From positions 1 to 45,380 of the IMG/VR virus record IMGVR_UViG_3300047121_000414: a DNA stretch of 45,380 nt. The stretch is one strand, 5' to 3'. A model generated the notes under the pieces. It was given only the letters and a program-made list of their open reading frames with translations. It did not search any database and had not been told where the DNA came from. The position numbers and the translations under genes were made by a program. The DNA comes from a virus. Shown here one piece after another: positions 1-45,380 of the stretch (positions are counted from its first letter, which is position 1; every line of letters begins with the position of its first letter).

Positions 1-334
1 GCTCCGGCGGTCTGGTGTTGTCGAGGACATCGGCGGTCCAGCACCTCGGGAGGTGCGGCCCCTGCGACGGCTCCGGCGGTCTGGTGTTGTCGAGGACATC
101 GGCGGTCCAGCACCTCGGGAGGTGCGGCCCCTGCGACGGCTCCGGCGGTCTGGTGTTGTCGAGGACATCGGCGGTCCAGCACCTCGGGAGGTGCGGCCCC
201 TGCGACGGCTCCGGCGGTCTGGTGTTGTCGAGGACATCGGCGGTCCAGCACCTCGGGAGGTGCGGCCCCTGCGACGGCTCCGGCGGTCTGGTGTTGTCGA
301 GGACATCGGCGGTCCAGCACCTCGGGAGGTGCGG
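1..334. repeat. 69-bp tandem direct repeat array, four full copies plus a partial fifth
   Basis: Copies begin at 1, 70, 139, 208 and 277; the fifth stops at about 334 and all look identical. Each unit holds the dyad GCACCT-CGGG-AGGTGC, able to form a 6-bp stem with a tetraloop. The unit length is a multiple of three, so several frames stay open through the array, and coding cannot be judged from openness alone. Role unknown: iteron-like replication or partition site, recombination remnant, or the repetitive C-terminus of a gene that continues from the other end of a circular map. The array runs off the window edge, so the true copy number is unknown. Confidence 0.95.
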
Positions 335-340
335 AAACGG

Positions 341-377
341 ACGCGGCCGCGGAAGCTATGCGCCCCCGCGGCCGCGT
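341..377. terminator. 12-bp inverted repeat downstream of the minus-strand Gp88-like gene
   Basis: Perfect 12-bp arms, ACGCGGCCGCGG at 341-352 and its complement at 366-377, flank a 13-nt loop. The hairpin lies about 20 nt past the stop of the minus-strand gene at 399. On that strand it is followed only by CCGTTTCC, so the T-tract is poor. It may be a terminator or an RNA 3'-end stabiliser. Confidence 0.45.
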
Positions 378-398
378 TGTCTGCTGGTTTGTAGGCTT

Positions 399-1322
399 TC
401 ACGATTGCAGAATCGGCAGCGCGGCGCCCCCGTGGGCAGGATAGACAACATCGATGTGAGCAAGCGCACAAGCGCGGCACGAACCACATTTTGCGCCGGC
501 GCGCCACTCGGCTACTTCGGTCTTTGTCCGGCCGCGCTGGTAGGCTTTCAGCCGCGACAAGAACGAAACCCGAACGGCCGGACAAACAATCGTTTTCCGG
601 CCGGTGTGCTGCGCCCACGCGGCCGCGGCGGCCGCGGCGGCCGCGAGAACACGCAAGCGCCGGTTCGGTCCGGCGGGTTCCGTTTCACCGGCCGTGAAAG
701 ACACAGGACCGTCCGGGATTCGATGCGCCGCGATTGTTTCGGCGCACATATTCGCGGTCTGTAGGCTTTCGCGGACCGTTGCAATATCCCCCACAATTTC
801 ACGATAAAATCGCGCTTTCGCGGCGCTTTCCACTGGGATATGGATTCGATCGCGGCCGGACCTGCTGGCAACGTAGGCCACAAGCGCCCGGAACGAACGA
901 ACGAACCGCGAATCGGCAAGCGCTTTTTTCCGGGAAGGTAGGCTTCCGTCCGTTGAAAAACGAACCCACGGCCGCGGCGCTTTCCCGTAAAGCGCTTCCC
1001 GCTCTAGTTCGTGCTGCGCCCGCTGGGCAATGATGGATGCGGGCAGCCGTTCGTGGCGCGCCAGCTTGTCGCGCAACTGCGCCCGGTCGTGGCGCTTTTC
1101 CAGGATTGCAGCGTAGCAAAGATCCGCGGGGTTCGCGGCCGCGTTAGGGTGCTCGGGATGATGCCGGCAGGACCGCTCGCAGTTCGCGCCGCCGGACAAG
1201 CCGAAATTGATAGAGGCCGAACCCGGAACACCTTTGCCGAACGAACCGAGAACCGCGAAAGCGCCCGCGACATACTGCGCCACAAGGCCGGGGATTTTTT
1301 GGAGAGTCTGCACGAATGACAT
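399..1322 (-). CDS. Cys-rich Gp88-like phage protein (putative)
   Basis: A 307-residue reading with protein-like character on the minus strand. The N-terminal part has a Gly/Ser loop followed by C-x3-C and a later LCYA motif. The middle carries WVRFSTDGSLPS and FVRSF. The C-terminus has a CPA motif and the Cys cluster KCGSCRACA followed by a VVYPAHGG segment. This order recalls the phage Gp88 family, whose function is unknown and whose cysteines may bind metal. A run of nine alanines is encoded by a GCGGCC microsatellite near 620-648. Base use (CGGCCG, GCGG) differs sharply from the rest of the phage, a sign of separate origin. The start at 1322 has only AAAGG directly upstream; in-frame ATGs at 1352 and 1451 are alternatives. 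It is the only minus-strand gene outside the integrase region. Confidence 0.6.
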   Translation of the reverse strand: MSFVQTLQKIPGLVAQYVAGAFAVLGSFGKGVPGSASINFGLSGGANCERSCRHHPEHPNAAANPADLCYAAILEKRHDRAQLRDKLARHERLPASIIAQRAQHELEREALYGKAPRPWVRFSTDGSLPSRKKALADSRFVRSFRALVAYVASRSGRDRIHIPVESAAKARFYREIVGDIATVRESLQTANMCAETIAAHRIPDGPVSFTAGETEPAGPNRRLRVLAAAAAAAAAWAQHTGRKTIVCPAVRVSFLSRLKAYQRGRTKTEVAEWRAGAKCGSCRACALAHIDVVYPAHGGAALPILQS

Positions 1323-1335
1323 CCTTTCGAGTTGA

Positions 1336-1366
1336 GAACATCGGCCGAACATCGGCCGAACACCGG
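1336..1366. repeat. 11-bp iterons GAACATCGGCC
   Basis: GAACATCGGCC occurs at 1336-1346 and 1347-1357, with a degenerate third unit at 1358-1366. The period is one helical turn. The iterons lie just upstream of the start of the minus-strand gene at 1322, between it and its likely promoter, so an operator or initiator-binding site is possible. Confidence 0.6.
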
Positions 1367-1400
1367 AAAGCCTAGCAGACTCTCCGGCCGCGACAAGCCT

Positions 1401-1430
1401 ACTATCGGCAATCGGCCGCGGAAAAGTTAA
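1401..1430 (-). promoter_or_regulatory. possible minus-strand promoter for the Gp88-like gene
   Basis: Read on the minus strand, TTAACT (1430-1425) is followed after 18 nt by GATAGT (1406-1401). The start point would fall near 1394, upstream of the 11-bp iterons and the gene at 1322. This is pattern matching only. Confidence 0.3.
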
Positions 1431-1649
1431 CTCGGCGCCGACCGGACACATGGTAAATAAGAACGCGGCGCCGAAACCCTACGTTTCAAGGCGCGCCGCG
1501 CGGCGCCGCATCATCGGCCGCAGGAATCGTGGGGAAAATACAACACCCCCCAGGGGTGGGGTATACGCCGTCGGGCGCGATCGGGCGGCAGACCGCTTGT
1601 CCCCAGCCCCGCAGATTCGCGGAGGTATGACCTATTTGCTCCCCGGCGA

Positions 1650-1668
1650 TTTTCGCCTTTCGCGAAAA
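1650..1668. other. hairpin TTTTCGC/GCGAAAA
   Basis: Seven-base arms at 1650-1656 and 1662-1668 pair across a CTTTC loop. It lies just before the terminator hairpin at 1678-1699 and probably belongs to the same transcription-insulating region. Confidence 0.5.
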
Positions 1669-1677
1669 TGGGAAAAC

Positions 1678-1699
1678 CACGGCTATTCGCCGTGTTTTT
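1678..1699 (+). terminator. rho-independent terminator upstream of the terminase genes
   Basis: The stem CACGGC/GCCGTG (1678-1683 with 1689-1694) closes a TATTC loop and is followed at once by TTTTT (1695-1699). AAAA precedes the stem, so it may act in both directions. It would stop transcripts entering the packaging module from the left, and it argues against starting the terminase small subunit upstream at 1668. Confidence 0.75.
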
Positions 1700-1754
1700 C
1701 GACGGTTTCTGGACTCCTTTGCGGCGGCGGCGCTCGAGAGCCTACGCTGGTGTC

Positions 1755-2246
1755 ATGGTCAGAGGCCCAGCACCAACGCCGAAGCACATCCTCTCGATGA
1801 GAGGGTCGAAGGATGCCAAGTACCGCGAGGAACTCGGCACGCCGGCCACCGCCCTGCCCGAGCCGCCGGAGTGGCTGCGGCCCTCGGCGAAGGCAATGTT
1901 TCGTCTCGTCTGCGAGTTTACACAGCAGATGGGGACGTTATGTAACTCTGATACCCAGGTGATCACACGGTACGCGATCGTCTGGGATAAGTGGCAAGAG
2001 GCCGAACAGCAACTCGCCAAGACCGGCGAGTGCTGGCGAGAAGTTCTCGCCCCCGACGGCTCCCTGCGGTTCTGCCGGCCGACGAAGTGGCAGTCCCAGA
2101 GCAACCATTGCCACGAGCAGCTACGGCAACTGGAAACCGTCCTGGGCCTCACCCCTGCCGACCGCACCCGCCTCGGGTACGGTGCGGTGAAGGTGGTCAA
2201 CGACCCCGTGGACGCCCTCTTTGACAACGACGCAGCGACGGGTTGA
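1755..2246 (+). CDS. terS: terminase small subunit, P27-type
   Basis: 163 residues. The N-terminus VRGPAPTPKHILSMRGS follows the P27-family pattern (Gly-Arg-Pro-Pro-Thr then a short helix and RG). The rest is helical with conserved Trp and Gln residues, and the gene sits immediately before the large subunit, the standard order. The protein recognises phage DNA and loads the packaging motor. The start at 1755 fits the family N-terminus; an in-frame ATG at 1668 would put a terminator hairpin inside the gene. No Shine-Dalgarno precedes 1755, so leaderless initiation is possible. It overlaps the next gene by 26 bases. Confidence 0.82.
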   Translation: MVRGPAPTPKHILSMRGSKDAKYREELGTPATALPEPPEWLRPSAKAMFRLVCEFTQQMGTLCNSDTQVITRYAIVWDKWQEAEQQLAKTGECWREVLAPDGSLRFCRPTKWQSQSNHCHEQLRQLETVLGLTPADRTRLGYGAVKVVNDPVDALFDNDAATG

Positions 2247-3732
2247 CATCCGCGAGTTCGCGCGGCTGCTGAAGCATACGGAGTCCCCGTTCACCGGCCA
2301 GCCGTTCATCCCGGCTCCCTGGCAGGACGAGTACCTCGACGCCCTCTTCAACACGAAGCGGCCGGACGGACGCCGCCAGTACCAGCGGAGCCTGCTGGCA
2401 TTGCCTCGGAAGATGGGCAAGACCGCGATGTGCGGCGTGATCGGCGCCTACGAGGGGTTCTTTGGCGAGGCCGGCGGCCAGATTCTCATCGCTGCCGGGG
2501 ATCGGAAGCAGGCGAGCCTCCTGTTTACGGCGTGCTCGAGGTACATCGAATCCTGCCCCGGCCTGCTGAAGCGGTGCAAGATATACAAGAACTCCATCGT
2601 CATCCCCCACAAGCAGAGCACGATTCAGTTCCTTTCCTCCGAGCACAAGGGCAAGCACGGCTACAACCCGAGTCTTGTCGTCGTAGACGAGTATCACGTT
2701 CAACCCAACCGGGATTTGGTCGATGTGCTGGAATCGGGTATGGGTGCGCGAGCCGAGCCGCTCGTCATCTATGTGAGCACGGCCGGCATGGATCGCGTCG
2801 GCCCCTGCTATGACGAGTGGCAGCGGGCGCTGAAGGTCAGGGACGGTCTGATCGACGATCCGACGTTCCTGCCGTGCATATTTGCGGCCCCCGACGATGC
2901 CGACCCGTTCGATGAGGCCACCTGGCGAATTGCCATGCCGAACTACGGCGCGACGGTGCGGCAGGAGTTCATGGAACGCGAGGCGTCGCTCGCCCGCGAA
3001 AGCGTCGTCCAGGAGATCAAGTTCAGGACACTGTACCTGAACCAGTGGGTGTCAAACGGGGCAAACCGCTACTTCCGCACCGGCACCATCGACAAGTGCC
3101 TGACTCCCACCAGGCCCATCGGTGACCGCATCGCCTACTGCGGCCTTGACCTGTCGAGTAACACCGACACCACGGCGTTCGTCGCCGTCTGGCAAGACGA
3201 TGACGGATCGGTCGACGTTCATGCGCATCTCTTCATCCCCGAGGAGAACGCCGACAAGCCGGAAGCGCCGTATCGGCAATGGGCCAAGGATGGATTCGTT
3301 ACACTAACAGAAGGCGATCTTGTCGATTTTGACGCGGTTCGGAACTACGTCCTCTCGTTTTGCGAGAAGAACGCAGTCCGCGCCGTGGCTATTGATCGCT
3401 GGAATGCCACGCATATCACGACCCAGTTGGTCGCTGAAGGGATTGACGTCAAGCCCTACGGACAGGGCTACGCCAGTTTGTCAGCGCCTACGAAGTTGCT
3501 TGAGGCGCTGGCGTTGGGAGGCCGGCTCCGACTCGGTGACAACAAGGCGATCGCCCTCCACTTGAGCAATATGCAGTGCCGCGTCGATGACGCCGGGAAC
3601 GTCAAGCCTACAAAACAACACTCTCACGCGACCGCAAGGATCGACGCCGCCGTGGCCTTGATCATGGCCTTGGGCCTCGCCAGCGGCGAAACCCACGGCC
3701 CCGAGGAAGACCCGAAACTGGTGGTGTTCTAA
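2221..3732 (+). CDS. terL: terminase large subunit
   Basis: 503 residues, about the usual length for the HK97-like (Terminase_1) family. The ATPase half has a Walker A variant LPRKMGKT near residue 60-67 and a Walker B LVVVDEYH near residue 155. The nuclease half has the acidic GLDLSSNTDT near residue 305 and a late HATARIDAAVALIMA segment. The enzyme translocates DNA into the prohead and cuts it. The start is TTG at 2221, overlapping the small subunit in another frame, which suggests translational coupling. Portal follows four bases after the stop. Confidence 0.95.
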   Translation: MTTTQRRVDIREFARLLKHTESPFTGQPFIPAPWQDEYLDALFNTKRPDGRRQYQRSLLALPRKMGKTAMCGVIGAYEGFFGEAGGQILIAAGDRKQASLLFTACSRYIESCPGLLKRCKIYKNSIVIPHKQSTIQFLSSEHKGKHGYNPSLVVVDEYHVQPNRDLVDVLESGMGARAEPLVIYVSTAGMDRVGPCYDEWQRALKVRDGLIDDPTFLPCIFAAPDDADPFDEATWRIAMPNYGATVRQEFMEREASLARESVVQEIKFRTLYLNQWVSNGANRYFRTGTIDKCLTPTRPIGDRIAYCGLDLSSNTDTTAFVAVWQDDDGSVDVHAHLFIPEENADKPEAPYRQWAKDGFVTLTEGDLVDFDAVRNYVLSFCEKNAVRAVAIDRWNATHITTQLVAEGIDVKPYGQGYASLSAPTKLLEALALGGRLRLGDNKAIALHLSNMQCRVDDAGNVKPTKQHSHATARIDAAVALIMALGLASGETHGPEEDPKLVVF

Positions 3733-3735
3733 GCG

Positions 3736-5376
3736 ATGCCTGACTTCGACGACGAAAACATCGGCGACATCCTGGAGTTGCGATCCAGCCTCTCCCGCGT
3801 CTTCGAGGAAATCGTCGAGAACAACAAGACGACGGCCGGCGTCACCGTCAGTCCCGAGAGCAGCCTCCAGTGCAGCGCGGTACTTTGCTGCGTAAGAGTG
3901 CTATCCGAAAGCATCGCGTCGATGCCCTTCAACCTCTACCGGCGTCTGCCGGGTGGAGGCAAGGAAATCGCCGAAGACCAGCCGCTCCAGGAAGTCCTCG
4001 CCTACCAGCCGAATGACTGGATGACGAGTTTCGAGTGGCGGGAGTGGATGATGAGCCAGTTGCTCCTCTGGGGCAACGCCTACTCCCTCATCAAGCCCGG
4101 CCGCCGCGGGGCCGTCGATCAACTGATCCCCCTGCACGCCAGCCGGATGAAGATCGTCCGGCTCGAGAACGGCCGGCTCCAGTACCAATACACCGAGCCG
4201 ATGCAGGCCGAGCCGAAGAAGTACCGGCAGGATCAGATTTTCCACCTCCGCTGGCTCTCGAGCGACGGCGTCACCGGCTACATCCCGATCTCGCTCGCCA
4301 AGGACGCCATCGCCCTCGCCAGGGCGACGGAACTGCACTCGAGCGCGTTCTTTGGCAACGGCGCCCAGACGGGGACGTACATCGAAACCGACCAGCCGTT
4401 CAAGCCTGACGCGCTGCGGAACTTCAAGAGCCAGTGGGACGACGCCCACCGCGGCCCGACCAAAGCGTTCTCCACCGTGGTCATGCCCTTCGGCTTCCAC
4501 AAGAAGAACGACCCCGTCAACAACCAGCACGCGGAGCTTATCGCCACACGCCGCTATGCAGTCGAAGAAATCTCGCGCGGCTATCGGGTGCCGTTACATC
4601 TCCTCGGCGATTTGAGCAACGTCCGCTACAACTCCGTCGAGCAGTCGGCCATCGACTTCGCGACGTTCTCGCTCATTCCGCACTGCCGGCGGTGGCAGTT
4701 TGCCGCCCGTCGCGACTTGATCGCGGACTCGGCCAACTACTTCGTCGAGTTCGATATGTCGGCGCTCATGGCCGGCGACTACCAGGCCCGCTCGCAGTTT
4801 CTGCGAGAGATGTTCAACATGGGCTGCTTGAGTGTCGACGAAATCCGCGGCCAGATCGGCTACAACCCGCTCCCCGACGGCCTCGGCAACAAGCGGTTTG
4901 TCCAGGTGAATATGCAACTCCTGGACGCCTTCACCGTCGAGAATCCGACGGGCGCGCCCGGCGAGCCGGCGACGGACGCCTCCAGCGATGACAGCATGGA
5001 CGATGACGCCGACGAGCAGGAGGCCACCGACGGCAACGACGGGCCGACGCCTGCGGACGCCGCCACCAGCGACCGCTCCGCGGCCGAGGTGCTCTTCCGC
5101 ACGACGCTCCGGCGGCTCGCGGCCGTCGAGGCCGACGGGATTCTCGAGCGCCGCAACAAGCCGGGGAAGTTGCAGGCGTGGCTCGAGGCCCACGAGCAGC
5201 GGATGAAGACCGAACTGCTGGACGCCGCCAAGGCCACTGGCCGCGACATCGAGGCGTTCGTGCTTGCGTGGATGGAAGAGACGAGAAACCGCCTCCTGGA
5301 GTGTCACCGCTCCGGCAGGCCGTATGAGGAGGCGACGAAGTCATGGACGGATCGTGCGAACTTGAGCGACGCCTGA
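3736..5376 (+). CDS. portal protein, HK97 family
   Basis: 546 residues. The first 400 or so match the HK97 portal pattern: an early segment with SSLQCSAVLCCVRVLSESIA, the WMTSFEWREWMM region, DQIFHLRW, and RYAVEEISRGYRVPLHLLG. Twelve copies would form the ring through which DNA enters the head. The C-terminus is unusual: an acidic low-complexity linker from about residue 405, then a helical tail of about 100 residues, which makes the protein longer than typical HK97 portals. It overlaps the protease gene by 34 bases. Confidence 0.93.
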   Translation: MPDFDDENIGDILELRSSLSRVFEEIVENNKTTAGVTVSPESSLQCSAVLCCVRVLSESIASMPFNLYRRLPGGGKEIAEDQPLQEVLAYQPNDWMTSFEWREWMMSQLLLWGNAYSLIKPGRRGAVDQLIPLHASRMKIVRLENGRLQYQYTEPMQAEPKKYRQDQIFHLRWLSSDGVTGYIPISLAKDAIALARATELHSSAFFGNGAQTGTYIETDQPFKPDALRNFKSQWDDAHRGPTKAFSTVVMPFGFHKKNDPVNNQHAELIATRRYAVEEISRGYRVPLHLLGDLSNVRYNSVEQSAIDFATFSLIPHCRRWQFAARRDLIADSANYFVEFDMSALMAGDYQARSQFLREMFNMGCLSVDEIRGQIGYNPLPDGLGNKRFVQVNMQLLDAFTVENPTGAPGEPATDASSDDSMDDDADEQEATDGNDGPTPADAATSDRSAAEVLFRTTLRRLAAVEADGILERRNKPGKLQAWLEAHEQRMKTELLDAAKATGRDIEAFVLAWMEETRNRLLECHRSGRPYEEATKSWTDRANLSDA

Positions 5377-6491
5377 TCGGCGAAGTGCCGGGGCTGGTTG
5401 TCAAGCAGGACGACAATGGCCGCACGGTCATTCGCGGCTACGCCGCCGTATTTGAATCCGAGTCGCAGGACTTGGGTGGCTTTGTCGAGATCGTGGAACG
5501 CGGCGCGTTCGACGACGTCATGCGGTCGAATCCCGACGTCTTTGGCAAATACAACCACGAGCGCGTCATCGGCCGCACCACCAGCGGCACGATGCGCCTG
5601 ACAGTCGACGAGCGCGGCCTGCGGTACGAAATCGACCCGCCGCGGTCGGCTGCGGACGTCGTCGAATTGATCGAAAGAGGCGATGTGCGCGGGTCGAGCT
5701 TCGCCTTCCGCTCGAAGCCAGCAGACGAGTCGTGGACCCGCGACGCCAACGGCCGAATGATCCGTCGGATCAAGAAGTTTTCGTATCTCGGGGACGCCGG
5801 CCCCGTCGACACCCCGGCCTATCTCGCCACCGAAACCTACGTCAGCAAGCGGGCCATCGAAATGGCCCTCGCCGAGAACACCAAGGCCGAGGAGCCTGCC
5901 GATGAGCAGCGAGCGGATAGCGCTCTGGTCGAAGATTCTGTCGCGGCTCCTGAAGCCGAAGCGGACGCCGCCCCCGAAGACGGTGCGGTGGCGGCCGGCG
6001 ATGAGGAGCGTGCCGCCGTCAGCCTCAAACCTACGGCCGGAATGGCCTCGGCGGCTCGACGAGGTCTGAAACTCCACGAGGAAGGCAAGTCTGGCGACGG
6101 CCTGAAGCCGGAGACGGTGGCCCGCGCGAACCGCCTGGCCCGCCGCGAGGAGATGAACGACGACTGGGTTCGCGAGATGAATGCCTGGTTCGCGCGGCAC
6201 GAGTCGGCGAGCAAGTCCCCCGGCTGGGACAAAGCCGGCGAAGAGAAGCCCGGCTTTGTGGCGTGGCTCTTGTGGGGCGGAAATGCCGCCAAGAACTGGT
6301 CGGCACGCAAGGTCAAGGAGATGGAGGGCGAGCGTGATCTGTCGATGATCGACGAAGAGCGAGACGTCGACGAAGAGTCGCTCGAGCCGAAGCCACTTGC
6401 CGTCATAGTCTCTGCGTCGACGGATGACTTCCAGTCGAAGATCGCGTCGCTCAAGGCAACGATGCTGCGGACTCACTTGCACGGCAAGTAG
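5343..6491 (+). CDS. HK97-family prohead protease with C-terminal extension
   Basis: 382 residues. The N-terminal 170 form the prohead serine protease: RGYAAVFESESQDLGGFVE, a KYNHERVIGRT segment with the likely catalytic His, and VRGSSFAF with the likely catalytic Ser. The protease cuts the scaffolding delta domain of the capsid protein during maturation. The rest is an acidic linker followed by a helical domain with ARRGLKLHEEGKS, MNAWFARHES and WLLWGGNAAKNW motifs, a module I recall from several phage head proteins but cannot name. Family members are often only about 200 residues, so the fusion is notable. The start overlaps portal and follows GAGGAGG. Confidence 0.9.
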   Translation: MDGSCELERRLIGEVPGLVVKQDDNGRTVIRGYAAVFESESQDLGGFVEIVERGAFDDVMRSNPDVFGKYNHERVIGRTTSGTMRLTVDERGLRYEIDPPRSAADVVELIERGDVRGSSFAFRSKPADESWTRDANGRMIRRIKKFSYLGDAGPVDTPAYLATETYVSKRAIEMALAENTKAEEPADEQRADSALVEDSVAAPEAEADAAPEDGAVAAGDEERAAVSLKPTAGMASAARRGLKLHEEGKSGDGLKPETVARANRLARREEMNDDWVREMNAWFARHESASKSPGWDKAGEEKPGFVAWLLWGGNAAKNWSARKVKEMEGERDLSMIDEERDVDEESLEPKPLAVIVSASTDDFQSKIASLKATMLRTHLHGK

Positions 6492-6497
6492 TCCGTA

Positions 6498-6516
6498 CCC
6501 TACAAATCAAGATATA
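6498..6516 (+). promoter_or_regulatory. CTAC-N7-GATATA element before the capsid gene
   Basis: CTAC (6500-6503), seven bases, then GATATA (6511-6516), directly after the protease stop. It is one of at least eight copies of the same two-part motif at operon joints. If GATATA is a -10 element, transcription would start near 6523 and give the capsid gene its own strong late transcript with a structured leader. Confidence 0.45.
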
Positions 6517-6520
6517 CGCC

Positions 6521-6649
6521 CTGCGAAGGATTTCGCAGGGAGCAGTGCGAGCGACTTGAGGATTCATTTCGCGGCGCGCTTGCGGGCAAACCACCCGCCG
6601 GCCGCCGCACCTTCGCGATTGGCCGGCTTCACAAGGAGCAAGGCCAATC
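6521..6649 (+). promoter_or_regulatory. structured leader of the capsid gene
   Basis: The 130 bases before the capsid gene have three inverted repeats: CTGCGAA/TTCGCAG (6521-6527, 6532-6538), GCGGG/CCCGC (6582-6586, 6594-6598) and GCCGGCC/GGCCGGC (6597-6603, 6621-6627), the last two mutually exclusive. AAGGAGC lies 10-15 bases before the ATG. Such leaders can stabilise abundant mRNAs. The first hairpin could also attenuate read-through from upstream. Confidence 0.45.
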
Positions 6650-7999
6650 ATGGCGAGCAACCTCAAGCGTCTTCAGGACCGTGCCGCGGCGATCGCCGCC
6701 CGGATGACCGAACTGGCCGATGTGGCCGAGCGTTCGGAGGATCAGACCGCGGAACTCCGTCGGCTTTCCGACGAGGCCGACAAGGTCAAGTCCGACCTGG
6801 AGTTCGAGGGCAAGCTCGCCGCGAAGGAGCAGGAACTCCGCGCGGTCGTCGAGGCTGCGGCCCCGGCGGCCCCCGCCGCCCCCGTGGCTGCCGAGCAGCC
6901 CAAGAAGGTCGAGATTCGGGCGATCAACCCGCATCACTCGACCCTGCGTGCGTTCAACGACGGCCCCGATGCCGTCGAGAGCGCCTACCGGTGCGGCCGG
7001 TGGATCAAGGCCACCGTGTTCAAGAACGAGTCGGACATCCGGTGGTGCCGTGAGCACGGCGTCGAGGCCCGCGCCCTCAACGAGGGCAGCAATTCGGCCG
7101 GCGGCAGCCTGGTGCCGGAGGAGTTCGCCGCTCGCGTGATTCGTCTCGTCGAAACCTACGGCACCTACCCGGGCGCCGTCGAGAACGTGTCGATGAGCCG
7201 GGACACGATGGTGATCCCGAAGCGACTGTCGGGGACGACCGCTTACTTCGTGGGCGAAGGCTCCGCAGTGACCGAGAGCGAGCCGACCTACGGCAACGTG
7301 TCGCTCGTCGCCAAGAAGTTGGCCGTCGGTTGCCGGATGAGCACCGAGGTGGTCGAAGATACCGCTGGCGTGGTGTCTTTGGCCGACGCAATCGCTACGG
7401 AGTTCTCGACCTCGCTGGCCTTCCGCATCGACCAGTGCGGCTGGATCGGTGACGGCACCAGCCAGTACGGCGGCATCAACGGCGTCATCAACAAGATCAA
7501 CGACGGCACGCACACCTCTTCGGTGGTGTCGGCCGCCTCGGGCAACACGGCGTTCGAGACGCTGGACATCGAGGACTTCCTGGCCGTGATGGGCAAGTTG
7601 CCCCTCTACGCCCGCCAGGGAGCGGCCTGGTATGTGTCGCCGGCCGGCTACGCCGCGAGCATCGCCCGCCTGAAGTACGCGGCCGGTGGCAACACCGTCG
7701 AGAACATCGGTGCGGCGGCTGGCGAGTCCTTCCTCGGCTACCCCGTGCGGATGGTGCATGTAATGAACAGCACCCTCGGTGCGGACGCCAGCAAGGTGAA
7801 GGTGCTCTTTGGCAACCTCTCCCTCGCCTGCATCTACGCCCGGCGTCGTGACTTCTCGGTGCGGCTGTTCGATCAGGTCTACGCGACCACCGACCAGCTC
7901 CTGCTCCAGGGAACGATGCGGTTCGATTCCGTTGCCCACACCCTTGGCACGACTTCGGAGGTCGGTCCCGTGATCGCTCTCCGTTCGGCCGCCTCGTGA
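6650..7999 (+). CDS. major capsid protein, HK97 fold
   Basis: 449 residues with the standard HK97 gp5 layout. The first 75 or so are a charged coiled-coil delta (scaffold) domain, followed by an Ala/Pro linker and the mature capsid from about residue 95-145. GGSLVPEEFAARVI near residue 150 starts the P-domain pattern; AYFVGEGSAVTESEPTYGNV and MSTEVVEDTAG follow, and WIGDGTSQYGGINGV is typical of the family. Hundreds of copies build the head after the upstream protease removes the delta domain. The leader is long and structured and the Shine-Dalgarno is good. The next gene follows after 19 bases. Confidence 0.96.
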   Translation: MASNLKRLQDRAAAIAARMTELADVAERSEDQTAELRRLSDEADKVKSDLEFEGKLAAKEQELRAVVEAAAPAAPAAPVAAEQPKKVEIRAINPHHSTLRAFNDGPDAVESAYRCGRWIKATVFKNESDIRWCREHGVEARALNEGSNSAGGSLVPEEFAARVIRLVETYGTYPGAVENVSMSRDTMVIPKRLSGTTAYFVGEGSAVTESEPTYGNVSLVAKKLAVGCRMSTEVVEDTAGVVSLADAIATEFSTSLAFRIDQCGWIGDGTSQYGGINGVINKINDGTHTSSVVSAASGNTAFETLDIEDFLAVMGKLPLYARQGAAWYVSPAGYAASIARLKYAAGGNTVENIGAAAGESFLGYPVRMVHVMNSTLGADASKVKVLFGNLSLACIYARRRDFSVRLFDQVYATTDQLLLQGTMRFDSVAHTLGTTSEVGPVIALRSAAS

Positions 8000-8018
8000 T
8001 AACAGGAGCCTCTGAAGC

Positions 8019-8456
8019 ATGATCCACTCCCAGAACCATAAGGTCGTTGCGAACCTCGAGTCGGCCGCTGTCGGCGCGACCGCGACCGCCACGCTGACGA
8101 TCGACACCATCGGCTACGATCACGCCAGCGTGACCGTGCTGCGGGCCAGCAACGCCAGCACGGTGTTCGCGAACGTCGTGAAGGTCGAAGAGTCAGACGA
8201 CAACTCGTCCTACTCGAACGTCACTGCCCTGGTGGGCGGCGGCGTCGGCGGCTTCTCGATCCCGGCTGTCACTAGCACGGCCCTGACGTCCGTCCTCAAG
8301 CTGGACATCGACACGAAGGCCAAGAAGCGCTACCTGAAGGTGTCCTACACGCCCGGCGCCACGGCGAACGTGGCGATGGTGGCCCGCCTGGGTCGTGCCG
8401 AAGAGTCGCCCGTGTCGAACTCCGACGCTGGTGTCATCGGCCGATTCGTTGGCTAG
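8019..8456 (+). CDS. small virion protein, possible capsid decoration or head accessory
   Basis: 145 residues, rich in Ala, Val, Thr and Ser with alternating beta-strand character and no catalytic motif. The segment IDTIGYDHASVTVLRAS followed by VEESDDNSSY resembles small beta-sandwich proteins often found just after phage capsid genes. Position suggests a head decoration or fibre-like accessory protein, made together with the capsid. An AACAGGAG ribosome site precedes the ATG. The exact family was not recognised. Confidence 0.8.
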   Translation: MIHSQNHKVVANLESAAVGATATATLTIDTIGYDHASVTVLRASNASTVFANVVKVEESDDNSSYSNVTALVGGGVGGFSIPAVTSTALTSVLKLDIDTKAKKRYLKVSYTPGATANVAMVARLGRAEESPVSNSDAGVIGRFVG

Positions 8457-8526
8457 TCCCGTACAAGCGGGACGGCCATGACGGCCGACAAAGGCGCAAG
8501 GATGCGCGCCCGCTCCTCACAAGGAG
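8456..8526 (+). terminator. cluster of hairpins after the capsid operon
   Basis: GTCCCG/CGGGAC (8456-8461 with 8468-8473) forms a 6-bp stem; GGCC-ATGAC-GGCC, GCGC-AAGGAT-GCGC and GCTCCT-CACA-AGGAGC follow. None has a T-tract, so they may be processing or stability elements rather than classical terminators. The last stem hides the AGGAG ribosome site of the following glycosyltransferase gene, which could limit its translation. Confidence 0.45.
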
Positions 8527-8532
8527 CGAACC

Positions 8533-9261
8533 ATGCTGCTGCGTGTCGGTAATTGTGAAGCCGAGGTGAAGGTAGCCGCTCTGATGAGCGTCCCTCGCCT
8601 CGGCTTCACTGATAATTTCTTCTGCATCTCGCAGGCTCTCGCGCCGCACGGGATCGCCCCGATCAAATACACGGGCGCGTTCTTCGGTCAATGCCTCCAG
8701 CGGTGCATGGAACAGGTCGTCGACACGCACGACGTCGTGCTGACGATCGACTATGACACGATCTTCACCGCCAAGACGGTGGAAGCGCTCCTCGCCCTCC
8801 TGATGCACTCGGGCTTCGACGCCCTCGCTCCGCTTCAGACCAAGCGGGAGGCGAACACGGTGATGTTCGCCCTGCCTGGGATCACGCCGGACGAGAAGAC
8901 AACGGTCGAAAACGACTGGTTCCAGAAGGTCGTCCAGCCCGTCGAGACAGCGCACTTCGGCTGCACGTTCATCCGCACCGCGGCCATCAAGAAGATGGCG
9001 AAGCCGTGGTTCCTGGCCGAGGCCAATGACGAAGGGACGTTCACGGGCGGCCATATCGACGAGGACATCTACTTCTGGAAGAAGTTCGCCGCCAGCGGGA
9101 ACCGCCTGGGCATCGCCACCAACGTCAGCGTCGGCCACGCCGAACTGATGATCACCTGGCCCTCCAGGAGCGTCGAAGGCGGCAAGGTGCAGCAGCACAC
9201 GACGGAGTTCTGGAACAACGGGAAGAAGCCGCCGGAAGGCGCCTGGGGATTCGTGCCATGA
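8533..9261 (+). CDS. glycosyltransferase-like protein, GT-A type
   Basis: 242 residues. An early AALMSVPRLGF segment is followed by LTIDYDTIFTAKTV near residue 70-80, where DYD fits the DxD metal and nucleotide-sugar binding motif. A second acidic patch, GGHIDEDIYFW, lies near residue 175, followed by VGHAEL. The pattern suits small phage-encoded GT-A transferases that use a nucleotide sugar; the acceptor is unknown (virion protein, host glycan or DNA). Its place between capsid and connector genes, behind a hairpin cluster, is typical of an inserted accessory gene. Its ribosome site is inside a small hairpin. ATGA overlap joins it to the next gene. Confidence 0.72.
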   Translation: MLLRVGNCEAEVKVAALMSVPRLGFTDNFFCISQALAPHGIAPIKYTGAFFGQCLQRCMEQVVDTHDVVLTIDYDTIFTAKTVEALLALLMHSGFDALAPLQTKREANTVMFALPGITPDEKTTVENDWFQKVVQPVETAHFGCTFIRTAAIKKMAKPWFLAEANDEGTFTGGHIDEDIYFWKKFAASGNRLGIATNVSVGHAELMITWPSRSVEGGKVQQHTTEFWNNGKKPPEGAWGFVP

Positions 9262-9455
9262 GGATTCGCGTACTGAAGTCGTTCGCCGGCTACCGCGTCG
9301 GGCAAGAGTTTGACTGGGGCGACGGCGCGGCGCGCATCTACATCGCCCGCGGCATGGTCGAGGAGATCGGCGAGCGTCGCCTGGAGGCCGCGACCGTCGA
9401 AGAGCGGAGCGAGCGGGCCACGATGCCGCAGCCGGCCAGGAGGAAGGCGAAATGA
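9258..9455 (+). CDS. small conserved-type phage protein
   Basis: 65 residues. The pattern RVLKSFAGYRVGQEFDWGDGAARIYIARGMVEEIG recalls short phage proteins seen between capsid and connector genes, in which a small beta domain ends with a (I/L)ARGxVE motif; the tail is basic. No function is established. It overlaps the glycosyltransferase by ATGA and the next gene by ATGA, so all three are translationally coupled. Confidence 0.75.
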   Translation: MRIRVLKSFAGYRVGQEFDWGDGAARIYIARGMVEEIGERRLEAATVEERSERATMPQPARRKAK

Positions 9456-10102
9456 CCGTCACCATCACCTACGGCTCGCCAGAGTATCCGTCGGCTGGCA
9501 TCACGCCGTACCGCAGCCTCGTCAAGCACACCGCCCCGGCGGTCTATCCGGTGACGCTCGCGGAGGCGAAGACGCAGTGCCGCGTCGACACCTCCGACGA
9601 GGACACCTACCTCAATAGTCTGATCGCGATGGCGACCGAGTACGTCGAGAACGTGCTGGACGTCAGCCTCATCTCCCAGACGCTCGAGGCCCGCTATGAC
9701 TGCTTCCCCTTATGGGAGATCATCCTCCCCCGCCCGCCGATGGCGAGCGGTACGGTGACGGTCATCTACCGCGACGAGGCCGGCGGCAGCCAGACGATCA
9801 CCTCGGCGACGGGTGCGTTCCAGACCGACCACTACGCCACGCCCGGCCGCATCTACCCTGTCTACGAAGGCGTCTGGCCGGCGGTGCGGGGCGACGAGAA
9901 CAGCGTCGTCGTCCGCTGGCCGGCAGGCTACGGAGCCAGCGGCTCGAGCGTGCCGAGCACGGTCAAGGGTCTGATTCTTCTCCTCGTCGCCCACTGGTTC
10001 GAGATGCGGCAGCCCGTGGTCACCGGCTTCAGCCAGGTGCTTCCCGTCCCGCAGACGTTCGACACGCTCCTGGCGGCGTCCGGCTGGGGAGGCTACCGAT
10101 GA
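9452..10102 (+). CDS. head-tail connector protein, gp6-like
   Basis: 216 residues. PVTLAEAKTQCRVDTSDEDTYLN and the following IAMATEYVENVLD are the signature helices of HK97 gp6-type connector proteins (phiE125 gp8-like subgroup). A beta-rich insert and a last helix LILLLVAHWFEMRQPV complete the fold. It binds below the portal to extend the connector. Length is near 200, usual for this subgroup. Both ends overlap neighbours by ATGA. Confidence 0.88.
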   Translation: MTVTITYGSPEYPSAGITPYRSLVKHTAPAVYPVTLAEAKTQCRVDTSDEDTYLNSLIAMATEYVENVLDVSLISQTLEARYDCFPLWEIILPRPPMASGTVTVIYRDEAGGSQTITSATGAFQTDHYATPGRIYPVYEGVWPAVRGDENSVVVRWPAGYGASGSSVPSTVKGLILLLVAHWFEMRQPVVTGFSQVLPVPQTFDTLLAASGWGGYR

Positions 10103-10584
10103 GCCTCCAGGCCCAGGTGCAGGCAAAGGTGCAGGCACGTTCGCAGTTCGCGAACGGCCTGACGACGGAGATCGCCGACCACCCGCTGACGTTCTTCTTC
10201 GACGTCGGCGACTGCACGAAGGTCTGGAGCGACCGCCGCACGTTCTCTGCTGGGTTGGACGAGGTCGACTTCTCGGCCATCGGCATCGGCACAGTGAAGC
10301 TCCTGTGCCTCAAGAACCTGTCGACGACGAGCCAGATCGCCCTGTCTGCGGGGTGGACGGGGAGCCAGTTCAGCCTGTTCCGGCAGGACGTCACGGCCTG
10401 GAACTTCTCACCGATCATCAACCTCGGGGCGCTGACGCTCCGCGGCTACCCGATCCGCGAGGGCGGCGCGTTCTTGCTGTCCTGCCCGAACTCGGCCGGC
10501 TTCGCCACGACGTCCGGCGGGAGCATCCTCCGCGTCGGCGGGACGACGGGCCAGAACTACGAAATCTACGTCATGGGAACCTGA
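10099..10584 (+). CDS. small virion-associated protein, paralog 1
   Basis: 161 residues, beta-rich, unknown family. It shares with the next gene a core of (L/I)KN-x-polar followed by a small beta hairpin ending in GW or DW, and a C-terminal YEI-V motif with a final Gly-Thr. The protein at 17856 has a related FLRNLSTSTTS segment. Position between connector genes suggests a structural role in the neck or tail. The start is fixed by the ATGA overlap with the connector gene and by the beginning of the conserved reading. Confidence 0.72.
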   Translation: MSLQAQVQAKVQARSQFANGLTTEIADHPLTFFFDVGDCTKVWSDRRTFSAGLDEVDFSAIGIGTVKLLCLKNLSTTSQIALSAGWTGSQFSLFRQDVTAWNFSPIINLGALTLRGYPIREGGAFLLSCPNSAGFATTSGGSILRVGGTTGQNYEIYVMGT

Positions 10585-10587
10585 CCG

Positions 10588-11121
10588 ATGGCACTCACCG
10601 CCCAGATCGCTCTCTCCATCCTTGCTCACGAGACGTCCAGCGGTGACTTGTCGCGGACGCTGCGGGCCACGCCGGCAAACTACGCACTAACGCTCACCGA
10701 CGGCACCGGAGCCAACCAGGCGCAGGTGGCGTGGAGCGCGTCCGGGTCAACCCCAGGGTTCGGCGGATACGTTGACTTCAACCTTCAGTCCTTGCCAGAC
10801 GACCGCGGCACCGTAAGCATGACATATGTCAAGGGAATCTACATCAAGAACACAAATCCAGGCGAGGCGCTACTCGTCGGCGCGGACTGGAATGATACCA
10901 CGCCACAAAACAGGTTCTACTACCTTCCGCTTTACAGAAATCAGAGCGACGGTGCAGGGGAGCCGATCCGGCTGGCCGGAACCTCATTCTTTTTTGTGTT
11001 TTCTCCGTCCGAAGACGGCTATCAGGTCGGAGCGACGTCAAAGATCATTCGCTTATCTGCGACGGACGGAGGCGCTGCAAGTTACGAAATCGTCATCATC
11101 GGCGAAGGCACGGTCACATGA
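10588..11121 (+). CDS. small virion-associated protein, paralog 2
   Basis: 177 residues, related in layout to the preceding gene: IYIKNTNPGEALLVGADW near the middle corresponds to LLCLKNLSTTSQIALSAGW there, and SYEIVIIG near the end to NYEIYVMG. The two diverge widely, so the duplication is old. Base composition between about 10800 and 11080 is less GC-rich than in neighbours. Function unknown, probably structural. Its last bases overlap the head-closure gene. Confidence 0.72.
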   Translation: MALTAQIALSILAHETSSGDLSRTLRATPANYALTLTDGTGANQAQVAWSASGSTPGFGGYVDFNLQSLPDDRGTVSMTYVKGIYIKNTNPGEALLVGADWNDTTPQNRFYYLPLYRNQSDGAGEPIRLAGTSFFFVFSPSEDGYQVGATSKIIRLSATDGGAASYEIVIIGEGTVT

Positions 11122-11435
11122 TCATCGGGACCATGCGGGAGCGGGTCGCGATCAAGTCCCAGACGGAGGTGCGTAAGCCCTCCGGCGAGACGGTCATGGA
11201 CTGGGACACCACCGTCGCCACGGTGTGGGCGAGCGTCAGCGGCCTCTCGAGCCGGGACATCCTCCAGGCCCAGCAGGCCAACGTCATTGCGACCCACCGC
11301 ATCCGCATTCGCTACCGTGCCGACGTCACGCATCTCAACCGCCTCATCTGGCGAGGCCGTACGATGGAAATTGCGGCGGTCGTCGAGCGCGACAACCGCA
11401 CGGCCCTGGAAATCCTGGCCCGCGAGGTGCAGTGA
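11118..11435 (+). CDS. head-tail joining (head closure) protein
   Basis: 105 residues, the standard size of the SPP1 gp16 / HK97 head-closure family. MRERVAIKSQTEVRKPSGETVMDW followed by VWASVSGLSSRDILQAQQ, THRIRIRYR and RGRTMEI is the typical order of the SH3-like barrel fold. The protein closes the connector channel and binds the tail. Order connector, head closure, gp10-like, tail terminator is as expected. Its stop overlaps the next start by one base. Confidence 0.9.
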   Translation: MIIGTMRERVAIKSQTEVRKPSGETVMDWDTTVATVWASVSGLSSRDILQAQQANVIATHRIRIRYRADVTHLNRLIWRGRTMEIAAVVERDNRTALEILAREVQ

Positions 11436-12196
11436 TGGCTCTGACGCAAGGCTTCGGCGCGGCGCGCATTCTTGATGATGGGCAGACGTCCGTTCAGTCG
11501 GCCAACCAGTTTGTGACCGTGAGCACGGCCGGCGCTCGCGACCTTGTGTCCAGGTTTCTGGAGCTTGCCACCGCTGCCTCCGCTCCGTCGGTGCTTCGCA
11601 AGGCAGTCCGTAAGGCGTCCGACCCGCTGATGAAGGACTACGAGGCGAGGGCGAAGTCGCACGAGGCGACAGGAAACCTGTCGGCGTCAGTGACGCGAAA
11701 ATACGTCGACTACCCCGAGGGCGTCGTGGCCGTCGTCGGCCCCCGCCAGACAGGGCCAGTCGGATCGACATCCGACAAGCGGTCTGGAAACCACGCATGG
11801 TTGGTGGAGTTCGGAACCGACGCCAGAAAGCCAGGAAGCCGAGGCCGCCGCGTTTACGTTAACGTCCACCAAAGCATCAACCGTCGGATGCGGAAGTCTG
11901 GCTCGTTCAATAACACACAGTTCGAGCAGATGGGGCGTGGATACTACTTCCTCATGGGAAGTATCAACGAGCCGAGCCGAAGGAACGGCAAGCCGGGATA
12001 CTCGCGAGACTTCGCCGGCCCCGGCCCAGGCGGTGACGGACGAAAGCAGCATCCGATCGCGCTGGCCCCAGGCGAGACGATCGCGCCGATGAAGCCGCTG
12101 GGCCTGATGGAGAAGTCGATCTCGGCCACTGGGGCTTCCGTCCTGGCGGTCTTGCGGTCGACGTTGGAAGCCGAAATCAACGCGAGGGGCGGATGA
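11435..12196 (+). CDS. HK97 gp10-like tail completion protein
   Basis: 253 residues, longer than the usual 120-170. The core around residue 50-130 (VLRKAVRKASDPLMKDYEAR then TGNLSASV, VVAVVGP and HAWLVEFGT) matches the HK97 gp10 family, which helps finish the tail or neck. A C-terminal addition of about 100 residues with basic and Gly-rich stretches follows. The start at 11435 uses the TGATG junction with the head-closure stop. Some codons are less GC-rich in the middle. Confidence 0.83.
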   Translation: MALTQGFGAARILDDGQTSVQSANQFVTVSTAGARDLVSRFLELATAASAPSVLRKAVRKASDPLMKDYEARAKSHEATGNLSASVTRKYVDYPEGVVAVVGPRQTGPVGSTSDKRSGNHAWLVEFGTDARKPGSRGRRVYVNVHQSINRRMRKSGSFNNTQFEQMGRGYYFLMGSINEPSRRNGKPGYSRDFAGPGPGGDGRKQHPIALAPGETIAPMKPLGLMEKSISATGASVLAVLRSTLEAEINARGG

Positions 12197-12618
12197 TCAT
12201 CAAGCCCGAGGACTACGTCTACTACCGTCTGACGAGCGTCCCGGCGGTCGCCCGACTCGTCGGCTTCAACGTCTACCCGATCGCCGTGCCGAAGTCGGCG
12301 GGGTTCCCGTTCATTGTCTACAAGCGGCAGAACATCATCCGCGAGACGACGCTGTCGGGGCCGCTCTACGTCCCGCTCTTGTCGATCCAGATCGCCTCCT
12401 GGGCGCTCACCCACGACGCCGCCAGAGAGTTGGGGGACGAGGTGCGGCTTGCTCTGGATGGCAACACCGGCACGGCAATGGGGGTTACAATCAGTGATAT
12501 GAGGCTCGTCAGCGAAACTGACGATTTCCTCGATCCTACGGCCGTCGGAGCACAACTCCCGCCGGCTTACGAGGTCAGGCAACTGTATCAGATCAGGTGG
12601 CAAGAGGCCGCCTCGTAA
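12193..12618 (+). CDS. tail terminator-like protein (DUF3168 type)
   Basis: 141 residues. The N-terminal helix with VYYRLTSVPAVARLVGFNVYP, the FPFIVYKRQ strand and the PLLSIQIASWA strand are the layout of DUF3168 / gp17-like tail completion proteins, which cap the tail tube at its head-proximal end. The order relative to the gp10-like gene and the tail tube supports this. A GATGA overlap couples it to the previous gene. The stop lies within the next promoter-like element. Confidence 0.85.
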   Translation: MIIKPEDYVYYRLTSVPAVARLVGFNVYPIAVPKSAGFPFIVYKRQNIIRETTLSGPLYVPLLSIQIASWALTHDAARELGDEVRLALDGNTGTAMGVTISDMRLVSETDDFLDPTAVGAQLPPAYEVRQLYQIRWQEAAS

Positions 12619-12637
12619 CCCTACAGGTCACGACACT
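12619..12637 (+). promoter_or_regulatory. CTAC-N7-GACACT element before the tail tube genes
   Basis: CTAC (12621-12624), seven bases, then GACACT (12632-12637), directly after the TAA of the tail terminator gene. It belongs to the recurring two-part motif. An AAGGAGG ribosome site follows at 12643-12649. If transcription began about 7 bases after GACACT it would start inside that site, so either the start point differs or the element acts as an operator. Confidence 0.35.
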
Positions 12638-12657
12638 GGCGCAAGGAGGCGCGACTC

Positions 12658-12993
12658 ATGGCAGGCGTTTCGGCACAGGGACTCACGTTCTCGTTCGGCG
12701 GGTCCAACCTCACGGTCACCTCGGTCCAGGTCAATGACACCCAAGACCTCATCGACGGCAGCCACCTGGGCATCGCCCCGAACGGCCGTCGGGAGTACGT
12801 CGGTGGCTTCGCGACCGACCGCGAGGTGCAGATCGACTACATCTCCACGAACATCCTCACGGCCGGCGTGTCCGGTTCTCTGTCGATCTCCGGCCCGATC
12901 TCGTTCAGCGGCAACGCGACCATCGCGTCGTCTTCGATCGGCGGTTCTGTCGGCGCCCTTGTCTCCGGGAGTGCGACGTTCCGAGTCGCGTAA
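12658..12993 (+). CDS. tail tube-like protein, copy 1
   Basis: 111 residues. It begins MAGVSAQGLTFSFGG, almost the same as the next gene, and continues as a beta-rich protein with VNDTQDLIDGS and a final SATFRVA. Position right after the tail terminator and before the G/GT chaperones is that of the major tail tube protein, though it is smaller than most (usually 140-250). AAGGAGG is well placed for the ATG. The family assignment rests on position and fold-like pattern, not on a recognised signature. Confidence 0.65.
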   Translation: MAGVSAQGLTFSFGGSNLTVTSVQVNDTQDLIDGSHLGIAPNGRREYVGGFATDREVQIDYISTNILTAGVSGSLSISGPISFSGNATIASSSIGGSVGALVSGSATFRVA

Positions 12994-12996
12994 GCG

Positions 12997-13380
12997 ATGG
13001 CGGGATTCGCTGCCCAAGGGGCAACATTCACGTTCGCTGGCTCCCGCGGCAACTTCCAGGGAGCCGTCGTCGGGATCAGCGTCGAGACGCCGGTCGCGGA
13101 GGTCGTCGATATGACGTCTCCGAGCGACCCTTCTGGGACGTCCATCCTTGTCCCGACGGGCGAGTGGTCTGGCGGGAGCATCTCCCTGGACTTCATCGCC
13201 ACGCCGGCGACCGGGGACGTCCAGGACATCGTCAGGGGCATCGGCCAACTGACGTTCGCATCGCCCCAGTGGACGGTGACGCGACGAGCAATTCTTGAGT
13301 CTGCCAGTACGGAGGCTCGTGTCGGGGAGTCGGTGCGAGGGATCGCAAACTTCAGAGTTACAGATTACGCAGGAACCTGA
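12997..13380 (+). CDS. tail tube-like protein, copy 2
   Basis: 127 residues, a diverged duplicate of the preceding gene: both begin MAG-x-x-AQG-x-TF-x-F, carry a V-D-x-T/S segment near residue 30-40, and end with an ANFRV or ATFRV strand. It follows after only three bases. The two may build a mixed tube, or one may be the tube and the other a tail-end or decoration protein. No ribosome site stronger than a weak one is visible, so coupling to copy 1 is likely. Confidence 0.65.
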   Translation: MAGFAAQGATFTFAGSRGNFQGAVVGISVETPVAEVVDMTSPSDPSGTSILVPTGEWSGGSISLDFIATPATGDVQDIVRGIGQLTFASPQWTVTRRAILESASTEARVGESVRGIANFRVTDYAGT

Positions 13381-13383
13381 TTC

Positions 13384-13758
13384 ATGGCGTTGAGCAAGGC
13401 GAAGATTCTGGCGGCGAAGGATGTGAAGTTGTCCGAGGCGGTCCCGGTCCCCGAGTGGGGCGGTGACGTCTACATCCGCACCATCAGCGGCACCGAACGC
13501 GACAAGTTCGAGGAAGCCTACAGCGAGCAGAAGATGAAGGCGTTCCGCGTTCGCTTCCTCGTGATGACGCTGGCCGACGAGTCCGGTGAGCGGCTGTTCG
13601 CCGACGCCGACATCGACGCCCTCGGCGGCAAGTCCAGCGTCGTGATCAACCGTCTCTTCGACAAGGCGTGGCAGCACAACGCCTTCACCGACGAGGCCGT
13701 GGATGCGCTGGGAAACGGTTCACCGACCGCCCCGAGCGAAAGTTCTACTTCGACCTAG
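13384..13758 (+). CDS. tail assembly chaperone, lambda G-type
   Basis: 124 residues. VYIRTISGTERDKFEEAYSEQ and a following helix FRVRFLVMTLADE with LFADADIDALGG are the pattern of G-type chaperones (TAC) that coat the tape measure during tail assembly. It lies between tail tube and tape measure. Near its end, codons CTG GGA AAC contain the slippery heptamer GGGAAAC at 13710-13716, which allows a -1 shift into the T reading of the next frame, as in lambda. Confidence 0.88.
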   Translation: MALSKAKILAAKDVKLSEAVPVPEWGGDVYIRTISGTERDKFEEAYSEQKMKAFRVRFLVMTLADESGERLFADADIDALGGKSSVVINRLFDKAWQHNAFTDEAVDALGNGSPTAPSESSTST

Positions 13759-14024
13759 CGCTGGCGCTGGGCCGGTCGGTCAAAGAGCTTCTCGAGACGG
13801 TCGATTCGCAAGAGTTGTCGGAGTGGTACGCATACCAGCAGCGGTGGCCGCTGGAGAACAGTTGGCAACAGACTGCCAGGATATGCCGGACGATCATGGC
13901 GGCGTCCGGCAACTACAAGCGGGTGCCTGAAGAAGAAGTATTCATCCCGGCGTCGAAGCGGCCGAAGCAGTCGCAGGATGCAATGTTCTCCGAACTGATG
14001 AAGTTGCAGAAGCCTCAAGGATGA
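13384..14024 (+). CDS. tail assembly chaperone G-T fusion made by -1 frameshift
   Basis: The fusion would read 13384-13716, step back one base at C13716 and continue to 14024, giving 213 residues. After the shift the reading is GKRFTDRPERKFYFDLALALG, then a helix with LLETVDSQELSEWYAYQQRWPL, the typical T domain that contacts the tape measure and tube. The T part has no good start of its own, which supports frameshifting. Lambda uses GGGAAAG; the present heptamer GGGAAAC is of the same class. The fraction that shifts cannot be read from sequence. Confidence 0.85.
13710..13716 (+). promoter_or_regulatory. programmed -1 frameshift site GGGAAAC
   Basis: The heptamer is in the X-XXY-YYZ register of the G frame (ctG GGA AAC). 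Slipping by one base joins the G frame to the T frame exactly. A weak CGGT/ACCG hairpin lies just after it. Confidence 0.88.
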
Positions 14025-14028
14025 GACG

Positions 14029-17000
14029 ATGGCCCGCGGCTACCTCGGCAAAATCTCGGCAGTCGTCTCGGCCAACACGGGCAGTTATGTCCGCGGCCTG
14101 AACGAGTCGGCTGCGCGGACCAGAGACTTCGCCCGCGAGGTGCAATCGACCCTGCGGCGAGCGTCTTCCGAGGCGTCCAAGTCCATTCAGGCGATCTACA
14201 CGCCGCTCCAGCAGTTTGAGCGGGCGCTGCAAAACGCCTCTTCCTTGAAGTTGTCGTTCAAGGGCTTTCCTGGGGCAATCAAGACTGTCGAGGAGTTGCA
14301 GGCAAGCCTTGCCAAGCTCAAAGACTCCGACATCGACATTGCCGTCCGCACGAGCGGCCTGCGTTCGCTTGACGAACTGAAGCGAACGATCAACCAGATT
14401 TCGTCGAAGGACATCGACTTCGTTCGCAACACGGGCGGTCTGGACGCCGTCAAGCGGCTGCGGGCCGAACTCGGCAGCGTCGACAACTTCGTCGTCAAGA
14501 CGGAGGTCAAGGTTCGGGCAGAGCAACTCGACGCAGTCATCGAGAAGTTCGCCGTCATCGACGACAAACAGATCGACGCTGTCATCAATGTTGTCGGCGA
14601 GAGGCAACTGGAGGCCACGCTCCTCAAGGAGCGTCAACTCCGCAGCATTGCCGACGGTCTAAGCGCGCCGCTCTCTGACGCGGTGTCAAAGTTCGCGCAA
14701 CTGTCTTCGGAGGTTCAGGCCGCGTTCGTGCCAGCCCTGTCTCGAGCGCAGACGGGCGTGCAGAACATGACGGACGAGGCCGAGGCTGGCGTCGAGATTT
14801 CCAGGCGAAAGTTCAAGGAACTGGAAGAGCAAGTAAACCTGACGACGTCGGCTATCAATCGACTTGCGCAGGCGAACCAGTTGGTTTCAAGGTTGGGTGA
14901 AGGCGGCGGGCTGCGCGACGCAGCGCCGCGCCAGTTCGATGCCCTGAACCGCGCCGGCTCGCTGTTCGAGCGTGGCAACAGGCTCTCCGGCATGGAGCGG
15001 GCCGGCTTCGGCATCGCCGGCCAGGAAGATGCCGTCAGGAGCTACGCCAGGCAGATCGAGCAGATGCGGGCCATGCGGGAGCGGCTGGCCGCCGAGCAGT
15101 CGGACACCTCGCAGATCGACGCCGCAATCACGAGGACTACGCAGCGTCTTGAGGAGGAAGAGGCGGCCCTTGAGCGCCTGATCGAGTCGGCCGAACGATA
15201 CAAGAAGGTTCAGGCGACAGAGTTTGTCACGTTCCCAGGCAACGCGACCGGCGAGTTCGGCCCACCTCGCCCGCCGCCCACTTTGGAAAACTTTGGCCCC
15301 GCTGCGCCGCCTGGTTTCTCGCAAGTGGCGAGTACCGACATCGGCCGCGACATCCTTGACTCACAGAGGCAACTTGAGCGCCTCCGCGGGTCGCTCGTGT
15401 CCGTCAAGTCGCAGGTGGAGTCGCTTCCGGCGTCTGTTCAGTCTCGATTCATTCCTGCGATCAGGCAGGCCGAGCAGGATTTTCTCCGCTTGGCGCGAGC
15501 GCCGCAGGCCGCCCAGCGAGAGATTGACGCCGCCGCATCCAGGCTTCAGCGGTTGGAACAGGCTGCGAAGCGTGCTGCGACGGCTGCAAGCCTTCAGTCA
15601 TTCGGCGAGTTCACAAGCGACGCATCCGTCAAGCAGGCGACCGGCGAGTTGCAGGCGTTGCAGAAGGTTCTCATTCAGGTCGGCGCAACGGCAAATGGCG
15701 CCGCAGCCAAGGCATATGAGCAACTTCGCGAACGCATCGCGCGGGCTGTGCGGGAAGGCAACGCAGGATTTCCGCAAGTCCGTCGTGAGATTCAGCGACT
15801 CGAGGCCGCCGCAGCGAAGGCGGCGGCGGCGACTGGCCGCATCTCCGAAGGAAACGCCCTCCGTCAGATTAGCCGCGGCGGCGACATTGCCCGCGCTGGC
15901 ATGGATAAGTTCTCGCTGGCTGCCCAGCAGGCGGGCTTTGCGCTGGACGACTTCTTCAGCGTTACAGGCGGCCTCGACCAGCGGCTTCGCGCCGTCGCGA
16001 ACAACGTCTCGCAGTTGGCGTTCATTCTCGGCGGAACGGCAGGGTTGTTCACGGCTCTCGGCGTCACGATTGGCGCACAGCTATTGATCCCGCTGGCACG
16101 GTTCGCGCTCAACGCGAAGGATGGAGAAGACGCCGCCAAGGGCATGAGTTCTGCCTTGGAGTCTCAACGCGACCGCGTCAAGCAACTGGCAGACGCCTAC
16201 AAGGAACTCGCCAGGAGCATCGCCGAGTCTGGGATGTCAGAGGGCGGTCGCGAGCAATTCAATCGCCTCGGCGAGCAGCAGGAGCGTCGTCGCCAGCAAC
16301 AGGCCATCGCCCTGGACGCCGTGGCTGGACAAAGCCCGCAACTCGCCGCCGCGAGGGGGGCGGTAGCGGCAGCCGACAGGGCTATGGGCGACGCGACGAC
16401 CGTCGGCCAAGCGCAGGACGCCGCCAGGGCCAGCCGGCAGGCACGCGCTGAACTGGCCCGTCAGGAGCGCCTGGCGTCGGCCCGCGTTCGGTCCCTTGCC
16501 GACTCTGCGCCGATTGATCGCCTTCGTCAGCAGCGTGCTTCTACCAGGGACGAACTGGCCCGCGAGAGAGCGCGGCGTCAAAACTCTGTCCTGCCGTCGA
16601 TCCTGACGTTGGGCTTGAGCACATTCCTCCCTGGCTTTAGCACGAGCCGCAACCGCGAGAATGCCCTGCGTGAGCGTCTGGCAACGCAGCAGGGTGCCAT
16701 CTCCCTGTCGCAGCAGCGGCAGACGGAAGATTTTATTACGCGCGGCCAGCGCATTGCGGGCCGATTTGCGCCGTTTCAGGAGAACGTTCAAGGATTCACG
16801 GCTACTGGATCGCGAATTGACTCATTCCTGTCTCGGTTCAACGACACCGCACAGCAGATCGCTGACGGGACACTGTCTGGCCGCGGCGTCGACAAGGCCA
16901 CGAAGCAACTTGAGGCACTGGCGGCCAACCTTGAGCGTGCGGCGATCGCCGTTCAGGGCTTCTCCCAGGTTCTTGACTCGCAGGCGGGGCAACTTGCCGC

Positions 17001-17841
17001 CACTGTCGCTTCTGAAAGCCGCAGCCGCGAAGAGCAGTTGCGTCGCGACGCCAATGCCGCCGAGGCCCAGTTCGGACAAAACGATCCGAGAGTGGCGCAG
17101 GCGAGGCGCGACGAGCAGCAGGCCACAGAGGCTCGTCGAAAGACTGAACGCGACCGACTCAAGGTTGACGAGCAGATTTCTGCGGAGCGCGAGAGGTTCG
17201 AGCGAGACTTGCTGGCAGGGAGGGGCCGACAGGCCGACAGGGATCGTGCCGACGAGATTCGCCGGCAGCGGGCCATCGTCGATGACGAAACGCGATCTGC
17301 TTCCGATAAGGAGCGAGCCAGGCTGCGGGTTCAGCGACTTGAACTTGAGCAGGCGCAGAGTTTTGAGTCGCAGCCTGGCGTTGCGAGGCTTCGCAGGCAG
17401 GCAGACGAACTAAACATTCAAGATCAGCGCGTCGCGCAGGAAATCGAGTCGCGGCAGCGGGGCCGCGAGCTTGCGCTATCGGATCGCGAGCGAACGCGGC
17501 GCGAAATTGACCAGGGCGCCGTCGATCTGCGCAACGCCCTGCCGGAGATTGGTGCTGGAGGCGTGCAGGAGGCGGCCAGAAACCTTGTCGACCAACTGGC
17601 ACCGGCCCTGGCGTCGCTGCGCGACGAGGTTCTCAATGCCCGCCTGCAAGGCCCGTCTCGTGCAGCCCTCCAGGTATCCGACATCAACACAGCGGAAGGC
17701 GCCAGGGAACTCAACCGCCTCATGCGGGGCGATGACTCCGCGCGGGACGTCAACCTCGTGGAACTTCAGAAGCAAACCGGCGTGCTCGAGGACATCAAGA
17801 CGGCAATCGAGCGCGAAACGAACGTAGTTGTTGACCTGTAA
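14029..17841 (+). CDS. tail tape measure protein
   Basis: 1270 residues, the longest gene, and in the expected place after the G/GT pair. It is mostly helical, with long charged coiled-coil stretches rich in Gln, Arg, Ala and Glu in the N- and C-terminal thirds. A hydrophobic block at about residue 657-695 (LAFILGGTAGLFTALGVTIG and LLIPLARFAL) has one or two membrane-like helices, usual for tape measures. The protein sets tail length and may enter the cell envelope during DNA injection. By the lambda rule the tail would be roughly 190 nm, an estimate only. No peptidase motif was recognised. Confidence 0.93.
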   Translation: MARGYLGKISAVVSANTGSYVRGLNESAARTRDFAREVQSTLRRASSEASKSIQAIYTPLQQFERALQNASSLKLSFKGFPGAIKTVEELQASLAKLKDSDIDIAVRTSGLRSLDELKRTINQISSKDIDFVRNTGGLDAVKRLRAELGSVDNFVVKTEVKVRAEQLDAVIEKFAVIDDKQIDAVINVVGERQLEATLLKERQLRSIADGLSAPLSDAVSKFAQLSSEVQAAFVPALSRAQTGVQNMTDEAEAGVEISRRKFKELEEQVNLTTSAINRLAQANQLVSRLGEGGGLRDAAPRQFDALNRAGSLFERGNRLSGMERAGFGIAGQEDAVRSYARQIEQMRAMRERLAAEQSDTSQIDAAITRTTQRLEEEEAALERLIESAERYKKVQATEFVTFPGNATGEFGPPRPPPTLENFGPAAPPGFSQVASTDIGRDILDSQRQLERLRGSLVSVKSQVESLPASVQSRFIPAIRQAEQDFLRLARAPQAAQREIDAAASRLQRLEQAAKRAATAASLQSFGEFTSDASVKQATGELQALQKVLIQVGATANGAAAKAYEQLRERIARAVREGNAGFPQVRREIQRLEAAAAKAAAATGRISEGNALRQISRGGDIARAGMDKFSLAAQQAGFALDDFFSVTGGLDQRLRAVANNVSQLAFILGGTAGLFTALGVTIGAQLLIPLARFALNAKDGEDAAKGMSSALESQRDRVKQLADAYKELARSIAESGMSEGGREQFNRLGEQQERRRQQQAIALDAVAGQSPQLAAARGAVAAADRAMGDATTVGQAQDAARASRQARAELARQERLASARVRSLADSAPIDRLRQQRASTRDELARERARRQNSVLPSILTLGLSTFLPGFSTSRNRENALRERLATQQGAISLSQQRQTEDFITRGQRIAGRFAPFQENVQGFTATGSRIDSFLSRFNDTAQQIADGTLSGRGVDKATKQLEALAANLERAAIAVQGFSQVLDSQAGQLAATVASESRSREEQLRRDANAAEAQFGQNDPRVAQARRDEQQATEARRKTERDRLKVDEQISAERERFERDLLAGRGRQADRDRADEIRRQRAIVDDETRSASDKERARLRVQRLELEQAQSFESQPGVARLRRQADELNIQDQRVAQEIESRQRGRELALSDRERTRREIDQGAVDLRNALPEIGAGGVQEAARNLVDQLAPALASLRDEVLNARLQGPSRAALQVSDINTAEGARELNRLMRGDDSARDVNLVELQKQTGVLEDIKTAIERETNVVVDL

Positions 17842-17855
17842 CTAGGAGCACAGCG

Positions 17856-18224
17856 GTGGCAGACATCTCGTACAGCATCACCATGAAGGTTGACAAAGAC
17901 AACCTGTCGAACGCCGTCTCGGCGAGCGGCATCACGGCCACGATGGCCCAGGTTGGCCTCCAGTCGATGACGCTAGCACTCACCACTTCCGCAACGGCCA
18001 TCTCGACCGCCTCGCTGTCCAGCGTCGGCATGGCGTTTCTTCGGAATCTGTCCACATCAACAACCTCGACGGCCCAGGTCGGCATCACGGCCGGAGGCTC
18101 ATTCGTCCCGCTCTGCACGCTGCGGGCCGGCGAGCCGCAGATTTTCCGAATGACTACAGGCCAAGCGTATGCGGCCATCGGAACGAGCGGCACCCGCCTT
18201 CGCGTTGACATTACGGAGGGCTGA
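17856..18224 (+). CDS. small virion-associated protein, paralog 3
   Basis: 122 residues, starting at GTG with AGGAG nine bases upstream. The C-terminal half (MAFLRNLSTSTTSTAQVGI, then LCTLRAGEPQIFRM) shares the KN-L-S-T-T-S pattern and strand order of the proteins at 10099 and 10588. The first half is Ser/Thr/Ala-rich. It follows the tape measure and precedes tail-tip candidates, so a tail role is likely. No catalytic features. Confidence 0.75.
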   Translation: MADISYSITMKVDKDNLSNAVSASGITATMAQVGLQSMTLALTTSATAISTASLSSVGMAFLRNLSTSTTSTAQVGITAGGSFVPLCTLRAGEPQIFRMTTGQAYAAIGTSGTRLRVDITEG

Positions 18225-18226
18225 AG

Positions 18227-19294
18227 ATGCCCAAGTTAGTCAAGGAAATCACCGAGGGCGGATCGAACGAGCGGTCGGCAGACGGCGGCCAGTTAGCCGA
18301 CGTCTCCGTCCGCACTTGGCGCATCATCCTCAACTCGCCGAACGAGGCATACAACATCCAGGAGGAGATCGACGTCTTTATCGGCGATCTCCATCCTGTG
18401 AACACCAATGTCCCGTGCGTCGCCATCAGCGAGAAGGCGGAAGGCAACTCCCGCGTCGTCCGCGTCGTCACGGCGACGTATCAGACATCCCCAGGCACAG
18501 ACCCGGAGAACCCAGGCAGAGACCCGCAGTCCGATCCGCCGGAAGCAAGGCCATTCCAGTGGTCTGTCAGTTGTCAGTTGATGGAAGTCCCGGCGACGGA
18601 CGCGATCAACCTCGGCGACTTCCAGGGGCAGACGCTGCTTGGCATGGGGCTGCCCAAGCAGCCGTCGGACGATCAAGTCGAAGGGCTGACGAAACTCATC
18701 CCCATTGTCAACATCCGCGGCGAGCGAAGGCTCGACGGCATCCCAATCAATGACCTGAACAACGTCGGTAAAATGAACGAGGCAGACTTCGCGTTTTTCG
18801 GATGGAACATCCCGCGGCACAAGTGCCTGTTCCGGTCGCTTGAAGTGCAGCCTGTCGTCGAGCCGGGACGTCGGGACAACCCGCAGCCGTGGCGCGGCTA
18901 CAGTTGCGTCTACGAGTTCTGCGTCAAGACCAGCAGCACCGACTGGAACATCACCTATCCGTTGTCCAGCTTTAACATCAAGAACGACGGCCTCGGCGCC
19001 GCCGACGTAGACGAAGGCGCTCTTAGCCTAGAACTGACAGATGGAGGAAAGATCAAGGATTGGCAGAACGGCCACACCTATGCCGTCGGCACGCAGGGAC
19101 GCAAGATGCGGGCGAATATCCTCATCAATCACAGCGACGGCGGCGCGTCGCAGCGTCCGTCTGCGCAGCCTGTGGCCCTGAACGAGAACGGAACGCCGCG
19201 GAAGCTGGACGGTGACCGCAAGGTGCTCACCAAGACGGTCGTGGTTCAAGAGTCCATCCCGTTCCAGAACAACTTCGCCGCCTTCGGATTGTAG
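18227..19294 (+). CDS. putative tail protein, unknown family
   Basis: 355 residues, soluble, mixed alpha/beta, without signal peptide or catalytic motif. Residues 20-90 hold strands around VSVRTWRIILNSPNEAYNI, followed by a Pro-rich loop (PGTDPENPGRDPQSDPPEA) and a larger domain with several aromatic patches such as FAFFGWNIPRHKCLFRSLEV and WRGYSCVYEFCVKTSS. The place after the tape measure is that of the distal tail protein, but the family signature was not recognised. It is two bases from the previous gene, in the same operon. Confidence 0.75.
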   Translation: MPKLVKEITEGGSNERSADGGQLADVSVRTWRIILNSPNEAYNIQEEIDVFIGDLHPVNTNVPCVAISEKAEGNSRVVRVVTATYQTSPGTDPENPGRDPQSDPPEARPFQWSVSCQLMEVPATDAINLGDFQGQTLLGMGLPKQPSDDQVEGLTKLIPIVNIRGERRLDGIPINDLNNVGKMNEADFAFFGWNIPRHKCLFRSLEVQPVVEPGRRDNPQPWRGYSCVYEFCVKTSSTDWNITYPLSSFNIKNDGLGAADVDEGALSLELTDGGKIKDWQNGHTYAVGTQGRKMRANILINHSDGGASQRPSAQPVALNENGTPRKLDGDRKVLTKTVVVQESIPFQNNFAAFGL

Positions 19295-19296
19295 TC

Positions 19297-19809
19297 ATGG
19301 CAGAAGGCTATCTCATCGGCCCTGGCCTACGCGACGCGATCAAGGAGACGATCACTCGCGTCGGGGAGATGCCGTACCGAGTGACTAGGAACGAGCCTCC
19401 GTCAAGGTTCGAGGACATTCCGTCCCCCGGCCAAAAGCTCAAGCGCGGCACCTACACCGGCTCGTGGGCCATCGGCACAACGGCCGTCGTGACGTTGGCC
19501 GGCTCGACGCAGACCTACGCGGTCACGAACTACTGCATCGACGCCGACGGGGACGCGGCATCGTCGGCCTCGTTCAACGTCGTCTTCGGCTCCGTCATGG
19601 GGACGCAGACGGCTGTCGAGATTCAGGTGCCGACGCAGACTTGCACGATGGTGGTGGGCGGTTTCGATCTGACCGAACTGCCGAACTACGATGCGGGCCA
19701 GATTCAACTCCTCGGCCACGGCGCTTCGGACACGAACTACACGGCCTGCCAGGGCTTGCAGTGGTACAGCGTCATCTCCTGCTCGACCTCGACGGTGTCG
19801 ATCACATGA
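19297..19809 (+). CDS. putative tail protein, unknown family
   Basis: 170 residues, beta-rich, rich in Thr, Val and Gly. The first 40 residues are charged and may be helical, the rest looks like a beta-sandwich ending in a Ser/Thr strand. No motif for a function. Its stop overlaps the start of the following Cys-rich tail protein (ATGA), and it probably forms part of the tail tip. Confidence 0.72.
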   Translation: MAEGYLIGPGLRDAIKETITRVGEMPYRVTRNEPPSRFEDIPSPGQKLKRGTYTGSWAIGTTAVVTLAGSTQTYAVTNYCIDADGDAASSASFNVVFGSVMGTQTAVEIQVPTQTCTMVVGGFDLTELPNYDAGQIQLLGHGASDTNYTACQGLQWYSVISCSTSTVSIT

Positions 19810-21917
19810 CGCTCATCACCTTCACAGACGGCAAGCCTGTCCTGCGTGACGGGAAGGTGGGAACGGAGCAGGCGTGCTGTTGTGGATGCTTCGGGTGCGT
19901 GATAGACGGCCAAGTGAAGTGCCAATACACGACGAAAGAGTCGTGCGAGGAATGCACTCGCACATACCAATGCCACGAGCGCGTGAACACTGAATGCGAC
20001 GGCGACTGCCCGGAGGGGTATGAGCCGTACACCGACTCTCGCACGGCCATCCGAATCACGTTCGCAAATAACTGCTGGCCTCAATCCTATTTCGACTACT
20101 CCACAAACACGTCGTTCGTTTACTTCGCCGTCGTAGATGAAGTCGTAATCGGATGCGGCCAAATCTTGTCCGCCACGATTGCATCGCAGTCCGGCAAACT
20201 CGCCAAACTCGGGCACGTTGCACCAACGGTCACTGCCGCCCCGCTGGATTCGTCGTATTGCGTCCAGGGAGGTTCGGGCGCCGTCCTGGGCGTGACGCTT
20301 GAAGAAGTGGACGACCCTCTCGGCTGCGGGCTTCGAGTTTGGCGCGTCGCATCTGTCCAGGTCATCAGCGGAGGCAGCGGCTATGTGGCCGACCAATACA
20401 GTGGGTGCCCGACTATCGCCTTCACCGCGGGCCTCAGCCGCGAGCCGCCAACACTGACGGCGAGTGCTACTGGGGGTTCCGGGGGCAGCCTGACAGTCTC
20501 AATCGCAGAAAACGCTGTCAGCCCAAAAACATGGCGAGTCTCGGGCATTGCGGTAGCGGCAGGAGGGAGCGGATACGCTGACGGAGCATCCGTCACGGTC
20601 ACCGCCGCCGCCGGCGACACCACGCAGGCGGGCGCGACGGCCAGCGTGCGCACATCACGAGTCGCCCCGACGGTTGCCGTTAACCAACTGGGCGCACCGT
20701 TCTGCAACGGCACGGGAGCCGTCGTTACGGTCACGATGGCAGAAACAGCCAACTGGCAAGGCTCTGGCCGATCTGTGTGGCGAGCCACTGCATTCCAGGT
20801 CGTGAATGGCGGATCTGGCTACGTCGAGTGGGATTTGTTTTTCGTCACCGTAACCGACGGAACTATGTCGGCGGAGGCGGACTGCTACGTCTTGTCCGTT
20901 GACGAGAACGGCGCCGTTCTGGAAGTTGAGTTGTCTTCCATGGGCGTGTATTACAAGAACACGGGCGTCATTGAGTCTGTCGTTGTCAGTAACGCAGGTC
21001 AGTATTACGGTGCAGACCCAGAACCAAACCCCATCACATTGCAGGAGGCATCAGCCCAGGTCGCGGAGGTTGACGAAAACGGCGCAATACTCAGCGTTGC
21101 CGTAACCGACGGAGGCGCGTACTACCGCGAAGTCCCGACAGTCGACCCATATGTCGCGACGCCCACTGTCACCATCACTGGGGGATACGGTTCCGGGGCC
21201 GTCATCGTACCCACAATCGACACGGACACCTCGAGCCCGACATTCGGACAAATCACATCTCTGGATGTCACCGACGGAGGATCGGGTTACCTCGCGTTGT
21301 GCGAGCGCACTCGATCAGTATCGTCCTGCGAAGACTGCCCGCCGCGCGACTTGCCTGAATACAGTCAGTGTGACCAGGCGTCCGCCGAAGGCCCGTGCGG
21401 CACATGGCAGCGAGTGGACTGCGACGAAGTCGACCCGGAATCCCCGTGCTGCGAGTCATGTCTGCCGGAGTGTTCTTTTGTTCCGCCGTCATGGAGCGGC
21501 CAAACGGCGGGTGGATACTACAGGCAGTCCACTCTGAACGTCGTACCAAACTCAATGTGGGGAGCGGCGCCTTACAGGCAGGACTGGACAGCCCCACCTG
21601 GATGCACGCTGTGGTGGGAGGAAATCAGAGTGAATCAGACAGAGGAAACGGCAAACCTCTGCTACACAAACCCCATTAACGGCAACAAATCCTACGCCTT
21701 TCGTACTTGGGTTCTCCACAGAGTGCTGCTGTTGGACTGTAGGACGCAGGAGGTGCGAGACATAACATCTGAAGCGCTTTCCGCTCCGTATGGCGGCGTG
21801 TTGTGCCTGTGGAACCTCCAGTGGCTTGGGAACACACCCCCGCCGTGCGACGAGGAGGACTGTATTGGCGACAACCCTGGGTTCCCAGGGGAAACATGGA
21901 GCATCGCGTGCCCATGA
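19806..21917 (+). CDS. large Cys-rich tail protein with GGSGY repeats
   Basis: 703 residues. Three Cys-rich regions stand out: residues about 18-75 (with CCCGCFGC and CEECTRTYQC), about 500-570 (CEDCPPRD, CCESCLPEC) and near the C-terminus (CDEEDCIG). Between them lies a repeated beta domain whose copies have a V-x-x-GGSGY turn, seen at least four times plus GGAYY and AGQYY variants. Such GGSGY repeats are common in phage tail fibres and tip proteins. The many cysteines are unusual for a phage virion protein and suggest metal binding or disulfides formed outside the cell. The start at 19806 is the ATGA overlap; no signal peptide is seen. Confidence 0.8.
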   Translation: MTLITFTDGKPVLRDGKVGTEQACCCGCFGCVIDGQVKCQYTTKESCEECTRTYQCHERVNTECDGDCPEGYEPYTDSRTAIRITFANNCWPQSYFDYSTNTSFVYFAVVDEVVIGCGQILSATIASQSGKLAKLGHVAPTVTAAPLDSSYCVQGGSGAVLGVTLEEVDDPLGCGLRVWRVASVQVISGGSGYVADQYSGCPTIAFTAGLSREPPTLTASATGGSGGSLTVSIAENAVSPKTWRVSGIAVAAGGSGYADGASVTVTAAAGDTTQAGATASVRTSRVAPTVAVNQLGAPFCNGTGAVVTVTMAETANWQGSGRSVWRATAFQVVNGGSGYVEWDLFFVTVTDGTMSAEADCYVLSVDENGAVLEVELSSMGVYYKNTGVIESVVVSNAGQYYGADPEPNPITLQEASAQVAEVDENGAILSVAVTDGGAYYREVPTVDPYVATPTVTITGGYGSGAVIVPTIDTDTSSPTFGQITSLDVTDGGSGYLALCERTRSVSSCEDCPPRDLPEYSQCDQASAEGPCGTWQRVDCDEVDPESPCCESCLPECSFVPPSWSGQTAGGYYRQSTLNVVPNSMWGAAPYRQDWTAPPGCTLWWEEIRVNQTEETANLCYTNPINGNKSYAFRTWVLHRVLLLDCRTQEVRDITSEALSAPYGGVLCLWNLQWLGNTPPPCDEEDCIGDNPGFPGETWSIACP

Positions 21918-22330
21918 AAAACTTTGTGATCGCAGTGGAGCGAGGCGACAGGCCGCTAACATCTCAAGAACTATACGCCGCACTGTCAGATGGACGCGCG
22001 AGGATTATTTCTAGCAGCGACGACAGCAAAGACGGCGAGCCATCGGCGGCGGCTGTTGCCGCTCCATCCATGCTCTCTAAGGCCGCGAACTTCGCCACCT
22101 CGGCCGCGAAGCACATCGCCGCCGGGATGCCCCAGTGCAGCGACGAGGAGCGGGAGCGGCGATTCGCCATCTGCCAGGGCTGCGAGTTCTACGACGGATC
22201 GGCGTGCTCGAAGTGCGGTTGCCCGGTCGTGCGGGAGTCGCGGTTCGTGAGCAAATTGTCATGGGCCAACGAAAAGTGCCCGGTTGGCAAGTGGGGCAAG
22301 GAAGCCCAAAAAGCCGTGGACAACCCCTAG
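21914..22330 (+). CDS. small zinc-ribbon protein
   Basis: 138 residues. The first 75 are helical and Ala-rich. The C-terminal 50 hold a Cys cluster: ICQGCEFYDGSACSKCGCP with a later KCPVGKW. This C-x2-C ... C-x2-C-x-C pattern and CPxGKW ending are found in many phage proteins of unknown role placed after tail genes. It probably binds zinc. ATGA overlap with the Cys-rich tail gene suggests joint synthesis. The stop lies within a promoter-like element. Confidence 0.78.
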   Translation: MKNFVIAVERGDRPLTSQELYAALSDGRARIISSSDDSKDGEPSAAAVAAPSMLSKAANFATSAAKHIAAGMPQCSDEERERRFAICQGCEFYDGSACSKCGCPVVRESRFVSKLSWANEKCPVGKWGKEAQKAVDNP

Positions 22331-22348
22331 CCTACTTGTCACGATATT
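22329..22348 (+). promoter_or_regulatory. CTAC-N7-GATATT element before the HExxH gene
   Basis: CTAC (22332-22335), seven bases, then GATATT (22343-22348), overlapping the previous stop. The ATG of the next gene is at 22353, five bases after GATATT, and has no Shine-Dalgarno, so this promoter would give a leaderless mRNA. This is one of the two best arguments that the motif is a promoter. Confidence 0.5.
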
Positions 22349-22352
22349 ACCT

Positions 22353-22637
22353 ATGGCCGGCGACCACCACTTCACCATCCACGGCGTCAAATGGCTCCTC
22401 CGCTTCACGCGGCTGCGTGGGCGGGCAGCCGGGTGGGCGTACTTGCCTGATGCCAAGAACCCGAAGATGCCGCGGAAGATTCTGATCGACGAGCGGCTCA
22501 CGGGCCGCGCCCGCCTGGAGACGATCCTGCATGAGTGCATCCATGTCTCGTTCCCCACGGCCAGCGAAGAGCACGTTACCGAGGCCGCCAGAGACATCTC
22601 CCGCGTCCTCTGGAGCCTCCGCGACGAGTCTCCTTGA
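22353..22637 (+). CDS. small HExxH-motif protein, possible metallopeptidase
   Basis: 94 residues. ETILHECIHVSFP near residue 50-60 is an HExxH zinc-protease type motif, followed by a helix with EEHVTEAARDISRVLW. The layout recalls short phage proteins related to ImmA- or SprT-type peptidases; such small versions may not be enzymes, since the third ligand cannot be assigned with confidence (a Glu after the motif is a candidate). No ribosome site precedes the ATG; initiation is probably leaderless. It overlaps the following gene. Confidence 0.72.
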   Translation: MAGDHHFTIHGVKWLLRFTRLRGRAAGWAYLPDAKNPKMPRKILIDERLTGRARLETILHECIHVSFPTASEEHVTEAARDISRVLWSLRDESP

Positions 22638-22866
22638 CGCCGTCGTCGCGACGCTCCCCGACACCTACCACGGCATCGGCTACTGGATCGACAACGTCGC
22701 CCCCGACGCCAGGGCGGAATTGGACGAGATCAAGCGGCAGTTTCGGGCCGGCGCCATCAAGACCCCGCGCCGCACGCTCGCCAAGGCGATCGCCAAGCAA
22801 CTCAACGAGCGCGGCATCTGCCGGATCGGATTCCCAGGAGTCGAAGCATGGCTGCAAAGGGGCTGA
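22531..22866 (+). CDS. hypothetical protein with DNA-binding-like C-terminal part
   Basis: 111 residues from the ATG at 22531 (GGAG ten bases upstream); an ATG at 22543 is possible. The first 30 residues are Pro/Ser-rich and overlap the HExxH gene, so they may be poorly conserved. The later part, LLDAVVATLPDTYHGIGYW then RRTLAKAIAKQLNERGICRIG, looks like a compact helical domain with an IGFPGV wing. Family unknown; small phage proteins of this sort often precede the metallophosphoesterase. It overlaps the next gene by 19 bases. Confidence 0.62.
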   Translation: MSASMSRSPRPAKSTLPRPPETSPASSGASATSLLDAVVATLPDTYHGIGYWIDNVAPDARAELDEIKRQFRAGAIKTPRRTLAKAIAKQLNERGICRIGFPGVEAWLQRG

Positions 22867-24014
22867 AGGCGGCGATCATCTCGGCGCTGCCTGCGGAGAC
22901 GCCGGCCGCGGACTCCGAACAGGTCACGCAGCGGCAGGACGGCGACACGCTGGAGGCGAAGAGCACCTCGCGGCGGATCAAGACCGTCGAAGATTTGTTG
23001 CGGCATATCGAAGCCGACATGACCCGCTACGAGGTGGCGGCCAGCGAGGCCACGAAGTGGGAGTGTGGCGATGGCGAAGGCGGCAGCATTGAACTCCACC
23101 GGGTCTTCGTTCGCCTCAAGCCCAAGGCCGGGCCTGGAGTGCTTGAGTGCGTCGAGGGGTTGATCAAGGCGGCCGGGAAGAAGCTGCGCCAGCACAAGCC
23201 AGCGGCCCGCAGCAGAAAAACGCGGAAGGACGGCCTCTGGCAAGTTCTCATCGTCTCTGACACGCATTTTGGGGCGTATGCGTGGAGCAAGACGACCGGC
23301 GGCGCCGACTATGACCTGGGCATCGCGGAATCGCGAGTGACGGCGGCAACGAATCGGCTGTTTGACGCTGGGGACGAGTACCAGCCGGCCCTCCGCACGA
23401 TCGCCTTCCTTGGCGACCTGTTCCACTTCGACACGCCCGCAGGCACGACCACCAGCGGGACACCGCTCGAGCGGGACGGACGCATCCAGAAGGTCATCAA
23501 CGTCGCCTCCGACGTTCTCCTTGGCATCGTCGAGCGGTCAGCGGCGACCGTCCCGACGGACGTCTTCACCGTCAACGGAAACCACGACGAAGTCCTGACA
23601 TGGGCGTTTCAGCGAATACTCCTAGAGCGCTACCGCGGAGTTTCGTCCGTCAACGTGAGAACGCAGTTCACCGGCCGCCAGTACGCCCCATACGGGCGGA
23701 ACTTACTGGGCTTCTGCCACGGCCACAAAGCCAAGCGGAAGCTGCCCCAGATCATGGCGCTCGAGCAGTCTGCGGCCTGGAGCGAGAGCGTCTATCGGGA
23801 GTGGCACACGGGCCACCTCCACCACCAGGCCGCCGAGAACAACAAGCCGCTGGACACGCTTGATGGAGTCATCGTCAGAACGGCCCCAACGGTCGTCCCG
23901 CCAGACGATTGGCACTCGGCCGGCGGCTTCATTGGCGCGAGACAGTGCATGGAGACGTTCCTCTACCGCCCCGAGGGCGGGCTGGTGTCGATGCACGTTG
24001 CGGGGGCGGAATAA
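22848..24014 (+). CDS. calcineurin-like metallophosphoesterase
   Basis: 388 residues. The first 125 or so form a separate charged domain of unknown type. The catalytic domain has all expected metal motifs in order: SDTHFG (about 136), FLGDLFH (about 188), NGNHDE (about 242), CHGHK (about 289) and GHLHHQ (about 321). Phage members of this family are likely nucleases or phosphodiesterases, perhaps in DNA repair or processing, but the substrate is unknown. It is followed by nucleotide-metabolism genes in one operon, with a one-base overlap to the next. The start lies inside the preceding gene. Confidence 0.88.
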   Translation: MAAKGLKAAIISALPAETPAADSEQVTQRQDGDTLEAKSTSRRIKTVEDLLRHIEADMTRYEVAASEATKWECGDGEGGSIELHRVFVRLKPKAGPGVLECVEGLIKAAGKKLRQHKPAARSRKTRKDGLWQVLIVSDTHFGAYAWSKTTGGADYDLGIAESRVTAATNRLFDAGDEYQPALRTIAFLGDLFHFDTPAGTTTSGTPLERDGRIQKVINVASDVLLGIVERSAATVPTDVFTVNGNHDEVLTWAFQRILLERYRGVSSVNVRTQFTGRQYAPYGRNLLGFCHGHKAKRKLPQIMALEQSAAWSESVYREWHTGHLHHQAAENNKPLDTLDGVIVRTAPTVVPPDDWHSAGGFIGARQCMETFLYRPEGGLVSMHVAGAE

Positions 24015-24517
24015 TGGCTACTCTCCCCTACAACACACCGATCGACTGGCTCCGCATCGCCGCCCAGGAGGCCGCTGCGGGGAGCCACGATATGCACACC
24101 CAGAACGGCGCGATCCTGGTGCCGCGGGGCGCGGCCTACGTCTGCGTCGGCGTCAACAAGGTGCCGGCGGGCGTGTGGGCGGCGCCGGATCGGCTCGCGC
24201 GGCCGGCGAAGTACGAATACATCGAACACGCGGAGCGGATGGCGATCTATCAGGCCGCGCGGGTCGGCACGCCGACGCTGGGGGCGACGCTTTACTGCCC
24301 CTGGTTCGCCTGCATGGACTGTGCCAGGGCGATCATCGTGGCCGGGATCACCGAGGTCGTCGGCCATGTCAAACCGCGGGCCGCGACGCCGGAGCGGTGG
24401 ACGTCGAGCATCGTCAAGGCCGAGGCCATGCTCCGCGAGGCGAACGTGTCGATGCGGTGGCTCGCGGAGCCGCTGGGGGTGACGATCAAGTTCGACGGCC
24501 AGGAGATGACGCTGTGA
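24014..24517 (+). CDS. deoxycytidylate (dCMP) deaminase-like protein
   Basis: 167 residues. The zinc-dependent cytidine deaminase motifs are present: HAERMAIY near residue 71 (His ligand and catalytic Glu) and CPWFACMDCARAII near residue 94 (Cys ligands). The extra Cys and family length fit dCMP deaminases, which turn dCMP into dUMP for thymidylate synthesis, though a related deaminase is not excluded. The neighbour is a dNMP kinase, which supports a nucleotide pool role. The start is at TAATG junction 24014. Confidence 0.86.
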   Translation: MATLPYNTPIDWLRIAAQEAAAGSHDMHTQNGAILVPRGAAYVCVGVNKVPAGVWAAPDRLARPAKYEYIEHAERMAIYQAARVGTPTLGATLYCPWFACMDCARAIIVAGITEVVGHVKPRAATPERWTSSIVKAEAMLREANVSMRWLAEPLGVTIKFDGQEMTL

Positions 24518-25068
24518 TCATTGGACTCTGCGGGGCCGCCGGGGCGGGGAAGAACACGGTCGCGGCGTGGCTGGCATTCCGCGGCTACAGGTGGATCGCG
24601 TTCGCCGATCCGATCTATGACGCCGTGTCGGCGATCACTGGGCTGACTGTTGAGCAGTTGCAGGACAGGAGCCGCAAAGAGAACGCACTCGGGTGGATCA
24701 GTTGCTCGCCCCGGAGACTCCTTCAGACCCTCGGCACCGACTGGGGCCGAAACATGATCCATCCCGAAATCTGGGTCATGGCGACCATGCAGAAGATCGA
24801 GTCCTCGCCGGGGGTCAATTTCTGCATCACCGACGTCCGCTTCCCCAACGAGGCGGCGGCCATCAAGGCCCGCGGCGGCGTCGTGTGGCGGGTGGTGCGT
24901 CCCGGCTTTGGCGTCCTGGATGGCGCGACGGCGAGCCACGAGAGCGAGCGCGGCATTCCCGACGAATACGTCGACGACGAGATCGTCAACGGGGGCGGCA
25001 TTCTGGCGCTCCAGGCCGCCGTCGATGCCGCAATGAGCCGGCTACTGGCCGCTACAATGGTGGTATAG
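24514..25068 (+). CDS. deoxynucleoside monophosphate kinase-like protein
   Basis: 184 residues from GTG 24514, overlapping the deaminase stop (GTGA). The P-loop GLCGAAGAGKNT lies at residues 4-15, then WIAFADPIYDAV, the LLQTLGTDWGR segment and ITDVRFPNEAAAIKARGG, which together are the signature of T4 gp1-like phage dNMP kinases. The enzyme phosphorylates dNMPs, often including modified ones, to dNDPs. Paired with the deaminase it would channel nucleotides for phage DNA synthesis. The stop is within a promoter-like element. Confidence 0.88.
   Translation: MIIGLCGAAGAGKNTVAAWLAFRGYRWIAFADPIYDAVSAITGLTVEQLQDRSRKENALGWISCSPRRLLQTLGTDWGRNMIHPEIWVMATMQKIESSPGVNFCITDVRFPNEAAAIKARGGVVWRVVRPGFGVLDGATASHESERGIPDEYVDDEIVNGGGILALQAAVDAAMSRLLAATMVV
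25051..25068 (+). promoter_or_regulatory. CTAC-N7-GTATAG element before 25130
   Basis: CTAC (25052-25055), seven bases, then GTATAG (25063-25068), overlapping the dNMP kinase stop. Downstream, GCCCCGTG is repeated (25068, 25082) and GAGGCCC is repeated with a 10-base period (25089, 25099), which could be regulatory sites in the leader. A clear AAGGAGG precedes the gene at 25130. Confidence 0.4.
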
Positions 25069-25129
25069 CCCCGTGTAGCACGCCCCGTGAGGCCCATAGA
25101 GGCCCGCAACGCACAAGGAGGTGCCTGCG

Positions 25130-25483
25130 ATGGAACCGAAGATTCGGCGGAAGTTCAAGGCTCTCCCCGTCACGCTGTCCACGGCGACCGCTGCGGCCAC
25201 CACGATTCGCTGGGACGACATTGCCGGCGGCGCGGTGCTTCTCGGCACCGGCGCGACCGCAGCCACCTCGATTCAACTCTGGTGCAGCGGCACGACAGAC
25301 GGCACGTTCGGCCGGCTCTATGACGCCAGCGGCAGTGCGGCCGACATCACCTTGGCCCAATCGGCCACCGAGGCCCGCGTTTACGCCCTCCCCGACGCCG
25401 CCTACGGCGTCGGAGCGCTGAAACTCGTCGCCGGCCAAGCCGCCGGCACGGCGGTGTCGTGCGTCGTCCTCCTCAAGACCTGA
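25130..25483 (+). CDS. small beta-rich phage protein
   Basis: 117 residues. The ATG at 25130 is chosen because AAGGAGG lies at 25115-25121. The protein is rich in Ala, Thr and Gly with predicted beta strands (TIRWDDIAGGAVLLGTG, IQLWCSGTTDGTFGRLYD) and a final Val-Leu strand. It resembles small structural or tail-associated proteins of environmental phages; no catalytic motif. It begins a transcription unit that includes a membrane protein and the fibre gene. Confidence 0.75.
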   Translation: MEPKIRRKFKALPVTLSTATAAATTIRWDDIAGGAVLLGTGATAATSIQLWCSGTTDGTFGRLYDASGSAADITLAQSATEARVYALPDAAYGVGALKLVAGQAAGTAVSCVVLLKT

Positions 25484-25496
25484 CGAGGGGGCTACC

Positions 25497-25808
25497 GTGA
25501 CGACGGAGGAGATCAAGCAGAGCGTCCTGGACACGTTTCTCCGCATCGCCGACAGGTTCGGCGTGCCGTGCGTGATTCTGGCGGTCGTGATGTTCTTTGG
25601 CCGCGAGGCTGCGATCGCCCTGCACGGCACGGTCGTCGAGCCGATGGTGAAGTCCCATGTCGAGTTCCTGGACACGACATCGGAGACGCTCAAAGAAATC
25701 GGACAGGTGCAGCGCCAGCAGGCCGTGACCCTGCAAGAGTTGGCACACGGGCAGCGCGAACTGCATCAAGTCGTGCGGTCGGTGGTCGAAGAACAGACGA
25801 GGAACTGA
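25497..25808 (+). CDS. membrane protein, possible holin
   Basis: 103 residues from GTG 25497 with a G-rich ribosome site. A short amphipathic N-terminus is followed by one hydrophobic segment (VPCVILAVVMFFGREAAIAL, residues about 23-43) and a charged coiled-coil tail rich in Gln, Glu and His. One membrane helix with a charged C-terminus fits class III holins or spanin-like proteins, and the place before the fibre gene fits a lysis role, but no family is recognised. Confidence 0.65.
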   Translation: MTTEEIKQSVLDTFLRIADRFGVPCVILAVVMFFGREAAIALHGTVVEPMVKSHVEFLDTTSETLKEIGQVQRQQAVTLQELAHGQRELHQVVRSVVEEQTRN

Positions 25809-25812
25809 CCGC

Positions 25813-28212
25813 ATGGGCATGAACCCCCGCACCCTGCGTCCTGGCAGCACCTTCACGCCGCGCTCCATCTCTGGCCTCGCCCTCTGGCTGGACGCGGCTG
25901 ACGGCTCGTCTTTGTTTCAGAGTGACGCGGCCGGAGCCAGTCCAGTTGCCGCCCCCACCGACATAGCCGGATGTATCGGCTGGTGGGACGCCAGCGATGC
26001 CGGAACCATCACGGCAGACCCTACTACCAAGCGAGTGAGTCAATGGGCAGGCAAGGTTGGCGGGAAGCATTTCACTCAACCAACCACCGCAAGCCAGCCA
26101 TTGCTGGAGGAAGCCACGCTAGGCGGCCGAAACGTCATTCGGCTCAACGCCGCCGCGCAAATGACGGTAGCCAATGATAAAACGACATGGAACTCGCTGC
26201 ACCAATCTGGCGGCAGTGGCGGATGGGTCTTTGTCGTACTTCAACCATTCAATACCACCTCCACAGAGCAGTGGGGAAGGTTCCTTGCGACAGACGGATG
26301 GCAGTCCATCAACGCAGGTTTTAATGTGTTTTTGGACGACAGGGCATCGCTGGGCCAAAGTGGTTCGGTGCGATGCGGCATCTCTCGCGCTGTTGGCGGA
26401 AGTAGTGCCGCAGACTCCATCAACAACACGACGGTGCCAATAGACACGGCCGCCTATATAACGTCGCTGCGATTCGACCCTAACAACGCGACAGCGCAGG
26501 AGCGGCTGCGCCTGTTTGTGAACGGCGTCGGTGGCAACAACATTGTCATAAACAGCGGGGCAGCGAGTTCTGCAAACGCTTCGGCCGATCTTTCCCTTGG
26601 GCTTGCCGGTCAGTCTACGACCGGGTTCGTTGCGGAAATCATCATCTACGGAGCAATGCTTAGTTACACCGACCGCGCCCGCGTCGAAGCCTACCTCGCC
26701 GCGAAGTGGGGGATCAGCGGAGTCCACGCACAGGCAACGGCGACCAACGATCCGGTGGGGTGTTGGAGAGACAAGTCTGGGAACAACAGGCACGCCACGC
26801 AGGCGACGGGGGCGAACAGGGCTACTCTTTCAACGGCGTCCTTGAACGCAAAACCGACAATCAGCAACAACGGCACAGGAGCAGTTTCACTTGCAACACC
26901 ATCTTGGGCCTATACATCCGCAAATACGGCGATTGCTGTCTTTAGAGGGAACGCGATAAATCAAGGCGTATACCAGCGGGGAAACCTAAACGACCAGCCT
27001 CGCATGGCAATTCAACAGGTGCCGCTTGCTGTCTGCGCAACGCGCGGAGGAACTATTTCAACGCAGACAACATCGAATATGGCTTACACGGCCAGCCAGT
27101 GGGCAATAGCAGGCACGCTGTTCAATACATCTCTTGGGCAGGCGTACAGGGATGGCGTGTATGGGACAGCCACCACTGACTCCCAGACGTTCTCTGGAGA
27201 TTATCCGATAAGGCTTCTCTCATTGCCGACAAATATCTACGGCCTGAACGGAGGGATTGCAGAGTTTATTTACTATGACCGACAACTAAGCGCGGCAGAA
27301 GTTTTGCGTGTGTCGCGCTACCTCGCCGCCAAGTGGGGCATCACCCTCGCCCCGCAAGTCAGCAACGCCGATGCCCAAGACTGGATCAACCGCGTGTACG
27401 CCAACGGCGGCACCGTCTCGTCCACTACGGCGACGGCGGTGAATACGTTCTGCAACGCCATCGACGAGGCGAACATCCGCGACCGCTTCTACCGGCTCAA
27501 TCTCTTCTGCGGCACCGCTGACGCTTCGCTGATTGCCGTCAGGACGCCGCTTTATCGCGGGCAGTCGCTGGGCGGCACGCAGTTCGGGAACACGCTGGAT
27601 ACCAACGTCAACTTCGCCATCACCGACTATGCAGAGACGGGGGCGAGCGGGGGGCTGCTTGGCAACGCCGCGTCGAAATACCTAGACACCGGGTTCAACG
27701 CGAGCGCCGCTGGGCTGACAACAAGCAGCGTGCATATGTCTGCGGTGTGGACTAGTTACGCCCACCCAGCGAATGGCAATTGGTTTCCGCTGTCGATTAT
27801 CAACGCGGCGGTAAATGAGCGTTTCTGGCTAAATCCAAACGCGAATAGCACTCCAACGACAGAAGTAACAAGCACTATTGGGCAAGCAAACCCAAGTCTC
27901 CAGTACCAGATCGCGGCCACAAACGGCGCAACGATTCCCGGCGGTTTGTGGACTGCGTCGCGCACCAGCACAAGTGCATTTGCGGTTTACGAGGGCGCGA
28001 CCTCGCGGGCGTCAAGTTCGACACTAATCAGCACGGCATCTCTGCCATCTACAGCCATGACCGTCTTCGTTCGATGGAACGGCACAGCCTTCTTTGGCTA
28101 CTCCGGGCAGCGGCTACGCGCATACAGCGTTGGTCTTGGGATGGATGCCGGGCAGGTGCAGTCTTTTAACTCTGCAATGACGACCTTCCAGGCCGCACTG
28201 GGGCGAGTATGA
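25813..28212 (+). CDS. tail fibre or adhesin with LamG/concanavalin-like domains
   Basis: 799 residues. ISGLALWLDAADGSS (residue about 17) and CIGWWDASDAG (about 52) are starts of LamG-type beta-jellyroll domains, and AYLAAKWGIS (about 295) and RYLAAKWGIT (about 505) are their conserved ends. VGCWRDKSGNNRHATQ near 310 is the inner part of a second domain whose start is found only at the N-terminus, so one domain appears inserted into another. The last 290 residues form a third beta-rich domain with NIRDRFYRLNLFCGT. The protein probably binds host glycan. Base composition between 26100 and 27300 is lower in GC, as often in exchanged fibre regions. Confidence 0.85.
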   Translation: MGMNPRTLRPGSTFTPRSISGLALWLDAADGSSLFQSDAAGASPVAAPTDIAGCIGWWDASDAGTITADPTTKRVSQWAGKVGGKHFTQPTTASQPLLEEATLGGRNVIRLNAAAQMTVANDKTTWNSLHQSGGSGGWVFVVLQPFNTTSTEQWGRFLATDGWQSINAGFNVFLDDRASLGQSGSVRCGISRAVGGSSAADSINNTTVPIDTAAYITSLRFDPNNATAQERLRLFVNGVGGNNIVINSGAASSANASADLSLGLAGQSTTGFVAEIIIYGAMLSYTDRARVEAYLAAKWGISGVHAQATATNDPVGCWRDKSGNNRHATQATGANRATLSTASLNAKPTISNNGTGAVSLATPSWAYTSANTAIAVFRGNAINQGVYQRGNLNDQPRMAIQQVPLAVCATRGGTISTQTTSNMAYTASQWAIAGTLFNTSLGQAYRDGVYGTATTDSQTFSGDYPIRLLSLPTNIYGLNGGIAEFIYYDRQLSAAEVLRVSRYLAAKWGITLAPQVSNADAQDWINRVYANGGTVSSTTATAVNTFCNAIDEANIRDRFYRLNLFCGTADASLIAVRTPLYRGQSLGGTQFGNTLDTNVNFAITDYAETGASGGLLGNAASKYLDTGFNASAAGLTTSSVHMSAVWTSYAHPANGNWFPLSIINAAVNERFWLNPNANSTPTTEVTSTIGQANPSLQYQIAATNGATIPGGLWTASRTSTSAFAVYEGATSRASSSTLISTASLPSTAMTVFVRWNGTAFFGYSGQRLRAYSVGLGMDAGQVQSFNSAMTTFQAALGRV

Positions 28213-28520
28213 CCCTCTCCGACATCGAACTCCCGCCGTCCGAACAGTTCTGCCGAGAACACGCATTGGTGTTCTCGCCGCAACTGGCCCAGCGGCTCGC
28301 GGAACTGCACGCCGAGTACGGCAGGCCAGACTGCATCGCCATGCCGCGACAACTCACAGACGGCAGGCTCATGCTCCCAGCCACGCTGCTCTATGCGATC
28401 CAGCCGGGCGGATGGCTGCATGCGATGTGGGAAGCGGCCGACAAGGCGATGTTGCTGCCTGCGGTGGAGGTGATCCCTTGGAGCGAGGCGGTGGCGTTGC
28501 TGCCGGTGGAGGCTAACTGA
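28209..28520 (+). CDS. small phage protein after the fibre gene
   Basis: 103 residues, ATGA-coupled to the fibre gene. The start is charged (IELPPSEQFCREHA), with LAQRLAELHAEYGRP and LPATLLYAIQPGGWLHAMWEAA later. It may be a fibre assembly or tail-associated factor, by position only. Its last eight bases overlap the 3' end of the convergent integrase gene, and no terminator is seen between the two. Confidence 0.7.
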   Translation: MTLSDIELPPSEQFCREHALVFSPQLAQRLAELHAEYGRPDCIAMPRQLTDGRLMLPATLLYAIQPGGWLHAMWEAADKAMLLPAVEVIPWSEAVALLPVEAN

Positions 28521-29367
28521 CTTTCGGCAGGACGTCGGGTGCGTTCGTGTCGGGCCGCACGATCCTCGGGTCCAGGTACTTCCTCGTGACGGCCGGACTG
28601 GAGTGGCCCATCAGCGTCTGCGGGTCGCCGCCGGCTGCGGCGTAATACGAAGCCGACGTCTTCCTGACCCGGTGGAACTTGCTCATCCGGTCGTTTGGCA
28701 AACCCGCCCGCTCGCAGATGCGGCCGAGGCGGTGCCAGATCAGGGTGTAGCTGCGATCCCAGTCGTAGACAAGTTTTCGCTTCGTCCTCGTCGCCATGAT
28801 GGCTTCGTAGCACTCTGGTGGGATCGGTCGGTAGATGTCGGCTCGCTGTCCCTTTCGGCCCTCGGCGCGAAAGACCACCGCCTGCGGCTCGACGTCCTGC
28901 CACTCGAGCGCCAGCAGGCCGCCGATCCGCTCACCCGTCCAGTACGCGGCCTGGAGGATCGAGCGGAACCAGAGGGCCGCCGGCACGCCGCAGATTTCGC
29001 CCTGCTCGCCGTCGCAGGCGACGAGGAGTTTCCTGAACTCGTCGATCAGCCACGCTCGAGGCACCCGCTCCGGCACGCGGATCGTGCGCATCTGCGGCCA
29101 GGGGCAGAGGCCACGGCGGGCGGCGAACTCTGCCAGCGCGTGCAACTGCGCCCTGTCTTTCGCTGCCGTCCCGACCGACCGCGTCTTCAGACGCCAGGCC
29201 AGGAACTTGGCGAGTTCCAGTTCATCCAGGTGTTGCTCTACTGTCGGCTCGACGCCGCCCAGGAATTGACGATACTTCTTGATCGTCATCTCGTAGATGC
29301 AAACCGTGCGATCGCTGATTCCCTTCAGCGGGGCGTAGAGATCGCTAAGAAGCTGGTGCAGCGTCAA
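28513..29367 (-). CDS. int: tyrosine recombinase / phage integrase
   Basis: 284 residues. The N-terminal part (about 1-95) is a SAM-like core-binding domain. The catalytic domain has Arg147 in TGERIGG, His232 and Arg235 in KFHRVRK, His255 in LMGHSS and the nucleophile Tyr264 in TRKYLDP. It would insert the phage into the host chromosome at a site shared with attP. TTG at 29367 is the likely start, with GGGAG nine bases before it. The only neighbour on the same strand is the 69-aa gene upstream, and the probable attP core lies about 300 bases upstream. Confidence 0.94.
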   Translation of the reverse strand: MTLHQLLSDLYAPLKGISDRTVCIYEMTIKKYRQFLGGVEPTVEQHLDELELAKFLAWRLKTRSVGTAAKDRAQLHALAEFAARRGLCPWPQMRTIRVPERVPRAWLIDEFRKLLVACDGEQGEICGVPAALWFRSILQAAYWTGERIGGLLALEWQDVEPQAVVFRAEGRKGQRADIYRPIPPECYEAIMATRTKRKLVYDWDRSYTLIWHRLGRICERAGLPNDRMSKFHRVRKTSASYYAAAGGDPQTLMGHSSPAVTRKYLDPRIVRPDTNAPDVLPKVS

Positions 29368-29393
29368 GGTGGTGTCTCCCTCGTAGGAAGTAC

Positions 29394-29410
29394 CACATCC
29401 TTGCGATTAG
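29394..29410 (-). promoter_or_regulatory. CTAA-N7-GATGTG element before the integrase
   Basis: Read on the minus strand: CTAA (29410-29407), seven bases, GATGTG (29399-29394), about 27 bases before the integrase start. It is a variant of the recurring CTAC-N7-GATAT motif and overlaps the stop of the 69-aa gene, as most copies overlap an upstream stop. Confidence 0.35.
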
Positions 29411-29616
29411 GCAAACGAGCGCATCATGCGTTTCGTGAGAATCAACAATTTTTCCGCCCGGCAAGAGGGAAACTCGGCACCCATGGTCGCAGTCCACATG
29501 GCACGAGCGATGTTTTTTGCCTCGACGGCAGACTTTGCCGCCACCGTGAACTCGTCGGCGTCAAACACATCGCCGTCCTCCCACTCGACCAGAACCGTAA
29601 ATGTCCGCTGCCCCAC
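29407..29616 (-). CDS. small protein upstream of the integrase
   Basis: 69 residues from GTG 29616; AGGAGG lies five bases before it on the minus strand and decides this start. The sequence is protein-like: FTVLVEWEDGDVFDADEFTV, a helix AKSAVEAKNIARAMW, and a final LLILTKRMMRSFA. No family recognised. The gene lies between integrase and the attP-like core, divergent from the double-HTH gene, so it may act in the integration or lysogeny decision. A GTG-start gene this short is easily missed. Confidence 0.65.
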   Translation of the reverse strand: MGQRTFTVLVEWEDGDVFDADEFTVAAKSAVEAKNIARAMWTATMGAEFPSCRAEKLLILTKRMMRSFA

Positions 29617-29662
29617 ACCGGCCTCCTTTCCGCGGGTTTGTGCATCCTGCTGGCTGCCCCCA

Positions 29663-29681
29663 TTCGAATCCCCTATCCTCC
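29663..29681 (+). other. probable attP core resembling a tRNA-Ser 3' end
   Basis: TTCGAATCCCCTATCCTCC can be divided exactly as a tRNA 3' part: T-loop TTCGAAT, T-stem strand CCCCT, acceptor strand ATCCTCC. The same 3' end occurs in some bacterial tRNA-Ser genes with acceptor GGAGGAT. No tRNA is present: the bases before it cannot pair as a T-stem. Its place 300 bases from the integrase start, in the divergent region, is that of attP. CCATTCG repeated with a 20-base period (29660, 29680) could be integrase or Xis arm sites. Confidence 0.6.
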
Positions 29682-29709
29682 ATTCGTCAAGTCCATCGGG
29701 AGCGGAAAA

Positions 29710-30276
29710 ATGGCAAAGGCGGGAAAGGTTACCTATCTTGCCCAAGCCGTCGGCTCTGCCGAAGCCGCCGGCATCATGGGCATCCACTGGACACAGCCCG
29801 CCAGGATGGTCGAGAAGGGGCAGTTGACGTCCCACCTCGTCACCGGATCGCTCTACAGCGACGATCCCAGCCGCACCTACGCGATCTATGACGGCGGCGA
29901 GTGCGAGGCGAACTACCAGGACTATGACGAGCGGTTTCGGGCATCCGGCGGCAAAACGGAGCGTCGGCCACGCTCGTGGCTCCACACCCGCCCCGACGCC
30001 CTGCGGCACCTGAAGTCGGTGAAGGAGCCGATCGCCTTCGCCGACGCCATCGGCATGGCCGAGGCGGCGAAAATCCTCTGTGTCCACCAAACCCTGATCC
30101 CGCGGCTCATCGCCAGCGGGAAGGTCGTCGGCCGCAAGCCGTGGAACCCGAGGGGGAAGACAGGGTCGAAAGTCTTCATCATCTCGCGGCGTTCGTGCCA
30201 GGAGAACGTCAAGGAGATGCGGGCGCTCGAAGCCGCCGGCAAGAAGCCGGGACGGACCAGAAAGAAAGTGTCTTGA
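29710..30276 (+). CDS. double helix-turn-helix protein, possible excisionase or switch regulator
   Basis: 188 residues. Two similar halves are seen: VGSAEAAGIMGIHWTQPARMVEKGQL near residue 14 and FADAIGMAEAAKILCVHQTLIPRLIASGKVVGRK near residue 112. Each has the MerR/Xis-type helix-turn-helix followed by a basic wing. They are separated by a polar linker with YAIYDGGE. It stands just after the probable attP and diverges from integrase, so excisionase (Cox-like) or transcriptional switch are good guesses. GGGAGCGG lies a few bases before the ATG. Confidence 0.72.
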   Translation: MAKAGKVTYLAQAVGSAEAAGIMGIHWTQPARMVEKGQLTSHLVTGSLYSDDPSRTYAIYDGGECEANYQDYDERFRASGGKTERRPRSWLHTRPDALRHLKSVKEPIAFADAIGMAEAAKILCVHQTLIPRLIASGKVVGRKPWNPRGKTGSKVFIISRRSCQENVKEMRALEAAGKKPGRTRKKVS

Positions 30277-30301
30277 CCTGTAGGCTGCTTGTCCGATACA
30301 T
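30273..30301 (+). promoter_or_regulatory. TTGACC-N17-ATACAT promoter with CTGC spacer motif
   Basis: TTGACC (30273-30278) and ATACAT (30296-30301) are spaced by 17 bases; the recurring spacer motif appears as CTGC at 30285-30288. It overlaps the stop of the double-HTH gene. It would drive the helicase and following DNA-metabolism genes. Confidence 0.55.
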
Positions 30302-30324
30302 TCCTCCACGCTCATGGAGGAATG
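30299..30324 (+). promoter_or_regulatory. 10-bp inverted repeat covering the helicase ribosome site
   Basis: CATTCCTCCA (30299-30308) and TGGAGGAATG (30315-30324) are perfect complements around the loop CGCTCA. The right arm holds GGAGG, the ribosome site of the helicase gene. In read-through RNA it would hide this site; at the DNA level it overlaps the promoter start point and could be a repressor operator. Confidence 0.6.
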
Positions 30325-30327
30325 CCA

Positions 30328-31707
30328 GTGCTTTGGCAGCATCAGGAAGACGCGATTCGCTGGGCGCTCGACCGCCAAGCGGCGATTTGGCATCACGGGA
30401 TGGGGTCGGGCAAAACGCGGACGGCGCTTGAGTACCTGCGCCGGATCGGCGCGAACCGAACGCTCGTCTGCTGTCCGAAGGCCGTGATCCCGGCCTGGAG
30501 CAAGCAAATTGGGATGTGGTTTCCCGAATTGCGCGTTGTCGCGCTCGAGCAGAACGGCTCGGCAGCGAAGGACAAGGCAGTCGTGGCTGCCCTGGCCGAC
30601 ACCTCGCCGGTCCTCGTCATCACCAACTACGAGAGCGCGTGGCGGCTGAAGAGCGTCGAAAAGGCGAAGTGGGACTGTTTCGTCTGGGACGAGATTCACC
30701 GTCTCAAGAGCGCCACGGGCGTGGCGAGCCGCTGGGCGGCGAAGATGGTGAAGAACAACCCGACGGCCCGCCGCCTCGGCCTCACCGGCACGCTCATCCC
30801 GCACTCGATCCTCGACGCCTGGGCGATCTACCGGGCCATCGAATCGCCGACCTGCGAGACGTTCGGGACAAGTTACACGCTCCACAAGGCCAACTACGCC
30901 ATCTTCGCCAACGGGCCACAGAAGTTCGTGGTCGGCTTCAAGAACCTGGCCGTCGCCAACAAGAAGATCGCGGCCACGACGCACTACGTTCGCACCACCG
31001 ACGTCATAGACCTCCCGCCGATCTCGTTCCACGACGTTGCCTGCGACCTGTCGCCGAAAGAGTCAAGCCTCTACCGCGAGGTGGAGAACGAGTTCTGTGC
31101 GATCTGCGACTCCGGCTCGGTCACGCCGAAGAATGCCCTTGAGCAACTTCTCCGGCTCCAACAAATCTGCGGCGGCTATGTCAGGTTCGATGACGAAAAA
31201 ACTGCGTCGCGAATCGACGAGCATCCGGCCAAGGCGAAGATGCTGTGTGATATGCTGGAGGACTTGCCCGCGTCGGAGCCAGTAGTGATTTTTTGCCGGT
31301 TCAAAAGCGACATCGAGGCGGCGAAGAGCGTCGCCGAGGCTCTGGGGCGGAAGGTCAGCGAACTGTCTGGCGACCGCAACGAACTGGCCGATTGGCAGCA
31401 AGCACAGACATCTGTTCTCGTCGCGCAGATTCAGTCGGGCGGCATTGGCATCGACCTGACGCGGGCGGCCTACTGCTGGTTCTACAGCCTCGGCTACTCG
31501 CTCGCGGAATACGAGCAGGCCGTCGCGCGGTTGCACCGCCCAGGCCAGACAGCGAAGACCGTCATCTACCACCTTGTCGCAACGATCAGCGGCCGATCCA
31601 CCGTGGACGGCCGGGTCTATGCGGCACTTCGTGAACGCAAGGAAGTCGTGAATGAACTCATCACAGGCTACAAGCACAGACAGCACGCTCTCAACCGTGC
31701 TCGCTGA
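30328..31707 (+). CDS. SNF2-family DNA helicase/translocase
   Basis: About 460 residues. Motif I HHGMGSGKT (about residue 25), motif II WDEIH (about 122), motif III LTGTLIPHS (about 152) and in the second domain motif V GGIGIDLTRA with motif VI QAVARLHRPGQ (about 405) identify a compact phage SNF2 helicase. Such proteins likely remodel DNA-protein complexes during replication or repair. GGAGG at 30316-30320 is seven bases before GTG 30328, better than its single base from ATG 30322, so GTG is preferred; ATG 30322 adds two residues. Confidence 0.9.
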   Translation: MLWQHQEDAIRWALDRQAAIWHHGMGSGKTRTALEYLRRIGANRTLVCCPKAVIPAWSKQIGMWFPELRVVALEQNGSAAKDKAVVAALADTSPVLVITNYESAWRLKSVEKAKWDCFVWDEIHRLKSATGVASRWAAKMVKNNPTARRLGLTGTLIPHSILDAWAIYRAIESPTCETFGTSYTLHKANYAIFANGPQKFVVGFKNLAVANKKIAATTHYVRTTDVIDLPPISFHDVACDLSPKESSLYREVENEFCAICDSGSVTPKNALEQLLRLQQICGGYVRFDDEKTASRIDEHPAKAKMLCDMLEDLPASEPVVIFCRFKSDIEAAKSVAEALGRKVSELSGDRNELADWQQAQTSVLVAQIQSGGIGIDLTRAAYCWFYSLGYSLAEYEQAVARLHRPGQTAKTVIYHLVATISGRSTVDGRVYAALRERKEVVNELITGYKHRQHALNRAR

Positions 31708-32101
31708 AATCGCCGCCATCGATAAGCAGATGGTCGAGGCCAATGACCGCATCGACCAACTTAAGGCTCGCCGCCAGCACCTCGAGTCGCTGGCCGTCGA
31801 GGAGATGACGACACAACGCCTGGACGGAGTCAGGGTTGCAGGGAGGTCGTGGAGGGTCGAGTTCGACCACTTCATGTCGGTTACGGAAGACCGCAAGGAG
31901 GCCGTCATCGAAGCGGCGAAGGCTGCCGGCTGCTGGAAGCAGTTGGAAAGCGTCAACACCGCTCGGCTGAAGAGCCTCCTGCGTGAGATGGCGAAGGAGG
32001 CGGGCAAGGACGCCCGCTCCTCCCACTCCGAAGGCACCCCGTTCGCTGGTCTTGTCGGGGAGCACGTTGCCCCCCGGCTGCGTCATGTCACGGTTGGCTG
32101 A
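31652..32101 (+). CDS. coiled-coil phage protein
   Basis: 149 residues. Residues 15-50 are a strongly predicted coiled coil (IAAIDKQMVEANDRIDQLKA). A small basic beta segment RVAGRSWRVEFDHFMSV and a helix with REMAKEAGKDA follow. It starts 56 bases before the helicase stop, with GGAAG upstream. Similar coiled-coil proteins often sit beside phage recombination or replication genes. Function unknown; it may be a helicase partner. Confidence 0.75.
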   Translation: MNSSQATSTDSTLSTVLAEIAAIDKQMVEANDRIDQLKARRQHLESLAVEEMTTQRLDGVRVAGRSWRVEFDHFMSVTEDRKEAVIEAAKAAGCWKQLESVNTARLKSLLREMAKEAGKDARSSHSEGTPFAGLVGEHVAPRLRHVTVG

Positions 32102-32136
32102 CGCTGGTTTGATTGTCTACATGCAAGGAGAAAAGC

Positions 32137-32913
32137 ATGACGACTGCGATTTCGACGAAGACGATCGACTATCCCGCCCTGCGGGCTGACAGTCGGCAGA
32201 TGCGGATCATCGAGGCGAACCTCGATGGCGAGCCGATGAACGAGCAAGACCTCGTCCGGGTGAAGACCCCGGCGGGCGGTGGGACAAAGTGGACGGTGCC
32301 GGTGAACGGGAATGACGAGTCGTTCGACGAACTCGTCGGCCTGTGCGTCGGCATCGCCAAGCGCGGTGTGCTCTGGCCCCAGGACGACCCGACGGATCAG
32401 CGGCCTGTGATCGTGACGAACGATCTCCTCGTCGGCTACCGCGTGTCGGATGACCTGGGGACCATCGACCCCAAGGCTCTTGAACGGCACCGTATTGGTG
32501 ACCGTCGTTTCGACTGGGCCGCGCTCGCGAACTCCCCGGAGTTCGGCTACGGCTCGGCCCGTGGCGGTGCGGGCAAGCGGTGCAAGGAGAGCCGGATCAT
32601 CGCCATCCTCCGCGAGGGCGACGTTTGGCCGATCCTGGTGACGGTCGGGCCGGGGAGCCTGCGCGGCCTCCTGCCGTTTCTGAAGCGTCTGCCCTCGTTT
32701 CACTTCGAGTGCGTCATCGGGCTGAAGCTCGAGAAGGCGAAAAGCAGCGGCGGCCAGCCGTACAGCGTGATCGTCCCTCGCGTCGTCGGCCTCGTCAGCG
32801 AGGAGCAGGGCGAGGTGGCGCGACGCATCTACGTCGAGCCGCTGAAGCGGATGTTCTCCGCTCCCCCGGCCGGCGCGATCGTCGAGGTCGGCGGCGACCA
32901 CGACGAGGAGTGA
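32137..32913 (+). CDS. phage protein of the LxRVKxPxGGG type, possible DNA-metabolism factor
   Basis: 258 residues. LVRVKTPAGGGTKWTVPV near residue 40, then FGYGSARGGAGKRCKESR near 140, ILVTVGPGSLRGLLPFLKR and GLKLEKAKSSGGQPYSVIV match a widespread phage family I know only as conserved without proven role, usually near replication genes. The Cys pair often present before AKxxG in that family is missing. The ATG at 32137 has AAGGAGAA upstream; CTAC-N7-GAGAAA lies just before and may be a variant of the recurrent motif. A strong terminator follows after 145 bases. Confidence 0.8.
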   Translation: MTTAISTKTIDYPALRADSRQMRIIEANLDGEPMNEQDLVRVKTPAGGGTKWTVPVNGNDESFDELVGLCVGIAKRGVLWPQDDPTDQRPVIVTNDLLVGYRVSDDLGTIDPKALERHRIGDRRFDWAALANSPEFGYGSARGGAGKRCKESRIIAILREGDVWPILVTVGPGSLRGLLPFLKRLPSFHFECVIGLKLEKAKSSGGQPYSVIVPRVVGLVSEEQGEVARRIYVEPLKRMFSAPPAGAIVEVGGDHDEE

Positions 32914-33057
32914 TCACGGCGGCCTGGCCGGAGGCCCAAACCACGACTCATCACCGTGGACCGGCAGGCCCAGCCCGTCAGTGGCGTTGTAACGACGGGA
33001 AGTCTGTCTGACCCTCTGGCGTTTTCCCTTTCCCGCCACGGCAGCGGGCGACCAACG

Positions 33058-33103
33058 CCCCTCCCGGCCCCTGCGACTGCGGGGCCGGGAGGGGGTCTTT
33101 ATC
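33058..33103 (+). terminator. strong terminator-like hairpin, 14-bp stem
   Basis: CCCCTCCCGGCCCC (33058-33071) pairs perfectly with GGGGCCGGGAGGGG (33081-33094) around TGCGACTGC and is followed by GTCTTTAT. It ends the helicase transcription unit. The 145 bases before it (32914-33057) contain no gene; CCCGTC/GACGGG near 32980 could be part of a small structured RNA, but this is not established. Confidence 0.8.
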
Positions 33104-33119
33104 CAAACGGAGTTGGATC

Positions 33120-33437
33120 GTGAAGTTCACCAACAACGAAAAGTCCTACAGTCGAAACAGGAGGCTCTTTAGGGTCGTCTCCTGGTACTGGGAACTCTTG
33201 GAGTCACGCGGTTTCGGCCAGGACCGAGACGGCAAATACGCCGGCCTGGCGCCGCTCCCGCGATGCTCGACGCCCATCGTCGAAGTCAACGACCACAAGG
33301 GGCGTCTCACCGTTTACTGGAATGGCGAGCCTAGCGCCGACGAGAAGCGGTTGATGGAGTTGGCCTGGGTCCATGTCGGCGAAGAGGAAGCATCGGACGT
33401 TTCCCATGTCATCGAGGAGGTGTGCAGTGGCATTTGA
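33120..33437 (+). CDS. small protein before the primase
   Basis: 105 residues from GTG 33120, with GGAG eight bases upstream. The N-terminus is basic (NNEKSYSRNRRLFRVVSWYW), then strands around STPIVEVNDHKGRLTVYW and a helix with DEKRLMELAWVHV. No known family. It overlaps the primase gene by 11 bases and is probably coupled to it. Confidence 0.7.
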   Translation: MKFTNNEKSYSRNRRLFRVVSWYWELLESRGFGQDRDGKYAGLAPLPRCSTPIVEVNDHKGRLTVYWNGEPSADEKRLMELAWVHVGEEEASDVSHVIEEVCSGI

Positions 33438-35232
33438 GTTCGACCCAGACGCCATGTTCAAGGCGTGCGCCCACTACCTGTCGAAAGGTCTAGTCCTCGT
33501 CCGCGTCCACGGCATCTACCCAGACGGCAGATGCACATGCGGCAACCCAGAACACGCCATCGGCAGGGCCGGAGAGCGTAGCGTCGGCAAGCACCCAGTC
33601 GGCACAGACTGGGGCAACCGATGCGCAACGACAGAGGATCAGATTCTGGAATGGCTCGAGGACGGGATTCCGTTCAACGTCGGATGCTTGATGGGGCCGC
33701 GTGGCGGCGTGATCGACAGCGAAGACGACTCCATCGAGGCGAGGAACTACCGCAAGTCGATCGGCATGGACGGCCTGGAAACGCCGACATGGACGAGCGG
33801 AAAGTCCACGCACCAGTTGACGCGATGGGATGACCGGCTCGCCGACTGCAAGGGGACTGACGAGCCTGGCGGCCTTGAGGTTCGCATCGGGGCAGGCGCT
33901 GCCGCGATACAAAGCGTCCTTCCTCCGTCGTGGCACCGCTCCGGTGTGCAGTACGAGTGGAAGCCCGGTTTCACACTTGAAGACGTCGACATCGCGCCGA
34001 CGCCAAAGGAACTCCTCGTCGCCCTGTGCAACAACGTGGGCCGTGGAGCCGGCAGGAAGCAGGAGGGGCCGGTAAGCGCCATCCTGTTTGGAGAGATACC
34101 AGACGGAAAGCGGCACCGGGCGATCCTCCGCTGGACATGGTGCAAGATCGTCAACCAGCGCAACCCGCTGGATCGGATGCAGCAGGAGATATTGACCCGC
34201 GAGGTCATGCTGCTCGCGGAGCACAACTGTCGACCGGCGGCCGACCCGGACCACGTTCGCAACATCATCTCTGACTGCTACGAGCACTACCGCAGGAAGT
34301 CGGAAGCCGGATGGAAGCCAACGGACGATGATTGCACCGAGAAGGCTACCGAGGCTGAGATCACGACGATCGAGCGGGCGGCCGACGAGGAGGCGAAGCC
34401 GAAGGGGCCGCGTGCCGGCAGTGCCTTCGAGCTTTACGGACTCAAGCCTGTGTCGTCGAAGAACGACGCATACGAGCCGGGCGACTGGAGCATCGAGATG
34501 ATCCACTCCGACCCGCCGGAGATCGTCCTGGTTGTCCCCGCGTGGAAATACACCGCCTGCAAGGGCAGAATCCACATGACGCTGGACACGTTCAGGTCCG
34601 CGCCGAAGGTCGCATCTGCGGTATTCAACGCCACCAGGACGTACATCCTCGACGGAGACGGTGGCCGGTGGCACCGAATCTGGAAGGGCCACGACGGCAC
34701 CAAGGAGAACGGCTACGTCAGCACGCCGGGCCTGATGGAACTCCTCATGCAGAAGAAGCGCGAGGAGGATGACATCGAGGTCGGAACCTCCAGCCTCCGG
34801 TACGCCCAACTGGCGGCCTACGTCCTCCAGTCATTCAAGAAGGCCACGAAGCCGCGAGACGAGGAGAAGCCGGAGCCGAACGAGTCTGGACGGCCATGTT
34901 GGGTGACGCCCGACGAGTTGTGGTTCCAGTGGGGGAAGATTTGGGAGGAGATCGGGACGGCCCACGACGTCGCTCCGGGGGAGCGGAACAGGGTCAGGGC
35001 GAAACTCCTTGACGCAATGGCCGCCAGGGATTTCCCGCACAAACGGCACCGCTTTCCAATCGGCCGGCTTGAGTACGTCGTCTTCACCAGGGAGTGGGTG
35101 GCGGCGCTCGAGTCGCTGGCTTCGGGGGCTGAAAACGAATTGCCGGTAAAGGGGGATGGCGATAGGGGGGGCGCCGAAACCGAAAATCACTCACCGTCCA
35201 CCGTCAGTTCGCTGGAAGTTGTTGTTGCATAG
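33427..35232 (+). CDS. bifunctional primase-polymerase (prim-pol)
   Basis: 601 residues from GTG 33427, with GAGGAGG six bases before it. The N-terminal domain has the prim-pol order: YLSKGLVLVRVHG, a small CTCGNPEH site, SVGKHPVGTDWGN, TTEDQILEWLEDG, GVIDSEDDS (catalytic acids, about residue 92-100) and SVLPPSWHRSGVQYEW. It makes primers and may copy DNA. The rest, rich in charged residues, has no P-loop, so the helicase normally fused to or beside such primases is missing here. A C-terminal DUF-like domain (LWFQWGKIWEEI, VRAKLLDAMAARDFPHKR) may bind DNA. Confidence 0.86.
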   Translation: MAFEFDPDAMFKACAHYLSKGLVLVRVHGIYPDGRCTCGNPEHAIGRAGERSVGKHPVGTDWGNRCATTEDQILEWLEDGIPFNVGCLMGPRGGVIDSEDDSIEARNYRKSIGMDGLETPTWTSGKSTHQLTRWDDRLADCKGTDEPGGLEVRIGAGAAAIQSVLPPSWHRSGVQYEWKPGFTLEDVDIAPTPKELLVALCNNVGRGAGRKQEGPVSAILFGEIPDGKRHRAILRWTWCKIVNQRNPLDRMQQEILTREVMLLAEHNCRPAADPDHVRNIISDCYEHYRRKSEAGWKPTDDDCTEKATEAEITTIERAADEEAKPKGPRAGSAFELYGLKPVSSKNDAYEPGDWSIEMIHSDPPEIVLVVPAWKYTACKGRIHMTLDTFRSAPKVASAVFNATRTYILDGDGGRWHRIWKGHDGTKENGYVSTPGLMELLMQKKREEDDIEVGTSSLRYAQLAAYVLQSFKKATKPRDEEKPEPNESGRPCWVTPDELWFQWGKIWEEIGTAHDVAPGERNRVRAKLLDAMAARDFPHKRHRFPIGRLEYVVFTREWVAALESLASGAENELPVKGDGDRGGAETENHSPSTVSSLEVVVA

Positions 35233-35294
35233 GGATTTAAGGTGGACGCCTTGCCTATCTTGACAGGCCGTCACACCGTCACTGGAGGACACGA

Positions 35295-36950
35295 ATGACA
35301 ATCTGCGCAAGAGCGATAGGCGGGGCAGGCACTGGGAAGACCACGATGATGAAAGGCATCGCCGAGAAGGCTCTGGCGAGGCCAGAGATGGCCGGCAATC
35401 CGCTGGCGCTCGGATTCTCGTCCATGACGCGAGCGGCCCGCACAGAGGCAGCCATGCGTTGTGGGAAGGCTTGGGGCGTGCCGCCGGAGGAACTGATGCA
35501 GCACGGGTGGTTCAAGACCGCCCATGCGGTGTGTTTCAAGATGCTGGGGGTGTCACGCGGCGAGATCGTCGGCACCGGGGGCATCGAGGACGCCAAGTGG
35601 GTGTCGGAGGCCGTCGGCAGCGACGTCGCCTTCTCGATGGACGACGATGAGGGCGGCGTCCAGGTCTACACCGGGGACCGGGTCGCGGCGTCGGCCCTGA
35701 ACTACTGGAGCCTGTCGAGGAACCTCGTCATCCCGCTGCGTGAGGTGGTCGAGGCCGACCAAGACCCCGAGGCGCCGTCAGCCGACGAGGTTATCAAGCG
35801 GATCGTGATGTACGAACAGGCCAAGCGGCTGGACGCCAGGGTCGACTTCACCGACCTCCTCGCCCGCTTCAGCGGCGTCCGCTTCGACCCGGAGACGGGG
35901 CCGGACTTCGTGACGCCCGAGGGCGGCGTCCCCGATGACGTCGTGGGGTGGATTTTCGACGAGGCCCAGGACGCCAGCAAACTGCTCGACATGGCCTGCC
36001 GGCGGCTTGTGACCGGAGACGCCTGCAAGTGGGCCTGGCTGGTCGGCGACCCCTATCAGGTTTTGTATTCGTGGTCTGGTGCGAGCGCGGATCACTTCAT
36101 GGCCTGGGACGTTCAGAAACAGTCGATCATGCCGAAGTCGTTCCGCTGCCCGAAGCCGATCATGCAACTCGGCGAACGCTGCCTCCAGCGGCTCCCTGAC
36201 TACTGGGATCGCGGCATCGCCCCAGCCGATCACGACGGCGAGGTTGTGGAGAGCGAGAACTTCGAGGACGACCTGTCCGACCTCCGGCCCGACGAGGACA
36301 CGCTCGTCATCGCCAGGACGAACCGGGACGTCTCCAGGGTCAAGAACATCCTGGAGGACGTCGGCGTGCCGTATCGGTACGTCAAAAGCAAGAACGGGGC
36401 GCAGAACCGCGACAAGGCAATGGGCGGCCTCTGGAACCTCCAGCACGGCAACGGCATCAGCGGCGAGGAGTGGGGGCAGATTCTCGAGGCGCTGCCGTCG
36501 AAGACGACGGATGGACGCGAGTGGCTGGCCCGTGGCAGCAAAGCTCACTGGAAGAAGGGACTCGCGGAGCAGTTCGACCGCGTCTACCCCGAAGACCTCG
36601 GGAACCTAGGTGCAACGGAGCACCTCCGCGACGCGATCGCGTCGGGGGCGTGGAGTGGCCTGCCGGACGGCGGCACAAAGTGGGTGCGGGCCGCGAAGCA
36701 GTGGGGAGTCGAAGCCGTCAGCGAGCCGAAGATTCGCATCGGGACGATTCACGCCAGCAAAGGCATGGAGGCGTCGAAGGTAGTGCTGCTGACGAGCGTG
36801 AACTGGAGGACGCGGGCGTCGGAGGAGAACGATCCCGCCCGGTTCGCGGAGGAGCGGCGGATCGAATACGTCGCCTGCACCCGCGCGAAGCACACGTTGA
36901 TTGTGGCCCATGACCCGAGGTCGAAGAATCGAATGGAGTTGCCCATATGA
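35295..36950 (+). CDS. superfamily 1 helicase, UvrD/Rep type
   Basis: 551 residues. GGAGTGKTT at residues 9-17 (motif I), IFDEAQDAS near 219 (motif II), WLVGDPYQVLYSWSGA near 248 (motif III), SFRCPKPI near 278 (motif IV), IGTIHASKGMEASKVVLL near 480 (motif V) and RIEYVACTRAKHTLIVA near 520 (motif VI) are complete. It should be an ATP-dependent 3'-5' DNA helicase, and may be the replicative or recombination helicase of the phage. TGGAGG lies seven bases before the ATG. Confidence 0.93.
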   Translation: MTICARAIGGAGTGKTTMMKGIAEKALARPEMAGNPLALGFSSMTRAARTEAAMRCGKAWGVPPEELMQHGWFKTAHAVCFKMLGVSRGEIVGTGGIEDAKWVSEAVGSDVAFSMDDDEGGVQVYTGDRVAASALNYWSLSRNLVIPLREVVEADQDPEAPSADEVIKRIVMYEQAKRLDARVDFTDLLARFSGVRFDPETGPDFVTPEGGVPDDVVGWIFDEAQDASKLLDMACRRLVTGDACKWAWLVGDPYQVLYSWSGASADHFMAWDVQKQSIMPKSFRCPKPIMQLGERCLQRLPDYWDRGIAPADHDGEVVESENFEDDLSDLRPDEDTLVIARTNRDVSRVKNILEDVGVPYRYVKSKNGAQNRDKAMGGLWNLQHGNGISGEEWGQILEALPSKTTDGREWLARGSKAHWKKGLAEQFDRVYPEDLGNLGATEHLRDAIASGAWSGLPDGGTKWVRAAKQWGVEAVSEPKIRIGTIHASKGMEASKVVLLTSVNWRTRASEENDPARFAEERRIEYVACTRAKHTLIVAHDPRSKNRMELPI

Positions 36951-37423
36951 ATACCCTACTGTTCGACACATTCATCCCGCCGGAAGAACAGAAACCGTCG
37001 AAGCAAAAGCGCGCGCGCGCGACTGCCGGCCCCCAGCCGGAGGCTGAAGCAGCCCAAAAAAAGCCTCTTATATTTAGGGACATTCGCCCCCTCGGCCGTA
37101 TCGACCACACCTACGCCTGTGCCGACGATGCCTGCGGAGCCGAGTGCCACGACATCCTCGACGAGGATCGCGGCCGGTGGCTCCTGGAGTGCTGTTTCTG
37201 CGGCACGAAGCAGGAGGCGAAGGCGATAGCCGGCGTCATCCAGGAGCCGGCGCCTGACGCATTCCGGTTCCGCGACGGCCGCTACGCCGGCCAGACGCTC
37301 GACGAGGCTGCCGCCACGCCGCGGGGAGCCGACTACCTCGCGTGGGCGGCCGAGAGCCACCCGAGGCCGGCGGTTCGCGAGGCGGTGAAAACTTGGCTTG
37401 CCAAGCGGTCTGGCGGTCTGTAG
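36947..37423 (+). CDS. Cys-containing protein with exonuclease-tail-like domain
   Basis: 158 residues. After a basic, Lys/Arg/Ala-rich start (a GCGCGC microsatellite codes RARA) comes a Cys motif: YACADDACGAECHD with later LECCFCGTK, a likely zinc site. The end, FRFRDGRYAGQTLDEAAATP followed by YLAWAAES, resembles the small domain found at the C-terminus of some ExoX-like exonucleases (G-K-Y-x-G-x-T/S, DYLxW). Function is uncertain. ATGA overlap with the helicase suggests joint action. Confidence 0.72.
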   Translation: MNTLLFDTFIPPEEQKPSKQKRARATAGPQPEAEAAQKKPLIFRDIRPLGRIDHTYACADDACGAECHDILDEDRGRWLLECCFCGTKQEAKAIAGVIQEPAPDAFRFRDGRYAGQTLDEAAATPRGADYLAWAAESHPRPAVREAVKTWLAKRSGGL

Positions 37424-37441
37424 GCTACTACCCACGACAAC
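37421..37441 (+). promoter_or_regulatory. CTAC-N7-GACAAC element before csrA
   Basis: CTAC (37425-37428), seven bases, GACAAC (37436-37441), overlapping the upstream stop TAG. A start seven bases later would remove part of the csrA ribosome site, so for this copy either TAGGCT (37421-37426) serves as the -10 or the element is an operator. Confidence 0.35.
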
Positions 37442-37454
37442 GGAAGGAGCCGTT
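37439..37454 (+). promoter_or_regulatory. hairpin with GGA loop over the csrA ribosome site, probable CsrA site
   Basis: AACGG (37439-37443) pairs with CCGTT (37450-37454) and leaves the loop AAGGAG, which is the Shine-Dalgarno of csrA (ATG at 37459). GGA exposed in a hexaloop on a short stem is the classical target of CsrA proteins, so the protein may repress its own translation. Confidence 0.65.
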
Positions 37455-37458
37455 TCTC

Positions 37459-37620
37459 ATGCTCGTCATCACGCGCCGCAAAGGCGAGAAGGTTCAGATC
37501 GGGCCTGACATCGAGGTCATGGTCACGCGAGTCGCCGACGGCCAGGTGCGTCTGGCGATCAAGGCACCGGACACGACGAAGATCGTGCGGTCGGAGTTGC
37601 AGCAACAGGTGCGGACATGA
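37459..37620 (+). CDS. csrA: CsrA-family RNA-binding regulator
   Basis: 53 residues. MLVITRRKGEKVQIGPDI, then VMVTRVADGQVRLAIKAP, and a helix VRSELQQQV match CsrA, including Arg6-Arg7 in beta-1 at the conserved RNA-binding place and the G-QVR-x-x-I-x-AP core. The helix is shorter than in host CsrA (about 60-70 residues). CsrA dimers bind GGA in leader RNA and change translation or stability. In a phage it may control its own late or early genes, or override host carbon and motility control. Its ribosome site forms a CsrA-type hairpin. Confidence 0.93.
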   Translation: MLVITRRKGEKVQIGPDIEVMVTRVADGQVRLAIKAPDTTKIVRSELQQQVRT

Positions 37621-37715
37621 TCCACCTCTGGCTCAACGTCTCCTGCGTTCTCGCTGCGGCCGGCGTGCTGACGTACTTCTCGCTGCTGCACTGCACGACT
37701 TGGTTTGAGGACTGA
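37617..37715 (+). CDS. 32-aa single-span membrane peptide
   Basis: A short reading overlapping the csrA stop by ATGA and ending two bases before the methyltransferase gene. It encodes an N-terminal hydrophobic span (LWLNVSCVLAAAGVLTYFSL) and a short polar tail ending WFED. The tight fit between two sure genes supports translation, but length gives little power. Role unknown. Confidence 0.55.
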   Translation: MIHLWLNVSCVLAAAGVLTYFSLLHCTTWFED

Positions 37716-37717
37716 CG

Positions 37718-38452
37718 ATGCCGATCCTCGTCGGCGACTGCCTGAAAGTCCTCCCCACGCTCGAGCGCGACAGCGTCGACCTCGTTATCACCGACCCGCC
37801 GTACAACATCGGCATCGACTACGGGGCAGGCGCGAAGGCCGACCGGCGCAAGGACTATGACCTCTGGTGCGAGCGGTGGATCAACTGGTGCTACCGGGCG
37901 CTCAAGCCGCACGGGTCGATGTGGATCATCAGCGGCCAAGAGCACGGCGCTGACATCGACATTGCGATGCGTAATTGCGGCCTGACGATGCGGAACCGGA
38001 TCACCTGGCACGAGACGTTTGGCGTCTACTGCCACAAGAAGTTCGGCCGGTGCTCGCGGCCGATCTACTACGCCGTCAAAGACCCGAAGCACTTCACGTT
38101 TAACGCCGAGGCGGTGACTGTGCCGTCGGCCAGGCAGGAGAAGTACGGCGACCGCCGCGCGAACCCGGCCGGAAAGATCATGGGCGACGTTTGGCAGATC
38201 AACCGCGTCTGCGGAACCTTCCGCGAGCGTGTGGCCGGCGTCCCGACGCAACTGCCCGAGGAGTTGGTCGAGCGGATCGTCCGCGTCTCGAGCAATCCAG
38301 GCGACACGGTGCTCGACCCGTTCGCCGGCTCCGGCACGACGCTGGCGGTCGCCGCCCGGCTGGGCCGCGCCGGCGTCGGGTGCGAACTGAATCCTGACTA
38401 CGCCGCGATCGCGGAGAAGCGTATAGCGGCGGCCTGCGAGGTGGCGGCATGA
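37718..38452 (+). CDS. beta-class DNA methyltransferase, orphan
   Basis: 244 residues. ITDPPYNIG near residue 24-32 is the catalytic motif IV of N6-adenine or N4-cytosine methyltransferases and DPFAGSGTTLA near residue 199-209 the SAM-binding motif I, in the order of the beta class. The middle part is the target recognition region. No restriction endonuclease is adjacent, so it likely protects phage DNA from host restriction or regulates expression. It ends in an ATGA overlap with a small gene. Confidence 0.92.
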   Translation: MPILVGDCLKVLPTLERDSVDLVITDPPYNIGIDYGAGAKADRRKDYDLWCERWINWCYRALKPHGSMWIISGQEHGADIDIAMRNCGLTMRNRITWHETFGVYCHKKFGRCSRPIYYAVKDPKHFTFNAEAVTVPSARQEKYGDRRANPAGKIMGDVWQINRVCGTFRERVAGVPTQLPEELVERIVRVSSNPGDTVLDPFAGSGTTLAVAARLGRAGVGCELNPDYAAIAEKRIAAACEVAA

Positions 38453-38703
38453 CGACGCTCGAAGCTCTCGCCGAACTCAACCCCGACGCCCTCACAGCCG
38501 ACGGCCTTGAGGCGGCCCTGGTTGGCTACACCGTGAACCACCACCACCCGATCGTGGCCGTCTATAACATCGACAAGTGCATTGAAGTTCTCGTCGAGCG
38601 TGACGGCATGACGCCCGAGGAGGCCGACGAGTTTCTGTCGTTCAACACCCTCGGCGCCTACGTCGGCGAGAACGGGCCGCTGTATGTGAGGTTTGAGAAG
38701 TGA
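38449..38703 (+). CDS. small hypothetical protein
   Basis: 84 residues. EALAELNPDALTADGLEAAL, then VNHHHPIVAVYNIDKCIEVL and MTPEEADEFLSFNTLGAYVG. This is the pattern of a small phage family with a central HHHP and a late EEA-x-E-F-x-x-FNT motif, unknown function. Coupled at both ends (ATGA and GTGA overlaps). Confidence 0.78.
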   Translation: MTTLEALAELNPDALTADGLEAALVGYTVNHHHPIVAVYNIDKCIEVLVERDGMTPEEADEFLSFNTLGAYVGENGPLYVRFEK

Positions 38704-39134
38704 ACTGCACCATCCTCCCTCTCGCCGGCCTCGACGCCATCGACATCTCCTACATCGTCAGGCACCTGACGAAGCCGGACAGCGACTTCCAGCGGGCCTT
38801 GCTCGCCGGCCGCCGCCCCGGCGAGATCGCCATCGTGCGGGACCAGGGCGAGATCGTTGGCTGGGCCAGGACGGAAATGTGGACTGAAGGTGACGACGGA
38901 GCCGGCGGCGAGGTGAACTGGGACACGCTGGAGGCGTTCGTGGCAACGAGCCATCGAATGCGAGGCGTCGCCGCATTCGCTGCGGCGGGGCTTGCGGCGA
39001 CTTCGCCATGCTGGAGCGGCATGGGTGTCGCGGTCTTCCACCCGCACATGCTCCTCGTGGCCCGCCGTGCCGGCTTCCACCCGACGCTGTTCGCGAAACA
39101 GGACGTCGTCGAGACGAAGTGGAGCCGCGTGTGA
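38700..39134 (+). CDS. GNAT-like acetyltransferase fold protein
   Basis: 144 residues from GTG 38700. IAIVRDQGEIVGWARTEMW is the beta hairpin, followed by a helix with LEAFVATSHRMRGVAAFAAAG and then VAVFHPHMLLVARRAGFHPTLF, a layout like GNAT domains. The acetyl-CoA binding Q/RxxGxG/A is seen only loosely as HRMRGVA, so activity is uncertain. Similar proteins are common in phages; the substrate is unknown. Confidence 0.7.
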   Translation: MNCTILPLAGLDAIDISYIVRHLTKPDSDFQRALLAGRRPGEIAIVRDQGEIVGWARTEMWTEGDDGAGGEVNWDTLEAFVATSHRMRGVAAFAAAGLAATSPCWSGMGVAVFHPHMLLVARRAGFHPTLFAKQDVVETKWSRV

Positions 39135-39313
39135 TGAAGCGACCCGAACCACCACCGAACGACAAGTTCCGCGTATCGCATGACGCCTTGCCGGCCGTGC
39201 TGCTTGCCATCGCGTGCCTCTTCGTCATAGGCTACTGGTCTGCCCTTCGTGCCGGGGCCGTGCATTGCAACCACGCCTGCTACTGGTGCGGGAAGCCGCT
39301 GGGGGTGAAGTGA
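39134..39313 (+). CDS. small membrane protein with Cys-rich tail
   Basis: 59 residues. A basic N-terminus, one membrane span (ALPAVLLAIACLFVIGYWSA) and an outer or inner tail HCNHACYWCGKPLGVK with two Cys pairs, perhaps metal-binding. TGATG junction with the GNAT-like gene and a one-base overlap with the next gene. Function unknown. Confidence 0.68.
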   Translation: MKRPEPPPNDKFRVSHDALPAVLLAIACLFVIGYWSALRAGAVHCNHACYWCGKPLGVK

Positions 39314-39585
39314 TGGAAAGCATCTGGCAGCCAATCGACACCGCACCAAAAGACGGCACAGACATCCTCGTTGGCTGGTGGTCTGCCGGCGTGTGGTTCG
39401 TGCGAAACGCATGGTGGGACGACGGCTTCGACATCAACATCGGAGCCATCGACCAGACTGGCGAAGGCTGGTGGTATCCGAACACCAGCGTCGGCACCTA
39501 CAAAATCTGCCGCGAGAATAACGCGGTCGACGGCCCGCAGTATTGGATGCCGATGCCGAAGCAGCCGCCGGAGCGCAATGTGTGA
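39313..39585 (+). CDS. DUF551-like protein
   Basis: 90 residues. WQPIDTAPKDGTDILVGWW at the start and YWMPMPKQPP at the end are the signature of DUF551 phage proteins, of unknown role. It lies in a coupled run of small genes with TGATG and GTGTGA junctions. Confidence 0.85.
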   Translation: MESIWQPIDTAPKDGTDILVGWWSAGVWFVRNAWWDDGFDINIGAIDQTGEGWWYPNTSVGTYKICRENNAVDGPQYWMPMPKQPPERNV

Positions 39586-39794
39586 CCGACGACGACCGAA
39601 TCGAGATGATGGCATCGCTGGTGCGGTCGCAGCACTGCCTCCGCGACATCCAGGAGATGTGCGAGTCCGTTGCGGCTACGTCGAGAGAGCTTGGCGGAAC
39701 TGGGCTGTCCTTTGCGCTGCTGATGGTCAAGGAGTCGATCGGCGCGTACTCCAAGGCACTCGCGAAGTTCGTCGAAAGTGCTGTTGACTCGTAG
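39582..39794 (+). CDS. small helical protein
   Basis: 70 residues from GTG 39582, overlapping the DUF551 stop. It is fully helical: DDRIEMMASLVRSQHCLRDI, MCESVAATSRELGG, and FALLMVKESIGAYSKALAKF. No known family. Its stop TAG lies within a promoter-like element, which marks the end of this operon. Confidence 0.68.
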   Translation: MTDDDRIEMMASLVRSQHCLRDIQEMCESVAATSRELGGTGLSFALLMVKESIGAYSKALAKFVESAVDS

Positions 39795-39812
39795 CCTACA
39801 CTCCGCGATATT
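39784..39812 (+). promoter_or_regulatory. TTGACT-N17-GATATT promoter with CTAC spacer motif
   Basis: The clearest copy: TTGACT (39784-39789), 17-base spacer, GATATT (39807-39812), with CTAC at 39796-39799 in the spacer, seven bases before GATATT. It overlaps the previous stop and precedes the secreted 93-aa protein. Confidence 0.65.
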
Positions 39813-39852
39813 GCCTGCCGTTGGTTCGACCCTTCCTTCGGAGCATCTACCC

Positions 39853-40134
39853 GTGAAGAGCATCATCCTTCTGGCGGCCCTGGCCTTCTGCGGCGTGGCG
39901 AACGCCCAGACCGTGATCATCGTCCCCGCCCAGGTCGAGGCCGAGGAGATGGCCCGCACCGGCGTCTTCGGCCACCGTGGCCGGCACGGCCGCTGTCGCG
40001 AGGGCATCGGTTTCTCGACGGTGTCGGCGAGCGATGCCGTGAAGCGCTGCTGCTACCACGGCCAGTTGACGCCGCGCGAGATCGGCGTCGCCAAGGGCCG
40101 CCGTGGCTTCTACGCGGTCATCCGGTACTGGTGA
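39853..40134 (+). CDS. small secreted protein with signal peptide
   Basis: 93 residues from GTG 39853, GGAG about nine bases upstream. The N-terminus KSIILLAALAFCGVANAQ is a clean signal peptide with a likely cut after ANA. The mature part of about 75 residues is basic and has CREGIGFSTVSASDAVKRCC, with the later YHGQLTPREIGVAKG, and three cysteines that could form disulfides. Export from the host before lysis suggests an envelope role such as superinfection exclusion or lysis. No family function known to me. Confidence 0.75.
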   Translation: MKSIILLAALAFCGVANAQTVIIVPAQVEAEEMARTGVFGHRGRHGRCREGIGFSTVSASDAVKRCCYHGQLTPREIGVAKGRRGFYAVIRYW

Positions 40135-40137
40135 GAC

Positions 40138-40374
40138 ATGAAGGCAAAAGACCAGGAAGAGATCGCGGCGTTCGCATTTGCGGCCTTCGGCTTCGTGCTG
40201 TTCGGCGCGATCTTCCTGGTCGCCATTGCGCTGGCGACGAGGACGGCCTGGAACATGGTCATCCCTGACGTCTTTGGCCTGCCGCCGCTGACTACAAAAA
40301 ACGCCTTCGGCCTCGTTGGCCTGGGTGTCGCGTTTCGGTTCTTCCCTGGTTCTCTCGAAGGAGTGAGAAAATGA
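40138..40374 (+). CDS. membrane protein, one or two spans
   Basis: 78 residues. A charged start (KAKDQEEIAAF), a strong span around FGFVLFGAIFLVAIALATR and a weaker second at FGLVGLGVAFRFF with a short loop containing NMVIPDVFGLPPLT between them. Small phage membrane proteins with the central P-D-x-F-G-L-P segment are frequent; function unknown, holin possible. It overlaps the next gene by ATGA. Confidence 0.7.
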   Translation: MKAKDQEEIAAFAFAAFGFVLFGAIFLVAIALATRTAWNMVIPDVFGLPPLTTKNAFGLVGLGVAFRFFPGSLEGVRK

Positions 40375-40718
40375 TCAAGGTTAAGGTCAACACGCTGGAA
40401 CTGTTCCGCCTCTGGAACTCGCCGCTCCGCAACGACGAACTCGCCGATGCCCTCGGCGTCCCGCGTGGCACGCTCTGGTATCTGCGGCAGCGGTTCAAGC
40501 TCCCTGCCCGTGGCAAAGGCAGCCGCGTCCCCAGCGTGACGGAGCGCGACGCGCCGAGTCCCGAGGAGATCGAGCAGCGCTGTGCCGAGATTCGCGCCTC
40601 GTGGCCCGAGGGCGAGGAGGAGCGTCGTCGCGTCGGCCCCCGTCAGCGGCGGTGGAGCCTGCCGGCCTACGCCTTCGATGGACGCGGCTGCGCGTTCCTG
40701 GAAATCGCTGTGGACTAG
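40371..40718 (+). CDS. helix-turn-helix regulator
   Basis: 115 residues. LWNSPLRNDELADALGVPRGTLWYLRQRF near residue 13-41 is a helix-turn-helix of the type that recognises DNA with its second helix (GVPRGTLWYLR). A basic linker and an acidic region with EEIEQRCAEIRASWPEGEEE follow. It is likely a phage regulator of late or lysogenic genes. Its stop lies inside the promoter-like element for the following operon, so it may control that site. Confidence 0.75.
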   Translation: MIKVKVNTLELFRLWNSPLRNDELADALGVPRGTLWYLRQRFKLPARGKGSRVPSVTERDAPSPEEIEQRCAEIRASWPEGEEERRRVGPRQRRWSLPAYAFDGRGCAFLEIAVD

Positions 40719-40739
40719 AACCCTACAGGCACAGAGAAT
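40711..40739 (+). promoter_or_regulatory. TGGACT-N17-GAGAAT promoter, leaderless start
   Basis: TGGACT (40711-40716), 17-base spacer with CTAC at 40723-40726, GAGAAT (40734-40739). ATG at 40746 lies seven bases past GAGAAT with no Shine-Dalgarno, so the first gene of the long terminal operon is probably leaderless. Confidence 0.6.
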
Positions 40740-40745
40740 CTATGG

Positions 40746-41036
40746 ATGGCGCACCGGCCGCTCGAGAAGACGATCGTCGCGAAAGTCATCGCTGCCGCAA
40801 GGCAGCGGGGCTGGTGGGCAATGAAGACGCACGGCAGTGCGTTCGGCGTTGCCGGCCTGCCGGATGTTCTCGTGATCAAGGGCGGTCGTGCGGCGTGGAT
40901 GGAAGTGAAGCGGCCGGGCGAGAGTCCGACGAGGATTCAGGAGCACCGGATGCGGGAGTTGGCGGCGGCGGGCTGCCCGGTGGCGGTGGTGACGAGTGCC
41001 GGTGACGCCATCGAGTTTCTTGAGGGTATCAAGTGA
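40746..41036 (+). CDS. VRR-NUC family nuclease
   Basis: 96 residues. The order E (PLEKTIVAKVIAA), G-LPD (AGLPDVLVI, about residue 36-44), and E-x-K (WMEVKRPGE, about residue 51-59) with IQEHRMREL is the VRR-NUC PD-(D/E)XK nuclease. Phage versions resolve branched DNA. An ATG at 40742 is out of this frame. It is the first gene of the long operon and overlaps the aminotransferase by GTGA. Confidence 0.9.
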   Translation: MAHRPLEKTIVAKVIAAARQRGWWAMKTHGSAFGVAGLPDVLVIKGGRAAWMEVKRPGESPTRIQEHRMRELAAAGCPVAVVTSAGDAIEFLEGIK

Positions 41037-42130
41037 TCTACTGCGGGCAACCTGACATCGGCGTCGCGGAGGAGTCCGCGGTGCTTGAGGTGCTGCGCGG
41101 TGGGCAACTGACTCGCGGCCCAGTCGTGGCCGAGTTTGAGCGGTTCTTCGGCGGCATCAACGGCCTCTATATGCACGCCGTCTCGAGCGGGACGGCCGCC
41201 CTGCACCTGGCCCTCCTGGCGGCCGGCGTCGGTCGTGGCGACGAAGTCATCGTCCCAGCGACGACGTTCGTGGCGACGGTGAACGCGGTGCTCTACTGCG
41301 GCGCGAAGCCGGTGGTGGTGGACGTCGATCCGAGGTCGTGGACGATCGACCTGGACGAGATGGCCCGCGCCGTGACGGAGAAGACGAAGGCGATCATCCC
41401 AGTGCATCTGTACGGCGTGCCGGCGCCCTCGCTGAACGACTGGAAGGTCGACTACTACCGCTCGACGGGCCGGCGGATCGTCATCATCGAGGACTGCGCC
41501 GAAAGCATCGGGTGCCTCCGCAGCGGCTGGGCGCCGGCTGCGGACATGAACTGCTACTCGTTCTACGGGTCGAAGACGATCACGACCGGCGAGGGCGGCG
41601 CCGTCGGCACGCAGGATAAGCTCTTCGCGGAGCGGATCGCCCACCTCGCCGGCCAGGCGATGACGCCGACCCGGTACGTCCACGACGCGCTGGGCTGGAA
41701 CTACCGGATGACCGAGGTGCAGGCCGCCATCGGCGTGGCGCAGTTGGCGCGGCTCCCAGAGTTCCTGGCGAAGCGGCGGCAGGTGTTTGAGTGGTACAAC
41801 GCCCGCCTGCCCGACGAGTTCCGCCGGCAGGCGGTGGCGAAGGACGACACCCACGGCTACTGGGCGTTCGCGGTGGTGGGGGGATACGGCCGCAGCCTCG
41901 ACCCCCGTCGCGTCGAGCGGCTGATGCTCGAGGACGGCATCGAGACGCGGCCGATCTTCCCGCCCGTCTGCCACTTCCCGCATGTGCAGGAGAAGTGCAG
42001 AGCGGGCCGCACGCTCGTCGCCGCCGCGCTGTACCGGCACGGCCTCGTCCTGCCGACGCACACCAGCCTGACCGAGAACGATGTGGAGAAAGTATGCGCA
42101 AGCCTCGTAAAAGCCGCGTCCTGTTCGTAG
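41033..42130 (+). CDS. DegT/DnrJ/EryC1/StrS-type sugar aminotransferase
   Basis: 365 residues from GTG 41033. VSSGTAALHLALLAAGVGRG and DEVIVPATTFVATVNA near residue 50-85, VDVDPRSWTID, IIEDCAESIG (Asp and the PLP ring) and SFYGSKTITTGEGGAV near residue 178-192, whose Lys binds PLP, identify a full-length class member. Such enzymes aminate nucleotide keto-sugars for surface glycans or natural products. The phage has no nucleotide-sugar dehydratase in the window, so the substrate would come from the host. It overlaps the ATP-grasp gene by 37 bases. Confidence 0.93.
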   Translation: MIYCGQPDIGVAEESAVLEVLRGGQLTRGPVVAEFERFFGGINGLYMHAVSSGTAALHLALLAAGVGRGDEVIVPATTFVATVNAVLYCGAKPVVVDVDPRSWTIDLDEMARAVTEKTKAIIPVHLYGVPAPSLNDWKVDYYRSTGRRIVIIEDCAESIGCLRSGWAPAADMNCYSFYGSKTITTGEGGAVGTQDKLFAERIAHLAGQAMTPTRYVHDALGWNYRMTEVQAAIGVAQLARLPEFLAKRRQVFEWYNARLPDEFRRQAVAKDDTHGYWAFAVVGGYGRSLDPRRVERLMLEDGIETRPIFPPVCHFPHVQEKCRAGRTLVAAALYRHGLVLPTHTSLTENDVEKVCASLVKAASCS

Positions 42131-42963
42131 GCGGTGGCCGTCGGGTGTCTCTGGCGAATGAGTTCATCGCCCGAAACGCCGACGTCTACGGCTACGAGTC
42201 GAGCATCGACGTCCCCTTGGCCGACGTTGCCAAGGAGATCGTCGAAGGCATGGACTTCGATGACCCCGAGTGCGGCCCCGACATCCTCGAGTTCGCCGCT
42301 CGCCGGAAGATCACGCATATCGTTCCGCTCATGGACGAGGCCACGGTGGTGTGCGGTGACATGGAGCAGTGCATCGGCTCGCCGGCCGCCGTGGCGATGC
42401 TCTGCCACGACAAACTCCACTTCGCCAACTGGATGAAGGAGCACCACCCCGACGTCTACCCGGCCCCGCGGTTGACGCGGTATCCGAAGTTCGCCAAGCC
42501 CAGGTTCGGCCACGGCTCCCGCGGGACGAAGGTGCTGCACCGCCCCGAGACAATCGAAATGTCGGCGTCGTGGGTGATCCAGGACTACCTAGACGGCGAC
42601 GAGGTGTCGGTCGACCTGTTCCTGGGCGCCGGCCAGTGCCGTGGCGCCGTGGCCCGCAGCCGCGACCGCGTCGAGGGCGGCGAGGTCATCGAGTCGACGG
42701 TGCTCGCTCCCGAGGCGTCGGTGAACTACCTGATCGACGCCGCGGCGGTGTGTGCGGACTTAGGCGTCGTCGGGCCGGCGAACGTGCAGTTCAAGGGCGG
42801 GAAGATCATCGAGGTCAACCCACGTTTCGGCGGCGGCAGCGTCCTGTCGATCGCCGCCGGCCTGCCGCTGGTGGCCCTGGCCCTCGGCCACAACGTGGAC
42901 GGCCCGCCCTGGAAGATCGCGCCGCTGACAATGCGGCGATACCACGCGGAGAGTTTTCGATGA
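42094..42963 (+). CDS. ATP-grasp ligase, carbamoyl-phosphate-synthase-like
   Basis: 289 residues. An N-terminal nucleotide-fold start (VLFVGGGRRVSLANEF), KPRFGHGSRGTKVL (ATP phosphate loop, about residue 137), WVIQDYLDGDEVSVDLF and EVNPRFGGGSV (metal site, about residue 242) make a PylC/CarB-like ATP-grasp core. These enzymes join a carboxylate to an amine or similar. GGAGAAAGT precedes the ATG inside the aminotransferase gene. With an aminotransferase and methyltransferase it may modify an amino sugar, though the acceptor is not evident. Slightly short for the family. Confidence 0.88.
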   Translation: MRKPRKSRVLFVGGGRRVSLANEFIARNADVYGYESSIDVPLADVAKEIVEGMDFDDPECGPDILEFAARRKITHIVPLMDEATVVCGDMEQCIGSPAAVAMLCHDKLHFANWMKEHHPDVYPAPRLTRYPKFAKPRFGHGSRGTKVLHRPETIEMSASWVIQDYLDGDEVSVDLFLGAGQCRGAVARSRDRVEGGEVIESTVLAPEASVNYLIDAAAVCADLGVVGPANVQFKGGKIIEVNPRFGGGSVLSIAAGLPLVALALGHNVDGPPWKIAPLTMRRYHAESFR

Positions 42964-43511
42964 GTGAGTCGCTGATTGACGCCTACAAGCTCGACTGCCT
43001 CGTGGCACTCCTCGAGTCGACGGACACACTCGACGGCGACATCGTTGAGGTCGGCGTCTACAAGGGGGGCAGCGCTCGAGCAATCGTCGACAACGCCGGA
43101 CAGTCAAAGGTCTTCCTGTTCGACACGTTCACGGGAATGCCGAATCACGACCCGACGCTGGACGGGAGGTGGGGCGTTGGCTCGTTCAGTGACACGAGCG
43201 CCGTGGCGGTCATGGATATGTTCTACGGCGACAAGCGGGTGAGCGTCTACCCCGGCGTCTTCCCTACCGAGACGGGCCACGTTCTCGCCGGCCGCCGCCT
43301 GCGGTTCGTCCATCTGGACGTCGACAACTACGAGTCCTACGCCGCGTGCCTGGACTTCCTCTACGAGCAAGTTGTCCCCGGCGGCCTCCTCGTGTTCGAC
43401 GATTACGGCGAAGACTGCTGCCCCGGCGCGAAGGCTGCGGTGGACGAGTTCTTCATCGGCCACGCGCAGGTGGTGATCGAAGGCCCGGTGGTGTATGTGG
43501 TGAAGCCATGA
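42960..43511 (+). CDS. TylF/MycF-type methyltransferase
   Basis: 183 residues. GDIVEVGVYKGGSARAI (SAM site, about residue 23-39), LFDTFTGMPNHD, FVHLDVDNYESY (about residue 118) and GGLLVFDDYGEDCCPGA are the pattern of the TylF/macrocin O-methyltransferase family, which often methylates sugar hydroxyls with Mg2+. It is shorter than TylF proper (about 250) because the N-terminal region is reduced. ATGA overlaps couple it to both neighbours. Confidence 0.88.
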   Translation: MSESLIDAYKLDCLVALLESTDTLDGDIVEVGVYKGGSARAIVDNAGQSKVFLFDTFTGMPNHDPTLDGRWGVGSFSDTSAVAVMDMFYGDKRVSVYPGVFPTETGHVLAGRRLRFVHLDVDNYESYAACLDFLYEQVVPGGLLVFDDYGEDCCPGAKAAVDEFFIGHAQVVIEGPVVYVVKP

Positions 43512-43810
43512 AGACGGCGGTCATTGACCTGGACGGCGTGATCTGTGAGGAGCGGCCGACGTTCGAGCGGTCGCTGGCGAAGGAGTTGCCAGACGCCCGC
43601 GAGATGCTCGAGAGCCTGCGGACGGCCGGCTACAGGATCATCATCCACACCGCCAGATCGTGGTCGGAGTTGGCGATGACGGAGCAGTGGCTGTTTGAAC
43701 GCAGCATCCCTTATGACCAGTTGGTGATGGGCAAGCCGGTCGCGGACATCGTCGTGGATGATCGGGCGGTTGCGAGCCTGGAGGAGGCTGTCGATGCCGT
43801 GCAACAGTGA
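43508..43810 (+). CDS. HAD-superfamily phosphatase
   Basis: 100 residues. VIDLDGVIC has the nucleophile Asp7 and Asp9, IIIHTARSW near residue 45 is motif II, and VADIVVDDRAV near the end the acidic motif IV. The compact cap-less form is like HAD proteins found in capsule and LPS clusters that remove a phosphate from a sugar. It closes the sugar-type cassette and is coupled by ATGA to the methyltransferase. Confidence 0.87.
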   Translation: MKTAVIDLDGVICEERPTFERSLAKELPDAREMLESLRTAGYRIIIHTARSWSELAMTEQWLFERSIPYDQLVMGKPVADIVVDDRAVASLEEAVDAVQQ

Positions 43811-44174
43811 CCATCTGCGCTCGACGGGCTTGGAAGTCGAGTGCAGCCGCATTCTGCTTCTGCTCGACGAGTTGGACGGCAAGGGGCCGCCGAACCCAAA
43901 GTCCGGCGGCTGGGACGGCTATGACAAGCGCGCCTACAGTCAGCGGCTGGATCGTGTGTTTGCGGACGAACTGACGGCAGAACTGTGCGGGCGAATCAGC
44001 AAGGTCAAAGACCTGTCGAAATACTCCCTGGAACTGCAAGTCTGGGCCAGGGATCACAAGATCGCCGACGCGAAGCGCAAGAAGCGCGAAGCCGAGGAAA
44101 AGCAGAAAGCCGCCGACAGGAAGAAGGCGCTGGCGAAGTTGACGAAGGCCGAGAGAAAGGTGCTTGGGCTATGA
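43794..44174 (+). CDS. phage protein of the CNSDHL type, unknown function
   Basis: 126 residues from ATG 43794, preceded by GGAGGAGG. PCNSDHLRSTGLEVE at the start, GGWDGYDKRAYSQRLDRVF in the middle, then a Lys/Glu-rich coiled coil (DAKRKKREAEEKQKAADRKK). A family with N-terminal CSDYM or CNSDHL is common in phages and has no known role. It overlaps the HAD gene by 17 bases. Confidence 0.78.
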   Translation: MPCNSDHLRSTGLEVECSRILLLLDELDGKGPPNPKSGGWDGYDKRAYSQRLDRVFADELTAELCGRISKVKDLSKYSLELQVWARDHKIADAKRKKREAEEKQKAADRKKALAKLTKAERKVLGL

Positions 44175-44533
44175 CAGACCGCAAACGTGTTGCCGACAGC
44201 AACACGCCACAAAAATCTGTCGCCAAAGCGACAGAACAGCGACAGGAGCCGGTGGCGTGGGCGGTGATGTATCCGAACGGAAAGGGCGTTGAAGAGGTTT
44301 TTGAGTGCGAGGCTGATGCCCGCGATGATGCAAGCCATGACCAAGAGATCGTCCCGCTCTACCGCCAGCCGCAGACTTGCCCCTACGTTGTTGGCCGTAC
44401 CACGCTGCACTGTTCGCTGACGCCGTTCACGCTCACCGACGATGAGCGTGCGGCCGTCCAGTGGTTTGCCCACTACGGACTGCCAGAGCGATATGCCGCC
44501 GCGCTCCGCCCGCTACTGGAGCGGACGAAATGA
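44171..44533 (+). CDS. small phage protein, LTDDER module 1
   Basis: 120 residues. The N-terminus is polar; EPVAWAVMYPNG and IVPLYRQPQT are typical of a widespread small phage family. The end, FTLTDDERAAVQWFAHYGL then AAALRPLLERTK, is a module repeated in the next two genes. No catalytic motif. ATGA overlap on both sides. Confidence 0.72.
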   Translation: MTDRKRVADSNTPQKSVAKATEQRQEPVAWAVMYPNGKGVEEVFECEADARDDASHDQEIVPLYRQPQTCPYVVGRTTLHCSLTPFTLTDDERAAVQWFAHYGLPERYAAALRPLLERTK

Positions 44534-44754
44534 GCGACCAGATCATTCAAGAGGATCTGCGTGGTGACGCCGAGGTGGCGAGGCTGCGACTCCAGGCGGC
44601 GCACGCGGAGGTGGAGCGCCTGCGGCTCACCGACGCGGAGCGGGAGGCGATTGGGTGGTTCGCCAACTACGGCTACAGCAGCGATGGTGTACCCGGAAGA
44701 AATGCCGCCACGCTGCGAGGGCTGCTGGAACGGACAGGAGGAACCAATGGCTGA
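44530..44754 (+). CDS. small phage protein, LTDAER module 2
   Basis: 74 residues. A helical start with QAAHAEVERLR, then RLTDAEREAIGWFANYGY and AATLRGLLERTG, the same module as in the neighbours, with DNA identity in part (the CTGCGGCTCACCGACGCGGAG run occurs twice). A tandem duplication is evident. Role unknown. Confidence 0.72.
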   Translation: MSDQIIQEDLRGDAEVARLRLQAAHAEVERLRLTDAEREAIGWFANYGYSSDGVPGRNAATLRGLLERTGGTNG

Positions 44755-44968
44755 CGCCGCCGACTGGCTGCGGCACGCTGTCGCCAGCGGCGCGATCCAG
44801 GTCGCGAAACTGGAGTCAGAGATCGAACGCCTGCGGCTCACCGACGCGGAGCGAGAGGCAATCGCGGCGTGCGTTGCGGACGACGAGGCGGCGACTGCGT
44901 ATGGGCGAGCCGACACGCTGCGGGGACTGCTGCACCGACACGCAGGATCAGGGGCATCGCATGAGTGA
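44747..44968 (+). CDS. small phage protein, LTDAER module 3
   Basis: 73 residues. AGGAGG lies five bases before ATG 44747. It has a helical start with VAKLESEIERLR, the repeated RLTDAEREAIAACVADDEAA and DTLRGLLHRHAG. Its module is close to that of the previous gene at DNA level but the part between is different. Overlaps the next gene by eight bases. Confidence 0.72.
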   Translation: MADAADWLRHAVASGAIQVAKLESEIERLRLTDAEREAIAACVADDEAATAYGRADTLRGLLHRHAGSGASHE

Positions 44969-45212
44969 TTCAACACCGCAGGACTCGGCAGCGACTCATG
45001 CCCCGGAGGGGCCGCTGTGCTACGGATTCACGCGCGACGGCGTGTGGCTGGACACTCGCCTTGGCTGGGTGATTCCTGACGACGCCGTCGCTGATGTATG
45101 CGAGGCGGGGCCGACCAGCCAGCGATCAGCGGCGCAGTCCGCTGCATCGCGTGGTTCTGTGGTTTGCGGGATGACACAACAGGAGAATCGAAATGCTCTA
45201 CAACGCAATTAA
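44961..45212 (+). CDS. small hypothetical protein
   Basis: 83 residues, starting at ATG 44961 inside the previous gene. Polar, with LCYGFTRDGVWLDTRLGWV and IPDDAVADVCEAG segments and a low-complexity Ser/Ala/Gln end. No family recognised. It overlaps the last gene by 20 bases. Moderate support from position in a coupled series. Confidence 0.58.
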   Translation: MSDSTPQDSAATHAPEGPLCYGFTRDGVWLDTRLGWVIPDDAVADVCEAGPTSQRSAAQSAASRGSVVCGMTQQENRNALQRN

Positions 45213-45380
45213 GCGGCGAGACAACCTTATCTCGGGGCTGCGCGACTCGCAGAAGTTTTTTTGCAATGCCATGAACAGGCAGCATGGCAGCCTCATCGAC
45301 TGGATGCGGTGGCAGATTGAGAAGCGCGAGACGCGGCTAGACACTATCGGCCTGATCGCAAAGGCAGGCGGCGAGCCGTT
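45193..45380 (+). CDS. partial gene cut by the window end
   Basis: At least 62 residues, open at the right edge. ATG 45193 has AGGAG nine bases upstream. The start LYNAIKRRDNLISGLRDSQK, then a helix with HGSLIDWMRWQIEKRETRL, is plausible coding. If the genome is circular with the window ends joined, the frame would continue through the 69-bp repeats to a stop at 394. Function unknown. Confidence 0.62.
   Translation, partial: MLYNAIKRRDNLISGLRDSQKFFCNAMNRQHGSLIDWMRWQIEKRETRLDTIGLIAKAGGEP

Follow-up and report, generated by a model that had tools for sequence, protein, structure and literature searches.

In Escherichia coli, translational inhibition underlies the autoregulation of csrA, and the ANGGAN hexaloop has been identified, including by SELEX, as a high-affinity target of CsrA and RsmE (PMC7652899). 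Autoregulated csrA genes and ANGGAN sites are thus already known in bacteria, as are csrA genes in phages: a survey published in 2020 reported thirty phages carrying such a gene, the purpose of which was not known and for which target RNAs were not proposed (PMC7366521). A literature search on the function of phage-encoded CsrA returned nothing beyond this survey, and no described phage genome combining csrA with conserved canonical sites on the phage's own messages was found.

The locus described here is located in a single virus record of 45,380 bases, analysed over its whole length (hereafter, the window), the + strand of which encodes terminase, portal, protease and capsid proteins and a replication module, as well as a CsrA-family protein (Table 1). 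As with rsmM of the Pseudomonas aeruginosa phages F116 and phi297 (PMC7366521), the csrA gene is carried by a tailed phage, and its product shares about 50 % identity with the proteins of these two phages. F116 (NC_006552) also contains a second annotated CsrA-like gene, F116p47 (33363-33569), in its structural module, besides F116p24. In common with the E. coli csrA and glgC systems (PMC7652899), the locus includes a CsrA-family protein and a loop GGA overlapping or adjoining the Shine-Dalgarno (SD) sequence, with csrA itself a putative target. The A-N-GGA-N loop, short stem and SD within the loop are likewise features of the hcnA site bound by RsmE (2jpp; PMC7652899), binding in the phage being a prediction. 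Unlike the E. coli Csr system, the protein and its putative targets, virion genes included, occur together on one phage genome. Decoy RNAs of the CsrB/CsrC/RsmZ type had no Rfam match in the window, in a search that is blind to undescribed decoys.

Table 1. Features of the csrA locus and of the conserved hairpin sites in the window
Feature	Position	Strand	Basis or detail
csrA, CsrA-family RNA-binding protein, 53 aa	37459-37620	+	PF02599; start ATG 37459-37461
csrA leader hairpin AACGG-AAGGAG-CCGTT, SD inside ANGGAN hexaloop	37439-37454	+	sequence, conservation
Structured leader behind the capsid cluster, between ORF 8019-8456 and ORF 8533	8457-8529	+	
Hairpin GCGC-AAGGAG-GCGC at SD of ORF 12658-12993	12639-12652	+	loop from 12643
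Putative major tail protein gene	12658-12993	+	gene position; without direct family match
Hairpin GCAC-AAGGAG-GTGC at SD of late ORF 25130-25483	25111-25124	+	loop from 25115
Hairpin GCGGGC-AAGGAC-GCCCGC inside ORF 31652-32101 (DUF7307-like)	32000-32017	+	
Hairpin ATCCAA-ACGGAG-TTGGAT at SD of GTG ORF 33120-33437	33101-33118	+	loop from 33107

The phage-encoded CsrA protein

The csrA product matches PF02599 over residues 1-52 of 53 (E 4.7e-20; 71.7 bits against a cut-off of 27), and scores 60.8 where the NCBIfam equivalog model requires 70.1. Judged by these profiles, it is a member of the CsrA family, and not a certified orthologue of cellular CsrA. The closest solved chains are those of CsrA, RsmA and RsmE, and R6, R7 and R44, together with I4 (conservative, in the L4 region), fall within a gap-free alignment with CsrA and RsmE. 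The predicted monomer (pLDDT 79.5, moderate confidence) has a TM of about 0.8 against CsrA and RsmE structures and fits the RsmE/hcnA structure. A preliminary description of this DNA had named loss of Arg at the RNA-binding edge in relatives as counting against its reading; R44 and R6 are kept, their equivalents being invariant among the near relatives of the protein. The phage protein is thus a CsrA of canonical, minimal form. Among the cellular proteins retrieved with phage-protein patterns, the nearest relatives are the products of chromosomal Nitrospira csrA genes, with up to 60 % identity.

Towards the right end of the phage, a DegT/DnrJ/EryC1/StrS aminotransferase and a TylF-like methyltransferase are encoded at 41033-42130 and 42369-43511, and these are possible sugar-modification genes.

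The csrA leader hairpin

The preliminary description had placed the GGA of the csrA SD in the loop of a hairpin, and this proved exact: AACGG (37439-37443) and CCGTT (37450-37454) form a perfect 5-bp stem around the hexaloop A-A-GGA-G (AAGGAG, 37444-37449), which contains the SD and is followed by TCTC and the ATG. Taken alone, this hairpin is weak (-4.2 kcal/mol), SELEX-derived CsrA targets likewise having short stems (PMC7652899). Locally, the sequence does not fold better than shuffled versions of itself (z 0.89), and folding energy was dropped as proof of the hairpin. As stems of at least 4 bp around six bases arise by chance at about 0.65 % of positions, a lone hairpin before csrA would be suggestive at most, and the z value in particular agrees with a chance palindrome around one SD that has been over-read.

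The relatives argue otherwise. Two scans for close csrA relatives yielded twenty viral loci, and the SD forms an ANGGAN hexaloop in the leaders of all twenty, within stems of AACGG/CCGTT (shortened to 3-4 bp in a few) or (G)CTGA/TCAG(C). Loci L012 and L016 encode CsrA proteins that are one residue apart, yet have two different leader stems. Wider scans added TCCGA/TCGGA, ACGGA/TCCGT, AGGA/TCCT and GAGG/CCTC, and at least six different stems, re-paired by compensatory changes, occur across the wider clade. Among twelve distinct 16-mers, 88 % of cells are paired and both sides change in four of five pairs, with a covariation of 0.758 against 0.208 after shuffling (0/500 shuffles as high), which vanishes when the pairing partners are slid. 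Some of the whole-stem switches may represent recombination between csrA leader versions, with the hairpin still being kept. Because it is conserved with compensatory change, the hairpin can be taken as real, and the re-paired stems, together with the genome-wide enrichment of A.GGA. alone (see below), refute the chance palindrome, to which we assign a negligible probability.

Stems of only 2 bp are found in the csrA leaders of L374/L375 and of the G044/G048 type, and the hexaloop hairpin is absent from the more distant phage csrA leaders L022-L024, L376-L379 and L385-L389. The negative autoregulation of csrA put forward in the preliminary description thus gains strong support at the sequence level, with the hexaloop in each of the nearest loci and new stems elsewhere. 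SD hexaloops are also present before chromosomal csrA genes, in the form GCC-AAGGAA-GGC with a 3-bp stem in many Nitrospira (L027-L081) and GCAAC-AAGGAG-GTTGC in a planctomycete (L088), which suggests that csrA autoregulation through an SD hexaloop may extend beyond the Gammaproteobacteria.

Enrichment of A.GGA. hexaloops

Hairpin sites were defined as A.GGA. in a six-base loop closed by a stem of at least four Watson-Crick pairs, and all hexaloop motifs of the form X.YZW. were ranked, so that the motif was not chosen after the fact. On the coding strand of the window 10/185 A.GGA. sites lie in hexaloop hairpins, against 1.2 expected from all positions, an over-representation of about 8-fold (p about 6e-7 for the window alone), and the motif ranks first of 200. 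It likewise ranks first of 256 on the coding strand of thirteen dereplicated csrA phages (84 seen against 14.3 expected), with pooled p-values overstating the significance since the pooled genomes are related and not independent, and ranks only 34th on the opposite strand. By loop length, the enrichment is found for six-base loops with A in the first position and not for loops of five, seven or nine bases. Some excess occurs in eight- and ten-base loops, where the motif is mostly near the centre, as expected of hexaloops with non-Watson-Crick closing pairs. The pooled hairpin sites are located 3-15 nt before a start codon in 48 of 84 cases, compared to 623 of 2204 for other A.GGA. sites. The enriched motif agrees with the ANGGAN preference established for RsmE and by SELEX (PMC7652899). 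It ranks 100th, without excess (8 against 7.0 expected), in five actinophages of comparable G+C, and the csrA-bearing phages F116 and phi297 also show no A.GGA. hexaloop enrichment.

The further suggestion of the preliminary description, that other leaders with GGA in hairpins may be CsrA targets, is borne out in kind by the genome-wide enrichment and the conserved hexaloops described below, but not in the example given. At 30299-30324 the GGA is paired within a 10-bp stem, and this stretch was rejected as a loop-type CsrA site. The 10-bp hairpin (30299-30330) sequesters the SD of an SNF2-type helicase gene, with GTG 30328 as the probable start, and a simple pattern search showed it in only two other contigs.

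Conserved hairpins at structural, late and replication genes

The hairpin before the putative major tail protein gene is kept in 79/79 relatives with leader sequence (two with a G-U pair), with varying flanks. This gene is flanked by a phrog_347 tail terminator (12193-12618) and a phrog_344 tail assembly chaperone (13384-13758), and its product has no named relatives among deposited phages. The structured leader behind the capsid cluster comprises a hairpin, GCGC-AAGGAT-GCGC (8494-8507), followed by an SD, AAGGAG (8521-8526), that is paired with CGCTCCT (8511-8517). The fold of 8440-8545, which spans this leader, has a z of -4.39, and the leader has no match in Rfam. Twenty-eight distinct versions in relatives conform to GCGC-A[AT]GGAN-GCGC, in which the N bases vary and the A and GGA are constant. 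As their stems are nearly invariant, the hairpins at 8494 and 12639 are without covariation support. Also within this leader, AGCGGG (8466-8471) can pair with an upstream CCCG or with CCCGCT (8509-8514) by the SD-sequestering hairpin. From its sequence the leader could be a two-state switch, and its layout resembles both the leaders subject to repression (glgC, psl) and those subject to activation (ymdA) (PMC7652899).

Nearly all subclade A relatives keep the hairpin at the late ORF 25130-25483, while those of subclade B are without it. Four genomes (G007, G008, G009 and G018) contain GCAC-AAGGAG-GTGC in front of a gene whose product includes ...YGAG(M/F)P...; this site was not seen among the hairpin sites of the window and is a candidate further member of the regulon. 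Two more window hairpins, at 13338 and 3458, are also candidates.

In the replication module, the hairpin at 32000, which is situated within a coding sequence, occurs in 26/27 genomes with five stems, the loop always being ANGGAN. The stems in relatives are GCTGGC/GCCAGC, GCGGGG/CCCCGC, GCCGGC/GCCGGC and ACCGGC/GCCGGT, and covariation amounts to 0.320 against 0.121 after shuffling (0/500 as high). The compensated positions entail the amino acid changes R-S, A-P, R-G and A-T, which points to selection on the RNA, beyond that on the protein alone. ORF 33120-33437, with a hairpin at its SD, is the first gene past a G+C-rich terminator-like stem. In the relatives G006, G015 and G016, among six genomes in which the leader of the primase gene could be used, other ANGGAN stems enclose the SD of that gene, which belongs to the same unit as this ORF.

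A number of these sites fall on SDs, in which AAGGAG is common. The hairpins could accordingly serve merely to present the SD in a loop for ribosome access, or to stabilise the RNA, with CsrA uninvolved. However, conserved copies occur away from SDs, at 8494-8507 and within the coding sequence at 32000-32017, the loop A and GGA are fixed with both N positions free, the enrichment is confined to the six-base loop with A first, and other phages, which use SDs too, are without the signal. A role of the hairpins without CsrA is consequently considered very improbable.

Which CsrA may read the sites

The A.GGA. signal extends to subclade B, in which seven contigs (G053, G055, G056, G058, G059, G061 and G062; 24-38 kb) without a csrA match contain 22 A.GGA. 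hairpins, against 4.4 expected. These include caga-AAGGAC-tctg and gaga-AAGGAC-tctc, with paired changes, before homologous genes starting MTATATKPKVSSTT. Because these relatives share the enrichment, the phage CsrA is not needed for all of the sites, and because related phages without detected csrA carry the hairpins too, a host protein may be the reader. Host CsrA might even be the main reader, in which case the leaders would obey a growth-state signal of the host, and the phage csrA would have been acquired later, to strengthen or override that signal. The presence of csrA in many bacteria and the SD hexaloop of the same type in Nitrospira and planctomycete csrA are consistent with this. 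It presupposes, however, a host CsrA, and a host search with the tail protein among 392 Planctomycetota gave no match (a search without positive control). Furthermore, csrA was detected in 8/28 subclade A as opposed to 0/11 subclade B contigs (one-sided Fisher p 0.05; many are fragments), and the two phages of P. aeruginosa, itself CsrA-bearing, are without enrichment. A main role of the host protein is therefore regarded as unlikely, while a possible contribution alongside that of the phage CsrA is part of the reading preferred here.

A proposed CsrA regulon

CsrA, that of the phage and possibly also that of the host, is considered the probable regulator of csrA and of a set of further phage genes, acting through the predicted hexaloop sites. 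The sequences show the protein family, the hairpins, their conservation and their specificity for A.GGA. hexaloops; from these we infer CsrA binding, repression rather than activation, its timing, and which CsrA, phage or host, would be the main reader. CsrA dimers would bind the ANGGAN hexaloop hairpins in phage mRNAs, and would compete with 30S subunits at the SD hexaloops of csrA, 12658, 25130 and 33120. With the SD of csrA itself forming the hexaloop, CsrA bound to this message would block the ribosome and so limit its own synthesis. Members of this small regulon would be the putative major tail protein gene, the gene behind the capsid cluster, the late gene 25130 and several replication-module genes. 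In the simplest working model, CsrA, encoded in the replication and probably early module, would restrain translation of selected virion genes until transcripts outnumber it, and the strong hairpin within the coding sequence at 32000 might serve to titrate CsrA. At 8457-8529, which combines an upstream hexaloop with a sequestered SD, CsrA could either repress or activate.

The fuller picture is of a large uncultured phage family with a phage-encoded CsrA regulon, comprising an autoregulated CsrA, at least five conserved ANGGAN hairpins distributed over structural and replication genes, among them one in a coding sequence as a possible sponge or timer, and virion translation gated by CsrA titration; this we favour by a small margin over its not holding in full. 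The likely purpose of a phage csrA can here be read from sequence, as conserved and compensated putative CsrA sites on phage messages. If true, the phage programme would include a layer of post-transcriptional control exerted through a global regulator borrowed from bacteria, and the unbiased loop-motif scan would provide a general test for phages that use CsrA, be it their own or that of the host.
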